NCBI RefSeq assembly: GCF_902810435.1
Contig: NZ_LR778174.1
Coordinates: forward strand, 2,030,501 to 2,094,500
From: Veillonella parvula
GTDB lineage: Bacteria > Bacillota > Negativicutes > Veillonellales > Veillonellaceae
Direction: 5' to 3'
Length of the DNA stretch: 64,000 bases
Shown here: positions 1-64,000 of the stretch, one piece after another
Layout of the letters: every line of letters starts with the position of its first letter
Position numbering within the stretch: position 1 is the stretch's first letter
Made by a program: the position numbers and the translations under genes
Notes under the pieces: model-generated
Database searches by the model: none
The model's input: the letters and a program-made list of their open reading frames with translations, nothing else
Told to the model about the DNA's origin: nothing

Positions 1-223
1 GTTCTTTATCACCCTTTTGTAGCACAATATCATCACCATAGGGCTTGTCATTGCTAACGGTTTGAATATCAATAGGCTCATCCATCATATCATTGAAATA
101 GCGTACCACATCTTCGTCATTCTCGCGCCAGTCAATCCAGATGATAGCTTCGGAATCAAATAAATCATCTAAATCCATATCATGACTGAAGAAATCTTTG
201 ACTAATTTATATATATCTTCCAT
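1..223 (-). CDS. Partial hypothetical protein, 3' end outside window
   Basis: An open frame begins at 223 behind the strong ribosome binding site GGAGAG and runs off the window after 74 codons. It starts MEDIYKLVKDFF and is rich in Asp and Glu, with no membrane segment or signal peptide. I do not recognise the family. It is the last visible member of a minus-strand run of small soluble acidic proteins downstream of csn2. Such runs are sometimes immunity-protein cassettes, but nothing in this fragment shows that. Confidence 0.6.
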   Translation of the reverse strand, partial: MEDIYKLVKDFFSHDMDLDDLFDSEAIIWIDWRENDEDVVRYFNDMMDEPIDIQTVSNDKPYGDDIVLQKGDKE

Positions 224-294
224 AGTCTCTCTCCTGCATATCACTTATATTTTTAGGTAGAATACAACACCAGTATCACCACTTTAAAACAACT

Positions 295-726
295 CTATAA
301 GGTTTCGTATATCACATCTTGTTGAGCCGTAAAGTTTTCATCAAAAGGAACCAAAACATATAGATGTCCTGCTGAGGATTCTCCCACATCATAGCCTAGT
401 GCAAATGTATCGTAACAACCTGATTTATCCAGCATTATATCCGTTAGCGTTAGTACAACAGACTCTTCTTGCGGTATTCCCTTTTGTATGAGCCCCTTCG
501 CCAGTTGGTCTAATTCATCTAATTGAACATATAATTGCTCCCATATTGATAGTGAAAGTACATCATCTTCAGTATAACCGGTACAACTAATATTAAGTTT
601 TTCAAAGGCCTTTCCTACATTCTCTAAACGATTAATGCCCAATCGGCGAGATACAAAGTAAACGCCATACGGTTCTTCAGACCAGCTTTCAACATTCCAT
701 AATATCATTAATTCCGATCTTCTCAT
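295..726 (-). CDS. Hypothetical soluble protein (143 aa)
   Basis: The frame starts at 726 behind GGAGAG with 6-7 nt spacing; a second Met lies six residues in. The product is acidic and soluble, without signal peptide or membrane helix, and I do not recognise a domain. It sits 20 bp after the DUF2262-like gene and 71 bp before the partial gene at the window edge, so the four genes probably share one transcript. The function is unknown; an immunity-type or accessory role is only a guess from the company it keeps. Confidence 0.6.
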   Translation of the reverse strand: MRRSELMILWNVESWSEEPYGVYFVSRRLGINRLENVGKAFEKLNISCTGYTEDDVLSLSIWEQLYVQLDELDQLAKGLIQKGIPQEESVVLTLTDIMLDKSGCYDTFALGYDVGESSAGHLYVLVPFDENFTAQQDVIYETL

Positions 727-746
727 TAGGACTCTCCATTAATTGG

Positions 747-1562
747 TTATCCTGCAATATCTGCATCAATAGGGTTCCCATCCGCATCAATATGGGCTAT
801 GATACAGTGCCCCCAGAAAATATCATCATCGTCATAATAGACCTCTATGGAGCCATCGTTACGAAACGCCAATTCGCCCATCGTAATACGCTTAGCAAAT
901 ACGTCTGATGTAATCGGATCTTGGTCATCATTGTCGAGCCAATCATTAGCAAGGTCTAGCAATTTTTCACTAATATAGGTACTAATTCGTTGTTCAAATG
1001 CTTTGAAATTATCGATTGTATTGAAAGCAGCCAATGCTATGGTGCAGCTTTCATCAGAGCCCTCATCTACATCAAGGGTGAATGCATAATCATCAATTCT
1101 CGCTGTGTAATATTGATACTCTCGATTTAACAAGAAGTCACCCCTGTCGGTATGAAGGTATTTAGGGGTTTTCAAATACGCCGACAACGCCTCCAACTCG
1201 CTATGTTTAGCATGCTCCTCTAATACCTCAAGCACATAATAGCGATTATTCCAAGAAGGACGCATATAGCCCAAGTCCTCTATAGGTTTTGCTTTCTTAA
1301 CCAACAATTTGTAAACGCCATGGGGCTCAAAACTATACCCCCAACCATTATCAAAACCTTCAATAATCCACGTCAAAATGCCTTCGCTACGGTCAAGCAC
1401 GCCAGTTCGAGTATCTAAGATAGCATCGGTAGACACTAGTGGTCTATGGTACTTCTCTAAATAAGGACTAGCCCCATTCGCATCACTGCGCGGCAATGCA
1501 TAGATTTCAAACTCTTCCGCTTCAAACTCTGCTTCATATTCTGGTAGACGTACAATACTCAT
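747..1562 (-). CDS. DUF2262-like protein (271 aa)
   Basis: The C-terminal third, about residues 200-271, carries the pattern F-x-K-R-I-T...G-x-I-E-V-Y-Y-D-D-D-D-I-F-W-G-H, which matches my memory of the DUF2262 family. The N-terminal two thirds (a stretch reading DTRTGVLDRSEGILTW) appears to be a separate domain. No signal peptide or membrane segment is visible. The start at 1562 follows GAGAGAG at good spacing. It lies 51 bp after the gene at 1614-2444 on the same strand. Biochemical function is unknown; relatives are often found in clusters of small proteins in variable genome regions. Assignment of the domain is moderately sure, function not at all. Confidence 0.65.
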   Translation of the reverse strand: MSIVRLPEYEAEFEAEEFEIYALPRSDANGASPYLEKYHRPLVSTDAILDTRTGVLDRSEGILTWIIEGFDNGWGYSFEPHGVYKLLVKKAKPIEDLGYMRPSWNNRYYVLEVLEEHAKHSELEALSAYLKTPKYLHTDRGDFLLNREYQYYTARIDDYAFTLDVDEGSDESCTIALAAFNTIDNFKAFEQRISTYISEKLLDLANDWLDNDDQDPITSDVFAKRITMGELAFRNDGSIEVYYDDDDIFWGHCIIAHIDADGNPIDADIAG

Positions 1563-1613
1563 ATGACTCTCTCCTACATTATAATCACGCTACTCATCAT
1601 AATTTCTGTTATA

Positions 1614-2444
1614 TCATAAGCGTTCAGCTACATCGATTCTATGTAATAGTTCTTTCGCTAATTCTTGGGCTGTTTTGAATTCCTCATTTGAAAGCACCAT
1701 AAGTACAAAGCTATCGGTTCCGATGTCCATGCCTGCTAACGTATAGTTTTCCCATTTAGAATTAAGATCCGCACACCAGTCCATAATACATTGGTCTTCA
1801 TCTAATGCTGCTGTATCAATAATTAGACCTTCACTAGTATCTAAAGACTTGTTACGTATTAACTTCTGTACATAATAAATAAAATCCTCTAGTTCACATT
1901 TACAGCTTAGCTCTACAGCATATCCTTTAGAGGCTAGTTTCTCATAGAGGTTCCACCAGCTATCTTCTAATTCTTCCATGGAGCGCAACTTAGCCTTGGT
2001 CATAAACGATTTAGCTTGTTTAGCATCGCCTAGCAACAACGTTGCTAACTCTGTAAATGTCAGTTTCATCTGATCGATATCTAGATACGCTACTTCTACA
2101 CATAAACTACAATCAGGTACTCTGCGTTTTTTCACAAAGGCCCGCATCATCTTCACTGCATCAGGATAACTTACATCAGCCATACGATACGTCTTACCAT
2201 CTATGTCTAAGAATATATCTACTGCATCTGGTGTTTTTCCTACACGCGCTTTCATCGCAGTGCAACCATCGATGGCATGAGGTGGATACAATTCTATATA
2301 CATGAAAAATCCATCATGCATAGCCTTTAGGGTATTATCTATTCCTACTATATTAAAACCATTTCGATTATAATCAGGGCACTTCAAACGCCATTCTTCG
2401 TAATCATCAAATAGTTTTTCTTGAATCCAATTGTAAATGCTCAT
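1614..2444 (-). CDS. Hypothetical protein, DUF6630-like C-terminal half (276 aa)
   Basis: A soluble, acidic, two-part protein. The C-terminal 140 residues (from about LLGDAKQAKSF to the end) with the features D-W-C-A-D-L-N and D-I-G-T-D-S-F-V-L resemble DUF6630 proteins; I hold this only tentatively. The start at 2444 follows GTGAG. It begins 38 bp after the csn2 stop, on the same strand, with no hairpin between, so read-through from the cas operon is likely. No nuclease, HTH or NTPase motif is visible. It could be a chance neighbour of the CRISPR locus or an associated accessory gene. Confidence 0.6.
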   Translation of the reverse strand: MSIYNWIQEKLFDDYEEWRLKCPDYNRNGFNIVGIDNTLKAMHDGFFMYIELYPPHAIDGCTAMKARVGKTPDAVDIFLDIDGKTYRMADVSYPDAVKMMRAFVKKRRVPDCSLCVEVAYLDIDQMKLTFTELATLLLGDAKQAKSFMTKAKLRSMEELEDSWWNLYEKLASKGYAVELSCKCELEDFIYYVQKLIRNKSLDTSEGLIIDTAALDEDQCIMDWCADLNSKWENYTLAGMDIGTDSFVLMVLSNEEFKTAQELAKELLHRIDVAERL

Positions 2445-2482
2445 ATATACTCACTTTATTTACTATATTTTATAATTCCAGC

Positions 2483-3391
2483 TTATTTACAAAAAAATAA
2501 ATCACTAATTTCTTTATACTCTGTTTCAAATAGACTACGATTAAACAAACTTTGTATAAATTGGCGCTCTTTCTCCAGTAAATTTATAGATCCACTATCC
2601 TCTAGCAATAAAACTTCAATTTCATCGTAATCATCCATTCCCCATATTTGATTATCTTTAACTATATGATAGCATAAGGGCTTCTCAAATATATTAGTAA
2701 TAGCACTAGATTGCGTATAAACTATAACATTATCAATATTTGAACATTTTTTATTAAGATAGTCTAACAAAGAGTGAAATTCTTCTGTTGATAAGCCTTG
2801 TTCAGGTAAATCTAATAGGAGTAGCTTCTTCTTTCCTATATCTAGTTCAGCAAACAAATCTACCAGCATATATTTCAAATCATACTGCGATCGTTCATCA
2901 AACGTACCATATATTTCCATATCATTAGATAGTACATCTATAATCTTACTAAAACTCCAAAAATCATTCATATTACTCTCGCATATTAAATTATAACGAG
3001 ATAACAATTCATTAATTGGCAAAAGTATTACAGAATTCAACTGATTAAAGCATTTTTCCCGTTCAGATATTGAAACTTCTTTATAGATTTTCTCAGTTAT
3101 CTTACCCAATAAACTCTTTTTTGCAATCTTAAAAAGCTCTGTTGAATCTACTCTTGAAGGAATATATAAAATTTCAAACTCATCATCTCTACATACACTA
3201 TTATTAAGATTCAATGTATTAAATGGGTATTGTTGGGAGAATCTCCTTTTATCAAAATATCGTTCTATAAAATCAAATATAACCGGCATAGTCCTAAAAT
3301 CATCTTGTGGCACTACAATTGTTATAGCCTGTAAATTAATATGGACTGGTTCTAAAAGTCTATATCCTGATAATACCAATTCACCATTCAT
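2483..3391 (-). CDS. csn2: CRISPR-associated protein Csn2, long variant (302 aa)
   Basis: It occupies the fourth position of a cas9-cas1-cas2-csn2 operon, the hallmark of type II-A. The product has the degenerate P-loop-ATPase look of Csn2: a beta-rich N-terminus and a strand KKLLLLDLP followed by EQGLSTEEF, then VIVYTQS, resembling a vestigial Walker B region. At 302 aa it is longer than the common Csn2 of about 220 aa and closer to the long Csn2 forms known from some streptococci. Csn2 forms a DNA-end-binding ring that acts with Cas1-Cas2 and Cas9 in spacer acquisition. It starts 9 bp after cas2. Family assignment rests on context plus fold-like motifs, so the subfamily is uncertain. Confidence 0.8.
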   Translation of the reverse strand: MNGELVLSGYRLLEPVHINLQAITIVVPQDDFRTMPVIFDFIERYFDKRRFSQQYPFNTLNLNNSVCRDDEFEILYIPSRVDSTELFKIAKKSLLGKITEKIYKEVSISEREKCFNQLNSVILLPINELLSRYNLICESNMNDFWSFSKIIDVLSNDMEIYGTFDERSQYDLKYMLVDLFAELDIGKKKLLLLDLPEQGLSTEEFHSLLDYLNKKCSNIDNVIVYTQSSAITNIFEKPLCYHIVKDNQIWGMDDYDEIEVLLLEDSGSINLLEKERQFIQSLFNRSLFETEYKEISDLFFCK

Positions 3392-3400
3392 AGACGCCTC

Positions 3401-3745
3401 CTAGAAAATGATAGTTTTATCAATCGTTAACTTCTCTTCGATAATTTGTTTCTTTCCAGTTAATAGTTTCATACCTTGATACTGCTTCTCTGTAACTTGC
3501 AAAACATATACAGCTCCATCTGGCGGTAAATAGCGCTTAATATATTCAATATGAGACTTTATACTATCCCGATTAGGCATAATCTTACAATAAATAGAAT
3601 ACTGAATCATAAAATACCCTTGCCGTATCAAAAACTTCCTAAACTGAGTGTAATGACGAACTGCAACAGTATCATCCATAGGTAAATCAAACATTATTAA
3701 TACTCTCACCATTCTGTACCTATTCATTTCACACACCAATATCAT
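3401..3745 (-). CDS. cas2: CRISPR-associated endonuclease Cas2 (up to 114 aa)
   Basis: The classic Cas2 N-terminus MVRVLIMFDLP with its conserved Asp is preceded here by eleven extra residues. The 3745 start overlaps the cas1 stop as ATGA, which favours translational coupling; a start at the internal MVRVLIMFD is possible and would give about the usual length. The rest (YSIYCKIMPNRDS) fits the ferredoxin-like Cas2 fold. Cas2 dimerises and joins two Cas1 dimers to form the spacer integrase. It lies between cas1 and csn2 in a tight operon. Confidence 0.9.
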   Translation of the reverse strand: MILVCEMNRYRMVRVLIMFDLPMDDTVAVRHYTQFRKFLIRQGYFMIQYSIYCKIMPNRDSIKSHIEYIKRYLPPDGAVYVLQVTEKQYQGMKLLTGKKQIIEEKLTIDKTIIF

Positions 3746-4638
3746 ATATCTAATAATGGTAAATCTAATACTTCATTATCATCAGTCATACATCTAACGA
3801 GACTATCTGCAAATCTATTCATTGAATCTGCTATTGAGTAAGATATATTTTGATGACGTACTGTACGCTCAGAAAGCATAGTAATTAAATTAAGTTTTAT
3901 ATCTCTTGAAAACAAAACTTCAGGCACATAAATACAAGAATAGACCCAATCATCTATGATGGGCCTATATATTTCCATGCAATCATCAACGAGATTAAAG
4001 TGATTATATATATTATGATGTTTTATCCCTATTGATAATATAAGTCCTTTAGCAGCTAATGCTCTTGCCATAAGGGCTCTAATAATAGAGTATCCATAAT
4101 TCAAAGCATTATTGATAGGATCCCCCTCTTCTCTATCACGTATAAAATCAATACCAAATAAAGCTTTAAAATAAACTTTTGCAGCAATACCTTCATGATT
4201 TTCCGTATCAAACGGCTGAATTGTATCTCTTAAAGATTCCATTATCTCAATTGTATCTAATGACAATGAATAATGATCTAAAACAAACATTTGATTATTT
4301 ATCTTACGTTCAATAATTGCTTTCCACAAATCACCTGGTCTAGATGGATTCATATTCAGTTGTATTTCTTGATTTTTAAATGTTACATAATTTCCTGCTA
4401 TAGGATTCATAACAACAGACGGTAATCCATTCTTTTCACAAATGATTACACAAATTTGATAGCGACTCATCTTACATAATAGTTGCGTTGTAACATTTAA
4501 TTTATAGTTATTAAAAATAACTATACTAATATCTTGTAAGGGGACTAAATAGTCCCCTTCAAGCATTTTTATTTTTAAGTTGTCTAAATGTAATGAAACT
4601 TGCTGACTCTGTTCAATAATAATTGTTCGCCAACCCAT
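3742..4638 (-). CDS. cas1: CRISPR-associated integrase Cas1 (298 aa)
   Basis: It starts MGWRTIII and has a type II Cas1 organisation: an N-terminal beta domain followed by a helical catalytic domain. The likely metal ligands are the Glu in NHEGIAAKVYFKALFG, the His in IGIKHHN and the Asp/Glu in VDDCMEIYRP. I chose 4638 because GGGAG lies 8 nt upstream. An earlier in-frame ATG at 4659 overlaps the cas9 stop (TAATG) and would add seven residues. Cas1 catalyses the two transesterifications that insert new spacers beside the leader. Confidence 0.92.
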   Translation of the reverse strand: MGWRTIIIEQSQQVSLHLDNLKIKMLEGDYLVPLQDISIVIFNNYKLNVTTQLLCKMSRYQICVIICEKNGLPSVVMNPIAGNYVTFKNQEIQLNMNPSRPGDLWKAIIERKINNQMFVLDHYSLSLDTIEIMESLRDTIQPFDTENHEGIAAKVYFKALFGIDFIRDREEGDPINNALNYGYSIIRALMARALAAKGLILSIGIKHHNIYNHFNLVDDCMEIYRPIIDDWVYSCIYVPEVLFSRDIKLNLITMLSERTVRHQNISYSIADSMNRFADSLVRCMTDDNEVLDLPLLDI

Positions 4639-4658
4639 AATGTGCACTCCCTGCAACA

Positions 4659-7600
4659 TTAAATCGTAACATCAAATTCTAATTTTTCATCTGTAACTTT
4701 ATATTTATTACCTAATACATCTATATTATATCTAGTTAAGTTCTTAATAGAGGTTTTTATTGATAATCGCTCTTGTTTATTTGTAGGTCTATCTATAAAA
4801 GAAATTTCTACTTTATGTTCTTTCTCACTATTCATACATTTGAATATACAACTTAAAACTTCACCTTTATATTCATAAGATATGAAATCTCCTCTATAAA
4901 GAGAGGTAACAAACTTAGCATCCTCCGAGATATTCTGATTTTTTTTAGCCTTATAATACTGGCTTTGATTAATTAAATACTTCCCATTTATAAACTGAAC
5001 CATATCATATGGTACATTTAATACTAAATAATTTTTTCCTTCTTGATAGATATCTGTACGCAAACTCTTTATCTTCAAAAATACTGATTTATTATTCCCC
5101 TGCTGTTTTGTATTAACACGATGAGAACCTAACTGCTTTTCTCGGAATTTAACCGATTCAATAATTGGTCCATTTCCTTTTTTTGAATACTTACGAATTG
5201 GTCCATGATCTTCTTTATAGGCTGCAAATGGGTTAGATTCTTCCACATATTGTTCTACAATCTTGAGAAAAATCTCAAAAGTTTTATAATCATGATGATA
5301 CATCAACAACTTATCAGGAGACTCTAAAATCATTTTTTTTAGTTTACTGCCAGAATTACCAGTTCCAGTATTATAAATATCGTTATATTTAGTGATAATA
5401 TAGGTTACTTCTTTATTATCTTCAACAAAGCTTCGAGTCGCTTTTATCTGTTGATCATATAAAGCTCTATTAGGTTTACGATCCACCTTATGAGAATATA
5501 ACGGTTCTATACTTTCAATACGTTTTAAGAACTGAATATAGTTAGATACATTCTCTGATTTATCAAATAATTCTTGTTCTAATACCTCGCCCGTTTCAGA
5601 ATTTATAATATTGCCATCTACCTCTACAATAGAATCCTTATTGTTCAAACTTTCAGAAAAGGCACCTATTTTCGAGAAAAATTTCATCAGTTTCGTATTA
5701 GCAAAACCAGCAATAATCATAGCATCTTGCGCATGATGGGCATACGTCTCTTCTCTATTTTTTGATAGATACGCTTTTTTTCTAAAATAACTTGTTGCAG
5801 AACCGTTTATAACTTTAACCTTGGTATTTATATTATGGTAATCAAAAAAGGATTTTAATAAATTGTAGGTTTCACGAGATGCATAACGTGTATCGACCAA
5901 ATTGCGATCAATAAATCCTTTCATATCTTCAACTGGATTTCCAAGATATAGTAAATTTCTCTTTTTAGCATTACTAAAATTCAAGCTTTTAGTAACATAT
6001 TCTTTGAATCTTTCAAAGGTTATTTTTGCTTTGCCACTACTGAAATATTGGAATGGTGACCGTTGTCCTTTCGCTTGATTTTCTCCTTGATAGACAAGCA
6101 CTTTATTAGACTGAGCATCACTTAGAGATATAGATAATGGAATAATATGATCAACTTCTAAAAGGCCAGCTTTAAACACATCAGATAACTCTATAGGCGC
6201 TAAAGAATATGCACATTTAAAATCCTGCTCTAACAATAAATTAATACGTTCAAACTCTGCACTTGTAAGTTTCCTGTTTTTAACAAGTTCCATAATTTTA
6301 TAACGTTTTTCTTCATTGGCCTTCTGAATTTTCTTAATCAGATCTTTCTTCTCTTGACTATTCTTTTCTCGTGCTAATTCAACTACTACATCACTAAATT
6401 CAGTATCATCACCATTTTGGGTTTTAAGATATTTACGCAATGCATTAAATACCTTAATGGTTTCATTAATAGAGCGTTTAACAACAGGTGATACAATCCA
6501 ATCAGATAAATTAGCACTTAACTGATAATTTTGAGAAAATTTATGATTATATGGTTTTATGCCTGCCTCCGTAAATAATTCCATTTGATTCTTACTAGTT
6601 TTCAATAAATCATCTAGAATTAAATTAATAGCCTTAAATGATAAAGAATGATATGTAGTAAATCCCCCCGATTTTGCAATTTCTTTGGCTAAACTAGTAG
6701 ATAAATTTAAATCATCTACTAATTTTCTTTCACGCACATCTATACTTTTTTCTTTAGTTAGAATCTCAGATATATCATCTACTAACAGTTTTTTACCTTC
6801 AATTGCATCTTCTTCGTTTACAGACTTTGCGATTTTTAATAACTCATTGTATCCTTCAAATTTTGTAAAAATTGGTTTTTCCGACTTATCTATTCTAAAA
6901 CCAAAAATATCTTCCTTTTTAGCACTGCATACTTTTGCAATAGCAGGAATCGTTACCGATTTACCTTTATTTACATATTCACTAATCAGCTCTTGTTTCT
7001 GAACTTCAGTTATCTTCACACCTTGAATCGTTAAATTATTTAGATCATTTAACAAATTAAATAAACATGCACTATAGCTCCATTTAGGTGCTCTTAATTC
7101 ATCAGGAAAATACGTACACGTACCACGCATTTTATCAATCAAATTAATCTTAATGACATTGCCACTTTCATCTAATTGGTAACTCCCATAAGGTGTGGGG
7201 CTTTTATAACTACCAGGTCCCTCATAATATTCACGTTTAGAATCATATATACATAAAACCTCATCCATTATCCCTTTTAATTTTGGATAAAATGATGATT
7301 GAACTTCAAGAAGTTTAATTAATTCACTACGATATGATCCATGAGTAAATTTATTTTCAATGCCTCGTACTTTTCCCGTAGTATTCAACTTTTCTAATTG
7401 AACATGGCAAGGATATATTCCATCTTTAAGCTTATTCTCATTAGTTCGAATAATATCTGCTGAACTCTGGTTACTTCCGTCCTCAGTCGCAAGATCCTCT
7501 GGACTTAAATAAAATATACCTCTATGTTTAGCCAATTGAATGATTGCAGCAATCAATTCATCAGGCGAAAGCTTATTACTAAGTCCTCTAACTCTAATTT

Positions 7601-7853
7601 CATAGAGATTTGTATAAAATTGATCTCCACTCACACCTAATGCACTCGACAAGAGTTCTTTTAGTCGATCCAATCTATGACGGCTCCGCCTCATACTTCT
7701 ACGACTACTTCTGAACCCTCTGCGTGCTACATTCTCTTCTGCCGTACCCTCACGAAATAGTCTTACCCCACTAATTAGGACATTATAATTTTCATCAATT
7801 ATTGCATAACCAACAGAAGCAACCCCGATATCTAATCCTAGTATATATCCCAT
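4659..7853 (-). CDS. cas9: CRISPR-associated endonuclease Cas9, compact (1064 aa)
   Basis: RNA-guided DNA endonuclease. Visible in order: RuvC-I with D8 (LGLDIGVASVG), the Arg-rich bridge helix at about 44-62 (RRGFRSSRRSMRRSRHR), RuvC-II with E492 (VVELAREKNS), the HNH centre around D568-H569 (EVDHIIPLS) and N592, and RuvC-III with H706-H707...D710 (HHAQDAM). All catalytic residues are present. The length matches compact enzymes such as S. aureus Cas9 (1053 aa). The repeat and tracrRNA found here also resemble that group (repeat 5' half GTTTTAGTACTCTG, anti-repeat CAGAATCTACTAAAA). It is the first gene of the cas operon and overlaps cas1 only if the early cas1 start is used. The PAM cannot be read from this window. 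Confidence 0.97.
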   Translation of the reverse strand: MGYILGLDIGVASVGYAIIDENYNVLISGVRLFREGTAEENVARRGFRSSRRSMRRSRHRLDRLKELLSSALGVSGDQFYTNLYEIRVRGLSNKLSPDELIAAIIQLAKHRGIFYLSPEDLATEDGSNQSSADIIRTNENKLKDGIYPCHVQLEKLNTTGKVRGIENKFTHGSYRSELIKLLEVQSSFYPKLKGIMDEVLCIYDSKREYYEGPGSYKSPTPYGSYQLDESGNVIKINLIDKMRGTCTYFPDELRAPKWSYSACLFNLLNDLNNLTIQGVKITEVQKQELISEYVNKGKSVTIPAIAKVCSAKKEDIFGFRIDKSEKPIFTKFEGYNELLKIAKSVNEEDAIEGKKLLVDDISEILTKEKSIDVRERKLVDDLNLSTSLAKEIAKSGGFTTYHSLSFKAINLILDDLLKTSKNQMELFTEAGIKPYNHKFSQNYQLSANLSDWIVSPVVKRSINETIKVFNALRKYLKTQNGDDTEFSDVVVELAREKNSQEKKDLIKKIQKANEEKRYKIMELVKNRKLTSAEFERINLLLEQDFKCAYSLAPIELSDVFKAGLLEVDHIIPLSISLSDAQSNKVLVYQGENQAKGQRSPFQYFSSGKAKITFERFKEYVTKSLNFSNAKKRNLLYLGNPVEDMKGFIDRNLVDTRYASRETYNLLKSFFDYHNINTKVKVINGSATSYFRKKAYLSKNREETYAHHAQDAMIIAGFANTKLMKFFSKIGAFSESLNNKDSIVEVDGNIINSETGEVLEQELFDKSENVSNYIQFLKRIESIEPLYSHKVDRKPNRALYDQQIKATRSFVEDNKEVTYIITKYNDIYNTGTGNSGSKLKKMILESPDKLLMYHHDYKTFEIFLKIVEQYVEESNPFAAYKEDHGPIRKYSKKGNGPIIESVKFREKQLGSHRVNTKQQGNNKSVFLKIKSLRTDIYQEGKNYLVLNVPYDMVQFINGKYLINQSQYYKAKKNQNISEDAKFVTSLYRGDFISYEYKGEVLSCIFKCMNSEKEHKVEISFIDRPTNKQERLSIKTSIKNLTRYNIDVLGNKYKVTDEKLEFDVTI

Positions 7854-7935
7854 ATATACCCTCCCCTAAAAATTATTAATCCTATTTAATACATAAAATT
7901 ATAATAATTAGAAAATTATTCTCTTCTATTATTCT

Positions 7936-9415
7936 AAATTTATCATAAGCAACGATCACAAAGTACTAAACCTCTGTGTACATGGACGTTCTTAATGGTA
8001 TTTTTTAGCGAAAAATTACAGAGTACTAAAACAAAAAACCACCTACCTAGCTCTGTGCTAAATTTTATCATAGCGAAAAATTACAGAGTACTAAAACTAG
8101 GTGATGCGGGATTAATAGTGGTCAATAGTTTTATCATAGCGAAAAATTACAGAGTACTAAAACTTGCATGAACGCCCTATTGATGAGTTGTTTGTTTTAT
8201 CATAGCGAAAAATTACAGAGTACTAAAACATTCAGTATCAATGGATGGCGAGATTGGGTGTTTTATCATAGCGAAAAATTACAGAGTACTAAAACTACCA
8301 GGTGGCGATAAAGCGATATTCGGTAGTTTTATCATAGCGAAAAATTACAGAGTACTAAAACGTCTTCATCATTATCAATGAATGCCATTTCGTTTTATCA
8401 TAGCGAAAAATTACAGAGTACTAAAACTACGAAAGTAATGGTTGGAAAGTTGGCAAGGTTTTATCATAGCAAAAATTACAGAGTACTAAAACGACTCAGC
8501 CAGACCCTAACACTGCTTCCTAGTTTTATCATAGCGAAAAATTACAGAGTACTAAAACTCATGCAAAAATATCTAAACTCATCATATGGTTTTATCATAG
8601 CGAAAAATTACAGAGTACTAAAACACAACAGGTAGAATACCAATGATTTCTTCTGTTTTATCATAGCGAAAAATTACAGAGTACTAAAACGCACTCACTG
8701 AATCTCTTAATGGGGTGACAGTTTTATCATAGCGAAAAATTACAGAGTACTAAAACCATTCATCAAAATAATAAACCGTTGGCATAGTTTTATCATAGCG
8801 AAAAATTACAGAGTACTAAAACTACCGGTAACTTTTTTCTTCCACGATTTAGTTTTATCATAGCGAAAAATTACAGAGTACTAAAACATATGTATTCCCC
8901 TTGAATTGGATATTTTCGTTTTATCATAGCGAAAAATTACAGAGTACTAAAACGACTAAGGAAGTCGGCTATAGCATGTTACCGTTTTATCATAGCGAAA
9001 AATTACAGAGTACTAAAACTACATTGACTACATTCACATCAACAGATACGTTTTATCATAGCGAAAAATTACAGAGTACTAAAACGGTAAACGTAAAATT
9101 AGGAGTATAGCCTTGGTTTTATCATAGCGAAAAATTACAGAGTACTAAAACACCAAGAACAACATTCAAGATTTTTGAGTTGTTTTATCATAGCGAAAAA
9201 TTACAGAGTACTAAAACGATGTTTGCCATGGGTTTGCCTGCTGTGGTGTTTTATCATAGCGAAAAATTACAGAGTACTAAAACGTTTACTGGTCTTTTTA
9301 TTTTTGCAAAACGGTTTTATCATAGCGAAAAATTACAGAGTACTAAAACTGCGTTCATAGCATTCATATCAACTGTAGCGTTTTATCATAGCGAAAAATT
9401 ACAGAGTACTAAAAC
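7936..9415 (-). CRISPR. CRISPR array, 36-bp repeats, 30-nt spacers
   Basis: There are 21 good repeats starting at 8062, 8128, 8194, 8260, 8326, 8392, 8458, 8523, 8589, 8655, 8721, 8787, 8852, 8918, 8984, 9050, 9116, 9182, 9248, 9314 and 9380. The period is 66 bp, with spacers of 29-30 nt. The repeat at 8458 lacks one base. Two decayed repeats lie at 7997-8032 and 7936-7971, and the repeat at 8062 has its first base changed, so the low-coordinate end is the old trailer end. The crRNA strand is minus: read that way the repeat begins GTTTTAGTACTCTG and pairs with the tracrRNA. New spacers should enter at 9415, next to the sequence TTGAG that type II-A integrases use as leader anchor. Confidence 0.98.
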
Positions 9416-9470
9416 CTCAACAACGAAGTTAAGCACTTTTGTAGCCTTTCGCTATAATAAATCAATAAAC
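9416..9470 (-). promoter_or_regulatory. Short CRISPR leader with second anti-repeat-like element
   Basis: Only 55 bp separate the first repeat from the tracrRNA terminator. On the minus strand the leader ends in TTGTTGAG, matching the TTGAG-type leader-anchoring end of type II-A leaders. Positions 9433-9463 hold a degenerate inverted copy of the repeat (plus strand GTAGCCTTTCGCTATAATAA), sharing CCTTTCGCTAT with the true tracrRNA anti-repeat. In a minus-strand transcript it could pair in cis with the first repeat. The plus strand of this element also reads TATAAT at 9453-9458. No good -35 is visible for a leader promoter on the minus strand. Confidence 0.6.
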
Positions 9471-9643
9471 AAAAAGAGCACAGATCATAAGACCCGTGCT
9501 CAAAATTTCACACAAAAAACATTAGTAATATGTACTACTAACTCAATTTACATATACTATTGTTAATAACTACTTAAAAGTAGTGATTTCGACATAAAGT
9601 CTTATTTTAGTAGATTCTGTAACCTTTCGCTATGGTAAAATCT
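9471..9643 (-). ncRNA. tracrRNA
   Basis: The minus strand carries an anti-repeat at 9605-9641: CATAGCGAAAGG, then TTACAGAATCTACTAAAA. It pairs with the array repeat across both halves and leaves an internal bulge (CT opposite AATC). It is followed by the nexus hairpin GAC-TTTAT-GTC (9591-9601), a second hairpin at 9569-9584 (ACTACTT/AAGTAGT) and two terminator candidates. The first is a 6-bp stem TTAGTA/TACTAA with T6 at about 9516-9543; the second is the stronger GAGCAC/GTGCTC stem (9476-9501) with T5. The RNA would thus be about 125 or 173 nt. The order matches the S. aureus-type tracrRNA. The 5' end follows a near-perfect promoter. Confidence 0.92.
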
Positions 9644-9649
9644 AATTAC

Positions 9650-9678
9650 ATAATATATCAGCATTACTTATATGTCAA
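9650..9678 (-). promoter_or_regulatory. tracrRNA promoter
   Basis: On the minus strand a perfect TTGACA (9673-9678) is separated by 17 bp from TATTAT (9650-9655). This puts the start near 9643, just before the anti-repeat, so only a short-form tracrRNA is expected from it. Confidence 0.9.
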
Positions 9679-9784
9679 GCTTTTCTAATTTTTATTCATC
9701 AATCAGTTTTAATTTTTACTAAATAACCATAATTACTCAACTATTATCTTGATAGAAAGATAGTTTTAATATGATTAAAATAGG

Positions 9785-9811
9785 AAAAGGACACAATAAA
9801 TTGTGTCCTTT
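9785..9811 (-). terminator. Terminator of the tRNA-Arg / single-guide transcript
   Basis: On the minus strand AAAGGACACAAT pairs with ATTGTGTCCTTT and is followed by T residues at 9785-9788. It closes the tRNA-guide transcription unit and stands where the 3' terminal hairpin of a Cas9 scaffold belongs. Confidence 0.85.
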
Positions 9812-9881
9812 GATTTCGGCATAAGGCCCTACCTTAATAGATTCTCACGAGTATTAAGGCGAAACTGCAGCTCTATCCTTC
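9785..9881 (-). ncRNA. Natural single-guide RNA candidate, fused to tRNA-Arg
   Basis: Immediately after the encoded CCA of tRNA-Arg come 21 nt (9881-9861), a length typical of a compact-Cas9 guide, then a Cas9 scaffold in one strand. It consists of G plus CCTTAATA (9852-9859), bulge CT, C-GTGA-G (a GNRA tetraloop, 9845-9848), bulge AATC (9840-9843), TATTAAGG (9832-9839), the nexus GGC-CTTAT-GCC (9818-9828), GAAATCA, and a 12-bp terminator stem. The crRNA:tracrRNA duplex made from the array repeat and the tracrRNA has the same 8-bp stem (TTTTAGTA/TACTAAAA), the same CT/AATC bulge, a nexus GAC-TTTAT-GTC and the same GAAATCA. Three stem pairs and one nexus pair differ, and each change is matched on the partner strand. 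This supports selection for the Cas9-binding shape in cis. Natural single guides are known (the long tracrRNA of S. pyogenes), but not, to my knowledge, in a tRNA-linked form. A decayed second tracrRNA is the main alternative. Confidence 0.75.
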
Positions 9882-9958
9882 TGGTGCGCCTAGAGGGAAT
9901 CGAACCCCCAACCTACAGTTTAGGAAACTGACGCTCTCTCCGGTTGAGCTATAGACGC
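9882..9958 (-). tRNA. tRNA-Arg (anticodon CCU)
   Basis: A complete cloverleaf on the minus strand. The acceptor is GCGTCTA/TAGGCGC with discriminator A and encoded CCA (9882-9884). The D-arm is GCTC/GAGC, and the anticodon loop TTCCTAA gives CCT between T33 and A37. The T-arm contains GGTTCGATTCC. The anticodon stem has a T-T mismatch at 27-43. The CCA is followed directly by the guide-like 21 nt, so maturation of the tRNA 3' end would define the 5' end of the downstream RNA. Confidence 0.96.
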
Positions 9959-9969
9959 ATGTATACTTT

Positions 9970-9999
9970 ATTATATCGTTTTTAATAAAGTATACGCAA
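9970..9999 (-). promoter_or_regulatory. Promoter of the tRNA-Arg / single-guide unit
   Basis: On the minus strand TTGCGT (9994-9999) lies 18 bp before TATAAT (9970-9975), with the predicted start a few bases ahead of the tRNA 5' end at 9958. The -10 sits within an inverted repeat (GTATACTTTATTA... TAATAAAGTATAC) between the phosphatase stop and the tRNA. Confidence 0.65.
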
Positions 10000-10006
10000 G
10001 GCGTCC

Positions 10007-11014
10007 TTATTGTTGTAGGTATTGGTTATTCACTTGTTTTTGTTCTTCTGGGCTTAGGTTTTGATAGCCTTTCGCTAAAGAACTTACCCAGGATCCATAG
10101 GCAGGGTTTGGGAATACGACAAAGGTAGTACCAAAGTCCTCTTTATGAGCATCGATGATGGCATTTCTTTCAGCTAAGGTCTTACCTTTTGTGCCAATAG
10201 GGAAATCACCAGCGTTATCACCCATGTATACAACCACATAATATTTTTTAGCAATCATATCAAAGCGAGGTTGTTTATCAGAGTCTTTTTCGAATAGTAG
10301 TACATGGTCTTTATCGACAGATGGGAATCCTAGTTCTTTAAAATTCTGTATCGTTACGTCAAGGTTTACAGGTGCGTAGCGGTTGGAAACATAGAAGATT
10401 TCTACCCCTTGTTTATGAACTTCATTTAGGAATTCAACGGCTCCAGGCATGGCTTGTGATTTTCCTTGATGCACGGCTTGACGCCACCAGGGAGCATCAA
10501 AACGGCCATTGCCGTTTGCTATACTTTCACCCATCAACTTGGTATTGTCCACTACTGTTTCATCCGCATCAAGAACGATAGCTAAAGGTTTTCTTTGATG
10601 AGATGGATCAGTAACGGCCATCTTAACGGCATTTATTGCCACATTGTACCCTTGATACACCAATGCTCTGTACTCCGCAGAGGTGCGCATCCATAGCAAG
10701 CCCATCGTTTCTGTGTCGGCTTGGTACTGTTGTTTTTGTTTGAGGGCTTCCTGTGCTGCTACATCATTAGTTACTACATTATTAGCTACTGCATTATTAG
10801 TTACTGTATGATTTGCTGTAGCACTAACTTTATCATTCTTATCTGCTGTAACAGTAACAGGCTGAGCTGCTTGGGCTTGCATTACAATAGCTGCGGGAAC
10901 AGAGTTATTTGCTTTCACCATCGCTAGAGAATTCGCCTGTACTACAGATCCAACACAAAGGCTTCCTCCCATGCAAGCTACCACCACATACCATGCCAAA
11001 CTACTAGATTTCAT
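10007..11014 (-). CDS. Secreted acid phosphatase, lipoprotein e(P4)/class C type (335 aa)
   Basis: HAD-superfamily phosphatase. The nucleophile motif is D149-A-D-E-T (IVLDADETVVDN), followed by the NxxxW-type region DAPWWRQAV, a VSNR motif and the C-terminal GDNAGDF acid pair, in the order of the e(P4)/5'-nucleotidase family. The N-terminus MKSSSLAWYVVVACMGG...VQANS is a signal peptide. I see no convincing lipobox, so it may be soluble periplasmic or anchored by the uncleaved helix. Residues about 50-90 are a low-complexity Asn/Val/Thr linker. It hydrolyses phosphomonoesters outside the cytoplasm. It starts behind GGAGG and is a single gene. Confidence 0.9.
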   Translation of the reverse strand: MKSSSLAWYVVVACMGGSLCVGSVVQANSLAMVKANNSVPAAIVMQAQAAQPVTVTADKNDKVSATANHTVTNNAVANNVVTNDVAAQEALKQKQQYQADTETMGLLWMRTSAEYRALVYQGYNVAINAVKMAVTDPSHQRKPLAIVLDADETVVDNTKLMGESIANGNGRFDAPWWRQAVHQGKSQAMPGAVEFLNEVHKQGVEIFYVSNRYAPVNLDVTIQNFKELGFPSVDKDHVLLFEKDSDKQPRFDMIAKKYYVVVYMGDNAGDFPIGTKGKTLAERNAIIDAHKEDFGTTFVVFPNPAYGSWVSSLAKGYQNLSPEEQKQVNNQYLQQ

Positions 11015-11120
11015 AACTGCCTCCTATTCACATGTAACATTTCGTGCAAATTCAACACATCATATATTTCTACATAGTTATACTAAAATCCTTTTAAAAT
11101 TTGTATATTTTTAACACAAC

Positions 11121-11187
11121 AAAAGGACCCTTGCTACACATCATTGATGACTCTTAATTTAGATGTGCTTAGCAAAGGCCCTTTAAA
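11121..11187 (-). terminator. Terminator downstream of catalase
   Basis: On the minus strand the arms AAAGGGCCTTTGCTA and TAGCAAGGGTCCTTTT enclose an AT-rich loop and end in a T run. It lies about 190 bp after the catalase stop. The 11015-11373 gap otherwise holds only the phosphatase upstream region. Confidence 0.7.
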
Positions 11188-11373
11188 GGATTTTATTTGT
11201 TTTTGTTTATAAGATAATTGGTATCAGTGTATAAAAATTTTGTGTGAATTTAGATTTTTATAGATTAGTATTTTGTATAAATGTGAAAGTGTTATTAGTT
11301 AAGAAAGTTCTTTTCAATCGTTAGTATTGTTTAGATAAACTATTTTAATGTTGTTTAAATAGTATCATTAATC

Positions 11374-12837
11374 TTATTTTACATCGCTAAAATCGATGTT
11401 CATGCCCAAGGCTTTAGCAACGCCTTCACCATAAGCGGGATCACATTGATAGCAATGTTTTGCATGACGTTCTTTGATAAAATCAGGTACGCCATTCATA
11501 GCCGCTGCGGTGTTATCAAATAAAACTTGTTGTTGTTCAGGGCTCATGAGGCGGAACAATTTACCTGGTTGTGTAAAGAAGTCAGAGTCGTCTTCATAGA
11601 AGTCATATTGGTAGGCTGGGCCAGATACGTCGAGAGGAGGATTTTTGAATTCCGGTTGTTCAGCCCATTCACCAAAGCTATTTGGTGCGTACCCAATTGT
11701 TGACCCATGGTTTCCATCTATACGACCTTGACCATCGCGATGATAGATATTTACAGGGCATTTAGCGGCATTAACAGGGATTTGATAATAATTTGCCCCT
11801 AGACGATAGCGTTGCGCATCGGCATAGGAGAACAAACGACCTTGAAGCATTCTATCAGGAGAGAAAGATACGCCTGGAATGATAGTTGTTGGTGCAAATG
11901 CAGCCTGTTCTACATCTTGGAAATAGTTTTCTGGATTCCGATTAAGTTCCATCACACCGACTTCAATCAATGGGAATTCGTCATGATACCATACTTTTGT
12001 TAAATCGAATGGATTGTATGGCATATTGTTAGCTTGTTCTTCCGTCATCACTTGGATGCATAATTTCCATTTCGGGAAATCACCTCTTTCAATAGCCTCA
12101 AAGAGGTCACGTTGGTGACTTTCACGGTCACTAGCTACCACATTAGCCGCCTCAGCATCGGAAAGATTTTCAATCGGTTGTTGGCAAACCCAATGGAATT
12201 TAACCCATACGCGCTCATCGTTTTCGTTAATAAGGCTGTATGTATGACTACCGAAACCATGCATTGTGCGATAGGATTTAGGAATACCACGATCACTCAT
12301 AACGATTGTTACTTGGTGGATTGCTTCTGGTAAACTAGTCCAGAAATCCCAGTTTGCTGTCGCATCGCGAAGATTTGTTTTCGGATTACGTTTTACAGCA
12401 CGGTTCAAGTCAGGGAATTGCAATGGATCGCGGATAAAGAATACAGGTGTATTGTTACCTACGAGGTCCCAGTTCCCTTCTTCCGTATAGAACTTTACGG
12501 CAAAGCCACGAATATCGCGCTCTGCATCGGCTGCACCGCGTTCACCGGCAACTGTAGAGAAACGCACGAATAATGGCGTTTGCTTGCCCACTTCAGAGAA
12601 AATTTTTGCTTTCGTATATTTTGTAATGTCATTGGTTACTGTGAAAGTACCAAATGCACCGGATCCTTTAGCATGCATACGGCGTTCAGGAATCACTTCG
12701 CGCTCAAAATGAGCTAATTTCTCCATGAGCCAAACATCTTGCATCAATACAGGACCACGTTTACCTGCTGTAGCAGAATTGCGATTATCTGGTACGGGAG
12801 CACCAAAGGCTGTTGTTAGTTTCTTTTCATTATTCAT
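11374..12837 (-). CDS. katA: Heme catalase, clade 3 type (487 aa)
   Basis: Dismutates hydrogen peroxide in the cytoplasm. The distal His is H55 in [12 protein letters not shown], the distal Asn N128 in [10 protein letters not shown], and the proximal heme-ligand Tyr Y338 in [14 protein letters not shown]. The length is that of small-subunit monofunctional catalases, and no signal peptide is present. The start at 12837 follows AGGAG. A Fur/PerR-like palindrome lies about 95 bp upstream, which fits peroxide- or iron-dependent control. Catalase is patchily distributed in this group of anaerobes, so it may be a gain or a retained trait. Confidence 0.96.
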
Positions 12838-12931
12838 GTTACAAACTCCTACTTAGAGATCCAAATGAAAGTAATTTACTTTACATAATTTTTTAGATTA
12901 TACATCTCAATTAAGATAAATATTATTAACG

Positions 12932-12944
12932 GATAATTATTATC
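12932..12944. promoter_or_regulatory. Fur/PerR-like operator upstream of catalase
   Basis: The perfect 6-1-6 palindrome GATAAT-T-ATTATC matches the core of Fur/PerR boxes (consensus type GATAATnATTATC / TTATAATnATTATAA). It sits about 95 bp upstream of the catalase start in an AT-rich region. Catalase is the standard PerR target in Firmicutes. Confidence 0.6.
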
Positions 12945-13100
12945 CATTAATCTATAATTAGAATAACACAAATTTTTTAACATAACAACCCTAAACCTTT
13001 ATAAATCTTGTATACACGATATCATTTACAAAAGCCCAAATGAGAATTATGGCATTATATATTTAAATGCTAGCTAAATCTTTCTACCAAAATAAGCAAA

Positions 13101-13143
13101 AAAACACCTTGTTTCTACTAAGTCGTAGATCACAAGGTGTTTT
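13101..13143 (-). terminator. Terminator of the small gene at 13152
   Basis: On the minus strand AAAACACCTTGT pairs with ACAAGGTGTTTT around a loop of about 19 nt, followed by a TTTTTTGC run. It starts 8 bp after the stop codon. Confidence 0.85.
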
Positions 13144-13151
13144 CATTCAAT

Positions 13152-13436
13152 TTATGCTGGACGACTCCAGTCGACTTGTACGTCGATAGCTTCCCACATA
13201 CGTGTCAAAGCTAATTTAAAGTTATCCAAAGATTCCAATGGTTTTACGTTCAACCGTTCATACGTATCAAGACCTGTAGCATGTTCGATAGCATGTTCAT
13301 TATTCAAGTAAGCGATTACCTTATCAACCCACTCTTGTTCAGGTAAATCTACGGACACTGTTTTTGTTTCTGTGTCATAGGACAAGAAACCATTGCTGTT
13401 TATGCCATAATGGATGGCCACACGAAATAAACTCAT
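13152..13436 (-). CDS. Hypothetical small soluble protein (94 aa)
   Basis: The start at 13436 (MSLFRVAIHYG) is preceded by AGAGAGG; an upstream in-frame ATG would add 14 residues but has no ribosome binding site. The protein is soluble, with a beta-rich N-terminal half and a helical C-terminus ending WSRPA. I recognise no family. It is monocistronic, with its own terminator. Confidence 0.7.
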   Translation of the reverse strand: MSLFRVAIHYGINSNGFLSYDTETKTVSVDLPEQEWVDKVIAYLNNEHAIEHATGLDTYERLNVKPLESLDNFKLALTRMWEAIDVQVDWSRPA

Positions 13437-13524
13437 ATCTATACCTCTCTTGCGGTAATTTATTAACACTACACCCATATTGTAACATGAACAATTATAT
13501 TAGTGAAAGTATTCAATATAAACT

Positions 13525-14913
13525 TTATAAGTCCTTTTTGACGATCTTTTTAGGTTCTTCAATAGATGCCTCTGCATCCACGGCCGCTTTCAACTCTGAC
13601 CGTTTCCTACGTATTCCATTGTCTCCGTGAAAGCGCTGCCATAATGCACCACTCATAACAGCAGTCTCACCAAATTTAGACTCTAACGAATCTAACACGC
13701 TAGCAAGCTTATCCTCTGTTTCATCCTGTGGGGAATCAAAGAGACTATCCTGCATAGGAACCTCCTCATCGAGACCACTCACAGTGAGACCTAATAGTCG
13801 TATAGGGCCAGGCGGATCCATACAGGTAATCCCTTTAGAACTACTACATTTAAAATTCGTAGAATTTACCTTTGTAGTGGCCCCTAACGGTTCCGTATCT
13901 TTCTTAGACTCTTTAGGCCGCTTACTCGTCTTATCCTGCATCAATTTATTCCACAGAATCAATGCTGTTTCAAAAAATACATATTCCTGGTCTGATGGTA
14001 TATCTAGCCGCTTCTGCCGTGATACGGTGGTAAAATCATCATACCGAACCTTGATAGATACAGTATGTCCATGAAGGTTACGCCTCCGAAGCCGTTTCGA
14101 TAGACGGTTTGCAAAATACCTAAATTCTAATTCAATAGCACGACCCTCTGTGAGGTCTTCTTCGTAGGTTTCCTCCGCTCCAATCGATTGTATCTTGCGA
14201 TCTGTTTCAACAGGTCTATCGTCGATACCATTCGCCAGTTCCCATATGCGTTTTGCCTGATTCCCCACGAGAGGAATTAAACTACTTTCATCAGGCAAAG
14301 ACTGAATATGACGCATCAGGTGAAAGCCACCGGCTTTCAAAATTTTCTCTGTCCGAGGACCAACACCCCAAATACGTTTAATCGGCAAAGGCGCCAGCAC
14401 CTCTTTTTCACGACCGTATGGGATGACTACAAGACCATCAGGTTTATCTAAATCAGAGGCCAATTTAGCAAGAAATTTATTGGGTGCTAAGCCTGCAGAA
14501 ATAATAAGTCCTGTTTTCTCGAATACACGATCTTTAATGGCTCGCCCTAGCGCTTTAGGGCCACTATACATGGTAGACATGCCACTCACTTCAAGAAAAG
14601 CTTCATCAATAGATAGAGGCTCAATGTAAGGGGTAAATTCGTTCATAATGGAAAAAATTTGGTTCGACACCTCTTTATAGCGATCCATTCGAGGATATAC
14701 ATAGATCCCATCAGGACAGAGTTTCTTAGCCCTCGAGATTGGCATCGCAGAGTGAACACCAAATTTTCGGGCCTCATAGGAACAGGTAGCTACGACACCA
14801 CGTGAAGAAAGACCACCCACGATTACGGGGTGGCCTTTATACTCTGGATGATCCAGTTGTTCTATGGACGCGAAGAATGCATCCATATCAACATGCATAA
14901 TCCAACGTCTCAT
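13525..14913 (-). CDS. dinB: DNA polymerase IV, Y-family (462 aa)
   Basis: Translesion polymerase. Motif HVDMDAFFASIEQ carries the first catalytic Asp pair, SIDEAFLEVS the second acidic pair, followed by the helix-hairpin-helix region IWGVGPRTEKIL and the little finger. The C-terminus is extended: an insertion rich in Lys/Ser at about 335-370 and a tail beyond the little finger make it about 100 residues longer than E. coli DinB. It starts 2 bp after the ArsR-type regulator stop, so the two are one operon. A beta-clamp peptide such as QDSLF is visible near residue 395. Confidence 0.95.
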   Translation of the reverse strand: MRRWIMHVDMDAFFASIEQLDHPEYKGHPVIVGGLSSRGVVATCSYEARKFGVHSAMPISRAKKLCPDGIYVYPRMDRYKEVSNQIFSIMNEFTPYIEPLSIDEAFLEVSGMSTMYSGPKALGRAIKDRVFEKTGLIISAGLAPNKFLAKLASDLDKPDGLVVIPYGREKEVLAPLPIKRIWGVGPRTEKILKAGGFHLMRHIQSLPDESSLIPLVGNQAKRIWELANGIDDRPVETDRKIQSIGAEETYEEDLTEGRAIELEFRYFANRLSKRLRRRNLHGHTVSIKVRYDDFTTVSRQKRLDIPSDQEYVFFETALILWNKLMQDKTSKRPKESKKDTEPLGATTKVNSTNFKCSSSKGITCMDPPGPIRLLGLTVSGLDEEVPMQDSLFDSPQDETEDKLASVLDSLESKFGETAVMSGALWQRFHGDNGIRRKRSELKAAVDAEASIEEPKKIVKKDL

Positions 14914-14915
14914 TG

Positions 14916-15260
14916 TTACGCTTCTTTTTCGTGCTCAGAAATGCGGCAGTATTTAATTTGCGCGCAAATGCACTCATCTTTAGTTTTGTATAATTGAGGG
15001 AGAATATCTAAAATATCCGCAAATGTAGCTTCATTAATGGAGTAACGCGTCCATAAACCATTACGTTGAGAGTTAACTACACCTGCATCAATTAAGATTT
15101 TCATGTGGTAACTCAACGTAGATTGAGACAAATTGAAGCTCGCTAAAATATCGGCTGCACATAATTCATTGCAAGACAACATATCGATGATGTGTAATCT
15201 TGTTTCATCGCTTAATGCCTTAAAAATCGTCGCTAAACGTTCGTAAGAAACTTCAACCAT
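14916..15260 (-). CDS. ArsR-family transcriptional regulator (114 aa)
   Basis: Winged-helix regulator. FKALSDETRLHIIDML is the standard ArsR N-terminal helix, ELCAADILASFNLSQSTLSYHMKIL the HTH. Cys30/Cys33 in the ELC segment and Cys residues near the C-terminus (ECICAQIKYC) could bind metal or sense thiols. It is co-transcribed with dinB, which suggests either autoregulation of a damage-response unit or a chance pairing. The effector is unknown. Confidence 0.9.
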   Translation of the reverse strand: MVEVSYERLATIFKALSDETRLHIIDMLSCNELCAADILASFNLSQSTLSYHMKILIDAGVVNSQRNGLWTRYSINEATFADILDILPQLYKTKDECICAQIKYCRISEHEKEA

Positions 15261-15667
15261 ATCTTTAACTCCTCAGATCCTTATCAAAAAATATCAATCT
15301 ACTTCTTGGTACTATTATATACTATTTCTTAATGTAAATCTATTTTTTTCTTTATATTTGTATCTTAATAATTTATTATGAATACAAAAAAATTATAGAT
15401 AAGTAAATTTTGCCTCATTGTAAACTAATTTAAGCACGTAGCTATTTGTATAAAATGAATATTTTAAACAAATTTTTATTTGATAGATTTATTTGAATAT
15501 ACATTTTTCTGCATATATAATAATTATACTCTATTATTTGTTATATATTTCTCGATATACTCACACTCTAATAACTATAAAGCATACTTCGATATACCGC
15601 ACTACTGTAGCAACCTAAAGGATTAGATATAGAGGATCCACGTTTGTATTCTGCATCCATTCAATAC

Positions 15668-15691
15668 AAAAGACCCCTCTGTGAGGGGTCT
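15668..15691 (-). terminator. purA terminator
   Basis: On the minus strand AGACCCCTC-ACAGAG-GGGTCT is followed by TTTTGT, about 105 bp after the purA stop. The remaining 15261-15660 gap is very AT-rich; I see nothing else in it apart from the arsR upstream region. Confidence 0.85.
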
Positions 15692-15799
15692 AATCTGTAT
15701 AATTCTATAAATCGATTGCATAGCGAAAAATGTTAAAATATATAACACTCTATCAATGCTACCAAATGCAAATTTTCTATTATATCAAATTAGTATAGC

Positions 15800-17167
<1,368 letters not shown>

Positions 17168-17198
17168 TCAATCTTTAGTTTCTTCCCAAACGCATGGG

Positions 17199-18377
17199 CT
17201 ATTTTGGTTCTTTTAACCAAAAACTCATCAATAAGCCTATAACACCTACCGGTATCAAGGTCATCAATGCCGTTTGTACGTCATAGATATCTGCTAGATG
17301 TCCTACATAAGGTGCCACAAGGCCACCTAAGGTAATACCAAGACCTAGCGTAATACCTGATGCAAAGCCTGCATTTTTTGCAAGGTATTTTTGACCTAGT
17401 ACCGTAATTGGTCCGTATTGTGAGAATACACCAAAGGCCATTGGAATCATGGCACCGAAAAAGCCACAGATGTTAGGCACAAAGATAAATACTAAAACAG
17501 AAGGCAAGAAAATCAGATTACCTAAGCGCACAGTTTTAAGAAATCCCAGACGGTCAGATAAGGCCCCGCCCATATAGGTAAGAACGGCACCCATCGCAAA
17601 GTACGCAGTAAGGGCCAAACTAGATGCACTGGCTTCACCTTTAATAACGGTAATATACAAAATAGGAATAAAGATAGCCAATACAGAGAAGAGTATAGAT
17701 CGAGAAGCAATCACAAAAAATAACTTACCGAAGCTCACCCAATCATTTGTACCCGCACTAAGAACCTTAGCACGGCTTTCACGGTTACCAGTATCAGCAG
17801 AATCAGCAATATCAGTATCATCGGTATCAGCTTCACCCTCGCCCATAAAGGCATAGAGATATAGCAATACGCCGAGTAGCGCGATAATCGTAAATACCCA
17901 AAGGAATTGTCCCCCAAAGACATATACACCCCCAGCGAGGAGAGGTCCAAGTGCAAAGCCAGCGCTACCACCGACTGCAAAGCGCCCCATGGCGTTACCG
18001 ATTTCATGAGATTGCGTACGATTTACCAGTAGAGCTGCCTCAGGATGGAATAACGCAGCACCTACCCCGGCCAAGAGCGACAAAGCAAGAATCATTTCGT
18101 AACTCGTAGCCAATGCCATAGCGCTAATCGACACAAGAGTCACCGTAAACCCAACGGGAATAAACCAGGGTACGCGCCACCGATCTGCCACATAGCCCAA
18201 TACGGGCTGTGCCACGGAAGCCACCACGGTATTACAGAAAATGATGGAAGCCGATTGATAATAATTAAGGCCAAAGTTAGCGATAAAAAACGGTATGAGG
18301 GCCGCCAGCGAACCTTGACCAAAGTCATTAATACAGTGAAAAATAGGCGGTCCGTACTTCCGTATAATACGTTTCAT
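17199..18377 (-). CDS. MFS exporter, fosmidomycin-resistance (Fsr)-like (392 aa)
   Basis: Twelve hydrophobic segments with the Fsr-type start FHCINDFGQGSLAALIPFF and the MFS loop GYVADRWRVPW. An Asp/Thr-rich cytoplasmic loop of about 35 residues (GEADTDDTDIADSADTG) separates the two halves. Fsr-type proteins export drugs by proton antiport; the natural substrate cannot be told from sequence. It has its own AGGAGG and lies between purB and purA on the same strand. Confidence 0.85.
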   Translation of the reverse strand: MKRIIRKYGPPIFHCINDFGQGSLAALIPFFIANFGLNYYQSASIIFCNTVVASVAQPVLGYVADRWRVPWFIPVGFTVTLVSISAMALATSYEMILALSLLAGVGAALFHPEAALLVNRTQSHEIGNAMGRFAVGGSAGFALGPLLAGGVYVFGGQFLWVFTIIALLGVLLYLYAFMGEGEADTDDTDIADSADTGNRESRAKVLSAGTNDWVSFGKLFFVIASRSILFSVLAIFIPILYITVIKGEASASSLALTAYFAMGAVLTYMGGALSDRLGFLKTVRLGNLIFLPSVLVFIFVPNICGFFGAMIPMAFGVFSQYGPITVLGQKYLAKNAGFASGITLGLGITLGGLVAPYVGHLADIYDVQTALMTLIPVGVIGLLMSFWLKEPK

Positions 18378-18508
18378 ATAACCTCCTAAAACAAATAGAT
18401 GGTTTCCTAATGTAAGACGAGTATATAAAAGCCTGCTAGAAAACTAATTTATAATTATCTGTTAAAATAATATACTTCTATCTAAAATGGCATATTGCTT
18501 TCAAAACC

Positions 18509-18570
18509 AAAAAGGTAGATATAGCCAACACCTAATGCATGTACCATAGGCTTACTGGTCTATACCTACC
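18509..18570 (-). terminator. purB terminator
   Basis: On the minus strand GGTAGGTATAG pairs with CTATATCTACC around a long loop and is followed by TTTTTGG, 38 bp after the purB stop. Confidence 0.75.
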
Positions 18571-18607
18571 CTAGTCTTTCATATGTTATGTGGGAAGTAC
18601 CCTACAA

Positions 18608-19903
18608 TTATAGGCCAAAGCGAGCCATGATTGTATCTACATGTCTTAGCAATTTATACGGATCAAAGCATGCATCGATTTCCTCATCAGTCATGTACTT
18701 CTTAATGTTTTCATCAGCTTTTAAACCTGTTGCGAAATCTTTGCCTTCAAGCCAGCGTTCCATAGCATGTTTTTGAACCCAACGATATGCTTCGTCACGT
18801 ACCGCACCTTTGTCTACAAGGTGTGTCAAAATTGTTTGGCTAAATACGAGGCCCCCTGTAAGGTTAAGATTTTTAAGCATAGTTTCAGGGTATACCAACA
18901 ATTTATCAATGGTTCGGATTGTTAGGTGCAACATATAATTTAACGAGATTGTCGCATCCGGCAAGATAACTCGTTCTACAGAGCTATGAGAAATATCGCG
19001 TTCATGCCACAATGCTTGATCTTCGTAAGCAGATTGTGCATAGCCACGAAGTAAGCGAGCCATACCGCAAATTCTTTCACATGTGATAGGGTTGCGTTTA
19101 TGAGGCATCGCAGAGGAACCCTTTTGTTTAGGGCTAAAATATTCTTCTGCTTCGCGCACCTCTGTACGTTGTAAGTGACGGATTTCTAAAGCGATTTTAT
19201 CCAATGTGCCGCCTACAACAGCAATAGTGGACAACAATTCAGCGTGACGGTCACGTTGCACCACTTGTGTAGCAATTTTAACAGGTTCAAGACCTAATTT
19301 TTCACACACATATTGTTCTACGAATGGATCGATATTGGAGTATGTACCAACAGCGCCAGACAATTTACCAACGGCAACGCTTTTACGCGCATGTTCCATG
19401 CGTTCAATATCACGTTCTACCTCTGCCATCCACAACGCCAATTTCAAGCCGAATGTAGTTGGTTCGCCGTGGATACCGTGGGTACGGCCAATCATAGGTG
19501 TGTATTTGAACTCAGCTGCACGACGACGCAATACTTCGTGCAAACGCTTTAAATCATCAATTAAGATATCACAGGCTTGTTTCATCATATACCCAAGCGC
19601 CGTATCTTTCACATCTGTAGAGGTAAGACCAAGATGGATGTATTTAGCCGCTTCAGGACCTACGTATTCGCCCACTGCTGTTACGAAGGAAATGATATCA
19701 TGATTCGTTTCCTTTTCGATCTCATGAATGCGCTCAACGTCGAAATTGCCCTTTTCCCGAATTGTTTTCGCCGCTTCTTTAGGAATGACGCCCAACTCAG
19801 CTTGTGCCTCAGAGGCGAGGGTCTCCACCAATAACATTGTGTCGAATTCGTTGCGTTCGCTCCAAATATGGCCCATTTCTTCTCGTGTATAACGTGGTAT
19901 CAT
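18608..19903 (-). CDS. purB: Adenylosuccinate lyase (431 aa)
   Basis: Fumarase/aspartase superfamily enzyme that cleaves SAICAR and adenylosuccinate. The flexible signature loop GSSAMPHKRNP (about residue 260), the HGLTSTDV-type segment HLGLTSTDVKDT and the GRTHGIHGEPTTFG His-containing loop are all intact. Length is typical of the short bacterial form. It starts behind GGAGACATC. Together with purA it completes the IMP-to-AMP branch. Confidence 0.97.
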   Translation of the reverse strand: MIPRYTREEMGHIWSERNEFDTMLLVETLASEAQAELGVIPKEAAKTIREKGNFDVERIHEIEKETNHDIISFVTAVGEYVGPEAAKYIHLGLTSTDVKDTALGYMMKQACDILIDDLKRLHEVLRRRAAEFKYTPMIGRTHGIHGEPTTFGLKLALWMAEVERDIERMEHARKSVAVGKLSGAVGTYSNIDPFVEQYVCEKLGLEPVKIATQVVQRDRHAELLSTIAVVGGTLDKIALEIRHLQRTEVREAEEYFSPKQKGSSAMPHKRNPITCERICGMARLLRGYAQSAYEDQALWHERDISHSSVERVILPDATISLNYMLHLTIRTIDKLLVYPETMLKNLNLTGGLVFSQTILTHLVDKGAVRDEAYRWVQKHAMERWLEGKDFATGLKADENIKKYMTDEEIDACFDPYKLLRHVDTIMARFGL

Positions 19904-20049
19904 GATGTCTCCTTTGCATGATAAAAGCTAGATTTATAGGATTATTGTACCATATGTGAAAGCTCCATTCAACGAACGGAACTAAATTTTCCGAATGATA
20001 ATTATATTAATTTTACTTATTGTTCGTATTTATTAAATTAATTATCACT

Positions 20050-20997
20050 TTAACGATTTTCTTTAAGACTTTGCTTGAGATTATATACCTCTATCCCTTC
20101 ATTGATACGTTGTATTCGCTTAATCATTTTTGGATGAGTAATAAACAAGCGACTGAAAAATCCTGTACTTTCACAATCATATAATTCACCATTCTCTAGA
20201 ATACCAATTTGTTCAGTAGCAAGTCCTAATGAAACTAGACCATCACGCAGCTCCCGCCCCAAACCAATCGAAACGGCATAGGCATCAGCAGCATACTCTC
20301 GACGACGGCTATCAAAATAATAGGTAATCCACTTCGGTAATAGAAGTACATATTTCACGATTGCAATCATAACGATAAGAATTAATTGAATAATACGTAC
20401 TACGATATTAACAATTGGTATAATAGCCAGTATATTTAAAGCAAAATTTAGATATATTACAAGATTTAAAATTAATTGCCCTAGTCGATCCATAGCATAG
20501 GTAATGGTTAAATAGATAGTATCACGATGCCGTAAATGGCCTAATTCATGGGCAAGAACACCTAATAAATGCCGTTTATCTAACGAATACAAGGCTCCTG
20601 TATAAATCGTAATGTGATTTAATCCAGATGCAAAGGCATTAATTTCCTCATCTGTACGCATGCGCAATATCAGTGAGTTACGTGCTACACCGCTAAATGC
20701 ACATAATTCCTCAAACAGCGGTTCAATATATTCAGATTCTTCTGCATTTGGTTTTCTTTCACCTTGCAATACATGGACAATCCAACTAAAAGGTGGCAAA
20801 AATAATCCGATGGCCACAATAATAGGCAACGCAAAGGATATAATAATATATACATCGAGCTTATCCACTAAATGTAGCGGTTTTATAAGCCAGTCCCATG
20901 AAAACGGATACACATATTGAACTACAGATTCTAAAATAGGAAAAAATACAAATACAATAATAACATTAACAATATAGGTAAGAATAACTTGAATCAT
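20050..20997 (-). CDS. M48-family membrane metalloprotease (315 aa)
   Basis: Zinc protease with H150-E-L-G-H and a downstream E in RREYAADAYAV as third ligand, framed by N-terminal helices (1-25, 50-75) and a hydrophobic pair at about 175-225. This is the topology of HtpX/YcaL-like enzymes that act on damaged membrane proteins. Residues 75-130 lie on the protease-domain side. It is monocistronic; no heat-shock promoter was recognised. Confidence 0.85.
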   Translation of the reverse strand: MIQVILTYIVNVIIVFVFFPILESVVQYVYPFSWDWLIKPLHLVDKLDVYIIISFALPIIVAIGLFLPPFSWIVHVLQGERKPNAEESEYIEPLFEELCAFSGVARNSLILRMRTDEEINAFASGLNHITIYTGALYSLDKRHLLGVLAHELGHLRHRDTIYLTITYAMDRLGQLILNLVIYLNFALNILAIIPIVNIVVRIIQLILIVMIAIVKYVLLLPKWITYYFDSRRREYAADAYAVSIGLGRELRDGLVSLGLATEQIGILENGELYDCESTGFFSRLFITHPKMIKRIQRINEGIEVYNLKQSLKENR

Positions 20998-21177
20998 AAT
21001 CTCTCACTTTGATTTCTCATATAGTTATATAGTAATAAATTAATTTATAATATATCATAGCTATACATTGTGATATATAATAAACATACAGACTAAATGT
21101 ACTGCGAATAATTGCTCAATCTATACACGAGCTTTATACTAATAGTAACAAACATTTCTACTATGGGGGAGGCTTTC

Positions 21178-21588
21178 ATGGCAACTTTAAATCGTAAGGA
21201 ACGCCGCGCACAGCGCAACGAATCTAATACTATAGGTATTCTATTACGTCTATTCTTTGGGCTCAGCTTTATCGGCTTGGCGGTAGTCCTTTTTGGCGAG
21301 TTTGATTATAACTTTATCTTCTCCATCTTTACGGCAGACATCGTAGTATCTTTAATTTACGTAATGACGAATAAATCGCGTATTACTACATCCTTAGCAG
21401 TAAACACAAATGTACGCGTTATCATCGCATTTCTCATCATGTTGATTACCATGTTCTTCTATGCTTTTGCATTGTGGCGAGCTGATCAATTCAGCACTCC
21501 TATGCAAGTCACATTATTCATCGGCGGCGCCATCGTATATCTAGCCGTCTTCAACTCCACGAAAACAATACTTACCAATCAAAATTAA
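21178..21588 (+). CDS. Hypothetical four-helix membrane protein (136 aa)
   Basis: The start at 21178 (MATLNRKERRAQRNES) is set by GGGGGAGG just upstream. A basic N-terminal tail is followed by four hydrophobic segments. I do not recognise the family. It is the only plus-strand gene of this stretch and ends before a bidirectional hairpin that it shares with the convergent tonB-like gene. Confidence 0.75.
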   Translation: MATLNRKERRAQRNESNTIGILLRLFFGLSFIGLAVVLFGEFDYNFIFSIFTADIVVSLIYVMTNKSRITTSLAVNTNVRVIIAFLIMLITMFFYAFALWRADQFSTPMQVTLFIGGAIVYLAVFNSTKTILTNQN

Positions 21589-21700
21589 TACAATACATAT
21601 AATTAATCCTTGAAATATAACTCAACATGACTCAGATAGAACAAGTATTTCATAGTAATACATAGTATCAATCAATACAATCATTTTTTACAACCATAAC

Positions 21701-21744
21701 AAAGAGGCATATCCCATACTAATGTATGTAAGATATGCCTCTTT
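21701..21744. terminator. Bidirectional terminator
   Basis: AAAGAGGCATAT pairs with ATATGCCTCTTT and is flanked by A/T runs on both sides. It serves the plus-strand membrane gene and the minus-strand tonB-like gene, whose stop codon touches it. Confidence 0.9.
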
Positions 21745-22567
21745 ATTGTCCTAATACAACAGGAACCGCTAGATATACAGGTTCCCCTCTTCGATTGATA
21801 ATAGAACCACTGCTTTTAACAATGCGTATTGCTTCCTCTTTGACTGGTTGCGGCACATCTTCTGCGATGAGCGGTGTATGTTCTCCTACGATGACATGTC
21901 CATTAACGTCAAAGTTAACGCGCACTACAACCTTACCTGTTACGATTGACCCCTTCCCCTGTTCTTGTACAGTTCGTAAATATTCTTGGGGGTTGATATC
22001 CGACTTTTGTAAAAGCGCTTGTTGACCTGGTGTTAGGAGTCCCCACGCAAGATCAGATAGGAAGGATAAATCACTAGCTTCGGCAAAGCCGTTTCCATTG
22101 GCATTCGGATCAGATGTTATATCCTTACCCATAGGAGCATTGTCAGGTTTAGAGAATTTCCCGTCTTTGGAATCATTTCCACCCGTAACTACAGCTTGTT
22201 CATTATTAGTCGTTTCCGATTCTATGGCCTTTGGAACGGCCCATTCACGACGAGCATTAGATGTAGTCTTATTGGCATTTAAATTGTGAGCACTTTCATC
22301 ACCTGTATTTTCCGTTACAAGAGGATCTGCCTTAGGCGCAGGCCCTTCTGGAGTCGGAGGTTCAACCGGTGGCTTATCCTTAGGTATAGGCTCAATAGCC
22401 GTAGTTTCCGCATCACTATCCTCAGGCAGATGAAAGCTAACCTCTGCAGCATCATACGCCACACCGGTTCCAACGATGCCACGCAAGGAAAACCCCATGC
22501 CAGAGATAAGCATGATGGTAATGCCTAAAGATACAATAAAAGGTTTCAGATAATGTGATTCAAACAT
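21743..22567 (-). CDS. tonB: TonB-like energy transducer (274 aa)
   Basis: Layout of TonB: one N-terminal helix (about 5-30), a Pro/Glu-rich periplasmic spacer (PKDKPPVEPPTPEGPAPK), an Asn-rich linker, and a C-terminal domain (VTGKVVVRVNFDVNGHV...EEAIRIVKSSG) of the TonB_C type. It begins 4 bp after the exbD stop, so it is the last gene of exbB-exbD-tonB. The complex couples proton motive force to outer-membrane receptors. No TonB-dependent receptor is present in this window. Confidence 0.85.
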   Translation of the reverse strand: MFESHYLKPFIVSLGITIMLISGMGFSLRGIVGTGVAYDAAEVSFHLPEDSDAETTAIEPIPKDKPPVEPPTPEGPAPKADPLVTENTGDESAHNLNANKTTSNARREWAVPKAIESETTNNEQAVVTGGNDSKDGKFSKPDNAPMGKDITSDPNANGNGFAEASDLSFLSDLAWGLLTPGQQALLQKSDINPQEYLRTVQEQGKGSIVTGKVVVRVNFDVNGHVIVGEHTPLIAEDVPQPVKEEAIRIVKSSGSIINRRGEPVYLAVPVVLGQ

Positions 22568-22571
22568 GGAA

Positions 22572-22976
22572 TCACTTCCGTTCCGTAGCGACGCTAATAT
22601 ATTTAGCACCGTTCACCTTGAGCATGTCCAAAAGCTCGATAACATCGTTATAATATACATCTTTTGAAGCACGAATCACAAAGGCCTGTTGAGGTGCTTG
22701 TGTAACGATAGATTTGACCTCTTGCGCCAAGCGATCCGAAGAGATTTCCTGATTATCGATATATAGCGTGTGCGTTGTGGTTAAGGTAATGGTGATAGGT
22801 TCGATAGATTTCGCCGTAGACGACGATGCAGATGGTAAATTTAGCGGAATTTGTTGCTCTGTATTCATATACAGCGTGCCTACCATGAAAAATACCAATA
22901 AAAAGAATACGATATCAATCATGGGAATAATCATGATGGTAGGCTCTTTTTTAACCCCTAATGTGCGTCGTCTCAT
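22572..22976 (-). CDS. exbD: ExbD-family proton channel subunit (134 aa)
   Basis: One N-terminal helix with the conserved Asp in IPMIDIVFFLLVFFM, then a periplasmic domain. The frame overlaps exbB by 4 bp. With ExbB it forms the proton-driven motor that energises TonB. TolR is the alternative reading, but the downstream tonB gene favours ExbD. Confidence 0.92.
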   Translation of the reverse strand: MRRRTLGVKKEPTIMIIPMIDIVFFLLVFFMVGTLYMNTEQQIPLNLPSASSSTAKSIEPITITLTTTHTLYIDNQEISSDRLAQEVKSIVTQAPQQAFVIRASKDVYYNDVIELLDMLKVNGAKYISVATERK

Positions 22977-23578
22977 ATATCATGTTCCTCATTGTACGCA
23001 TCAAGGATGTTGCCGCACTCATGCTCTAATGTCGCCACAAAATCGTTGACCTTCGCCGCACAGTAACTGTGAAAGCCAAGGGCAATAATGGCCACGGTCA
23101 AACCTGTAGCCGTTGCCACCAAGGCTTCAGAAACACCACCTGTAATAATGGTCGGAGCCCCAATATCGCCACCTACCACGGCAAACGCACGAATCATACC
23201 GAGGACCGTCCCCAGCAACCCCAATAACGGAGCCATTGTTACAATCATGCTGAGCCAACTAAGGCCGCGTTTTAAACGTTCATCAGCGTACGACACTACA
23301 TCTTGAAGGCGGTTTTCCAAGCCATTATAATTCTTTGCACTGCGGATAGCACGGGCAAATAAAGAACCAAGTTCCTCTGTATCCCGTTCCAAAACACTTG
23401 GTAACATAATCCAAGATTGGTTTTTCTCTAAGACCTTATTAAAACGGTGCAAATCCTTTGTAAACTTGCGATATAGAAAGATACGTTCAATGCCAATCAT
23501 CAAGGTAAACAGTAAAAAAATCACCAGCGGATACATAACAAATCCACCAGCTACAAATAAATGCGCTATACTACTCAT
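22973..23578 (-). CDS. exbB: ExbB/MotA-family proton channel subunit (201 aa)
   Basis: Three hydrophobic segments (about 8-28, 110-135, 150-175) and the family core LLGLLGTVLGMIRAF...GGVSEALVATATGL. The start at 23578 follows GGAGG. First gene of the exbB-exbD-tonB operon. Length is typical for short ExbB proteins. Confidence 0.93.
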   Translation of the reverse strand: MSSIAHLFVAGGFVMYPLVIFLLFTLMIGIERIFLYRKFTKDLHRFNKVLEKNQSWIMLPSVLERDTEELGSLFARAIRSAKNYNGLENRLQDVVSYADERLKRGLSWLSMIVTMAPLLGLLGTVLGMIRAFAVVGGDIGAPTIITGGVSEALVATATGLTVAIIALGFHSYCAAKVNDFVATLEHECGNILDAYNEEHDI

Positions 23579-23762
23579 ACTAACCTCCAAAAGCCACATA
23601 CCTTTAGGCTCTATCCGGGTTAATTATACCACGTTTTATTCCACCAAAAACAGATATAGAGCGTAAAACCACAACATAAATAGATATAGGACGACTTGCA
23701 AGATAAATATAGACTATTTCGCTAGATAGACATAAGCTAGCTAAAGTCCATAGGATAAAATT

Positions 23763-23804
23763 AGGGTTATAGGGCAAAACCAACACGTTTTGTCCTATAA
23801 CCCT
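23763..23804. repeat. Long inverted repeat in intergenic region
   Basis: GGGTTATAGG-GCAAAAC and GTTTTGTCCTATAACCC form a 17-bp stem around a short loop. It lies between exbB and the small gene at 23880, with no T run on either side, next to but separate from the terminator at 23818. The purpose is unknown. Confidence 0.6.
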
Positions 23805-23817
23805 AAAATTAAAATAC

Positions 23818-23862
23818 AAAAAGGCTGCACTAGAAATGATATACATTCTAGTGCAGCCTTTT
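23818..23862 (-). terminator. Terminator of the gene at 23880
   Basis: AAAAGGCTGCACTAGAA pairs with TTCTAGTGCAGCCTTTT around an 11-nt loop, 18 bp after the stop codon. Confidence 0.85.
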
Positions 23863-23879
23863 ATGCGTTCCTAAATAGA

Positions 23880-24137
23880 TTAGTCTTTTTTTATAAAGCC
23901 TACAATGAAGCCACCTACTGACAGTGCAATGCCTAAACCGCTACAGAACATGCCAATAGAATACCACAATGTGTAAGATTGGTTATTCTCAGAAATCGCC
24001 TTTGCTGCCGCTTGAGCATTTGTAGCATTTCTCGCAATTTCCAAATTAGCCGCCCCTGGATCTGGATTTAATAATAGAATCGCAATACCAATAATTAGAA
24101 CGACTACACCTACAGGTAATAATAATTTTTTGTTCAT
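23880..24137 (-). CDS. Small two-helix membrane protein (85 aa)
   Basis: Hydrophobic segments at about 4-24 and 57-80 with a polar Ala/Asn-rich loop between, and a basic C-terminus GFIKKD. The topology recalls DUF3185-like small proteins, but I cannot confirm it. It has its own terminator and AGGGGC-type ribosome binding site. Confidence 0.7.
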   Translation of the reverse strand: MNKKLLLPVGVVVLIIGIAILLLNPDPGAANLEIARNATNAQAAAKAISENNQSYTLWYSIGMFCSGLGIALSVGGFIVGFIKKD

Positions 24138-24296
24138 TTGAATGCCCCTCTCGTAACATTAAACGATTAATAAATAATATAACTTAATTATACACTGATT
24201 TTTGCATTTTAAAAAGATGAACTTATATATTAATCATCTTTTATTAGACAATTAATAGCAAATAATTAGTCGCAATTAGTTATTATGACATAGAAA

Positions 24297-24359
24297 AAGG
24301 CATAGTATGCAACTACTATTGGTCCAAATCCAACAGTGAACATTGATACTATGCCTTTT
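24297..24359 (-). terminator. Terminator of the mut operon
   Basis: AAAAGGCATAGTAT and ATACTATGCCTTTT flank a long loop, about 140 bp after the meaB stop. The gap 24138-24497 holds nothing else I can name. Confidence 0.7.
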
Positions 24360-24497
24360 ACAAATACATCTGTAGTTATATCGAAATGCATACGATTGCT
24401 AGTGGAGTGCGTATTAAGATAAGTTATGCCGGCTTATCTAATATATATTTAGCAATACGATTATATTTAATAATACAATATGTATTTACCGATCTAC

Positions 24498-25751
24498 TTA
24501 TTGTAAAGACTTATCGAAAACGCCAATAAGTTCTTCAACGGCTTGAGATTCGCTCATTTCACCGTCTAAGACAGCGGCTTCGACTTCGCCCATGCGACCT
24601 TGAATGACTACATTGTTAAAGAATAGGTTGTGCAAGTGTTCGTCAATCATATCGCGTACCCAACGGAGGGATTGTTCTTGACGACGTTTTAAGAAGACCC
24701 CATTTTCTTTGCCTTGTTCAGTAAACTCTTGGATAACATCCCACAATTCATCAAGGCCATCCTTTGTAACAGCTGAACATGTATAGGCTTGAGTCTTCCA
24801 TTTTTCCGTAGCTGGACGGATATAATGTAACATCCGATCGTAATCACTACGAGCAATGAGTGCTCGTTTGAGATTATCTCCATCAGCCTTGTTGACCACA
24901 ATAGCATCAGCAAGTTCCATAACGCCTTTTTTGATGCCTTGCAATTCATCGCCTGCCCCCGTTAAAACGATGAGCATAAAGAAGTCTACCATGGAACGCA
25001 CGGTAACTTCGCTTTGCCCAACCCCAACGGTTTCAACGAGAATAATATCGTACCCAGCAGCCTCACAAAGTAGCATAGTTTCTCTACTTTTACGAGCCAC
25101 ACCGCCTAGTGTACCACCAGCTGGCGATGGACGAATATAAGCCTCTGGGTGTTTCGTCAACGTTTCCATCCGCGTTTTATCACCCAAGATACTGCCTTTT
25201 GTGACTTGGCTCGTAGGGTCTACAGCCAGTACGGCAACCTTGTAACCCGCTTCAATGAGCATGTTACCGAAGGCTTCAATAAACGTACTTTTACCAGCCC
25301 CAGGCACACCAGTAATACCGATGCGCAATGCCTTGCCCGTGCGAGGCAATACGGCTTGCAACACTTGTTGAGCTAGTTTGAAATGGTCCTTATTATTACT
25401 TTCTACTAATGTGATAGCCCGTGAAAGTATAACGCGGTCCCCCTGCTCGATACCGCGTACATAATCAGCGACAGTCAATTTCTTTCGCCGCTGTACGGGA
25501 CGTACCGCTGGAGCCAGATGAGCTGAACTAGATAAGAGGCCGTCATGCATTTCCTTGACGCCTTTCATTACGTGACACGCGTAAGTATCATCTTTCTTCG
25601 CTTCTTTTGGCACCCAGTCGGGACGATAGGTACTACCCTCGGTGCTTGCGTTTTTTACACCTAATTCAGGGGCTTTGCCTTCACCAGTGGTGAAAGTTGC
25701 GTCCTGTGTATTGCGCAATTCATCCGGAGTAGGCCGTTTGTTATCAGTCAT
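24498..25751 (-). CDS. meaB: Methylmalonyl-CoA mutase-associated GTPase MeaB (417 aa)
   Basis: G3E-family GTPase that guards and reloads the cobalamin cofactor of methylmalonyl-CoA mutase. P-loop GVPGAGKST at 148-156, Walker B-like [10 protein letters not shown], base-recognition NKADGDN. The first 90 residues are an extra N-terminal extension relative to the usual 330-aa ArgK/MeaB, with the adjacent segment [20 protein letters not shown] starting the normal fold. The start overlaps the mutB stop by 8 bp. Third gene of the mutase operon. Confidence 0.96.
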
Positions 25752-27933
25752 GAGACTCGTCTTGAACGTGACTAGTCAATGTTTCTAGTAATTTTTTCGC
25801 CGCTACTGGCAAAACTGTACCAGGGCCAAAGATAGCCACTGCGCCATGTTCGCGTAGGAATTCATAGTCCTGAGCAGGGATTACGCCGCCGATGGCAACT
25901 AAAATATCTCCACGGCCCCGCTTGTTGAGTTCCTCTACAAGTTGAGGCAATAATGTCTTATGCCCCGCCGCAAGAGAACTAAATCCGACAATATGAACGT
26001 CATTATCCACCGCATCTTGTGCTGTTTCTTCTGGAGTTTGGAACAAAGGTCCGATATCCACGTCAAAGCCCATATCCGCGAAGGATGTAGCGATAACTTT
26101 GGCACCACGGTCATGACCGTCTTGGCCCATCTTCGCAATCATGATACGAGGGCGACGACCTTCGAGTTCTTCAAAGTTATCTGCCATTTGGCGTACTTCT
26201 TTGATTACATCGTCATCTTCAAATTCGCTGGAGTATACACCGGAAATAGAGCGAATAACCGCTTTATGACGACCGCATACCTTTTCAACAGCAAAGGAAA
26301 TCTCACCCAAGGATGCACGAGCACGAGCCGCTTCAAGTGCAAGGGCAAGCAAGTTACCTTCACCCGATTCTGTAGCCTTTGTGATCGCTTCAAGACATGA
26401 TTGAACCTTTTCTTCATCCCGGTTAGCACGCAATTGTTCGAGACGACGAATTTGCGCTTCCCGTACAGCTGTGTTATCTACGTCGAGGATATCCAATGGA
26501 TCTTCTTTATCTAGACGATATTTATTGATACCGATGATTGCTTCACGACCAGAGTCGATACGAGCTTGGCGACGTGCGGCAGCTTCTTCGATACGCATCT
26601 TAGGAAGCCCTGTGTCGATAGCTTTCGCCATACCGCCAAGGGATTCGATTTCTTGGATATGACCCCAAGCGCGACGAATCAATTCATCTGTCAACGCTTC
26701 TACATAGTAGGAACCGCCCCATGGGTCGATAACCTTACATACCTTAGTTTCATCTTGGATGTAAAGCTGAGTATTACGCGCAATACGTGCAGAGAAGTCC
26801 GTAGGCAACGCAATGGCTTCGTCAAGTGCATTCGTATGTAGAGATTGCGTATGACCTAATGCGGCACCCATCGCTTCCATACATGTACGAGCCACGTTGT
26901 TGAACGGATCTTGTTCTGTAAGAGACCAACCAGATGTTTGGCTATGTGTACGAAGTGCCATGGATTTAGGATTTTCAGAGCCGAAGCTATTGATAATCTT
27001 AGCCCACAACATACGAGCCGCACGCATTTTTGCCACTTCCATGAAGTAGTTTTTACCAATTGCCCAGAAGAAGGACAACCGTGGTGCGAACTGGTCAACG
27101 TGAAGGCCTGCATTAACACCAGTACGGATATATTCAAGACCATCGGCCAATGTGTAACCTAATTCGATATCTGCAGTAGCGCCCGCTTCTTGCATATGGT
27201 AGCCAGAAATGGAGATACTGTTGAACTTAGGCATGTACTGGGATGTGTACGCAAAGATATCACCGATAATACGCATGGACGTAGCTGGAGGGTAAATATA
27301 GGTATTACGTACCATGAACTCTTTCAAAATATCATTTTGGATTGTACCAGCCATAACCTTTTTATCTACGCCTTGTTCTTCACCAGCCAAGATGTAGAAC
27401 GCCATTACTGGCAATACGGCGCCGTTCATTGTCATGGATACGGACATTTGATCAAGAGGGATACCGGAGAATAGAATTTCCATGTCGAGGATGGAGTCTA
27501 CTGCAACACCCGCTTTACCAACGTCACCTACTACACGAGGATGATCGGAATCATAACCACGGTGAGTAGCAAGGTCAAAGGCGATAGACAAACCTTTTTG
27601 GCCTGCTGCCAAGTTACGACGATAGAACGCATTGGATTCTTCCGCTGTGGAGAAACCAGCGTACTGACGTACTGTCCAAGGACGAGTAACATACATTGTG
27701 GAATAAGGTCCACGCAAGAATGGAGGTACACCAGCCATATAGTCAAGGTGTGTCATTCCTTCATAATCCATCTCTGTATAGAGAGGCTTTAGTTGGATTT
27801 GCTCCATTGTTGTATTATATAAATCTTCAAAGCTTTTTCCTGTTTCTTTTTGAAGTTCAGCAAGCCATGCATCGCGAGATGTTGCTGTCTGAGATCCCAA
27901 GCCAAGAGAGGAGAAGTCTGGATTTTTAAACAT
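25744..27933 (-). CDS. mutB: Methylmalonyl-CoA mutase large (catalytic) subunit (729 aa)
   Basis: TIM-barrel domain with the substrate-binding [18 protein letters not shown] segment, and a C-terminal cobalamin domain with the base-off motif DGHDRGAKV (D-x-H-x-x-G) followed by GFSSLAAGH and the Gly-rich end. It interconverts succinyl-CoA and methylmalonyl-CoA, the step that leads from succinate to propionate in lactate fermenters. It begins 4 bp after mutA. No biotin decarboxylase or epimerase gene is adjacent within this window. Confidence 0.97.
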
Positions 27934-27937
27934 GAGC

Positions 27938-30100
27938 TCACATCCCTTTCTTATCTTGTAACGTATTCAAGATTTCGTAACAATTTGCACGAACAGAAAT
28001 GAAGTCGTCCACGCCAGCTTCACGGTATACAGGTTCTAAGTCCTTAGGAGGTGCCCCTGCTAAAATAACCGTTACATGCGGCATCGTTTCTTTCAATTCC
28101 TTAGCGAGTGGTGGTACCAATTCTGGATAGGTATCATCTGTAGAACAGATAACAACTACATCAGCACCACTTTCACGAGCAGCTCTCGCCGCATCAGCCG
28201 TTGTTTCATGGCCATCATTTTTGATAACTTCAAAAGCCCCTACTTCGAAGAAGCCTGTGGAGAAGTCCGCACGAGGTTTATGTTGAGGGATTGGCCCCAT
28301 ATTGGCCAAGAATACCTTCACATTATCTTTCGTACGTTGTTTATAATTCTCAGTGCGCATGCGAAGTGCTTCAAACTGTTCAGTCCAGCGATGGGCTGCA
28401 ATGGATTCAATTGTTTCGGATGCAATATCGCCAGCATCTAAAGCCTTCCGGATTTGACGTATTGTTAATTTTTGTAATGCACCGAGTTCAATAAGGCCAA
28501 TCAAAGCGCCTGGTTCCGTAGTACCTGCTTCTAGGGTAGCCTGTGCTTTCACAACAGCATCTGGCTCCGCACTCGCCAAGTACTCTTCGATTTGAGCAAC
28601 CCGTTTTTGACGCAATGTTTCTTGATTTTCTGGTTTTGGATCAAGCAATTCTTCAGTCATGTTCGCATACATGTTGTTACCTACAGCCACATCTCTGCGG
28701 AATGCAAGGTTTTTGAAGCGTTCATCAAGAACTGCTTTAACTTGAGCTTGTGGATAGCCTTCTTTCAAAGCTGCTACGATACCACCTTTACCCTCAATAG
28801 TTTGGAACTCAGCCCAAATTTTTTCGCATAATTCGGCTGCCAAGGTTTCCACATACCAAGAACCACCTACAGGGTCCACTGGTTGACGTAACTCGAACTC
28901 AGTTTGCAACATAACTTGGATGTTACGGGCAATACGACGAGAGAAATCGTCAGCTTTGCGAATTGGTTGATCGAATGGGGACACTTCAAGGCTATTCAAA
29001 CCCCCTACAACGCCAGAGAATGCTTGTGTTGTATTGCGCAACAAGTTTACATATGGGTCGTATACAGTTTTTGTGAAAGCCGATGTTCTGCCGTGTACAT
29101 GAACGGCACGGTCAGCTTCTTCTGCACCGAAGGCCTCCATAATGCGAGCCCAAAGCACGCGCAACGCACGTAATTTAGCAATTTCCATGAAGAAGTTTGC
29201 ACCCAAGGAGAATGTAAACATCATGCTGTTAGCAATAGTGTGAATATCGATGTTACGTTGTGCTAATTGACGCACATAGCAAACTGCTGTTGCCAATGCA
29301 TACGCAACCTCTTGCACATCATTAGCGCCACCATTAGCGTATACATCGCCAGATACGAGTACAGTTTTAAGCTCTGGAGCTTGCTCTTTAGCCCATACAA
29401 CAGTATGTGCCATTTCATCAAAGGCTGTATCTAAAGACATATGCAATGTACCATCTTTAGCCCAAACACCAATAGGGTCTGCACCAACGAGACCTTTCAA
29501 GTCAGAGGTTTGTTTTTTAGAGCCTTTCACCGTAGCGGCTAACATACCGAGCAAGATAGCTGCAGAAGCACCTGTTTCAATATATAAAGGATTTTCCTTT
29601 AAATTAAAGCGCTCAATTAATTGTCTACAATCATCCATAGTAGACAGAGATGTACCGCCGATACCAACAGCTGCGCCTACTTGCACATCTTGATCATGGC
29701 GTGTTGCTTCATCAAGGCGAATATTGTGAATGGTGCCACCTTTTACAATTTCGTATAAACTTGCATGATTAGCATCCTTAGGAAAGGATTCGTCTACATA
29801 TTGGGATACTCCCCAAGAGTCTTTAATATAACCACTTGCCTTTGTGCCACGTAGGAACTCACCTGCCCCAGGGTATACACCCTTTGGAATTTTTTCTCCA
29901 TGCAATGCAGGCGTATAAATTGGTTGTAACGTAATTCCCTCATAGGTTTTAGTGAACATCTTCTTATGGAAGTCGCCACCTTTTAACGCTTTTTCAACCT
30001 CGGCCTGCCATTGTTCATACGTAGGTTTCTTAAACTCATCAAAGGATACAGGTGCTAATAAATCGCGTTCAGCATCCTTTGAAGTCTTTTTGTCAGACAT
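27938..30100 (-). CDS. mutA: Methylmalonyl-CoA mutase small subunit (720 aa)
   Basis: Homologous to the catalytic subunit but without the D-x-H-x-x-G cobalamin motif; the equivalent C-terminal region reads [20 protein letters not shown], as in the non-catalytic partner of heterodimeric mutases. It starts behind AAGGAGG at 30100 and is the first gene of mutA-mutB-meaB, downstream of a cobalamin riboswitch. Confidence 0.95.
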
Positions 30101-30281
30101 ATATGTGCCTCCTTTTCAACTCGAAACCATACCGAGAAACAGCGCACCGTACCTGCGAATTGTTAGATATATGAATCACTCGAGCTTTATCTTATTGGAC
30201 CACATCAACCTCAAAATGTGTCCATCTGTTTAATATCTATAAAACCTGATTCCTATACTCAACATCCACTCTAAGGGCAAT

Positions 30282-30309
30282 AAAAAACGTGCCACCTAAA
30301 GTGACACGT
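30282..30309 (-). terminator. Second terminator in the mutA leader
   Basis: ACGTGTCAC/GTGGCACGT stem followed by TTTTTTATTG on the minus strand, between the riboswitch and mutA. A signal to end transcription before the operon. Confidence 0.85.
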
Positions 30310-30334
30310 AAGGTTTCTTATTGAAAGGTACACT

Positions 30335-30560
30335 AAAAAATACTGTAGCCAGCATACCCCAATCCCCTTCCTATCGCTCGTAGGTACATAACGGTGATTA
30401 TCAAATAGGCAGTTCTCCTGGCTCGGGATCATCACCTCGCTTTCGCCTTCCCAGATTACTCCAGTGACATGTATGAAAGCAGACTCATCCTTACAGTGGC
30501 GGGACCGCATCGGCTTATACCGATTTCTCTATTAAGTCTTGCGACACCTATTCTCTATAT
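30335..30560 (-). promoter_or_regulatory. Cobalamin riboswitch with terminator platform
   Basis: Conserved cobalamin-aptamer blocks appear in order on the minus strand: CCCGCCACTGTAA, then AGTCTGCTTTCATACATG, then GGCGAAAGCGAGGTGATGA and finally GAGCCAGGAGAACTGCC, the B12 box. The closing segment GATAATCACC can pair with GGTGATGATC. Directly behind lies ATGCTG-GCTA-CAGTAT followed by T6 (30335-30356), an intrinsic terminator. It heads the mutA-mutB-meaB operon. Classical logic would be shut-off when cobalamin is abundant, odd for a cobalamin-using enzyme. Confidence 0.93.
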
Positions 30561-30726
30561 TCGTTGTTCTAAGTCCAATATAGTGTAACAATATGCACAA
30601 AGTCAATGAACATAACATTTAATCATAAGTGCCAAAATCAAAGTTATAACTGAAAATCATATGCAATAACTAAAACGCATGACTTGAGTATTAGTGATAT
30701 AATAAATACTATCACGAGGAGGCATT

Positions 30727-31623
30727 ATGGAGCATACAAGTAAAAAAGGGTTAATCACAGCCCTTAGTTGTTATATAATTTGGGGCTTACTCCCTCTATA
30801 TTGGGCATTATTAAACCATGTTTCACCGTATAATATACTGGCACAACGCATTATCTGGTCAGGTATTTGCATGGCGATCGTTGTATTTGGCCTACATTTT
30901 AAACAATTCAAAAAGGACTTTCAATTACTAAAAGAACAACGTTCACAACTATTCCTACTTTTAGTTGCGGCAGTCATCATCAGCATAAACTGGTTCACCT
31001 ACATTTGGGCCATCGCCAATAATCAAGTTATGAATACGAGCCTTGGCTATTACATCAACCCACTCTTCAATGTAGTATTAGGTGTCATCCTATTTAAAGA
31101 GGTTCTATCCATACCGAAAAAGCTGAGTGTCCTCATCGCTACCATCGGCATCGCCTTACTCACCTATCAAGTGGGATCCTTGCCATTAGTGTCGATGATT
31201 CTCGCCATTTCCTTCGGCCTCTATGGAGCCGTAAAAAAGAAACTACTCATCTCTCCCTTTACGAGCATCGCCTTTGAGGCCTGGCTATTAACACCGCTAG
31301 CCTTACTATATACGACCATGGTCGATAATACCGTGTGGTCCTATTTCGGCACAAACTGGTATACAACCATGTTGCTCATAGCCTGCGGTCTAACTACATC
31401 TGTCCCATTGGTTCTATTCTCCTATGGTGCACAGCTATTGCCGCTTAACCTACTAGGCTTCTTGCAATATGTATCCCCTACCATTGCCTTATTGCTAGCC
31501 ATCTTCTACTTTGGTGAAAGCTTTGGCACACCACAGATGATCGCCTTCGGTTGTATCTGGATAGCCTTAGTATTATTCTCCTTATCGAGCCAAATTACAA
31601 CACGCATTAGCCTAAAAAAGTAA
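30727..31623 (+). CDS. rarD: RarD-type EamA-family transporter (298 aa)
   Basis: Ten hydrophobic segments of the drug/metabolite transporter superfamily. The N-terminal LITALSCYIIWGLLPLYWALL and RIIWSG are characteristic of RarD. The start follows GAGGAGG. The substrate is unknown. It diverges from the mutA riboswitch and ends at a strong bidirectional hairpin. Confidence 0.92.
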   Translation: MEHTSKKGLITALSCYIIWGLLPLYWALLNHVSPYNILAQRIIWSGICMAIVVFGLHFKQFKKDFQLLKEQRSQLFLLLVAAVIISINWFTYIWAIANNQVMNTSLGYYINPLFNVVLGVILFKEVLSIPKKLSVLIATIGIALLTYQVGSLPLVSMILAISFGLYGAVKKKLLISPFTSIAFEAWLLTPLALLYTTMVDNTVWSYFGTNWYTTMLLIACGLTTSVPLVLFSYGAQLLPLNLLGFLQYVSPTIALLLAIFYFGESFGTPQMIAFGCIWIALVLFSLSSQITTRISLKK

Positions 31624-31646
31624 GGTATATCCTATATATCAACTAA

Positions 31647-31685
31647 AAAGCTGTATCAAATGATACTCTCATTTGATACAGCTTT
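31647..31685. terminator. Bidirectional terminator
   Basis: AAAGCTGTATCAAATGA pairs with TCATTTGATACAGCTTT, 24 bp after rarD and 32 bp from the convergent lipoprotein gene. Confidence 0.92.
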
Positions 31686-31716
31686 CTTTTATATAGACGT
31701 ATTAATCTAACTTATT

Positions 31717-32616
31717 TTAATCTAACTCATTCATATTGGTCGTATTCAGATTAGAAATGTAATGGTTATAGGCCTCAATCATACGATTATAGTCATTATC
31801 TTGTTTCGAACCCATATAGGTACGGATTGCACCAATCGTAGAGTTTACAGAGGTCTTAACAGAATCATACTTAGGACTAGTAATACCATTTGATACATCA
31901 CCAATAGATTGCAACTCTTGATTGATAGCATTTACATCTAGTTGTTTTTCACTATCGATCTTTTCTAGGACCGCAGTAAGTCGCAAATGAACCTCTTGTG
32001 CTGCAGCTGCATTTTTCTTGCCTGCATCACGCAATTGTTGTAACCGTTGTTGCAAGCGGTCCGTATTGATTTTATGCATAACATTATCAAAGTCAGCATA
32101 AATAGGAACAAATTGTTCATACAATTGAACATATTTAGGACCTAATTGTTGCTCCTTAGCATAGTTATCTGTGGTATACCCTTTAGATTTATAGTATGCA
32201 TCGAGCTCTTCGGCCACCGGTGTAATTTCATTCAATTTTGAAAGCAACTTATCTAAAGGCTCCTTCATTTCATCATAAGGAATACCGGCTTGCTTAGCCT
32301 CTTCTAATTCTTTTTGTAGCTGCTTAAAGTTCGGCGCATTAAATACAGTTAAATGCTGCCCAGCTTTTAACTCATTAAGAGTTGGCGTATTCGCATAATC
32401 AAACATGACAGCCATGCGATTGTATCGGCTTACAGCTTTCACATATTGATTAAATAACTGCACCTGATCCTGCTCAGACCGCTGCGCAATTTCCTTACGG
32501 CTCTGTTCAGTACCCTGCCATAGCTCTGACATACTACAACCGCTCAACAACAATGGGGATGTCAATGTCGCCGCACACGATACAGCCATTGCTACCTTTT
32601 TACCGAATAGTTTCAT
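31717..32616 (-). CDS. YiiG/DUF3829-like lipoprotein (299 aa)
   Basis: The start at 32616 (MKLFGKKVAMAVSCAATLTSPLLLSGC) gives a lipoprotein signal with lipobox LLSGC. The mature part is almost entirely helical (repeated YN, LxELxxAKQ and YYKSKGY elements), matching DUF3829/YiiG proteins as I remember them. The role is unknown, presumably an outer-envelope helical protein. A gene with an alternative start ten codons earlier would spoil the signal peptide. Confidence 0.75.
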   Translation of the reverse strand: MKLFGKKVAMAVSCAATLTSPLLLSGCSMSELWQGTEQSRKEIAQRSEQDQVQLFNQYVKAVSRYNRMAVMFDYANTPTLNELKAGQHLTVFNAPNFKQLQKELEEAKQAGIPYDEMKEPLDKLLSKLNEITPVAEELDAYYKSKGYTTDNYAKEQQLGPKYVQLYEQFVPIYADFDNVMHKINTDRLQQRLQQLRDAGKKNAAAAQEVHLRLTAVLEKIDSEKQLDVNAINQELQSIGDVSNGITSPKYDSVKTSVNSTIGAIRTYMGSKQDNDYNRMIEAYNHYISNLNTTNMNELD

Positions 32617-32863
32617 GATGAATCCTCTCCTTCCATCAATACACAACCTAATTTATATATATTAATTATATACTAATATGATTTTTATGAATAGAATTAA
32701 TATATAAAGGTCATTTATCAATTTTGTCAAGTGACTAATAGAATCAAGGGTGACCAATGGTCACCCCTATTTTCCTTTATATACTGTTAGACTATAAATA
32801 AGAATGTATAACTCCTAATAATTGTTTTGTACGTATACACGTGTTATCATAAAAGGAGAGAAT

Positions 32864-33040
32864 ATGAAGGATAAGGATTTACTTAAATTATTACTGCAAA
32901 ATGGCTGGAAGGATGTACGGCAACGAGGTAGTCATCATCGTTTAAAAAAGGATGATCAAGTTGAAGTTATTGCCGTACATGGAAAAGATGTACCTATCGG
33001 TTTATTAAATGCCATTTTGAAACGTACGGGACTAAAATAA
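32864..33040 (+). CDS. hicA: HicA-type mRNA interferase toxin (58 aa)
   Basis: Small dsRBD-like toxin: MKDKDLLKLL...GWKDVRQRGSHHRL, with the catalytic His in the GSHH motif, followed by HGKDVPIGLLNAILKRTGL, the standard HicA tail. The start at 32864 follows AAAGGAGAG. It lies 9 bp before hicB, the usual toxin-first order. Confidence 0.93.
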   Translation: MKDKDLLKLLLQNGWKDVRQRGSHHRLKKDDQVEVIAVHGKDVPIGLLNAILKRTGLK

Positions 33041-33049
33041 GGAGGACCT

Positions 33050-33427
33050 ATGAAATTTATATACCCTGCCATAATCCATGATGATGCCGATGGTTTCTGG
33101 GCCGAATTTCCAGATCTCGAATACACTAGTAGCACCGGCTCAACACTAACAGAATTAATAACCAATGCACAAGAGGCTATGGAACTCTATATATTAGGAG
33201 CTTTAGAAGATGGACAAACTCTACCTACCCCCACATCTATTCGTAGCTTACCATGTACCGATACAACATATCCTACATTAGTGCAAACAGATATTGATTT
33301 AGCTAAAAATAGTAAGTCCGTAAAGAAAACCCTAACGATTCCTGCCTGGTTAAACGATAGAGCATTAGCTAAAGGAATTAACTTTTCTCAACTTTTACAA
33401 GAAGCATTAGTAGAGAAAACAATGTAA
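33050..33427 (+). CDS. hicB: HicB-family antitoxin (125 aa)
   Basis: N-terminal HicB fold (IHDDADGFWAEFPDLEYTSSTGSTLTELITNAQEAMELY) and a C-terminal ribbon-helix-helix-like segment (KTLTIPAWLNDRALAKGINFSQLLQEAL) for DNA binding and autorepression. It neutralises HicA. The start follows GGAGG. Confidence 0.93.
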   Translation: MKFIYPAIIHDDADGFWAEFPDLEYTSSTGSTLTELITNAQEAMELYILGALEDGQTLPTPTSIRSLPCTDTTYPTLVQTDIDLAKNSKSVKKTLTIPAWLNDRALAKGINFSQLLQEALVEKTM

Positions 33428-33436
33428 TTTACATCA

Positions 33437-33850
33437 TCAATTGCTCAGTAAAATTAGAACTATTGTCCATGCAATAGATGCTAAGGTTAGTAATAGTATA
33501 CAGATCATCCACAAGATTATTACAAAATAGAGCAGTAGCTTGAGTACATATAGTACATCAAACCATATACTATGTTGGTCCTCTAGACGGTCCATATAGG
33601 CACTAAGACATCGCACCAAATAGGGCGGTTTAACATTAGGATTCAGTTTTTTCCAATAAAACACCAAATAAGGCATAACAATACACCCTACCACCACTAT
33701 ATAGCTAAGGAAAATTGGTGTTTCAATATTGTACCGAGTCATAAACCCTGACCAGTCTACAACCATTAGACCGCCAAGGTATAGAAAAATAAGCCAATAT
33801 ATAAATCCTATCACCTTTATAATAAGGCGAATCATCTGTTTCACATCCAT
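33437..33850 (-). CDS. Hypothetical membrane protein with YW..LNP.V motif (137 aa)
   Basis: Four hydrophobic segments with a cytosolic stretch FYWKKLNPNVKPPYLVR in the middle. The same pattern (FYCPGLNPGVRVPDWIRR) is found in the protein at 55231-55674, so the two are paralogues of an unnamed family. It begins 2 bp before the end of the TPR lipoprotein gene on the same strand, suggesting co-transcription. Confidence 0.7.
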   Translation of the reverse strand: MDVKQMIRLIIKVIGFIYWLIFLYLGGLMVVDWSGFMTRYNIETPIFLSYIVVVGCIVMPYLVFYWKKLNPNVKPPYLVRCLSAYMDRLEDQHSIWFDVLYVLKLLLYFVIILWMICILLLTLASIAWTIVLILLSN

Positions 33851-33852
33851 GT

Positions 33853-34494
33853 CTATAATCCTACCAATGTTTTAAATCGCCTATTATTGTGAAAGCGTTC
33901 AAAATGGTCTTGTTCGGCTGCAACGGATTTTACAGAGGGATCAATTTTTATAGCCTTTTCTAGCCAATCAAGGGCCTTAGTATCATCCCCTTGGTCTGCA
34001 TAAATGGTAGCAATACCATACACAGACCAGGTGTTACTAGGGTCCTTTTCCAATACCTTTTCAAACCATTGTTTAGAATCGTTTAACTGCCCTTGCAACT
34101 TATAGACCATGGCCATATTATAGTAATTAGCCACATTGTTAGGGTCTAAATCATAAGCCTTTTTAGTATCTGTCAAACCTTTAGCCGCATCACCGTTTAA
34201 TGCTGTTGCAAAGCCACGTACAGAATAGGCTTCTGCATTATTAGCATTATCCTTAATGGACGCTGTAGCTTCCTCTATGGCTTTCGCATACTCACCAGCG
34301 GATAAGGCTTGCTTTGCTGTAATTAGATGTCCATCTTGCTTGGTAGTCGCTTGGCTGTTTCCCGCAGCAGATGTAGAGGAACCAGTAGCAGAACTAGTTG
34401 CATTTGATTCTGTTTTATTACTATTCGTATTTTGATTCAACCCACATCCCGTAAGGGCTATTATTAAAAGAAAGAAAAGCACAACCTTCTTCAT
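33853..34494 (-). CDS. TPR-repeat lipoprotein (213 aa)
   Basis: The start at 34494 gives MKKVVLFFLLIIALTGC, a lipoprotein signal with lipobox ALTGC. A Ser/Thr/Asn linker is followed by about four TPR units (AGEYAKAIEEATASI, AEAYSVRGFATALNGD, VANYYNMAMVYKLQGQ, WSVYGIATIYADQGD). Such lipoproteins act as envelope scaffolds; the partner is unknown. It is transcribed ahead of the small membrane gene at 33437. Confidence 0.85.
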   Translation of the reverse strand: MKKVVLFFLLIIALTGCGLNQNTNSNKTESNATSSATGSSTSAAGNSQATTKQDGHLITAKQALSAGEYAKAIEEATASIKDNANNAEAYSVRGFATALNGDAAKGLTDTKKAYDLDPNNVANYYNMAMVYKLQGQLNDSKQWFEKVLEKDPSNTWSVYGIATIYADQGDDTKALDWLEKAIKIDPSVKSVAAEQDHFERFHNNRRFKTLVGL

Positions 34495-34540
34495 TAGAAA
34501 TTCTCCAATCATTTATTATATACAAGACTCCATAGCATGA

Positions 34541-34549
34541 TGATATAAT
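34541..34549 (+). promoter_or_regulatory. Extended -10 promoter of the Fst-like toxin
   Basis: TGATATAAT is an extended -10 (TGn-TATAAT). Downstream, ACCTCC and GGAGGT around CGAAA (34557-34573) would sequester the toxin ribosome binding site. Confidence 0.6.
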
Positions 34550-34579
34550 ATAAAATACCTCCCGAAAGGAGGTGGTATA

Positions 34580-34687
34580 TTGCAGGAGCTGTTTTATGCA
34601 CTCTGGGGCACCTTGCTTGCCCCTATTATTGTTGCCTTAGTTGTAATTACCTACAGCTACTGGCTTAACAATAAAAACAAAAAATAA
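34580..34687 (+). CDS. Fst/Ldr-family type I toxin (35 aa)
   Basis: A TTG-initiated frame behind AAAGGAGG encodes a very short hydrophobic peptide: QELFYALWGTLLAPIIVALV, then VITYSYWLNNKNKK. It has the Fst features of a central hydrophobic helix with an A-P pair, an aromatic W-L near its end and a charged tail. The gene is below usual annotation length. Its mRNA carries a stem that hides the ribosome binding site, and its gene is flanked by direct repeats, as in the enterococcal par locus. Over-expressed peptides of this family insert into the membrane; here silencing by the convergent RNA is expected. Confidence 0.8.
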   Translation: MQELFYALWGTLLAPIIVALVVITYSYWLNNKNKK

Positions 34688-34692
34688 GCAAG

Positions 34693-34724
34693 AAAAAGGA
34701 CGAGCTGCCACTCGTCCTTTTTTT
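34693..34724. terminator. Bidirectional terminator shared by toxin and antitoxin RNA
   Basis: AAAAAGGACGAG pairs with CTCGTCCTTTTTTT around CTGCCA. It ends the toxin mRNA on plus and the antitoxin RNA on minus. Confidence 0.92.
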
Positions 34725-34761
34725 GGTTATATTGCAGGTAATTTCATACACTCTACTACCT
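34693..34761 (-). ncRNA. RNAII-like antitoxin RNA of the Fst module
   Basis: On the minus strand TGG-TATACT (34768-34776) is an extended -10. It drives a transcript of about 69 nt, from about 34761 to the shared terminator. It contains the complement of TATATTGCAGG, which occurs twice on plus: at 34576-34586 over the toxin start codon and at 34728-34738. Pairing at the start codon plus the terminator stem is exactly the par RNAI/RNAII scheme. Confidence 0.75.
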
Positions 34762-34837
34762 ACGTTTAGTATACCACATTTCTTAGAAAAATAAAGAATT
34801 AGCAATAAATCTCTTAAAACTCCTAAAAAAAACTATT

Positions 34838-34957
34838 AGTAGTTTTAACATAATTTACGAGCAATATTAAAGCAACATTAACATAAACTACCAGTTACTT
34901 TAACCCAACCTACTAGTAACCTTAGTGTAAACTACTAGCAACATTAACGTAAATAGC
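34838..34957. repeat. Degenerate 22-bp tandem repeat
   Basis: Units begin at 34838, 34871, 34893, 34915 and 34937, with a half unit at 34860. The consensus is approximately AGCAACATTAACATAAACTAC. The array lies between the Fst module and the stop codon of the large dehydrogenase gene. No hairpin or promoter is evident. Confidence 0.8.
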
Positions 34958-34973
34958 AATAGATATACAAGAC

Positions 34974-37796
34974 TTATTTCTTAGCCTTAGAGCAACGGTC
35001 CAATAGGAATGCAACGCCAATGAATGGGATGCCGCCGTTTTCACCAAGGCCGATTTCACAGGTAGAGCTGGAGCTTACGCCTAGTGTTGCACCGTATTCA
35101 GCGATTTCAGCTGCAAGGTCTTTGGTAGCACATTTGTTGAGTTCTGGTGTGAAGAACCCTTTTTGACCAGCAAAGCCATCACATGCAAAGGATTTAATGT
35201 TGAATACATGGTCTGTGCATAGACGAGCCAAATCTTCAATATATTGAGATTTATTCAAGGATTTGATCTTACATTGTTTGTGTACAATTACGCGTTCATC
35301 GCATTTTTCAATGTCGAGATGAGGCACAACGTATTTGCACAAGAATTCAGAAATATCGTTGATTTCTAAGTCTGGCATATGTTTAAAAGCATGATTAAAG
35401 CATGCACTATGGTCAATCACGATTGGGTATTTACCATTTTGAGATGCTTTCATCAATGCATCGTGTAAGTCTTTCACAGCACGCTCATGAACGTCATCGT
35501 AGTTTTCAAAGCTCAAGCCACAGCAGAGGTTTTCGATATGTTCAGGGTAGATAATATCGATATGGGCCTTGTTGCAAAGGCTTTCCACTACTTGTTGCAA
35601 GCTGCGTTCATCGTCGTAACCTTGATTAGGTTTGAAAGCGCGGTTCGCACAGGTACTGAAGTATACAACCTTTTCAAAATTAGTCGGTTTAATACGGCTT
35701 CTCAATCTGTAACGATTGGCCTTAGGTGTAGTCTTAGGAATGTACGGAGTAATACCTGTTACACCATGTAAGCCTTCTGTAATCTTGGAAATCGCTTTTT
35801 GTGTAACGATAGAACCTGCAATACCTTCGAGACTTACGCCGGCACGAGCCATTTGAAGTGTAGTAGGGAAATTATCGTAAATCTTCTTAGCTAATTCCGG
35901 TGCTGGAGGATCGATGCGGCGCATGGATAATGCAATTTGAGCAGTATCGATGCTGAGCGGGCAAAGACCTTTACACATGGAGCACGCAGCACAGGTATCT
36001 ACACCAAAATATTCATAGCCTTTTTTAAGTTCCGCAGCCAATGTGAAATTGCCTTCGTTTTCAAGGCGTTTTGTTTCACGCAACAATGCAATACGTTGAC
36101 GAGGAGTCAATGTTAAATTTCGGCTTGGACAATGTTTTTCACAGAAACCACATTCCATACAGATTGTAAAAGCATCATCGATAACGCATTGAGCTTTAAG
36201 ATTTTTCTTATACACATCTGGGTCATCAGTAATGATAACATCAGGATTCAAGATACGTTCAGGGTCAAAGATAGCTTTAATACGACGGTTGATTTCGTAC
36301 GCTTTACGCCCCCATTCCATTTCAATAAACGGTGCCACCATACGGCCTGTACCATGTTCAGCTTTTAAAGAACCACCGAAGCCAGAGACGCGTTCAGACA
36401 TTTCTTTTACCAAGTCACCGAAGTTCTTAGTATCTTTAGGATCGCTGAAGTCAGGTGTAATGTTAAAGTGAACATTACCAGATAACGCATGGCCAAAGAT
36501 CACGCCACCGTCTACGAAATCGTATTTATGGAATAATTCGGTAAGCATTTCGATGCCCTTAGTGAAGTCTTCGATTTGGAAACATACGTCTTCTGTAATA
36601 ACAGTGGTGCCTTTTCTACGTTGACCACCAACGATTGGCAAAATGCCTTTACGGATAGCCCACCAAGAATCGTATTCTTTAGAATCTTGGGAGTAAAGAC
36701 TTGGAATAGCTGTTGGAATATCTTTCAATTTATCTTTAATAAAAGCTAAGTTTTCATCGACAGTTTCTTTGGAGTAGCTTTCAGTTTGGAACAAAATAGC
36801 ACTTGTACCTTCAGGAACTTCGCGAACGAAGTCAGGCACATTGTCTAGCGCTTGAACGGCCTTAAGGGATTGATAGTCCATCATTTCCGCAGCAACAACC
36901 TTGTCACGACCCATATTAGCCAAGGCTACAACAGCAAGAGATGCATCATTCAATGTTTTAAAGAACATGAGACCGCAGCCTTTATACGGTACGTCCTCAA
37001 CAGTGTTATATACGATTTCAGACACGAAACCTAATGTACCTTCAGAACCGATGAACAAGTGGTTGATGATATCAATAATATCTTCAAAATCAACAAGGGA
37101 GTTCAAGCCGTAACCTGTGGTGTTTTTGATTTTGTACTTATGGTGAATCAAGTGTGTCAATTCTTCATCGGCCAAAATATCCTTACGCAATTGTAAGATA
37201 TCCTCTACCATTTGAGGTTTTTCTTTAAGGAATTGATTAATACTCTTTTGGTCAGACGTATCAAGGATGGAGCCATCTAATAATACAACGCGAATGGACC
37301 GAATTGTTTTATAAGAGTTTTGCGCCGTACCACAGCACATACCAGAGGAGTTATTATTCAAGATACCACCTACTAATGCTGTGGCAAGCGTTGCAGGATC
37401 TGGACCAATTTTACGATTGTACGGTTTCAATAAATCATTCGCATCGGAACCGATAACACCGCATTCACATTTTAAGGCTTTCCCATCATCAATAACTTCC
37501 ATTTTCTTGAAGCCATCATTACATACGATGAGCACATCTTCACTGGAGCATTGACCAGACAAGGAGGAGCCAGCCGCACGGAATGTAAATGGGGTCCCAC
37601 ATTGTTGACACAAACGAATAAGTCGTCTTACTTCTCGTTCATCTTCAGCTTTAACAACTACCTTTGGTAAATAGCTATAGCAAGACGCATCAACGCCATA
37701 TGCATAACGACGTAAATGATCGGTGTATACGCGACCTTTACAAATCTCATTTGCCTCCTTGGCAAAACGTTCATAATCTCTAATAAGTGTACTCAC
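34974..37796 (-). CDS. FAD/Fe-S oxidoreductase, D-lactate dehydrogenase or glycolate-oxidase type (940 aa)
   Basis: Fusion of a GlcD-like flavoprotein and a GlcF-like iron-sulfur protein. N-terminal FAD_binding_4 domain (VRRLIRLCQQCGTPFTFRAAGSSLSGQ), FAD-oxidase C domain ending near 530 (GTGRMVAP, INRRIKAIFDPERILNPD), two 4Fe-4S motifs (CMECGFCEKHCPSRN and CAACSMCKGLCP), then two CCG-like domains (CCGLSFENYD). It probably oxidises D-lactate or another 2-hydroxyacid and passes electrons to quinone or an electron carrier, fitting a lactate-fermenting lifestyle. Monocistronic, start behind AGGAGG. Confidence 0.9.
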   Translation of the reverse strand: MSTLIRDYERFAKEANEICKGRVYTDHLRRYAYGVDASCYSYLPKVVVKAEDEREVRRLIRLCQQCGTPFTFRAAGSSLSGQCSSEDVLIVCNDGFKKMEVIDDGKALKCECGVIGSDANDLLKPYNRKIGPDPATLATALVGGILNNNSSGMCCGTAQNSYKTIRSIRVVLLDGSILDTSDQKSINQFLKEKPQMVEDILQLRKDILADEELTHLIHHKYKIKNTTGYGLNSLVDFEDIIDIINHLFIGSEGTLGFVSEIVYNTVEDVPYKGCGLMFFKTLNDASLAVVALANMGRDKVVAAEMMDYQSLKAVQALDNVPDFVREVPEGTSAILFQTESYSKETVDENLAFIKDKLKDIPTAIPSLYSQDSKEYDSWWAIRKGILPIVGGQRRKGTTVITEDVCFQIEDFTKGIEMLTELFHKYDFVDGGVIFGHALSGNVHFNITPDFSDPKDTKNFGDLVKEMSERVSGFGGSLKAEHGTGRMVAPFIEMEWGRKAYEINRRIKAIFDPERILNPDVIITDDPDVYKKNLKAQCVIDDAFTICMECGFCEKHCPSRNLTLTPRQRIALLRETKRLENEGNFTLAAELKKGYEYFGVDTCAACSMCKGLCPLSIDTAQIALSMRRIDPPAPELAKKIYDNFPTTLQMARAGVSLEGIAGSIVTQKAISKITEGLHGVTGITPYIPKTTPKANRYRLRSRIKPTNFEKVVYFSTCANRAFKPNQGYDDERSLQQVVESLCNKAHIDIIYPEHIENLCCGLSFENYDDVHERAVKDLHDALMKASQNGKYPIVIDHSACFNHAFKHMPDLEINDISEFLCKYVVPHLDIEKCDERVIVHKQCKIKSLNKSQYIEDLARLCTDHVFNIKSFACDGFAGQKGFFTPELNKCATKDLAAEIAEYGATLGVSSSSTCEIGLGENGGIPFIGVAFLLDRCSKAKK

Positions 37797-38204
37797 TTCT
37801 ATTTCCTCCTATCCTTTCTTAAGGAATCTATTACTTTTAGTATACGCCGTTCTCATTCTCCTCACTATAATTATGCATAATTTATATCTCTTCTAACAAA
37901 AATCGATATGCATTACCCTTTTATTCCCTCAGTTGAAAGTACATCTCATTAGCATTATCATGTACCCATTTTTCCTCATATACAATCAAGAATCCTTATT
38001 TATTAAGCATGTATAGATATAGTCAGTAATTATATGCTAAAACCTCTCTAAATAACGATTCGTACTACCTATAATTCTATAGTAAATACATTACTAACAT
38101 TATGCATAAAAATAGTATGATTTATATATTTTAAATTCTTCATTCTCATTTATAGCTCTCTATGACTTTTAGTTATACCCTTTTATAAAATGCTGAAAAT
38201 ACAG

Positions 38205-38251
38205 AAAGCCCTCTAATGATAAACGCTTACGAATCACCATTAGAGAGCTTT
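38205..38251 (-). terminator. Terminator of the TauE-like gene
   Basis: AAAGCTCTCTAATG and CATTAGAGGGCTTT form the stem on the minus strand. The rest of the 37797-38294 gap is AT-rich upstream sequence for the dehydrogenase; I see no gene in it. Confidence 0.75.
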
Positions 38252-38294
38252 ACTAAATTATGCTTATTAAAGATAGATTAATTATAAAACCATA

Positions 38295-39089
38295 TTATCC
38301 CAAAATACCAGATTTAAGAATGAGGCGTACCGCCAATGCAAAGACAGCTATGCTCATGAGGGCGAGGATAGCTTTTGCTTTGAGACGTTTTGCAATACGA
38401 GCACCTACTTGAGCACCAAAGATAGCGCCAATACTAGTAGGAATAGCAATACTAAATATGATGTGGCTTTCAATTAAATGTGTAATAACCCCCACCGTTG
38501 TTGATACGGCGAGAATAGATTGACTTGTAGCCGTTGCCATATGGGTAGGAAAGCCCATGAGATAAATCAAAGCCGGCACATGGATGAGGCCACCACCGAT
38601 ACCAAAGATACTCGAAATAAAGCCAACAAAAAAGCTAATACTAATACCGATAGGTTTACTATAGCTCAACTGCTCAAGAGTAAGGCTTTCTTCCTTTCTT
38701 TCCCCTTTTCTAAAATTTTTAAAACCAATCAATACGGATGCACACAGCATAAAGCATCCAAAGGCAAACATAAAGCCTTTACCAGAGAACCATCCAGACA
38801 TTTGGGCACCTAAAATAGCCCCCGGGAAGGTAGCAAGACTAAAGATGATAGCAGCGTTAATGTATACCTTTTTTTGCTTAAGATACGCTATAGATCCAGA
38901 AATGGCGTTACACATAACAGAAAAAAGCGATGTTCCTACGACCATAGATGGAGACCACTCTGGGAACCAGTACATAAAGAGAGGCACAAACACAAGGCCC
39001 CCACCGGCACCGATGATGGTGCCAAGCATAGCTGCTAAAAAGCCAACTACGGTAAAGAATATATAAAATACCACTATATTATCAAGCAC
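38295..39089 (-). CDS. TauE/SafE-family anion exporter (264 aa)
   Basis: Two repeats of about four helices, each with a Gly-rich signature (LGTIIGAGGGLVFVPLFM and SIFGIGGGLIHVPALIYL). Family members move sulfite, sulfonates or related anions. A GTG start at 39089 follows AGGAGG at 7 nt; the in-frame ATG upstream at 39155 lacks a site and would add a hydrophilic tail. It lies downstream of a GNAT gene on the same strand. Confidence 0.88.
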   Translation of the reverse strand: MLDNIVVFYIFFTVVGFLAAMLGTIIGAGGGLVFVPLFMYWFPEWSPSMVVGTSLFSVMCNAISGSIAYLKQKKVYINAAIIFSLATFPGAILGAQMSGWFSGKGFMFAFGCFMLCASVLIGFKNFRKGERKEESLTLEQLSYSKPIGISISFFVGFISSIFGIGGGLIHVPALIYLMGFPTHMATATSQSILAVSTTVGVITHLIESHIIFSIAIPTSIGAIFGAQVGARIAKRLKAKAILALMSIAVFALAVRLILKSGILG

Positions 39090-39114
39090 ATTAAAACCTC
39101 CTATGCCATTTGAA

Positions 39115-39564
39115 TTATTGTTTCTCCATATATACAAAAGATAATCCCGTTTCATCCTGTATTTCTCTAACGGCTTTATACCCCATTTTTGTATATAACT
39201 TTATATTGATCCAGCTTTTCGTACATGTATATAATACACGCCGGTCTTGACTGCATTGTTCATCTACGAAAACTAATAATTTCCGAGCCAGCCCTTGTTG
39301 CCGATAGTTTGGATGCACCATCAAGCGACCGACCTCTACCACGCCATCGTCATATTGATAGCGAATACCTCCGATGATTCTTCCCCCATCATCTACCAGT
39401 TTATAGGTATGCCATTGGGTGAAAGTAGCTTTAAACTCCTCTTCCGACTCCATCAATGCAGGAACCATTCGACTTCCAATCATCTTCGCTTCGCTTTCAA
39501 ATGTAAGCAATTGCAAACGGTACAGATCCAATACATCTGACTCAGTAGCTTTCACAATTTTCAT
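39115..39564 (-). CDS. GNAT-family N-acetyltransferase (149 aa)
   Basis: Typical GNAT core with VEVGRLMVHPNYRQQGLARKLL (acetyl-CoA-binding Q/RxxGxG/A) and a C-terminal LYTKMGYK. The acceptor is unknown. It lies 25 bp ahead of the TauE-like gene in the transcription direction, so they may be one unit. Confidence 0.9.
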   Translation of the reverse strand: MKIVKATESDVLDLYRLQLLTFESEAKMIGSRMVPALMESEEEFKATFTQWHTYKLVDDGGRIIGGIRYQYDDGVVEVGRLMVHPNYRQQGLARKLLVFVDEQCSQDRRVLYTCTKSWINIKLYTKMGYKAVREIQDETGLSFVYMEKQ

Positions 39565-39616
39565 AAACTACTCCTAATATATACCACGAATCAACGATTA
39601 GCTTTAGATATAATGA

Positions 39617-41161
39617 CTAATTTGATTGGAAAAATTCCTTAGCCGCCTTCAATCGGCCACGTTCACAGGAGACTTGTAATTCATCCCCTGGTTCGAGTTT
39701 TACATCGCCTAATGGCACAATGTAGGTACCATTACGGCGAATACTTACGATCAATGTACCATCTGGCAATGCCAAGTCTTGTAGCTGTACATCCGTATAG
39801 TTTGCCACCACAGGCACCTTCGTTTGAAAGAAGGTTTGCACCGATTCTAGATTGCTTTGACCACTCATGGCTTGCAACAAGGAATCGTAAATCGGCGGTT
39901 CTTTTAAAAGATCCGCCACAAGATAGGCCACGAGCGTAACGATACCGATGGCATAAATATTAGAGAAACTATTCGTCATTTCAAGAACGAGTAAAATCGC
40001 TAAAATTGGGGTCCGCATAGCGGCCGCTAACATGCCACCCATAGCACAGATAACAAATTGCGGTACAAAATCAGGAGAAATGAACCCTAAGGTTGAAAGC
40101 AAGCTTTCACAAAAAGCACCTGTTGCAGCACCAATTACGAGCATGGGCAAAAATATGCCCCCTTGAGCACCACTGCCATAGCAGAAGGTGGTAAGTAAAA
40201 TCTTGCCTAATACGATGCCACCTAAGAGCAATACGCCATGAGATTGAAAGGCAAGCTGACCCACAAGGTCATTGCCCCCACCCAAGAGGAGCTGCGAATC
40301 AAAGCCAATGGCTGCCACTGCCACAAAGGTAAGGGCTAATTTCAAGAATCGAGAACATTTGAGCCAGTCAAAGAACCTCTTGAAAGCAAAAATCATACGG
40401 CAAAATAACACGCCACATAGCCCCATGATAACACCAACCATGAGCAGTATCGGGAAATATTCAAGAGGAACCCCTGAGGTCACCGTAAAGCCTAACGCTG
40501 GTGTAAGTCCAAAGATACTAACTGTAATATAGTTAGAAATCAAAGTTGCCACGAAGGTTGGTACAACGAGATACGGATAAAAGCTTTTATGTACCTCTTC
40601 AAAGACGAACATCGCCCCCGATACGGGCGCACTAAAGGCAGCTGTTAAGCCTGCCCCAGCACCTGCGGATGTCAAAATACGCTGTTCTCGTAGCCCCGAA
40701 TTCATCCAGTAGGACACGATTTTACCGGCAGAGCCGCCAATCTGTACGGCTGGCCCTTCACGACCTACGGAAAATCCTGCAAAGCCGGTCAGTACGCCAC
40801 CAATCATTTTAGATACTAGTGTCCGATAGGGCTTCATATCAAAGAGTCCAAGCATTTCCCCTTCAATTTGCGGGATACCAGAACCACCAGACAATGGGGC
40901 CCATGCGAGCAATCGATCTACAATAAACGCAAAAATGACCATTACCACAAGCCAACCTATGGCCCATTCCATAGTAATATCATCCATCAAATGCCACCTG
41001 ATATGCTCTGATTCAAGTATCAAATAGCGGTATGATGCCCCCAAAAAACCGGCAATCACCCCAACAAGAGCACCCTTTGCAATGAGCTCCGTTAAGAGCA
41101 CTCGATTCATGGACATATCTGCCAAGGTAGAACTACGCTTATTAAATTTCCATAATTTCAT
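39617..41161 (-). CDS. ClC-family chloride channel/antiporter with TrkA-C domain (514 aa)
   Basis: Ion-path motifs GGSGIPQIEG, GREGPAVQIGG and the later GGIFLPMLVIGAATG are intact, and the gating-Glu position (GREGP) is Glu, which favours transport over mere conduction. The C-terminal 80 residues (VPVVANYTDVQLQDLALPDG...LEPGDELQVSCERG) form a TrkA-C/RCK-C ligand-binding domain. Start at 41161 after AAGGAG. Confidence 0.93.
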   Translation of the reverse strand: MKLWKFNKRSSTLADMSMNRVLLTELIAKGALVGVIAGFLGASYRYLILESEHIRWHLMDDITMEWAIGWLVVMVIFAFIVDRLLAWAPLSGGSGIPQIEGEMLGLFDMKPYRTLVSKMIGGVLTGFAGFSVGREGPAVQIGGSAGKIVSYWMNSGLREQRILTSAGAGAGLTAAFSAPVSGAMFVFEEVHKSFYPYLVVPTFVATLISNYITVSIFGLTPALGFTVTSGVPLEYFPILLMVGVIMGLCGVLFCRMIFAFKRFFDWLKCSRFLKLALTFVAVAAIGFDSQLLLGGGNDLVGQLAFQSHGVLLLGGIVLGKILLTTFCYGSGAQGGIFLPMLVIGAATGAFCESLLSTLGFISPDFVPQFVICAMGGMLAAAMRTPILAILLVLEMTNSFSNIYAIGIVTLVAYLVADLLKEPPIYDSLLQAMSGQSNLESVQTFFQTKVPVVANYTDVQLQDLALPDGTLIVSIRRNGTYIVPLGDVKLEPGDELQVSCERGRLKAAKEFFQSN

Positions 41162-41430
41162 AAAATTCTCCTTAGCATTACTATCTAACACCTATCTAAA
41201 CATCACATTTAACCATCTCAGCGATTTAACGAGTTGAACTAAGCACCTAGTCATTGAGTGCCATCTACCAAAATCGCTCAGCGCTCAGTCAAACTATCTA
41301 TTCATATCCTTAGTATACTTATGTAAACCACCATTTTCAAGAAAGGATTATGTATAAAAATAGCTTTCTCACTGAACACGAGGTCAAAGGTCCGAGTCAC
41401 AAAACAATAGATAGCGCTTTAAACACAAAG

Positions 41431-41462
41431 CTAGCCACCTCTAAAAAGAGGTGGCTAGTTTT
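41431..41462 (+). terminator. Terminator-like hairpin between clc and alcohol dehydrogenase genes
   Basis: CTAGCCACCTCT-AAAA-AGAGGTGGCTAG then TTTTG on plus; on minus the T run is weak. It lies 69 bp past the alcohol dehydrogenase stop, which it may serve. A plus-strand small RNA in 41300-41430 is possible but unsupported otherwise. Confidence 0.75.
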
Positions 41463-41530
41463 GTTAAACAAGTGTGTAAATGTATTTTCTTTACACATTC
41501 GGAGGCATTTGAAATATGTAAAGACGCTAA

Positions 41531-42682
41531 TTAGAATATGGATTCATAGATAGCGATGATTTCTTCCTTAGATGCATCTCGTGGGTTACCAGGTGTACAT
41601 GCGTCATTGAAAGCAGATTCAGCGAGGAATGGAATATCTTCTCGTTTCACGCCCGCTTCGCTAAGGGATTTAGGAATGCCTACATCATCAGCTAGCTTTT
41701 GAATGACATCGATTGCTGCTTGACGATAGGTTTCTTGATTCATGCTATCTACATCAGAAACGCCCATAACACGTGCGATTTCACGGTATTTTTCGCCTGT
41801 AGCAGGGGCATTGAATTTCAATACCGCTGTTAACAGCATCGCACAAGCCTTGCCATGAGGGATATCGTACACAGCACTCAATGGATGCGCCATGGAGTGA
41901 ACAATGCCAAGACCTACGTTAGAGAAGCCCATGCCCGCGATATATTGACCTAAAGACATGGCTTCACGGCCTGCATAATCGCCAGCCACAGCGCTGCGCA
42001 AGGAACGACCAATAATTTCGATAGCTTTCAAATGGAGCATATCAGTTAGCTCCCACGCACCTTTTGTGATATAACCTTCTACGGCGTGTACGAGGGCATC
42101 CATACCTGTGGCAGCGCAAAGACCTGTTGGCATAGACGCGGACATATCAGGATCCACGATGGCAACGATTGGAATGTCATGAGGATCAACACAAACGAAT
42201 TTGCGGTTCTTTTCAACGTCTGTAATAACGTAGTTAATAGTAACCTCTGCAGCCGTACCAGAGGTAGTAGTAACAGCGATGATTGGCAAACAAGGGTTCT
42301 TGGTAGGCGCTAAACCTTCCAGGCTGCGTACATCGGCGAATTCAGGGTTCGTAATAATAGTAGCAATCGCCTTGCTTGTATCGATCGGGCTACCGCCACC
42401 AACAGCAACGATAACATCGGCGCCAGCCGCTTTACAAGCCTCAACACCAGCCGTTACGTTTTCGATGGTAGGATTTGGTTTGATACCGTCGTAGACTTCA
42501 TAAGCAATACCTGCCGCATCAAGCAAATCCATAACCTTTGTAACCACTTTAAATTCAAATAAATCTGGCGTAGATGTAACGAGGGCTTTTTTGAAATGGC
42601 GATTCTTAATTTCGTTCACAATCTCCTGAATCGCGCCTTGTCCAAAATAGGACGTACCGTTCAACATTATTCTGCGAGCCAT
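41531..42682 (-). CDS. Iron-containing alcohol dehydrogenase (383 aa)
   Basis: Group III NAD(P)-dependent dehydrogenase. The NAD-binding loop VGGGSPIDTSKA and the metal-binding His cluster (DALVHAVEGY, HSMAHPLSAVYDIPHGKACAMLL) are present. Best resemblance is to FucO/1,3-propanediol-dehydrogenase types; the substrate is not decided. I start at 42682 behind GGAGTG. Confidence 0.93.
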   Translation of the reverse strand: MARRIMLNGTSYFGQGAIQEIVNEIKNRHFKKALVTSTPDLFEFKVVTKVMDLLDAAGIAYEVYDGIKPNPTIENVTAGVEACKAAGADVIVAVGGGSPIDTSKAIATIITNPEFADVRSLEGLAPTKNPCLPIIAVTTTSGTAAEVTINYVITDVEKNRKFVCVDPHDIPIVAIVDPDMSASMPTGLCAATGMDALVHAVEGYITKGAWELTDMLHLKAIEIIGRSLRSAVAGDYAGREAMSLGQYIAGMGFSNVGLGIVHSMAHPLSAVYDIPHGKACAMLLTAVLKFNAPATGEKYREIARVMGVSDVDSMNQETYRQAAIDVIQKLADDVGIPKSLSEAGVKREDIPFLAESAFNDACTPGNPRDASKEEIIAIYESIF

Positions 42683-42722
42683 ATACTTCACTCCTAACAA
42701 AACAAACTATACAATAAAAAAT

Positions 42723-42766
42723 AAACCGACAGAGAATCACTTTACCTATTAATTCTCTATCGGTTT
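42723..42766 (-). terminator. Terminator of the NagZ-like gene
   Basis: AAACCGATAGAGAAT and ATTCTCTGTCGGTTT on the minus strand followed by ATTTTTTATTG; about 170 bp after the stop. Confidence 0.8.
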
Positions 42767-42935
42767 AATAAAATCCTTGATAGCACGTTATGTATACACT
42801 ATATATTTTTCTATTGTAACGATTCTAAAGTTTGTCTCCATTAAGTGTCAACTCAGATGCGATTTCAATGAATAGTACTTCCACTGTCTATATTCGTGAT
42901 ATACTCTTAAAATTCCTTCCTTAAAATAAGAAATT

Positions 42936-44084
42936 CTAAGAAATTTTGCTCATTTTCATAAGCAAAATCCGTTTCACCGATTCGTCGAGTCGTTCTTTCG
43001 AGATACGACCGTCTTTCACGGCTTTCATAAGACCGTTATAAGCCTCTTGCATGTGTTCGTATTCGTGACATACGAGCAAGATATCACTGCCGGCGAGGAT
43101 GGATTGCACCGCCATATCGCCAAAAGTATAGTGATTTGCAAGGGCCCCCATGTCCATATCGTCCGTTACCACAACGCCATTATAGCCTATGTCCTTGCGC
43201 AACCAATCGGTAATGATTGCTTTCGATAAACTAGCAGGATGGTCTGGATCGATTTGTGGGTACATCGCATGAGACACCATGATTGTATAGGTATTTGGTT
43301 TAGACTGTTTGATGAGGTCTATAAATACCTTTGTGTCCTCTGAAAGCAATGTTTCTTTAGATACAGGAACGATGCTTGTATCCGCGTGCAAGTCTACATC
43401 GATCTTACCAATGCCCGGAAAGTGCTTATAGGAATACCACAAGCCCGCTTCATCGTAAGCCTTGCCAACGGCGCCTGCATAGCGAACGACCTCATCAGGG
43501 CTCGTACTATAAGAGCGACCATAGGTTAATCCTAAGTCCGCCACAGGAGCAAAGTTAATGTTAAAGCCCAAGTCTTTTAGTTCTGCACCAGACTGTTTTG
43601 CCAAGGATACAGCTTGCTCAACGGGCATTTTGCCTACCTCCTCAGCGGGAGGAACCTTGATGAGCTTATCATCCATGCGCGCTACTGCACCGCCCTCTTG
43701 GTCGATGCCGAGGAACAATGGCGTTAAACCGGCGCTTTTACCAGCCTTATTAATATCTGCAATGAGCGTTTTAACTTGATCCTTGGACTCCATATTTCGA
43801 TCAAACAAAATGATGCCCCCCACGCGGTACTCGTTGAGCATGAATTTAGCATCATCATTCAACGTCTTGCCGTGAATGCCAATCATCAACAATTGGCCCA
43901 CCTTGTCTGCATCGGACATATTAGCCACTAACTTGTCCACCTTTTGCTCTGGTGAAAGCTCGCTTTGTGCCACGGACTCATAGGTCACAGGCTCTGCCTT
44001 TGAAGTAAATGGATTATGTAAACCGCAACCCGTTGTGACTGCTAATGCACCAATCATAATGGCTGCTACGAAACGTCGAAACAT
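42936..44084 (-). CDS. nagZ: Glycoside hydrolase family 3 lipoprotein, NagZ-like (382 aa)
   Basis: Start at 44084 (GGGAGG upstream) gives MFRRFVAAIMIGALAVTTGC, a lipoprotein signal. The catalytic domain has the GH3 sugar-binding FLGIDQEGGAVARM, KHFPGIGKIDVDLHADT and the nucleophile Asp in GVVVTDDMDMGAL. Unlike cytoplasmic NagZ of enterobacteria it should be outside the inner membrane, releasing N-acetylglucosamine from muropeptides or glycans. Confidence 0.9.
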   Translation of the reverse strand: MFRRFVAAIMIGALAVTTGCGLHNPFTSKAEPVTYESVAQSELSPEQKVDKLVANMSDADKVGQLLMIGIHGKTLNDDAKFMLNEYRVGGIILFDRNMESKDQVKTLIADINKAGKSAGLTPLFLGIDQEGGAVARMDDKLIKVPPAEEVGKMPVEQAVSLAKQSGAELKDLGFNINFAPVADLGLTYGRSYSTSPDEVVRYAGAVGKAYDEAGLWYSYKHFPGIGKIDVDLHADTSIVPVSKETLLSEDTKVFIDLIKQSKPNTYTIMVSHAMYPQIDPDHPASLSKAIITDWLRKDIGYNGVVVTDDMDMGALANHYTFGDMAVQSILAGSDILLVCHEYEHMQEAYNGLMKAVKDGRISKERLDESVKRILLMKMSKIS

Positions 44085-44205
44085 GCATACCTCCCTTAAA
44101 TCTCTAAAAAGTAATATGTATAGTATATCAAAAAATATAAACGAGCCCAACATAATCAATACACGACAAGCAGCAGTATAGTACATGCATCTTACAAAAC
44201 AAAAA

Positions 44206-44263
44206 GATTGTTACTCGAAAACCCAACGGGTATATCCATTGAGAGAATCAAATAACAATCTTT
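44206..44263 (-). terminator. Terminator of the BFD-like gene
   Basis: AAGATTGTTA pairs with TAACAATCTT on the minus strand, with a weaker inner structure and TTTTTG behind. Between it and the stop codon (44276-44372) the segment TTACATTTT recurs three times as a short direct repeat of unknown meaning. Confidence 0.7.
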
Positions 44264-44368
44264 ATATGTTTCATTTTTGTTGTGTAAACATTATAGTTTA
44301 CATTTTAGAGTATAAACTATGTATCTTACATTTTGGATGTGTAAAATGTGTATGTTACATTTTGCAAA

Positions 44369-44602
44369 TTAAATTTTGCCTTGCTCTTTCATTTCCGCTA
44401 AGAGCTTTACGATACGAGGTCCACAGCCTTTGCCACCGCAAGCGCCCGTGCCAGCACGAGTTGCTTCTTTTACTTGTGGAAACGTGTGAGCACCATCTAA
44501 AATGGCTTCCTTAATCGTTTTGCGCGTAATGCTACGGCAAGTACACACCTTTGTAAGCTTGTCCAGAATCGCCTCTGGCACTTGATTTTCTTCAAAATTC
44601 AT
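44369..44602 (-). CDS. BFD-like [2Fe-2S] protein (77 aa)
   Basis: Cys20, Cys22, Cys55 and Cys60 in the arrangement C-x-C...C-x4-C with G-x-G-C-G (GACGGKGCG) match bacterioferritin-associated ferredoxin-like domains. A stand-alone one of this type usually serves electron or iron transfer. Monocistronic. Confidence 0.88.
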   Translation of the reverse strand: MNFEENQVPEAILDKLTKVCTCRSITRKTIKEAILDGAHTFPQVKEATRAGTGACGGKGCGPRIVKLLAEMKEQGKI

Positions 44603-44890
44603 ATGTAATTCCTCATTTATTCACTTGAATATCTATATACAGTATCAATTTAGTGTATCGATTTAGTGTATCGATTTACTATATCAACAATATCTAGTGA
44701 TGCACTATAATATTGCTATATCGAAAATTTACGATCTTTGTATTTATTATAACACAATTGAGGAACTATATCGATAGTTTTTAATATAAAATCCAAAGAA
44801 CAGTCAAAAGTAAAATTGTTACTATAAAAAACGAAAAAAATTTACAAATACATTATATGTAAAGATAAGCTAAATCTATCTATAAACTAT

Positions 44891-44925
44891 AAAAAACTAC
44901 CATAAAGATATTATCTTTATGGTAG
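44891..44925 (-). terminator. Terminator of the site-2-protease-like gene
   Basis: CTACCATAAAGATA/TATCTTTATGGTAG on the minus strand followed by TTTTTTATAG. The 44603-44890 gap is AT-rich with no gene seen. Confidence 0.88.
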
Positions 44926-44944
44926 AAACTTTCACAAAATATAA

Positions 44945-45571
44945 TTATAGTATGAGCCCAATAATGGCAAAGTAGATTTTAAATATCGTTTGTTGTAATG
45001 GACGAATAACCATAGAAATAATGGGTGTGTTAATAAGGATGATAAAGAATAATAAATTAAGCATCCCTAATTGGTAATATCTCATCTGCCACTCTGTAGG
45101 CAACCACGGCAAGATAATATTAAAACCAGGCAATGGTGGGAACGGAATCAAACAGAAGATTGATAAGCCAATACTATATAAAATAATATATTGCATAACC
45201 ATGGCAAGACCTTGGGACTCCATGAGGCCTAATTTTCCAAGGAGCATATATATAAAGGTGAATATAAAGCCTGCTATAAGACCTGCCACAGGACCTGCAA
45301 AGGCAAGCAAGCTTATATCACGTCGTGGATCTTTAAAGTAAGATGGATTAATTGACATAGGTTTTGCCCAACCAAAGCCAACAAGAATAATACAGATGGT
45401 ACCAATTAGATCAAGGTGTGCCATTGGTGACAATGTGAGGCGTCCCGCCAGACGTGGCGTTGGATCACCAAACCAAGTTGCTACCTTTGCCTCTGCATAT
45501 CCAAAGATAGAAAAAACGATCATAATAGCAGGAATACTTGCTAATATCTGAACCGGATTTAAATCAAACAT
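44945..45571 (-). CDS. Site-2-protease-family protein lacking catalytic residues (208 aa)
   Basis: Clearly a homologue of the short M50 (YwhC/SpoIVFB-like) membrane proteases: six hydrophobic segments and the family blocks GDPTPRLAGRLTLSPMAHLDLIGT, GWAKPMSINP and AFAGPVAG. But the HExxHA motif is F23-G-Y-A-E-A, the Asn of AGPxxN is Gly and the LDG Asp is Pro (FPPLPGF). All zinc and catalytic positions are changed while the fold is kept, so it is a pseudoprotease. It lies 10 bp after the CMD-family gene. Confidence 0.85.
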   Translation of the reverse strand: MFDLNPVQILASIPAIMIVFSIFGYAEAKVATWFGDPTPRLAGRLTLSPMAHLDLIGTICIILVGFGWAKPMSINPSYFKDPRRDISLLAFAGPVAGLIAGFIFTFIYMLLGKLGLMESQGLAMVMQYIILYSIGLSIFCLIPFPPLPGFNIILPWLPTEWQMRYYQLGMLNLLFFIILINTPIISMVIRPLQQTIFKIYFAIIGLIL

Positions 45572-45580
45572 AGAACTCCT

Positions 45581-46351
45581 TTATTGTTTAGCTTCCCATG
45601 CGGTGTAGCCTTCTTGAATACAACGAAGGGCATTTAAGGTACGAGGATAGCCGATATACGGCACGCATTGGGATGCGATATTAATCAAATATTGTTTGCT
45701 GTTTCCTACGTTCAAATTGCCTTGTACATGAGCCTTGAGTTGAGATTCACAGCCACCTTGAGCCGCAAGGAAGCAGAAGGTAATCATTTCACGATGAGCC
45801 ACGCTAAGGCCTTTACGCGTATAGTAATCGCCGAACATATTGGCAAGCCATTTGTTGATATGACGAATATCTTCTGGCCCTTCTTGGTAAGAATTGCGCA
45901 TAGACTCCCCAAAGATTTCCACTTGTTTTTCTACGCCCTTTTCTAGACGAGACTCACTAGTAATAGTGCTGCGAGAGGGATCAACAATAGCCTCTCCTCG
46001 ATAGTCAAAAATCTTATTGGTCACCTTAAAGAATGGGCGCACACGTCCGATGCCAAGATAGGGCACCGCTTGATAAATGAGCTCTACCACTTCATCAGGA
46101 ATAAGGCCAAAGTTTAATGCTGCCGGTAGCATTAATGCATATTCATCAACAGCTGAGGCGCCTACTAATGTAGCGAGAATGGCTAAGAAGCGATCCTTTG
46201 CCGGTACATTACGGCCTTCTTCGGTGATGACTTCATCAAAGGCAAAATTATCAAACAATACTTCAAATTCTGGATCAATATAACCTGCTGGGGCTGCAAT
46301 ATCAGGGAACATACGCTCCGTATAGGCTTGAGCAAATTCAGATTTAGACAT
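45581..46351 (-). CDS. Carboxymuconolactone decarboxylase-family protein (256 aa)
   Basis: Two AhpD-like helical repeats; the second contains FCFLAAQGGCESQLKAHVQGNLNVG, with a single Cys and a His seven residues later instead of the CxxC of peroxidase-type AhpD. The family includes decarboxylases and thiol peroxidases; the reaction here is unknown. First gene of a pair with the pseudoprotease. Confidence 0.85.
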   Translation of the reverse strand: MSKSEFAQAYTERMFPDIAAPAGYIDPEFEVLFDNFAFDEVITEEGRNVPAKDRFLAILATLVGASAVDEYALMLPAALNFGLIPDEVVELIYQAVPYLGIGRVRPFFKVTNKIFDYRGEAIVDPSRSTITSESRLEKGVEKQVEIFGESMRNSYQEGPEDIRHINKWLANMFGDYYTRKGLSVAHREMITFCFLAAQGGCESQLKAHVQGNLNVGNSKQYLINIASQCVPYIGYPRTLNALRCIQEGYTAWEAKQ

Positions 46352-46373
46352 AAAAAACCTCCATAAACAACAC

Positions 46374-46402
46374 TGGTGAAAGCCCTAAAGGAGCTTTCAC
46401 CA
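46374..46402. terminator. Hairpin made of two inverted GGTGAAAGC words
   Basis: CTGGTGAAAGC and GCTTTCACCAG face each other 22 bp upstream of the CMD gene start, in the position of a terminator of the gene at 46441. The T run is poor. Composition from an inverted pair of an over-represented 9-mer is typical of uptake-sequence terminators. Confidence 0.6.
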
Positions 46403-46440
46403 GCAATAGTTATGTAATTATTACGGCACGGGCCATCAGA

Positions 46441-46839
46441 TTATAACGCTGGGAATTCGAAAGTTGTGCCGTATACTTCTTTCCAAGCAGCCATGAACAT
46501 ATTGAACTCATTTGTTCCAGGTTGAATTTGGTAAACTTGACCATCTGGAGCGTAACGATATACAGTATGTAAGCTTGGATTAACAAGATATTTGAACAAT
46601 GTAGCTTCCCCGTATTGGTTATTATGCATGTTAATCACATTAACACCAAATACGTTGTTACGGCTGCTATCGATACCTTTAAACTCAGATGCTTTATCAA
46701 AGAAATACGTTTCTGTACCATTTGCACTATTTGGAACCTCTGGGTAGTTAGCTAACCCATTCCAGTTTTCTGCGTTTGCAACACCACCTACTAATAATGT
46801 ACCGGCTAATACAAATGCACCTAATAAATTTTTATTCAT
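46441..46839 (-). CDS. Secreted hypothetical protein (132 aa)
   Basis: The start at 46839 behind AAAGGAG gives MNKNLLGAFVLAGTLLVGGVANA, a clean signal peptide with an ANA cleavage site. The mature part has about 110 residues, aromatic-rich, without Cys, with VINMHNNQYGEATLFKYLVNP. I do not recognise the family. Confidence 0.75.
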   Translation of the reverse strand: MNKNLLGAFVLAGTLLVGGVANAENWNGLANYPEVPNSANGTETYFFDKASEFKGIDSSRNNVFGVNVINMHNNQYGEATLFKYLVNPSLHTVYRYAPDGQVYQIQPGTNEFNMFMAAWKEVYGTTFEFPAL

Positions 46840-46993
46840 AATGATCTCCTTTGTGCCACGAGGGCAAATCACGAATCAGTCATACTCTCACATGACTTGA
46901 ATACAATACGCTATATGTATAGTATATCACATTTTTAATAAAATTTTTAGATTTCCAAAGTTACAGAATATATGCATATGAGGTTGTATCAAA

Positions 46994-47512
46994 TTAGCCC
47001 TTCATGTTCTCTGCTGTTTTTGCATTTGCGTTATCGATTGCTTCTAGCAATTTATTAAGCAACATACGCAATTGACGTGTCTCTTCTACGTCAAATATAG
47101 GACCTGACGATTCAGCCAAGCGGCGTGGTATATGAACCGCTACATCACGTAATGCTTTGCCCGTATCAGTAAGGGTTACCATAACTACGCGTTCATCTTG
47201 ACGACTGCGTTTGCGTTTCAAGAATGCTTTGGCTTCTAATTTCTTTAAAAGCGGTGTTAATGTACCGGAATCAAGGCGCAATACTTGTCCCAATTCCTTA
47301 ACGGATAAATCACCATATTGCCACAATGCCATCATTACGATGTATTGAGTATATGTCAAATTTAAAGGATCTAAGTGACTACGATATGCATTAACAATTT
47401 CCTTTGCCACTACATAGAGTGGAAAGCTCAATTGATTTTCCAATCTTAAATATTCTGAATCAGGAACATCTTCTTTATGTTTGTACCCTTCAAGTACACC
47501 AATTTCTGCCAT
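46994..47512 (-). CDS. MarR-family regulator (172 aa)
   Basis: Winged-helix dimeric repressor: LTYTQYIVMMALWQYGDLSVKELGQVLRLDSGTLTPLLKKLEAKAFLKRKRSRQDERVVMVTLT is the MarR DNA-binding core. The organisation resembles OhrR, but the Cys of OhrR near the N-terminus is missing. An AATTGT-type palindrome lies just upstream, suggesting autorepression; the nitroreductase upstream in the divergent direction is a plausible target. Confidence 0.9.
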   Translation of the reverse strand: MAEIGVLEGYKHKEDVPDSEYLRLENQLSFPLYVVAKEIVNAYRSHLDPLNLTYTQYIVMMALWQYGDLSVKELGQVLRLDSGTLTPLLKKLEAKAFLKRKRSRQDERVVMVTLTDTGKALRDVAVHIPRRLAESSGPIFDVEETRQLRMLLNKLLEAIDNANAKTAENMKG

Positions 47513-47538
47513 ATTCTACCTCCATATGCACACAATTA

Positions 47539-47552
47539 TCTACTAATTAATT
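47539..47552. promoter_or_regulatory. Palindromic operator candidate of the MarR gene
   Basis: AATTGTACACAATT is a near-perfect inverted repeat 27 bp upstream of the marR-type start, the usual site and size of MarR operators. The rest of the 47513-47888 gap shows no gene. Confidence 0.5.
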
Positions 47553-47888
47553 GTACACAATTTTACGGTAAACAGTCAACGCAAAAAGCCCACTTTGAAC
47601 AGATATTTTTAAATTTGTCAATTAATATTTATTTTCTTATTCGTTAAGAATTAGGCGCTTCTATAGAATTTATGGGTAAAAATCATACCATAAAGTTGTT
47701 ACTTTATTTATAAATTAATTTGATATTAAATTAGAAAGTTATAACTTCTGTTTTCAATGAAATCTTCTTTCGTTGCAGGCCCGTCTCCTAATAAATGACT
47801 TAGTAAAAATACGCCCCCTACTAGGTCCTTCCTTGTAGTATAATAAAAGAAATTCTATATCAAAGCTAACTTATAATAGGAGGCCTAT

Positions 47889-48479
47889 ATGAACACCTTA
47901 GAGTGCATCAAAACTCGTCATAGTACACGTAAATTTAAAGCAGATCAAGTATCTCGAGAACTTATCAATCAAGTCCTCGATTCTGGGCGCCGCGCTCCAT
48001 CTGGCGGTAATACACAATTAACACATTTCATGGTCATTACAAACCAAGATGTGCTTCAAGAACTAGTAACACTCATTCAAGAAGAATACGGCAAAATGCC
48101 GATTACAGAAAATACTTTACCTTACATGGTGAATATCATTAAGATGTCCGCCGAAGGCAAATTTGTATTCCACTATAATGCGCCTGTACTCATCGTATTG
48201 GCTAGTAAAGCAAGTTATGCCAACAACTTTGCTGACGTGTCATGTGCTATGCAAAACATGATGCTTGCTTGCAATGAACTTGACCTTGGTAGTTGCTGGG
48301 TTAACCAAATCCGTCATCTTCAAGATAATGAACGCATCCAAGCTAAAATGCGTGAACTAGGTCTTAGCGAAGACGAAAAAGTCTACGCTAGCCTCGCTAT
48401 CGGCTATCCAGACCTACCAAATGGCCTTAATCGCCGCGAAATCGAGCCAAAAGGCTATCCTGTAACATACATTGATTAA
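47889..48479 (+). CDS. Nitroreductase-family protein (196 aa)
   Basis: FMN-binding fold with the N-terminal IKTRHSTRKFKADQVSRELINQVLDSGRRAPSGGNTQ signature and a C-terminal ASLAIGYPD. It reduces nitro- or quinone-type substrates with NAD(P)H; the physiological one is unknown. The start follows AGGAGG. Divergent from the MarR gene. Confidence 0.93.
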   Translation: MNTLECIKTRHSTRKFKADQVSRELINQVLDSGRRAPSGGNTQLTHFMVITNQDVLQELVTLIQEEYGKMPITENTLPYMVNIIKMSAEGKFVFHYNAPVLIVLASKASYANNFADVSCAMQNMMLACNELDLGSCWVNQIRHLQDNERIQAKMRELGLSEDEKVYASLAIGYPDLPNGLNRREIEPKGYPVTYID

Positions 48480-48502
48480 TTGAGACTCATAATATATAAA
48501 AC

Positions 48503-48562
48503 AAAAGCGCTATCTATCCCACAACTCTATTTGAGTTTCCTTAGGGATAGATAGCGCTTTTT
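48503..48562 (+). terminator. Nitroreductase terminator
   Basis: AAAAGCGCTATCTATCCC pairs with GGGATAGATAGCGCTTTTT, 23 bp after the stop. Confidence 0.9.
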
Positions 48563-48648
48563 ATTGACTATATTATTTTTTAACGCTCATCGATTTAGTA
48601 ATCAAATCGATACATACACTCCATACTTATATTTATAATGAACTACTA

Positions 48649-49118
48649 TTAAGCCTCAAACACGCGTTTACGAGCTGCGTTCATGAGAACGGAATGATCA
48701 TCATCTACTATGTAATTAGATTTGTAAGCCCAACGCAATAGTAATGCAGAGTTTGCAACTACGAGAAGGCTCCCTCCGTTATGAACAAGGGCCCCCCACA
48801 CTGGAGATAAAGTACCAACCATTGCCAAGATGATAGCTACGAAATTCAAAAGTAAGGAGAAAGAAAGATTAATTTTAATAGTAGTCATCATGCGTTTAGA
48901 TAATGCCACTAAGTGAGGAATTTCCTTTACATTATCGCTGCCGGCGTTGCCAATACGAGAGCACAAGGACAGAACACAACGAGGATGGTTACGGCACGAA
49001 TGATTTCTCCAGTTACCACATAGGTGCCAACCGCGGCCAATAACGCAATCACTACAATCCATGTGGCCCAACGGTCAGCCAAGCTAACGATTTTCGCATT
49101 ACCTTGTGTCAATAACAA
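48649..49118 (-). pseudogene. Remnant of a heavy-metal P-type ATPase
   Basis: One frame reads AKIVSLADRWATWIVVIALLA ... CPCALVLATPAA, the fourth-helix metal site; the next frame reads GSDNVKEIPHLVALSKRM ... GALVHNGGSLLVVANSALLL, the last two helices. The phosphorylation and nucleotide domains between them are deleted and the frame is shifted at the join. The whole N-terminus, including actuator and metal-binding domain, is missing too. Two overlapping open frames remain, neither functional as an ATPase. Confidence 0.85.
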
Positions 49119-49429
49119 AATATGTACAATTACTCATATACACTCAAAAGTACAGGAAAAATGCGGATTCAATAAGATTATATTATTCATGCATAGCCTC
49201 ATTACGCAAATGCATGAACAGTTATTCATATATATTTGCAAATTGATAATTTTTACATAGAAGATATTCTGATATTTTCAACCTATTCAATACTATTTCA
49301 CCCTAATTAATGTTATCCATAATTCAGTTTTCTAATAACTATTTATTATAATAAAAAATTAAGTATAGTCGACTACATACCCTACGTGGTATCATTACAA
49401 ATGACATGTTGTAGAAAGGATGTGTAACG

Positions 49430-50752
49430 ATGTCGATTTTCTCTCCTGCTCCTCATATTGAACGTTTACCAGAGGCGCAAATCGATTCCACCTACAAACG
49501 TCTTCGTCGCGAAGTCTTTGCAGGTACATTTATTGGTTATGCTACATTCTATTTGATCCGTCAAAACTTTAGTTTAGCTGTTCCGTACATGATTGCTGAG
49601 TACGGCTACACCAAAGCGGATCTTGGTATAGTTATGACCATCTTATCCGTAGCTTACGGCGTAAGTAAATTTGTTATGGGTAATGCGTCTGACCGCTCTA
49701 ACCCAAAATACTTCTCCACAGTAGGTCTATTGCTTAGTGCTTTAGTTATGTTATTATTCGGCACCTTACCAGGTGTTATGAGCAGTATTCCTATCATGTG
49801 CGTTCTTGCCTTATTAAACGGTTGGTTCCAAGGTATGGGCTACCCTCCATATGCGAAAAACATGGTAACTTGGTTCTCCCGTTCCGAACGCGGTGCTTGG
49901 TGGTCCTGGTGGAACGTTTCCCACAACCTAGGTGGCGGCATCATCGCTCCTCTTGCTACGCTTGGCATCTACCTATTCGGTACATGGCATAGTATCTTCT
50001 TCTTCCCTGCCCTTATCTCTATCGTGTTAGCGATTATTACCTTTGTATTATTGAAAGATACGCCTCAATCCTGTGGCTTACCGCCTATCGAAGAATACAA
50101 ACATGAAGTCGTTCATACACATACAGAAAATGAAGAAAAAAGTACTTTCAAAGAAATCTTCTACAAGTATATTTTGCATAATAAATACTTATGGTATCTT
50201 GCGATTGCAAATATCTTTGTATACTTCATCCGTTACGGCGTAGTTAGCTGGGCTCCGACCTATTTAACCGCTGTGAAAGGCTTCACAAAAGAAGGTTCCC
50301 GTTGGGCTTACTTCTTATACGAATGGGCTGGTATTCCAGGCATGCTCGTAAGTGGCTACTTGAGTGACCGCGTATTCCGTGGCCGTCGTGCTCCAGCTAC
50401 GATTTGCTTTATGTTATTCGTTATCTTGGCGATCCTCGTGTACTGGTTTAACCCTGCAGGCAATATTCTCATCGATAACTTAGCACTCATCGCTATCGGC
50501 TTCCTCATCTACGGCCCAGTCATGATGATTGGCCTTCAAGCAGCAGATATGGTGCCACGCGTAGCAACAGGTGGTGCTACTGGCCTTACAGGCCTTCTTG
50601 GTTACCTCATCGGTTCTGCCGGTGCTGGTGCTTTCATGGGTCTCATGGTTGACCTCTACGGTTGGGATGGTGGTTTCATTGCCCTCGTTGGTGCATGTAT
50701 CCTATCCATCGTATTTCTACTCCTCACCCTTGGAGACAAAGGACAACAATAG
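49430..50752 (+). CDS. Organophosphate:phosphate antiporter family MFS (440 aa)
   Basis: Twelve-helix MFS protein of the GlpT/UhpT/PgtP group: TFYLIRQNFSLAVPYMIAEYGYTKADLGIVMTILSVAYGVSKFVMGNASDRSNPKYF is the family start, followed by GMGYPPYAKNMVTWFSRSERGAWWSWWN. It probably takes up glycerol-3-phosphate or another phosphate ester in exchange for phosphate. Start behind AAAGGATG. The 49119-49429 gap upstream holds its promoter region only. Confidence 0.92.
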   Translation: MSIFSPAPHIERLPEAQIDSTYKRLRREVFAGTFIGYATFYLIRQNFSLAVPYMIAEYGYTKADLGIVMTILSVAYGVSKFVMGNASDRSNPKYFSTVGLLLSALVMLLFGTLPGVMSSIPIMCVLALLNGWFQGMGYPPYAKNMVTWFSRSERGAWWSWWNVSHNLGGGIIAPLATLGIYLFGTWHSIFFFPALISIVLAIITFVLLKDTPQSCGLPPIEEYKHEVVHTHTENEEKSTFKEIFYKYILHNKYLWYLAIANIFVYFIRYGVVSWAPTYLTAVKGFTKEGSRWAYFLYEWAGIPGMLVSGYLSDRVFRGRRAPATICFMLFVILAILVYWFNPAGNILIDNLALIAIGFLIYGPVMMIGLQAADMVPRVATGGATGLTGLLGYLIGSAGAGAFMGLMVDLYGWDGGFIALVGACILSIVFLLLTLGDKGQQ

Positions 50753-50816
50753 AATATGTACTGTATAATACGTAATGTATAAATACGTACTGTACAACTC
50801 ACTGTTGTATATACAA

Positions 50817-50854
50817 AACTCCCCTAGTAATACTTATGATTACTAGGGGAGTTT
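50817..50854. terminator. Bidirectional terminator
   Basis: AACTCCCCTAGTAAT pairs with ATTACTAGGGGAGTT between two convergent genes. Confidence 0.92.
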
Positions 50855-50860
50855 AATTAT

Positions 50861-51634
50861 TTATGCGATGCACAAGGAGCCGTTTAATACTTTCAAATTA
50901 TACACGAGACCAAGTCGCGCCAAGCCATGCAATGCAGCGGCCGTTACAGGATTGATAGATCCTAACACACCAGCACCGATAATAACAACGTGGAACAAAA
51001 TGGACACGATGAGTAAGCCCAAATGACATTGTTTCGCCTCTTTTGAAAGCCCCGCTGTTGGAGAGTTTTCATCTACGAGAGAACCCATCATGAGTGCCAC
51101 AAGAACGAGTTCCAAAGAGCATGGGCAAAGGATAACTAGCAATGTAATGGTATGCATAAAGTTCTGCGTCAATGCATAGGAACCCATGGAAAGCAACATA
51201 ACAGCCACAACAATAACAGATGAATAATTGTTGATGCCCTGACGCAAAGCTACAAGCTGTGTAGGCATGGTCGGCAACATATCATCATCCAATGTATAAT
51301 GTACGTCGCCCGTAATAAGCTGCTCTAAGAAAAAGCCCCCATGTACGATGAGTCCTACATAAGCCGCCGTATGATAATCTCCAATCGCAATAAGCGCCAC
51401 CATGGCTATCACGATGAGAAAATTAGCATGAATCTCTAAATGATCCAAAATACTTTGCACGCTATTGATGAGCAATGGCAAGCCACAAATGATGACCGTT
51501 ACCCACGCCAAATCAATAGCTGGGTTCATAGGCTCCGTAAGCGCATCTAATATAATAAATAACAAGCCGAGTGCCAAAATAGCCCCCTGCGTACGCAGAG
51601 ACACCTGCGCTGATAAAGACTGTAAAAACTTCAT
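50861..51634 (-). CDS. P-type ATPase-derived membrane protein without soluble domains (257 aa)
   Basis: The reading frame contains only the membrane parts of a heavy-metal P1B ATPase: helices 1-2 of the core (HANFLIVIAMVALIAIGDYHTAAYVGLIVHGG), then helices with the metal site C170-P-C (ILCPCSLELVL), then the final pair (KQCHLGLLIVSILFHVV ... NPVTAAALHGLARLGLVYNLKVL). The actuator, phosphorylation (DKTG) and nucleotide domains are neatly absent, yet the frame is open, has a proper start (MKFLQSL) and a shared terminator. Either an eroding gene that happens to stay open or a re-used metal-binding membrane scaffold. Confidence 0.8.
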   Translation of the reverse strand: MKFLQSLSAQVSLRTQGAILALGLLFIILDALTEPMNPAIDLAWVTVIICGLPLLINSVQSILDHLEIHANFLIVIAMVALIAIGDYHTAAYVGLIVHGGFFLEQLITGDVHYTLDDDMLPTMPTQLVALRQGINNYSSVIVVAVMLLSMGSYALTQNFMHTITLLVILCPCSLELVLVALMMGSLVDENSPTAGLSKEAKQCHLGLLIVSILFHVVIIGAGVLGSINPVTAAALHGLARLGLVYNLKVLNGSLCIA

Positions 51635-51800
51635 ATAGACCTCTCTATAAATGAGATACCGGCCTTACTTAATCCGGAAATACCTTTTACTTCTATAGTT
51701 AATATTGCTAACACTTAAAATACCCATAGGGGTATTGCTATAGTGTAATTATTATACAAAACATAAAAGAAATATACAAATCAAATTTTTTAATAAATGA

Positions 51801-52025
51801 AAACCCCTATCTTTAAAAATGACTTAGCCTCCCTAGAGTCCCCAGTTGTTGCTCTAATTTCATAAATTGTATAAAAAAGGAACGGACCTATCTCTGAAAA
51901 TGACTTAGCTCGCTATGGAGGTTATTTTAATAGGTCCTAGTTGGAGATACTAATTTCATATAAAAGGAAAAGCCCCTATCTCTAAAAATAACTTAGCTCG
52001 CTATGGAGGCTTTTAGAGATAGGGG
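51801..52025 (-). repeat. Three tandem degenerate hairpin repeats (about 85 bp period)
   Basis: Units at about 51804, 51889 and 51974 share CTATCTCT-AAAAATGACTTAGC, then TCGCTATGGAGG (units 2 and 3; unit 1 diverges). The last unit is a perfect long hairpin (AAAGCCCCTATCTCTAAAA against TTTTAGAGATAGGGGCTTT) 22 bp after the arsC-like stop and probably its terminator. The second has a weaker stem (GGACCTAT/ATAGGTCC) and the first none. The loop is conserved better than the arms. Confidence 0.75.
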
Positions 52026-52046
52026 CTTTGACCCAAGGTTATAAAA

Positions 52047-52400
52047 TTAGAGCTTCAACGCCTCAACCCATTCTGCTTCTTTAAATCCAACGAGTACTTT
52101 GTCTTCAAGAACCAAGATAGGACGTTTTACAAGCATACCATTAGATGCTAATAAAGCTAGTTTTTCTTCTTCACTAAGGTTCGGCAATTTATCCTTTAAT
52201 TGTTGTTCACGGTAGATCATACCAGAAGTATTAAAGAATGCTTTCAAATCCTTGCCAGATTGTGGATACCAAGCAGCAATCTCCTCTGCTGTAGGGTTTT
52301 CAGACTTGATGTCACGATCTGTATACTTGATATTGTGATCATCTAAGAATTTCTTTGCTTTTTTGCATGTTGTGCATTTAGGATATTCAACGAATAACAT
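52047..52400 (-). CDS. ArsC/Spx-family protein (117 aa)
   Basis: Thioredoxin-like fold with redox motif CTTC (PKCTTCKKAKKFLDDHNIKY) and the family C-terminus VKRPILVLEDKVLVGFKEAEW. Members are glutaredoxin-type arsenate reductase homologues (YffB/Spx type); without an ars operon nearby a general redox or regulatory role is more likely. Confidence 0.9.
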   Translation of the reverse strand: MLFVEYPKCTTCKKAKKFLDDHNIKYTDRDIKSENPTAEEIAAWYPQSGKDLKAFFNTSGMIYREQQLKDKLPNLSEEEKLALLASNGMLVKRPILVLEDKVLVGFKEAEWVEALKL

Positions 52401-52486
52401 AGGTTCTCCTTATATCAATATTCAATGTTGTAACAACTTACTAATTTAAGATAATTGTACCAAATACATCGAAATTTATCAATATC

Positions 52487-52807
52487 TTATTGACAGTCTA
52501 CGGGTTCTAATGAAGCACAATGTGCAATAGAGGATAATACTTCATGCATCCCCTCACTAAGTTTTGCTGTACGCAAATCAACATCCATCTGTAAACGCAA
52601 GAAATACCCTTCCGAAACACCAAAGTATTTCGCTAAACGCAACGATGTATCTGCTGAAATAGATCGTGTACCATTCAATATTTCTTGAATCCGTGAAACA
52701 GGCACATGTATATCCTTAGCCAATCGATATGCAGATAGTCCTAATGGCTCCATAAACTCTTCTTTTAATATTTCACTAATGGTAGGTGTAGGAATAAACT
52801 TTTCCAT
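52487..52807 (-). CDS. higA: HigA-type XRE antitoxin (106 aa)
   Basis: HTH region LGLSAYRLAKDIHVPVSRIQEILNGTRSISADTSLRLAKYFGVSEGYFLRLQ is the HigA/VapI signature. It lies 16 bp downstream of the toxin gene, the HigBA order (toxin first). It neutralises HigB and represses the operon through the palindrome at 53123-53149. Confidence 0.94.
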   Translation of the reverse strand: MEKFIPTPTISEILKEEFMEPLGLSAYRLAKDIHVPVSRIQEILNGTRSISADTSLRLAKYFGVSEGYFLRLQMDVDLRTAKLSEGMHEVLSSIAHCASLEPVDCQ

Positions 52808-52823
52808 ATTAATTTCCTCTCTA

Positions 52824-53108
52824 TTAATGATAATCTACAATTTCTACATCATAAAAACTACTATTATCTTTCACTTTAAAACACAGTCTATACTGACCAT
52901 TAATCCGCAAACTATACTGACCAAATCGATCTTCTTGCAACAACTCCAAGCGATTACCTGGTGGCCAGCGTAAATCTTGTAATGATTCAGCATTGTCTAA
53001 CAATAGTAATTTACGAAGAGCTAGCCTTTGTATAAACGGAGAAAAGCGTTTAGAAAAGCTTTGATAGTAAATTTTTTCTGTTTCCTTATCCTTAAATCCG
53101 ATAATCAT
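52824..53108 (-). CDS. higB: HigB/RelE-type mRNase toxin (94 aa)
   Basis: MIIGFKDKETEKIYYQSFSKRF, LRWPPGNRLELL and YSLRINGQYRLCFKV are HigB-family blocks with the C-terminal basic/aromatic residues expected for ribosome-dependent cleavage. First gene of higBA; promoter and operator directly upstream. Confidence 0.94.
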   Translation of the reverse strand: MIIGFKDKETEKIYYQSFSKRFSPFIQRLALRKLLLLDNAESLQDLRWPPGNRLELLQEDRFGQYSLRINGQYRLCFKVKDNSSFYDVEIVDYH

Positions 53109-53122
53109 AGAATCTCTCTTTC

Positions 53123-53149
53123 AATTATACCTGTTAAACAGGTATAATT
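53123..53149. promoter_or_regulatory. higBA operator palindrome
   Basis: AATTATACCTGTT-A-AACAGGTATAATT is a perfect 13-1-13 palindrome 14 bp upstream of higB. TATAAT-like -10 elements lie inside on both strands, so bound HigA would block RNA polymerase. Confidence 0.85.
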
Positions 53150-53366
53150 CAATAACATATACTTGATGAATAACTATACATAGAATTAAAATTATTCTAC
53201 AAATAATTTTAATAAAGAGATTCTATAAAACATCATCTAAATCCTACACTTGAGATGACTCTATTGGCCACCTATTTCGGAATGTAATCAATTTACCCTA
53301 TCGTCATAATTGAATTAAAACTGTCATTAATTCCCACTTCAACTAAATTAATTTTAAAAAGTAAAA

Positions 53367-53431
53367 AGACCTACATCCTCGACCGTATCATGTATAAAAT
53401 ACATATTAAAGGTTGAGAGAATATAGGTCTC
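53367..53431 (-). terminator. Terminator of the DUF554 gene
   Basis: AGACCTATATTCTCTCAACC and GGTCGAGGATGTAGGTCT form an imperfect long stem on the minus strand, followed by a TTTTTACTTTT run. Confidence 0.75.
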
Positions 53432-53464
53432 TTATAAAAATCTATGTATTATTTATAATGCTAG

Positions 53465-54181
53465 TTATAGCAAAAATGTAAGTCCCATTGCCACAAAGAT
53501 GGCTGGCAGAAGGTTTGCAATACGTACTTTGCCAGGCCAGATGAGGTCGATACCAACGCAGAAAATCAGAATAGATCCGACGTAGGATAGGTTATCGATG
53601 GCACTAGGTGTCATCAACGGCGCTGCAATATGTGCCATTGCCGTGATGAGCCATTGCGTAATACCTACAGGAATAAAGGAGAACAGTGCCCCTTTACCCA
53701 TAGAAGATACCATAACCATAACGATGATGCCGTCAAGGATGCCTTTTAAAAGTAATGTCTGATAATTTCCAGTAAGGCCATCTTGAATGGAACCAAGTAC
53801 ACCCATAGCACCTACGGTAAACGTTAAAGATGCAGTGATAAAAGCATGCGTAAACTTTGGATCCCCAGCGTTGCCAGTGCGAGCTTTCACCCAATCACCA
53901 AACACAGTAATCCAATGATTAAGGTCGATAATTTCGCCAATAACGGCGCCTACGACCATGCTAATAATCATCAACAGCGGGCCCGTTGTCTGTAAAGATC
54001 CATTGACAATGACGAGCATATACTGCATGGCCCCGCTCATACCGAGGAGGAGCACGATAATACCGCTCACAATCATGAGCGTCTGCTTTAAATTTTCTTT
54101 CATAAAGCGACCAAACGCGAGGCCACATAGGCTACCAGCTATGATAAGGCCAACATTAATGGCCGTTCCCAAACCAATCAT
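53465..54181 (-). CDS. DUF554-family membrane protein (238 aa)
   Basis: Seven or so hydrophobic segments with the family start MIGLGTAINVGLIIAGSLCGLAFGRF and GAIGE-like VVGAVIGEIIDL. YqgA-type proteins; function unknown, possibly a transporter. Monocistronic. Confidence 0.88.
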   Translation of the reverse strand: MIGLGTAINVGLIIAGSLCGLAFGRFMKENLKQTLMIVSGIIVLLLGMSGAMQYMLVIVNGSLQTTGPLLMIISMVVGAVIGEIIDLNHWITVFGDWVKARTGNAGDPKFTHAFITASLTFTVGAMGVLGSIQDGLTGNYQTLLLKGILDGIIVMVMVSSMGKGALFSFIPVGITQWLITAMAHIAAPLMTPSAIDNLSYVGSILIFCVGIDLIWPGKVRIANLLPAIFVAMGLTFLL

Positions 54182-54388
54182 ATATTTCCCTTCTTTAATT
54201 GTAAAAGTAACACTATCAATTTACTTCAGTATAGCAATCATATCGAAATAAATCAATTTATATGGCGTAAAATATATAGTTGAAATTGGATTAATTAAAG
54301 TTTTTTAGGACCATACATATAGCCTGATTAATGCTGCTATAGGTCTCACTAATACGGTATTGCTCCTCTTATAACATTATATACAGCA

Positions 54389-54540
54389 AAAAGCCTCTAC
54401 CCAATAAGGGTAGAGGCTCTGTATAGTTTATAGCGTTGAGAGAGAACTAATGATAGACCCGCTTAGGAGAGAGAGAGTATATGTGTTTATATATAAAGCG
54501 GGCCGACATGAGATGAGTCGCTATCGCCTCATCGACTTTA
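54389..54540 (-). ncRNA. Candidate structured small RNA
   Basis: A region without a plausible protein contains, on the minus strand, GATGAG-GCGATAGCGA-CTCATC, then CCCGCTT...AAGCGGG with an AT- and CT-rich loop. It ends in the strong terminator AGCCTCTACCC-TTATT-GGGTAGAGGCT TTTTT (54389-54415). Upstream TTGTGG, 17 bp, TACACT could be its promoter. I do not recognise an RNA family; it could instead be the long 3' end of the tag transcript. Confidence 0.4.
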
Positions 54541-54631
54541 GTGTACACCCAATTCCACATAACCACAAATTCAATTATGTAAACACAAGTATGCACAAAA
54601 ACTATTGTTAACTAATCTATACTTATCGCCC

Positions 54632-55234
54632 TTACGCTTCATCGTCTACAGGTAACCGTACGATATCTGCTGTTTTATTAATCTCCTCAAAGCAAGGGCA
54701 GTCTTTACCGTGATCATTGATGAGGCCACTAGCTTGTAGATGCGAATAAATTGTGACAGGGCCTACAAACTTAAAGCCCCTCTTCTTTAGGTCTTTGCTA
54801 ATCCGTGTAGATAAACCATTCTTTGTAGGAAAATGACCTTCTGGATGGTTTTCATAAATAATCGTTTTATGATTGGTAAATCCCCAAATATAGTTGCAGA
54901 ACGAACCAAATTCAGATTGAATACGTTTAAAAGCAGCAGCATTATTGATAATAGCTTCAATTTTAGGACGATGCTTAAGCATCCCCTCCGTCTGCATGAT
55001 GCGTTCAATGTCGCTTTCACCATAAGCAGCCACCGCATCAATATCAAAATAATCAAAGCATTCTCGAATGATGTTCCGTTTATTCAAAATCGTAAGCCAA
55101 CTGAGACCACATTGGAGACTTTCAAGACAAAGATGTTCAAATTGATGTTGGTCATCATGAATTGGTCGGCCCCACTCGTAATCGTGGTAATCCTGATATA
55201 AAGGCGTCGTCGGCCATTCACAAGTCGTCATCAC
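54632..55234 (-). CDS. tag: DNA-3-methyladenine glycosylase I (200 aa)
   Basis: Removes 3-methyladenine from DNA. Zinc ligands C4 (MTTCEWP), a His near residue 16 (YHDYEWG) and the C-terminal DHGKDCPCF, plus the catalytic-region blocks FEHLCLESLQCGLSWLTILNKR and YIWGFTNHKT, are all present. The start at 55234 overlaps the stop of the upstream membrane gene (ATGA), so the two are coupled. Confidence 0.95.
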   Translation of the reverse strand: MMTTCEWPTTPLYQDYHDYEWGRPIHDDQHQFEHLCLESLQCGLSWLTILNKRNIIRECFDYFDIDAVAAYGESDIERIMQTEGMLKHRPKIEAIINNAAAFKRIQSEFGSFCNYIWGFTNHKTIIYENHPEGHFPTKNGLSTRISKDLKKRGFKFVGPVTIYSHLQASGLINDHGKDCPCFEEINKTADIVRLPVDDEA

Positions 55235-55674
55235 ACACCTCCATGAGCCCATACGAGGACGTCATACATGAGCGCTACTACGAGGCCCATTACGAGATGA
55301 CCACCCACATAAAATGGCACTAGATAATAAATGAATAAAAGCAAGGAATGCAAGGCTTTACGAAGCCATACAATCGGCGTAGATGTGTCGCCACCTACTT
55401 TACTATCAAGCCAATTATGGACGGTGTAAATAGGCGTTCCTAAACGGCGAATCCAGTCTGGAACACGTACCCCAGGATTCAAACCAGGGCAATAGAAGAT
55501 TACCAAGGGCAACGCCACCACATCAATGACGAGCAATAGCGTCAACATAAAAGCAAACCAATCTAATTCGCCTTCCCACGTGAAGGGTTGTGCCATGAAA
55601 CGGGCCCCCCACAAATAGGCTTTGTATACGATATACGGTTCTAATAGCCATAATAAGGGCTTCACTACACTCAT
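55231..55674 (-). CDS. Hypothetical membrane protein, paralogue of 33437-33850 (147 aa)
   Basis: Four hydrophobic segments and the motif FYCPGLNPGVRVPDWIRRLG shared with the gene at 33437. An upstream in-frame ATG at 55728 exists, but a terminator hairpin lies within that stretch, so I start at 55674 (MSVVKPLLW). Overlaps and precedes tag. Confidence 0.7.
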   Translation of the reverse strand: MSVVKPLLWLLEPYIVYKAYLWGARFMAQPFTWEGELDWFAFMLTLLLVIDVVALPLVIFYCPGLNPGVRVPDWIRRLGTPIYTVHNWLDSKVGGDTSTPIVWLRKALHSLLLFIYYLVPFYVGGHLVMGLVVALMYDVLVWAHGGV

Positions 55675-55703
55675 GGGACTACCTACATTAAACAAAAAAT
55701 AAT

Positions 55704-55725
55704 AAAAACTACGCATTTGCGTAGT
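55704..55725 (-). terminator. Terminator-like hairpin ahead of the membrane protein-tag operon
   Basis: ACTACGCA-TGCGTAGT with a 2-nt centre followed by TTTTTATTATTTTTT on the minus strand, 30 bp upstream of the chosen start. Either an attenuator of the operon or the end of a short upstream transcript from 55730-55870. Confidence 0.6.
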
Positions 55726-55980
55726 CATTTCATATATACAACATTCCGATTATATCGACTGAATACCAAGGATATAGTGATTTTCTAGGCTAGAAAATCA
55801 CTTCATACACACCATTTTTTAGTCCTTACATACATCGATTTTCATATTAATATTATATCAGATTTTGCAGTTCTTGTGGGATTATATTTTATAAAAATTT
55901 TATCAATTTACACTATTTATAGTACTGATCAACAAAAGAAGTCACTATATAAGCTATTTCTCTCTATTTCATTATTCTAA

Positions 55981-56015
55981 AAGCCCTTTATCCAATTTAA
56001 TAGATAAAGGGCTGC
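55981..56015 (-). terminator. Terminator of the gene at 56051
   Basis: AGCCCTTTATC pairs with GATAAAGGGCT around a 10-nt loop, then TTTTAG on minus. Confidence 0.85.
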
Positions 56016-56050
56016 ATATATGTATTAAGACTTTCACTAATAAAAGCAGT

Positions 56051-56629
56051 TTAGTTGTCACTAATAATAATTTTCGTCACCTTGCTGCCATTGTGCTCGA
56101 AAAATATACCTACAATATTGTCACTGTTATAGCGTAGATATCCATAGAACCATCGATTATTAAAGTCTATAAAATCAGGACGGCCATAGATGTCCATCAC
56201 TTTTTTCAAGGAATCGCCAACAGCAATGCCACGGGCAGTCACGGCATCACGATTGCTGACAATCATATACCATACGATAGGACGACTATCTTGCATCAAA
56301 GAATGTCCAAATTTGATGCCCCCATAAGTGAGCTCATCACGTTTCTCACTCGTCGGCTGACCTAGACTAGCTTTTACCGCATCAAAGGACGTACCTAGTG
56401 AAACGCCGGCAATTCTCATATCTTCATCAGGCAAAGGGGCTCCAATAGCTTGCCCTGGCCGATAATGACGATATTGCTCCGCTTTGGGCCAAGTTGGTGA
56501 AAGCTTAGCATTGCTCGTTTCCAACCGATCCATGGCTTTACTTAACCAACTAGCATCGGCAACTGAACTCACATTGCTAGCTAATAATAAAGCCACACCT
56601 AAACTAATTGCAATAAATTTTGTTTTCAT
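56051..56629 (-). CDS. Secreted protein with two SmpA/OmlA-like units (192 aa)
   Basis: The signal peptide is MKTKFIAISLGVALLLASNVSSVADA. The mature protein contains two similar blocks, GVSLGTSFDAVKASLGQPT and GIAVGDSLKKVMDIYGRPD, reminiscent of the BamE/SmpA fold in which G-x-S-x-x-x-V marks the first helix. The role is unknown, probably envelope-related. Confidence 0.75.
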   Translation of the reverse strand: MKTKFIAISLGVALLLASNVSSVADASWLSKAMDRLETSNAKLSPTWPKAEQYRHYRPGQAIGAPLPDEDMRIAGVSLGTSFDAVKASLGQPTSEKRDELTYGGIKFGHSLMQDSRPIVWYMIVSNRDAVTARGIAVGDSLKKVMDIYGRPDFIDFNNRWFYGYLRYNSDNIVGIFFEHNGSKVTKIIISDN

Positions 56630-56884
56630 GTTTCTCTCCTAGTCTCTCAATCTATAAATGACCTATCAACCTAATATTAACATAATCACATTGAAATCAG
56701 AACCTAACACTACAATATCTATAAAAAAGCACTCATGTCCTACAGGAAGTAGTAGCATGTAAGCAAAACACGCTCCATGTCACTTAAAAATATAGTCATT
56801 TAGTTATATAATTATACTTAATAACATAACCTACGGATTACTACAACACCAATAAATGCAGAAATGTAAGCGGGAGATACCACC

Positions 56885-58213
56885 ATGACTAAACTACCAC
56901 TATTAGCGTGTGCTTTCATCATGAGCACTATATTATCACCAATAGGAGCCATCGATGTTAATATTCCTGGTGCAGATTCTAAGATTTCCAAGGATGCCTA
57001 CATAAATTACCAAACCACGAACCCTGATATTGAAAAGGATGTAGCAAACTATGTGAAGACATTAAAGTTAACGGACAAGGCTAAGGGTATTAGTAAAAAC
57101 GAAATTGAGTATACTAAAGCAGCCTCTATATATCGCGGTCAACATTACCATAATACAATCATATCCATTCACGATAATTACAACCAAATTCGGCTTTCAT
57201 TCCCTGTAGCGGGCATAAAAAGTGATTATCATATAGGGCGTTACAAAAATCCGAGTCGAACCATTGAGGACTATCGAGTGTTAACCGATAACGGAAGTCT
57301 CAATTTAGAAATTGACTACGCAGATTTTAAAGATTACGACTGGCGCAACACCAAAATAGCTTATGAAAAGCTAACAGACAAAGACGTCCGTAATTTCTTG
57401 CAAGCCAATGCGAAACGAAAGTCCTCAAAACACGTTTCTGATATAAAAGGCACTGTATTTTCATATCCTACTGTTACCTACAGCACTTGGGATAGCATGA
57501 AGATGCCACACCTTAAAAACGGTAAAAAAACAACGCTCACCATCGACACGATTAATTTTAAATTTAAGGGCTATAACATGCGTTATCCTTTATATCACGC
57601 AGGGTTTGTCTATTATGATAACAACCCCGTTCTGAACAAGGTTCCTACAGATAAATTATTGGCTAATTATGTACTTCCCTCTGTACAAAACCTAAATGAA
57701 TTAAATCAATATTCACGCATAGAAAGCTTAAACGGTGTACAATACCGTGTACCAAAAGACGCCATATACGAAGGTGAAAGTAAGGGCACCGACCACCAAG
57801 ATATTAGATACTACAAAAAAGGAGACATAACATTCTTTATTTCTACTGACAATATTCCTAAAAACCCATATGCGCATGAACTTGTTATAAACGGTCATTA
57901 CAATTTTAAAACTGATTTAAATACGTTCTGGGATATTTACCGTTACCATCCATCAGCATCAGACTATATCAATTACTCAGTTGTATGGAACAATAACATC
58001 CCTGGTCTAACCATACACAGCTATGAACCTAATAAGGATGATCACATTCTAAACTTTAACTCCTATGATGGCATATATAGTTTTACTTATACTATCTTCT
58101 ATCCAAGTTTTTTAAGTGCTGAGGAAGTTCAAAAATTACGGAATATGATTGAGTTCTTTGATTCTACCAATAATCCTAATTTTAAAATGCAAGAACACGT
58201 TCTATTTCCATAA
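56885..58213 (+). CDS. Secreted hypothetical protein, paralogue of 61332-62555 (442 aa)
   Basis: Signal peptide MTKLPLLACAFIMSTILSPIGA; start behind GGGAG. It shares several blocks with the minus-strand protein at 61332-62555: PGADSKISKDAYINY against PGADSSIPDNAYQNY, YVLPSVQNLNELNQYSRIE against VVIPSIQPLDELARISDLV, YRVPKDA against YRLPKGM, and VVWNNNIPGL against IVWNNGVPTY. No catalytic motif is visible. The two likely arose by duplication. Confidence 0.75.
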   Translation: MTKLPLLACAFIMSTILSPIGAIDVNIPGADSKISKDAYINYQTTNPDIEKDVANYVKTLKLTDKAKGISKNEIEYTKAASIYRGQHYHNTIISIHDNYNQIRLSFPVAGIKSDYHIGRYKNPSRTIEDYRVLTDNGSLNLEIDYADFKDYDWRNTKIAYEKLTDKDVRNFLQANAKRKSSKHVSDIKGTVFSYPTVTYSTWDSMKMPHLKNGKKTTLTIDTINFKFKGYNMRYPLYHAGFVYYDNNPVLNKVPTDKLLANYVLPSVQNLNELNQYSRIESLNGVQYRVPKDAIYEGESKGTDHQDIRYYKKGDITFFISTDNIPKNPYAHELVINGHYNFKTDLNTFWDIYRYHPSASDYINYSVVWNNNIPGLTIHSYEPNKDDHILNFNSYDGIYSFTYTIFYPSFLSAEEVQKLRNMIEFFDSTNNPNFKMQEHVLFP

Positions 58214-58292
58214 GCATAGACGATCTATATCAACACCATTATAAAATAGCTTTCATAAGCATTATATTATACAAATATATAAATTAACTAAC

Positions 58293-58333
58293 AAAAGTCG
58301 AGCAACTAAACGATAGAAGCTCGACTTTTTTAG
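58293..58333 (+). terminator. Terminator of the gene at 56885
   Basis: AAAAGTCGAGC pairs with GCTCGACTTTTTT. Confidence 0.88.
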
Positions 58334-58424
58334 TACTAGAAAACTAAAATATACTTAGTTAAGATACAGCATTCACGGTATCCCAAAGAATTGTATGTAT
58401 GTCTTCATTTGTTATGTGGACAGA

Positions 58425-58961
58425 CTAGCCCTCTATGGCGTCAACTACTTCGCCGATGTACATATAATGAGGTTCCCAACGATCCTTACCAGCTTGGGTA
58501 TACATGGACGGATTCGCTGCATAATATTCCTTTACATGGGCTGCTAAATGAGATTCGTCAAATTGATGTTCATACAGTTTTTTACATACAAATGTTAACT
58601 CTGCTTCTTTGAAAGTCACCCCATTGCCTGCCGCAACTGGTGTTAGTCCAGAATTTGCCACCTTATTTTCATCGCGACCAGAATGAGAACCTAAATAACC
58701 AAGAGCCTTGCGATAGCTTTCAGGGAAGAAACTAACTGTAAAGGTATCATATTTAGCCATAAACTCTTGAGTGTAACGGGCCGGATGGATGTACACAGTC
58801 ACCGTGGATATATCGCCACCATTAGGGCCCCATATGTTGCCCATACTGCCCCAACTAACCGTACAAGTGTTGAAGTCATCAGGCGTCCCAGCCGTAACAA
58901 GAGCCCAACGATCTTCGAACATGGTAAAAGCTTTATAATCCTTTGTTTCAAATGGTTTCAT
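58425..58961 (-). CDS. Flavin reductase-like protein (178 aa)
   Basis: FMN-binding split-barrel: WALVTAGTPDDFNTCTVSWGSMGNIWG, the VTVYIHPARYTQEFMAKYDTFTVSFF strand pair and GYLGSHSGRDENKV match flavin-reductase-domain proteins. The partner or substrate is unknown. The start follows GGAGG. Confidence 0.88.
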   Translation of the reverse strand: MKPFETKDYKAFTMFEDRWALVTAGTPDDFNTCTVSWGSMGNIWGPNGGDISTVTVYIHPARYTQEFMAKYDTFTVSFFPESYRKALGYLGSHSGRDENKVANSGLTPVAAGNGVTFKEAELTFVCKKLYEHQFDESHLAAHVKEYYAANPSMYTQAGKDRWEPHYMYIGEVVDAIEG

Positions 58962-58984
58962 AATGACCTCCAGTTTATCTCAAT

Positions 58985-59190
58985 TTGACGATATAAATCT
59001 TTACCCCTATAATATAGGTAGATAGTCAGACGAGTAGTTGCGTCAGGCTCATCTCTAATAACATATAAACATGTAGAAATGGCCTTTTCGTTTTATCTAA
59101 TTTCCGAAGAAACGAAGGGCTATTTGTCTTTTCCAAGACAAATAAGCGCTATTAATGCCCCAAAAATCCCGTTAATAACGGGATTTTTTA
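58985..59190 (+). ncRNA. Solitary antitoxin-type RNA (toxin-less copy)
   Basis: TTGACG (58985-58990), 17 bp, TATAAT (59008-59013) forms a strong plus-strand promoter. The downstream 150 bp match the antitoxin RNA region at 60925-61104 closely (AGTCAGACGAGT, GTCAGGCTCATCTCTA and GGGCTATTTGTCTTTT are identical), through the reverse complement of the toxin's C-terminus. There the similarity breaks off and a terminator follows (ATCCCGTTAATAACGGGAT with T6, 59166-59189). Only the tail of a toxin frame (FGALIALICLGKDK) remains on the minus strand. Confidence 0.7.
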
Positions 59191-59348
59191 TTCCCAATGT
59201 ATATATATTCTCCAACAAGCAATAAAACTCCTCTTTGTATTTTCCCCAGTTTTTATGGATAATTAAACTATACTTGATATATGCACCGCAAGTAGTAAGG
59301 GTGATTTAGTATGAATCTCTAGATAGTGTAAATTTTTGGAGGTGTCAT

Positions 59349-60767
59349 ATGGATTCTCTGACTATTATTTGGGTTATTGTTTGCGCCTATTTATTACTGA
59401 ATTTATTAGTCGGCGTGTATTGTCATATTCGTGTAAAAGATAGTACTGACTATCTACTCGCAGGTCGTCGTATTGGGGTTCTTATGACGGCAGGCACATT
59501 AGCAGCTACGGAAATCGGTGGTGGGAGCACCGTAGGTGTAGCAGCGAAAGCGTATGGTTCTTGGGGTTTATCTGCAGGTTGGTACGTTGTATCTGCAGGG
59601 ATTGGCGTTATTCTCGTTGCTTTCATCGCACCGCTCTTACGGCGTGCCATGGCAACCACAGTGCCAGAGATCATCGGCCGTCGTTTCGGCGCGTCTAGCC
59701 ATCTCATTACTTCCATTCTGTCCATGCTGGCAACGATCACACTAGCAGGCGTACAGATTACAGCAACTGCAACCATTATTAGCGTTCTCACAGGACTTTC
59801 AACAGAGCTCGCAATCCTCATCTGTGGCGCGGTACTCGTAATTTACACCATGTCCGGCGGTATGTGGAGTGTAACGATGACGGACGTTATCCATTTCTTC
59901 GTTCTCGTTGGGGGCTTCTCCCTCGCTGTGCCGTTCGTATTGCACAATGTGGGCGGCTGGGAATCGGTAGTGGCGAAATTGCCACCTGAACAGTTAGGAT
60001 TTACGAAGGTTGGTTGGAAAACCATCATCGGCCTTATTATCATGTACTTTATGACCTTCTCCACCGGCCAAGAGTCCGTTCAACGGTACTTCGCAGCGAA
60101 GGATGAAAGAACGGCCGTTCTCGGTTCTATCATTTGTGGCATTATCATGGCTCTATTCGCCTTTGTTCCTGCGGTTTTAGGCCTCGTAGCATTGTCTGAA
60201 TTCCCGAACATCGAAGCGAACAATGCGGTGGCAACGGTAGCGCTTAACCTCATGCCTCCTGTAATGGCAGGCTTCGTTATGGCTGCGGTCGTGTCGGCTA
60301 CGCTTTCATCAGGCGCAGGCGACCTCTTAGGCGCCGCTACTGTATTTACCAAGGATATTGTGGAACATCATTTTGGTAAAAGCCTCACTGACGCTCAGCT
60401 CACAAATTACAGCCGTCTGTGCGTGCTATTCCTCGGCATCATCGCCATCATCATCTCCCTCGTAAGCAAAGCCATCATTCCGATGCTCGTATTTGCTTTC
60501 ACCATGAGATCCGCTGGCCCATTCGCTGCATTCCTACTTGGCCTCACTTGGAAAAATGCAACAGCTGGCGCCGGCATTTGGTCCATCGTGCTCGGCTCCA
60601 TCGCAGGCGTGTACTGGGAATTCGTTGGCAACCCATATGGTATCATGTCCATCATCTTCGGTTCCATCGTGAGCCTCATCGTCTTTGTGGCTGTGGTATT
60701 CATTGAACGATCTATGGGTAAACCACCGGCTCCTCCGGCTATACCTGATGATATAAAAGAAATATAA
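59349..60767 (+). CDS. Sodium:solute symporter, SSS family (472 aa)
   Basis: Thirteen hydrophobic segments; VKDSTDYLLAGRRIGVLMTAGTLAATEIGGGSTVGVAAKAYGSWGLSAGWY is the SSS N-terminal signature and GQESVQRYFAAKDERTA the later sodium-site loop. The substrate is unknown (SSS proteins carry sugars, amino acids, carboxylates). The start follows GGAGGTG. It is bracketed by two copies of an RNA-toxin module. Confidence 0.9.
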   Translation: MDSLTIIWVIVCAYLLLNLLVGVYCHIRVKDSTDYLLAGRRIGVLMTAGTLAATEIGGGSTVGVAAKAYGSWGLSAGWYVVSAGIGVILVAFIAPLLRRAMATTVPEIIGRRFGASSHLITSILSMLATITLAGVQITATATIISVLTGLSTELAILICGAVLVIYTMSGGMWSVTMTDVIHFFVLVGGFSLAVPFVLHNVGGWESVVAKLPPEQLGFTKVGWKTIIGLIIMYFMTFSTGQESVQRYFAAKDERTAVLGSIICGIIMALFAFVPAVLGLVALSEFPNIEANNAVATVALNLMPPVMAGFVMAAVVSATLSSGAGDLLGAATVFTKDIVEHHFGKSLTDAQLTNYSRLCVLFLGIIAIIISLVSKAIIPMLVFAFTMRSAGPFAAFLLGLTWKNATAGAGIWSIVLGSIAGVYWEFVGNPYGIMSIIFGSIVSLIVFVAVVFIERSMGKPPAPPAIPDDIKEI

Positions 60768-60834
60768 GCAGTTTGTTATAATCTGTGACTTAATAATAAG
60801 CCTAAAAGTACTATAAAATTACAATTATAAAACC

Positions 60835-60870
60835 AAAAACTCCTATCGGTGAAAGCCAATAGGAGTTTTT
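60835..60870 (+). terminator. Terminator of the symporter gene
   Basis: AAAAACTCCTAT and ATAGGAGTTTTT enclose an inner part with GGTGAAAGCC, one of the over-represented words of this genome. Confidence 0.9.
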
Positions 60871-60924
60871 CTTATTTTACAACGACATCATCAAACTGTA
60901 TGCCATACACGTGTTCATCATAAT

Positions 60925-61104
60925 TTGACGATATATAATAACCTTATTATAATATAAGAAAATAGTCAGACGAGTCGTACCGTCAGGCTCATCTCTAGTT
61001 ACATAAAAACATGAAGAAATGGCCTTTCAGTTATCTAGTTACACTAGGCAACGGAGGGCTATTTGTCTTTTGTAAGACAAATAAGCGCTATTAATGCCCC
61101 AAAA
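60925..61104 (+). ncRNA. Antitoxin RNA of a type I toxin module
   Basis: Promoter TTGACG (60925-60930), 17 bp, TATAAT (60948-60953). The transcript starts near 60960 and runs antisense into the 3' half of the toxin frame at 61059-61160, as RatA does with txpA. It is homologous to the solitary copy at 58985. The 3' end is not fixed by an obvious terminator. Confidence 0.65.
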
Positions 61105-61160
61105 GCAATAACCACAGTTATCACCTGTAATAAGAGCATGATTAATTCATAATCACTCAT
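61059..61160 (-). CDS. TxpA/holin-like type I toxin peptide (33 aa)
   Basis: A 33-residue frame, M-S-D-Y-E-L-I-M then LLLQVITVVIAFGALIALIC then LTKDK, preceded by GGGAGGG at 8 nt. It has one hydrophobic helix and a basic tail, the pattern of the 'putative holin-like toxin' family. A promoter TTGTAT, 17 bp, TATAAT (61222-61250) precedes it. Antisense RNA from the opposite strand overlaps its C-terminal codons. Confidence 0.75.
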   Translation of the reverse strand: MSDYELIMLLLQVITVVIAFGALIALICLTKDK

Positions 61161-61221
61161 AGGCTTATCCCTCCCTTCAAAAACGAAGAGAGGCCCAACC
61201 TCATCTAACTATCCTAGCTCT

Positions 61222-61250
61222 ATTATAGAACGAACTAATATACGATACAA
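61222..61250 (-). promoter_or_regulatory. Toxin promoter
   Basis: TTGTAT (61245-61250), 17 bp, TATAAT (61222-61227) on the minus strand, about 55 nt upstream of the toxin start codon. Confidence 0.6.
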
Positions 61251-61288
61251 TAAGGAACGAATAATAGGGATATATAGATAAATGTAGC

Positions 61289-61316
61289 AAAGACCGTACC
61301 AAAAGGTACGGTCTTT
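61289..61316 (-). terminator. Terminator of the gene at 61332
   Basis: AAAGACCGTACC pairs with GGTACGGTCTTT around a 4-nt loop, 15 bp after the stop. Confidence 0.9.
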
Positions 61317-61331
61317 ATGTATTTCTTTTGC

Positions 61332-62555
61332 TTATTTCTTTATCTTTATTTCTGCTTTTCTTCTTAACTCTTTAGCATTTTTAAAATCTAAATATTCCAT
61401 TATATTGCGTAGTTCAATATGATTATACTTTGCCTTTCCATCCTCATAGGTAAGATACATATCATATTCATACTGATCGTCTTGTATTAATTGGAATATA
61501 CGTGATTGTTTACCTAGATTATGTTGATCCATAAGATATGTGGGTACACCGTTATTCCAGACTATGGCCGATTGAATTGGTATATCTCGTAATAAAGGTG
61601 ATGAAGAACCATAGAGGTAATCCGCAAAAATACGATTAAAGTATCCACTCATTGCACTATCATCATGTACAATAGGACCTCTATCAATAACTAACTCTAA
61701 CCCTTGACCATAATATACTCGCCTACTATACTCAGAATCAACCTTTTCTTCCGCTTTCAACATCATGCCTTTAGGCAAGCGATACGTAATATTATCCCAT
61801 TTAACAAGATCACTAATACGTGCTAATTCATCTAACGGCTGGATAGAAGGAATCACGACATTAGCCATTTCTGTTTGTAGTTCCTTTACATTTGGTTGGT
61901 GAAATTTACTTAATCCAACAATATAATGTCGATTAGAATCACTATCAAATGTAACATAAGCTAGCATCATAGGACTATCATTTCTTACTGATTCATCACT
62001 TATGCTCCAATAGGCCGATTTAAAACCAGGATAAATAAACATACCTTTATGCAATTCGCTATTTTCATTATAGTTGTCCTCAGGTGTTACTATAGTACCT
62101 GAAAGCGATGCAAGTGCATAACGGTCTACAGCAAAAGACGTAATACCATCAGACTTTAAAGGAGTAAATATCCCAGCTACAGCTCTAATAGGTGCTGTCA
62201 TCTTAGCATTAAAGCCATCTTCATGTAGTAGTATGACCGTAGAATCATGAGAAGTCAAATCCATATACTTAACATTTACTTTCTTAAGTGCTTCTGCATC
62301 TTCTACACTTATCTCACGATCACGAACAAGCTCATCTATCTCTTTATATCTGAGTTTAAGTACCTCTTGTATTTCAAAATCAGGTACTTTACGAATATCT
62401 CCATAACGATAGTTCTGATATGCATTATCTGGAATACTTGAGTCAGCTCCTGGTACCGGCGGTTGCCCTTCAGGAACAGTATACTGCGCCGCATAAATAG
62501 GCATGGTAAAAGCTAGCGACACAGCCAAACCCAACAATATACTTTTTAATCTCAT
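61332..62555 (-). CDS. Secreted hypothetical protein, paralogue of 56885-58213 (407 aa)
   Basis: The start at 62555 behind GAGAGG gives the signal peptide MRLKSILLGLAVSLAFTMPIYAA. It shares PGADSSIPDNAYQNY, VVIPSIQPLDELARIS, ITYRLPKGM and IVWNNGVPTY with the plus-strand paralogue. The tail KELRRKAEIKIKK is basic. No known domain recognised. Confidence 0.75.
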   Translation of the reverse strand: MRLKSILLGLAVSLAFTMPIYAAQYTVPEGQPPVPGADSSIPDNAYQNYRYGDIRKVPDFEIQEVLKLRYKEIDELVRDREISVEDAEALKKVNVKYMDLTSHDSTVILLHEDGFNAKMTAPIRAVAGIFTPLKSDGITSFAVDRYALASLSGTIVTPEDNYNENSELHKGMFIYPGFKSAYWSISDESVRNDSPMMLAYVTFDSDSNRHYIVGLSKFHQPNVKELQTEMANVVIPSIQPLDELARISDLVKWDNITYRLPKGMMLKAEEKVDSEYSRRVYYGQGLELVIDRGPIVHDDSAMSGYFNRIFADYLYGSSSPLLRDIPIQSAIVWNNGVPTYLMDQHNLGKQSRIFQLIQDDQYEYDMYLTYEDGKAKYNHIELRNIMEYLDFKNAKELRRKAEIKIKK

Positions 62556-62579
62556 ATAACACCTCTCAAACAACAATAA

Positions 62580-62627
62580 GCACGTTCTCGCATTAGTATT
62601 AGTATACTACACTCGTGAGAACGTGCC
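62580..62627. repeat. Inverted repeat upstream of the gene at 61332
   Basis: GCACGTTCTCG faces CGTGAGAACGTGC around about 25 AT-rich bases, just outside the start of the secreted protein gene. No T run follows on either strand; a 5' leader structure or operator is possible. Confidence 0.5.
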
Positions 62628-62846
62628 TATGGATTGACCTATTGTAACATTAAGACTTGCTAGTAATATAGGAACTATAATATAGAAGCTATTATTCTCA
62701 ACATTGCTCAATATGCATAGTATACATATTGAATATTCATTTCCCGTATGTTTTAATGAAGACAAATACCATTCGTTTATGACAAATTAAATATGCATCC
62801 TTTATTAGAGAAATCCACTATATTTACACTACATAATAGGTCTTTA

Positions 62847-62892
62847 CTACCATGCTTATATAAATCTCAAAACGCATCATGGTAGCTTTTTT
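62847..62892 (+). terminator. Terminator-like hairpin in the permease leader
   Basis: CTACCATG pairs with CATGGTAG and is followed by CTTTTTTATT, 24 nt before the permease start codon. It may be an attenuator controlling the permease; no upstream gene needs it as a terminator. I do not recognise a riboswitch aptamer in 62640-62846. Confidence 0.6.
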
Positions 62893-62915
62893 ATTACGTA
62901 AAGGAGTATAGATGT

Positions 62916-64000
62916 ATGAGTAAGGAGAAATTAGAGTTTGTTGAACCAGTTGATACAAACACAGATAATGAGTACTCTAGAGAGCCTGTCCCGTTAGGGG
63001 CAAGGAAGTCCTGCTTTTCTCTCACCATCGTTTGGACTGGGTTCGTTTTTCTTGTTACTAGTATGATGGCTGGTGGCGGATTAGCTGCGGGGCTGACTTT
63101 CAACGAATTACTATTAGCCATGATCCTAGGGAATATTTTCTTATGTATCATCGCAGGTCTAGTGAGTGTAATTGCCTATAAAACAGGCCTTACCTTTGCT
63201 CTTTTGACTCGATACAGTTTTGGTCAGGAAGGATCTAGAATTGCCTCTCTCTTCGTACCTATCGTCAATCTAGGTTGGTACACTATTCAAGCGGCCTTAT
63301 ATGGACATTTTATTGCTCAAGTATTCAACCTTTCCTACACAGGCGAAGTTATTGCTATGATGCTCAGCGCCGTTATCATGGGTATCTTTGCAGTTCTCGG
63401 CATTAAATCCCTCGCCGTATTCGGCTATATTGCGATTCCGTCCATCGTATTCCTTTCCCTAGGAACGGCGGCTCGCTCGGTTCAAACAATCGGTGGCTGG
63501 CAAGAATTATTTAACTATGTGCCATTACAACCTATCGATTTACTGTCAGGCATTACCATCGTTATCGGTACATGGATTCTTTCCACTGCTACATGTATCG
63601 CCGATATTATGCGTTATGGTAAAAGCAAGAAAGATGTTATTACAGCGAGCACAATCGGTCTATTGGGCGGCAATACGTTGATGATTAGCTGCGGTGCTAT
63701 CGCAGGCGTTGCTATGAATGATGGTGACTTAATCAACGTACTATTAAGCTTTGGCCTCGTGTTCCCAAGCTTACTATTGTTGACTACAAATATCTTTACC
63801 ACAAATGGTGCAAACCTATATTCCACATCATTGAACCTAGCAAATTCTTTCAAACTAAACAGAAATATTATGCTAGCCGTGCTCATTGCTATCTCTGCAT
63901 TAGCAACAATGACACAACCATATAAAATCGACTCCCTCTTTGTATTCTTAAGTACACTAGGCATCATTGTTCCTCCACTATGCGGTATTATCTTAGCGGA
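62916..64000 (+). CDS. CodB/NCS1-type nucleobase permease, 3' end outside window
   Basis: An open frame from ATG at 62916 (AAGGAG upstream) continues past the window end. It begins MSKEKLEFVEPVD and shows the cytosine-permease order: TIVWTGFVFLVTSMMAGGGLAAGL (helix 1), AYKTGLTFALLTRYSFGQEGSRIASLF and NLGWYTIQAALYGHFIAQVF. NCS1 proteins import cytosine, purines, hydantoin or thiamine-like compounds by cation symport. An earlier ATG four bases upstream is out of frame. Confidence 0.88.
   Translation, partial: MSKEKLEFVEPVDTNTDNEYSREPVPLGARKSCFSLTIVWTGFVFLVTSMMAGGGLAAGLTFNELLLAMILGNIFLCIIAGLVSVIAYKTGLTFALLTRYSFGQEGSRIASLFVPIVNLGWYTIQAALYGHFIAQVFNLSYTGEVIAMMLSAVIMGIFAVLGIKSLAVFGYIAIPSIVFLSLGTAARSVQTIGGWQELFNYVPLQPIDLLSGITIVIGTWILSTATCIADIMRYGKSKKDVITASTIGLLGGNTLMISCGAIAGVAMNDGDLINVLLSFGLVFPSLLLLTTNIFTTNGANLYSTSLNLANSFKLNRNIMLAVLIAISALATMTQPYKIDSLFVFLSTLGIIVPPLCGIILA

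Follow-up and report, generated by a model that had tools for sequence, protein, structure and literature searches.

The transcript of a tRNA-Arg(CCU) gene in Veillonella parvula is predicted to end in a guide RNA for the local Cas9, and the predicted target of this guide is another allele of the tRNA gene to which it is fused. The element lies beside a type II-A CRISPR-Cas locus in the window, as we call the whole 64,000-nucleotide stretch of DNA that was analysed (Table 1), and is best explained as a predicted natural single-guide RNA forming the 3′ part of the tRNA transcript. We consider it probable, at roughly 60%, that this RNA aims Cas9 at a widespread allele of the tRNA gene and that the cassette carries an allele the guide does not match, so that loss of the cassette would be punished and its copying-in favoured. 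The original prediction had proposed a natural single guide for the local Cas9, kept as a structure behind the tRNA, and the scaffold comparison and covariance results below support that proposal. The target had been missed and is a new result; the earlier interpretation as a whole is partly supported.

Table 1. Features of the tRNA-guide unit and the adjoining CRISPR-Cas locus, in window positions
Feature	Position	Strand	Remarks
Csn2-like protein (type II-A marker)	2483..3391	-	PADLOC Csn2, E 2.5e-7
Cas2	3401..3745	-	
Cas1 (type II)	3742..4659	-	
Cas9, 1064 aa, SaCas9-like	4659..7853	-	nuclease motifs conserved
CRISPR array	7936..9415	-	36-nt repeats, degenerate last repeat
Canonical tracrRNA	9566..9640	-	ends approximate; promoter-like TTGACA/TATTAT at 9678-9650
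Terminator-like stem, 11 bp	9786..9811	-	end of the tRNA-guide unit
Predicted single-guide scaffold	9811..9860	-	9-bp lower stem (first pair G-U), CT/AATC bulge, GTGA tetraloop, nexus, GAAATCA tail
Predicted guide, 21 nt	9861..9881	-	19/21 identical to nt 15-35 of tRNA-Arg(CCU) alleles A and C
tRNA-Arg(CCU), allele B	9882..9958	-	poor guide match: 6 mismatches, two at PAM-proximal positions 8-9
Possible tRNA promoter	9970..9999	-	TTGCGT, 18 nt, TATAAT; read by eye
Whole unit (tRNA allele B, guide, tracrRNA, array, cas genes)	2453..9958	-	adjoins DUF6630 gene

A predicted single-guide RNA behind tRNA-Arg(CCU)

The CCA of tRNA-Arg(CCU) is followed without a gap by the guide GAAGGATAGAGCTGCAGTTTC (9881-9861) and then by the scaffold, GCCTTAATA-CTC-GTGA-GAATC-TATTAAGGT-AG-GGC-CTTAT-GCC-GAAATCA (9860-9811). 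This succession of tRNA, 21 nt, scaffold and terminator, from which the original prediction had started, was confirmed at its positions. Since a terminator scan found no terminator-like site between the tRNA and the scaffold, the two are likely to be transcribed as one RNA. The possible tRNA promoter was absent from the output of a consensus promoter scan; GATATAATAAAGTATAC or near variants lie upstream of the tRNA in most of the relatives compared. The original prediction had tRNA 3′-end processing free a guide of exactly 21 nt; since exonucleases often trim tRNAs whose CCA is encoded, a guide 5′ end at the CCA is uncertain. The first pair of the anticodon stem, also read by eye, is mismatched (T-T, C-T or C-C) in the tRNA of the window (9882-9958) and in the other B alleles, unlike in allele A.

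The repeat of the local array starts with GTTTTAGTACTC, and the local tracrRNA contains GAATCTACTAAAATAAGACTTTATGTCGAAATCA. Compared with the duplex of these two RNAs, whose tetraloop was set to GAAA, the scaffold differs in 12 of 50 columns, two of which belong to the tetraloop. The remaining differences fall on two unpaired columns outside the tetraloop (18 of 20 such columns being identical) and on eight paired columns. These eight make up four compensated pairs: 4 of 13 pairs are altered on both sides, with none changed on one side and none broken, which bears out, column by column, the earlier claim of four base pairs changed together. Repeat-like and anti-repeat-like strands, nexus and tail are thus joined in one molecule that matches the local dual RNA.

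A covariance model was built from four repeat-tracrRNA chimeras (this locus, V. magna twice, and a metagenome-assembled genome (MAG) of the Anaeroplasmataceae), the element itself being left out. It found the element in the window at E 4.6e-9. In the complete genome, where the best 150 of 1355 candidates were scored, the element ranked first with 50.1 bits (E 1.5e-7), above the local tracrRNA with 36.8 bits; a covariance-model search of Veillonella genomes had been suggested along with the original prediction. Scores above 30 bits, among the best 150 candidates per genome, were obtained in 2 of 28 genomes of the family, this one and V. magna, and all other matches had E 0.1 or worse. The same two genomes are those with this kind of Cas9 (E 1e-30). 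When the element was aligned with the four chimeras, every cell of the five sequences was paired and the covariation score was reached by none of 500 shuffles, a result that is supportive only, four of the five being joined from repeat and tracrRNA.

Scaffold and terminator fold into the proposed structure with a z-score of -4.4. With the guide attached, the minimum-energy fold retains the lower stem and the terminator, yet part of the guide pairs with the nexus (-27.2 kcal/mol with the guide versus -26.1 kcal/mol without it).

Relatives that have the tRNA but not this cas9 do not keep the element: the scaffold scored above chance in 0 of 13 congeners, none of which has this Cas9. Three of them carry a different, longer Cas9, with open frames of 1354-1432 aa (G007, G010 and G009; loci L034, L035 and L036).

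The local Cas9 and its relatives

The family assignment of Cas9 is clear from its sequence. Its best matches among solved structures are 7enr (E 9e-171) and 5axw, which we take to be S. aureus Cas9, and the RuvC and HNH motifs are retained. The gene order cas9-cas1-cas2-csn2, which defines type II-A, is present, the Csn2 assignment being weak and coming from one library; neither Pfam nor NCBIfam gave a match for the Csn2-like protein. Of the 21 array spacers listed, 20 are 30 nt long and one is 29 nt. Before the first repeat, at 9436-9454, lies an anti-repeat-like stretch, TAGCGAAAGGCTACAAAAG, that resembles the 5′ part of the tracrRNA.

Relatives of this Cas9 in the genome collection comprise proteins from V. 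magna (51%) and the Anaeroplasmataceae MAG (40%), a 65-residue piece (58%) and 11 distant matches. Among 398 genomes of the phylum searched at E 1e-60, this genome and two Cas9 matches of 31-32% were recovered, and no others. A pattern search of viral contigs returned no relative of this Cas9 and no match to the scaffold pattern; four distant Cas9 matches (23-26%) were found in the phage collection.

The nearest comparison is V. magna, which has no such element behind its tRNA-Arg(CCU), so that the tRNA-guide arrangement is a single known case. Its tRNA-Arg(CCU) is A-like, with three mismatches to the guide, and a related Cas9 therefore occurs there without an altered tRNA. No tRNA lies within 20 kb around the V. 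magna cas9, and a related tRNA-Cas9 arrangement in this species was rejected; a tRNA is also absent from the 17-kb L081 locus. Upstream of its cas9, on the minus strand (L065, 12174-12125), V. magna has a second, truncated tracrRNA-like element (GGATCTACTAAAATAAGACAATATGTCGAGAACA) that scores 36.3 bits with a covariance model in which it was itself used, together with a lone GTTTTAGTA-like stretch; these elements are possibly a regulatory guide.

The predicted target is another allele of the fused tRNA

When 14 genomes of the genus were searched for the guide at up to three mismatches, the guide itself and a single place in each of 7 of the 13 congeners were the only matches, those in the congeners all with two mismatches; a reversed-pattern control gave 0 matches. 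All seven places are nt 15-35 of tRNA-Arg(CCU), and the match ends at the first base of the scaffold. Six of the seven congeners have allele A (GTAGGATAGAGCAGCAGTTTC), in which one of the two mismatches sits 9 nt from the PAM, and the seventh, G011, has allele C (GGAGGAAAGAGCTGCAGTTTC). The adjacent allele B is a linked, diverged copy, whose six mismatches, two of them in the seed, suggest that it would resist the guide. As for the six other congeners, four have allele B or a variant of it (six mismatches), G007 shows four mismatches, and G001, assembled in about 240 contigs, yielded only a CCG-anticodon tRNA-Arg (seven mismatches). By BLAST, intact tRNA-Arg(CCU) is single in 13 of the 14 genomes, and none was found in the fragmented G001. 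Because guide and tRNA are of the same sense, they cannot pair with each other, which leaves DNA as the predicted target.

The search was extended to 380 genomes of the class with at most two mismatches. Sixteen genomes match, namely this one and 15 others (reversed control, one hit); 14 of the 15 matches lie in tRNA-Arg(CCU) genes, all within the same family (seven congeners and seven other genomes), and the last, in G465, is a site without a tRNA. No exact match (21/21) was found in these 380 genomes outside the guide itself. Allele A, present in three genera of the family, is probably the ancestral one. The exact allele-B arm is present in 5 of the 380 genomes, all of this genus; as allele B or a close variant is found in four congeners without this Cas9, it is not exclusive to the cassette.

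A PAM was derived from the viral matches of the array. Spacer 1 has an exact match in one IMG/VR record (flank TTAACA); for spacer 15 there are two records, at 4-5 mismatches (GTAGTC), and for spacer 21 one at a single mismatch (GTCGCT) and another at seven (GTAGGC). These three best-matched spacers have T at +2 and R at +4 in common, a thin basis for the inferred PAM. The flank of the target tRNA, CTAAAC, fits this pattern; those of the guide's own gene (GCCTTA) and of the array spacers (GTTTTA) do not, which is what self-avoidance would need. Weaker protospacers disagree with it: spacer 18, with seven mismatches, is flanked by ACCGCT and spacer 6, with 5-7 mismatches, by AAAGTC or GATCCG. 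In the same 458 kb of DNA, reversed spacers gave 0 matches at up to seven mismatches versus six for the real spacers. Parts of spacers 8 and 17 had no match in viral contigs, and the whole array, run against the phage collection, gave matches only at E about 2 or weaker, to phages of other hosts (best 40 of 101 records).

The spot behind tRNA-Arg(CCU) holds variable defence genes

The 20 kb downstream of the tRNA were compared in 12 of the 13 relatives (all but G001). In eight of these 12 flanks, chromosomal similarity returns at the DUF6630 gene (window 1614-2444), which places the insertion at about 2453-9881; on the upstream side, that of a phosphatase gene, similarity extends over about 0.9-1.25 kb in six relatives. 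No tRNA remnant was found at the far end of the cassette in this genome. The open reading frames of at least 100 aa between the DUF6630 gene and the tRNA are cas9, cas1, cas2, the gene of the Csn2-like protein, and two TTG-start frames inside cas9 and the array.

Other defence systems occupy the spot in relatives (L051, L052, L053, L060). It holds a type I restriction-modification system in G005, an MmeI-type enzyme in G002 and G013, and in G008 an McrBC pair with a gene matching the candidate defence family PDC-S46; 4 of the 12 relatives have a restriction system there. The candidate family PDC-S01 is matched by an AAA_14/DUF4143 gene that was searched in G002 and looks similar by eye in G013, G004 and G010. 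The spot of G012 has a YadA-type adhesin, with similar starts in G005, G006 and G011.

The alleles of the tRNA are discordant with its surroundings. G008, which has allele A, and G009, which has allele B, group as sisters when a tree is built from up to 2.4 kb of neighbouring chromosomal DNA, and their identity is 92.7% in the 400 nt 5′ of the tRNA and 79.2% in the tRNA. Because they are alike in the flank and unlike in the tRNA, the tRNA allele appears to be exchanged.

In G002, a displaced 3′ half of allele A starts at nt 33 of the tRNA (L052, 15465-15509). It lies 4.4 kb from the present allele-B-like tRNA, with the MmeI-type restriction gene between them, and its start coincides exactly with the predicted Cas9 cut (between nt 32 and 33). 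Integrases, too, usually cross over at nt 33, where the anticodon loop has its edge, and G002 lacks this Cas9; for both reasons the half was not counted as evidence for Cas9 cutting.

The same remnant, which is preceded by an allele-B-like tRNA and the MmeI-type restriction gene, favours the reading that the guide provides immunity against mobile elements that use tRNA-Arg(CCU), cutting their att sites or phage-borne copies and keeping the spot free of other elements. The anticodon loops of tRNAs are common integrase sites, which is also in its favour. The protospacer, however, lies in the 5′ half of the tRNA, a part that is usually missing from attP sequences, and no integrase was present among 10 hotspot proteins searched by family. 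Moreover, 20 nt of the guide occur exactly in 0 viral contigs, and a 34-nt query of guide plus flank returned four records from the phage collection, three Arthrobacter phages matched in tRNA-Arg (88%) and one unannotated contig (82%). A phage-targeting guide was rejected on these matches, and we regard the mobile-element reading as a whole as unlikely.

Other explanations of the element

The element could also have no function and be what is left of a recombination that joined a tRNA fragment to an old guide scaffold, since disused. Fragments of tRNAs are common next to tRNA genes, the element is found in one genome, and it has two mismatches to every target found. Against this stand a matching block that is exactly as long as a guide and stops where the scaffold begins, a fitting PAM beside the target, and four compensated scaffold pairs with none broken; in our assessment a leftover is improbable.

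Natural single guides are known to repress (PMC11417352), and Cas9 could bind with this guide without cutting, repressing its own tRNA or another gene of the genome. In 104 kb of sequence from this genome, though, no other site pairs over at least nine PAM-proximal nt, and the adjacent tRNA pairs over seven. Genome-wide, three other sites have one mismatch to the 13-nt PAM-proximal part; over the 21 nt they have five, seven and eight mismatches, and all three carry G at PAM position +2. Two of them (five and eight mismatches in all) pair over 10 PAM-proximal nt, so that binding is conceivable if the PAM is looser than inferred. A regulatory role of this kind is, on this evidence, very unlikely. 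The small RNA scaRNA of Francisella novicida similarly lies near a type II locus and redirects Cas9, but it acts together with a tracrRNA partner and represses lipoprotein genes, as described in the cited section of PMC8730458.

Autoregulation of the cas genes was rejected and has hardly any probability left: although known for the natural single guide of S. pyogenes (PMC11417352), it would have to rest here on a longest PAM-proximal match of 4 nt in the 157 nt upstream of cas9. That S. pyogenes RNA, tracr-L (Workman 2021, via PMC11417352), likewise combines guide and scaffold for a type II-A Cas9 in one RNA encoded at the CRISPR locus. It is a long form of the tracrRNA and represses through 11 matching nt at the cas promoter, according to the part of PMC11417352 cited here. 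The Veillonella element, unlike tracr-L, is a separate gene behind a tRNA, apart from the canonical tracrRNA, and matches a tRNA allele in 19 of 21 nt.

Proposed mechanism

The reading we prefer, in which the single guide aims Cas9 at the widespread tRNA allele, would work as follows. The tRNA transcript would yield the guide, which would direct Cas9 to allele A or C of the same tRNA gene, and CTAAAC would serve as the PAM; the diverged allele B, to which the cassette is linked, would remain unmatched. If a cell exchanged the spot for an allele-A neighbour by DNA uptake, natural competence having been reported for V. parvula (PMC5397411), the Cas9 still present would cut the tRNA gene. Where a cassette came in beside an allele-A copy, that copy would in turn be cut, and the cassette could serve as the template for its repair. 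One transcript would supply both the guide and the tRNA that resists it, and the cassette would defend its own place at a contested tRNA hotspot and may spread.

The scaffold, the guide-target match, the mismatch to the adjacent allele, the compatibility of the PAM, the discordant tRNA alleles and the variable defence content were computed; from them we infer that the RNA is expressed and processed, that Cas9 cleaves the target, that the tRNA is essential and that inheritance is affected. Counted against the proposal are the occurrence in one genome, the two mismatches to alleles A and C, the presence of allele B elsewhere, the competing fold of guide and nexus, a PAM based on three spacers, the misfit of the weak protospacers, and V. 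magna without the element.

A stronger version would make the cassette a bacterial cleave-and-rescue element, in which Cas9 and the tRNA-borne guide destroy an essential tRNA gene wherever it has the widespread allele, the guide's own transcript provides a diverged copy of that tRNA that cannot be cut, and the cassette holds and invades the hotspot as a selfish toxin-antidote and homing system. We put this version forward tentatively, as a possibility that falls short of a probable one.

Relation to known systems

Cleave-and-Rescue (ClvR) elements are synthetic gene drives in which Cas9 and a guide against an essential gene are combined with a resistant copy. The cassette shares with them the Cas9, a guide against a gene and a linked copy predicted to be resistant; ClvR is man-made and eukaryotic, whereas the present arrangement is natural and bacterial, with a presumed essentiality of the tRNA. 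Polycistronic tRNA-gRNA constructs resemble it in their tRNA-guide fusion transcript, but they are man-made as well and used in eukaryotes.

In CRISPR-associated transposons of types I-F and V-K, delocalized crRNAs encoded outside the array match a tRNA gene at the element's own place and, as the cited sections of PMC11656645 and PMC8730458 describe, direct transposition. Here too a guide outside the array matches, with two mismatches, a gene at its own place, namely the other allele of the adjacent tRNA. Unlike those transposons, the cassette has a Cas9 with intact nuclease motifs and carries a diverged tRNA allele, and neither a transposase nor Tn7-like transposition genes were seen among the open reading frames of at least 100 aa between the DUF6630 gene and the tRNA. 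CreTA addiction modules, like the proposed mechanism, use a derived CRISPR RNA to make the host depend on its cas locus (PMC8730458, PMC9458426); in them CreA represses a toxin RNA through Cascade, in the account of PMC8730458, whereas here the proposed harm would be the cutting of a tRNA gene by Cas9. In the open-licence literature searched, we found no report of a natural guide fused to a tRNA, nor of a Cas9 guide against a tRNA at its own locus.

The minimal claim would be that of a natural single guide joined to a tRNA. If the proposed mechanism works, nature would have made of Cas9, an immune tool, a guard or a drive for the locus that encodes it, much as engineers have done with cleave-and-rescue gene drives and tRNA-guide fusions. 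The cassette would also be a case, open to testing, in which a CRISPR system becomes an addiction module by cutting DNA, and it would explain in concrete terms why tRNA alleles and defence cassettes would be swapped together.
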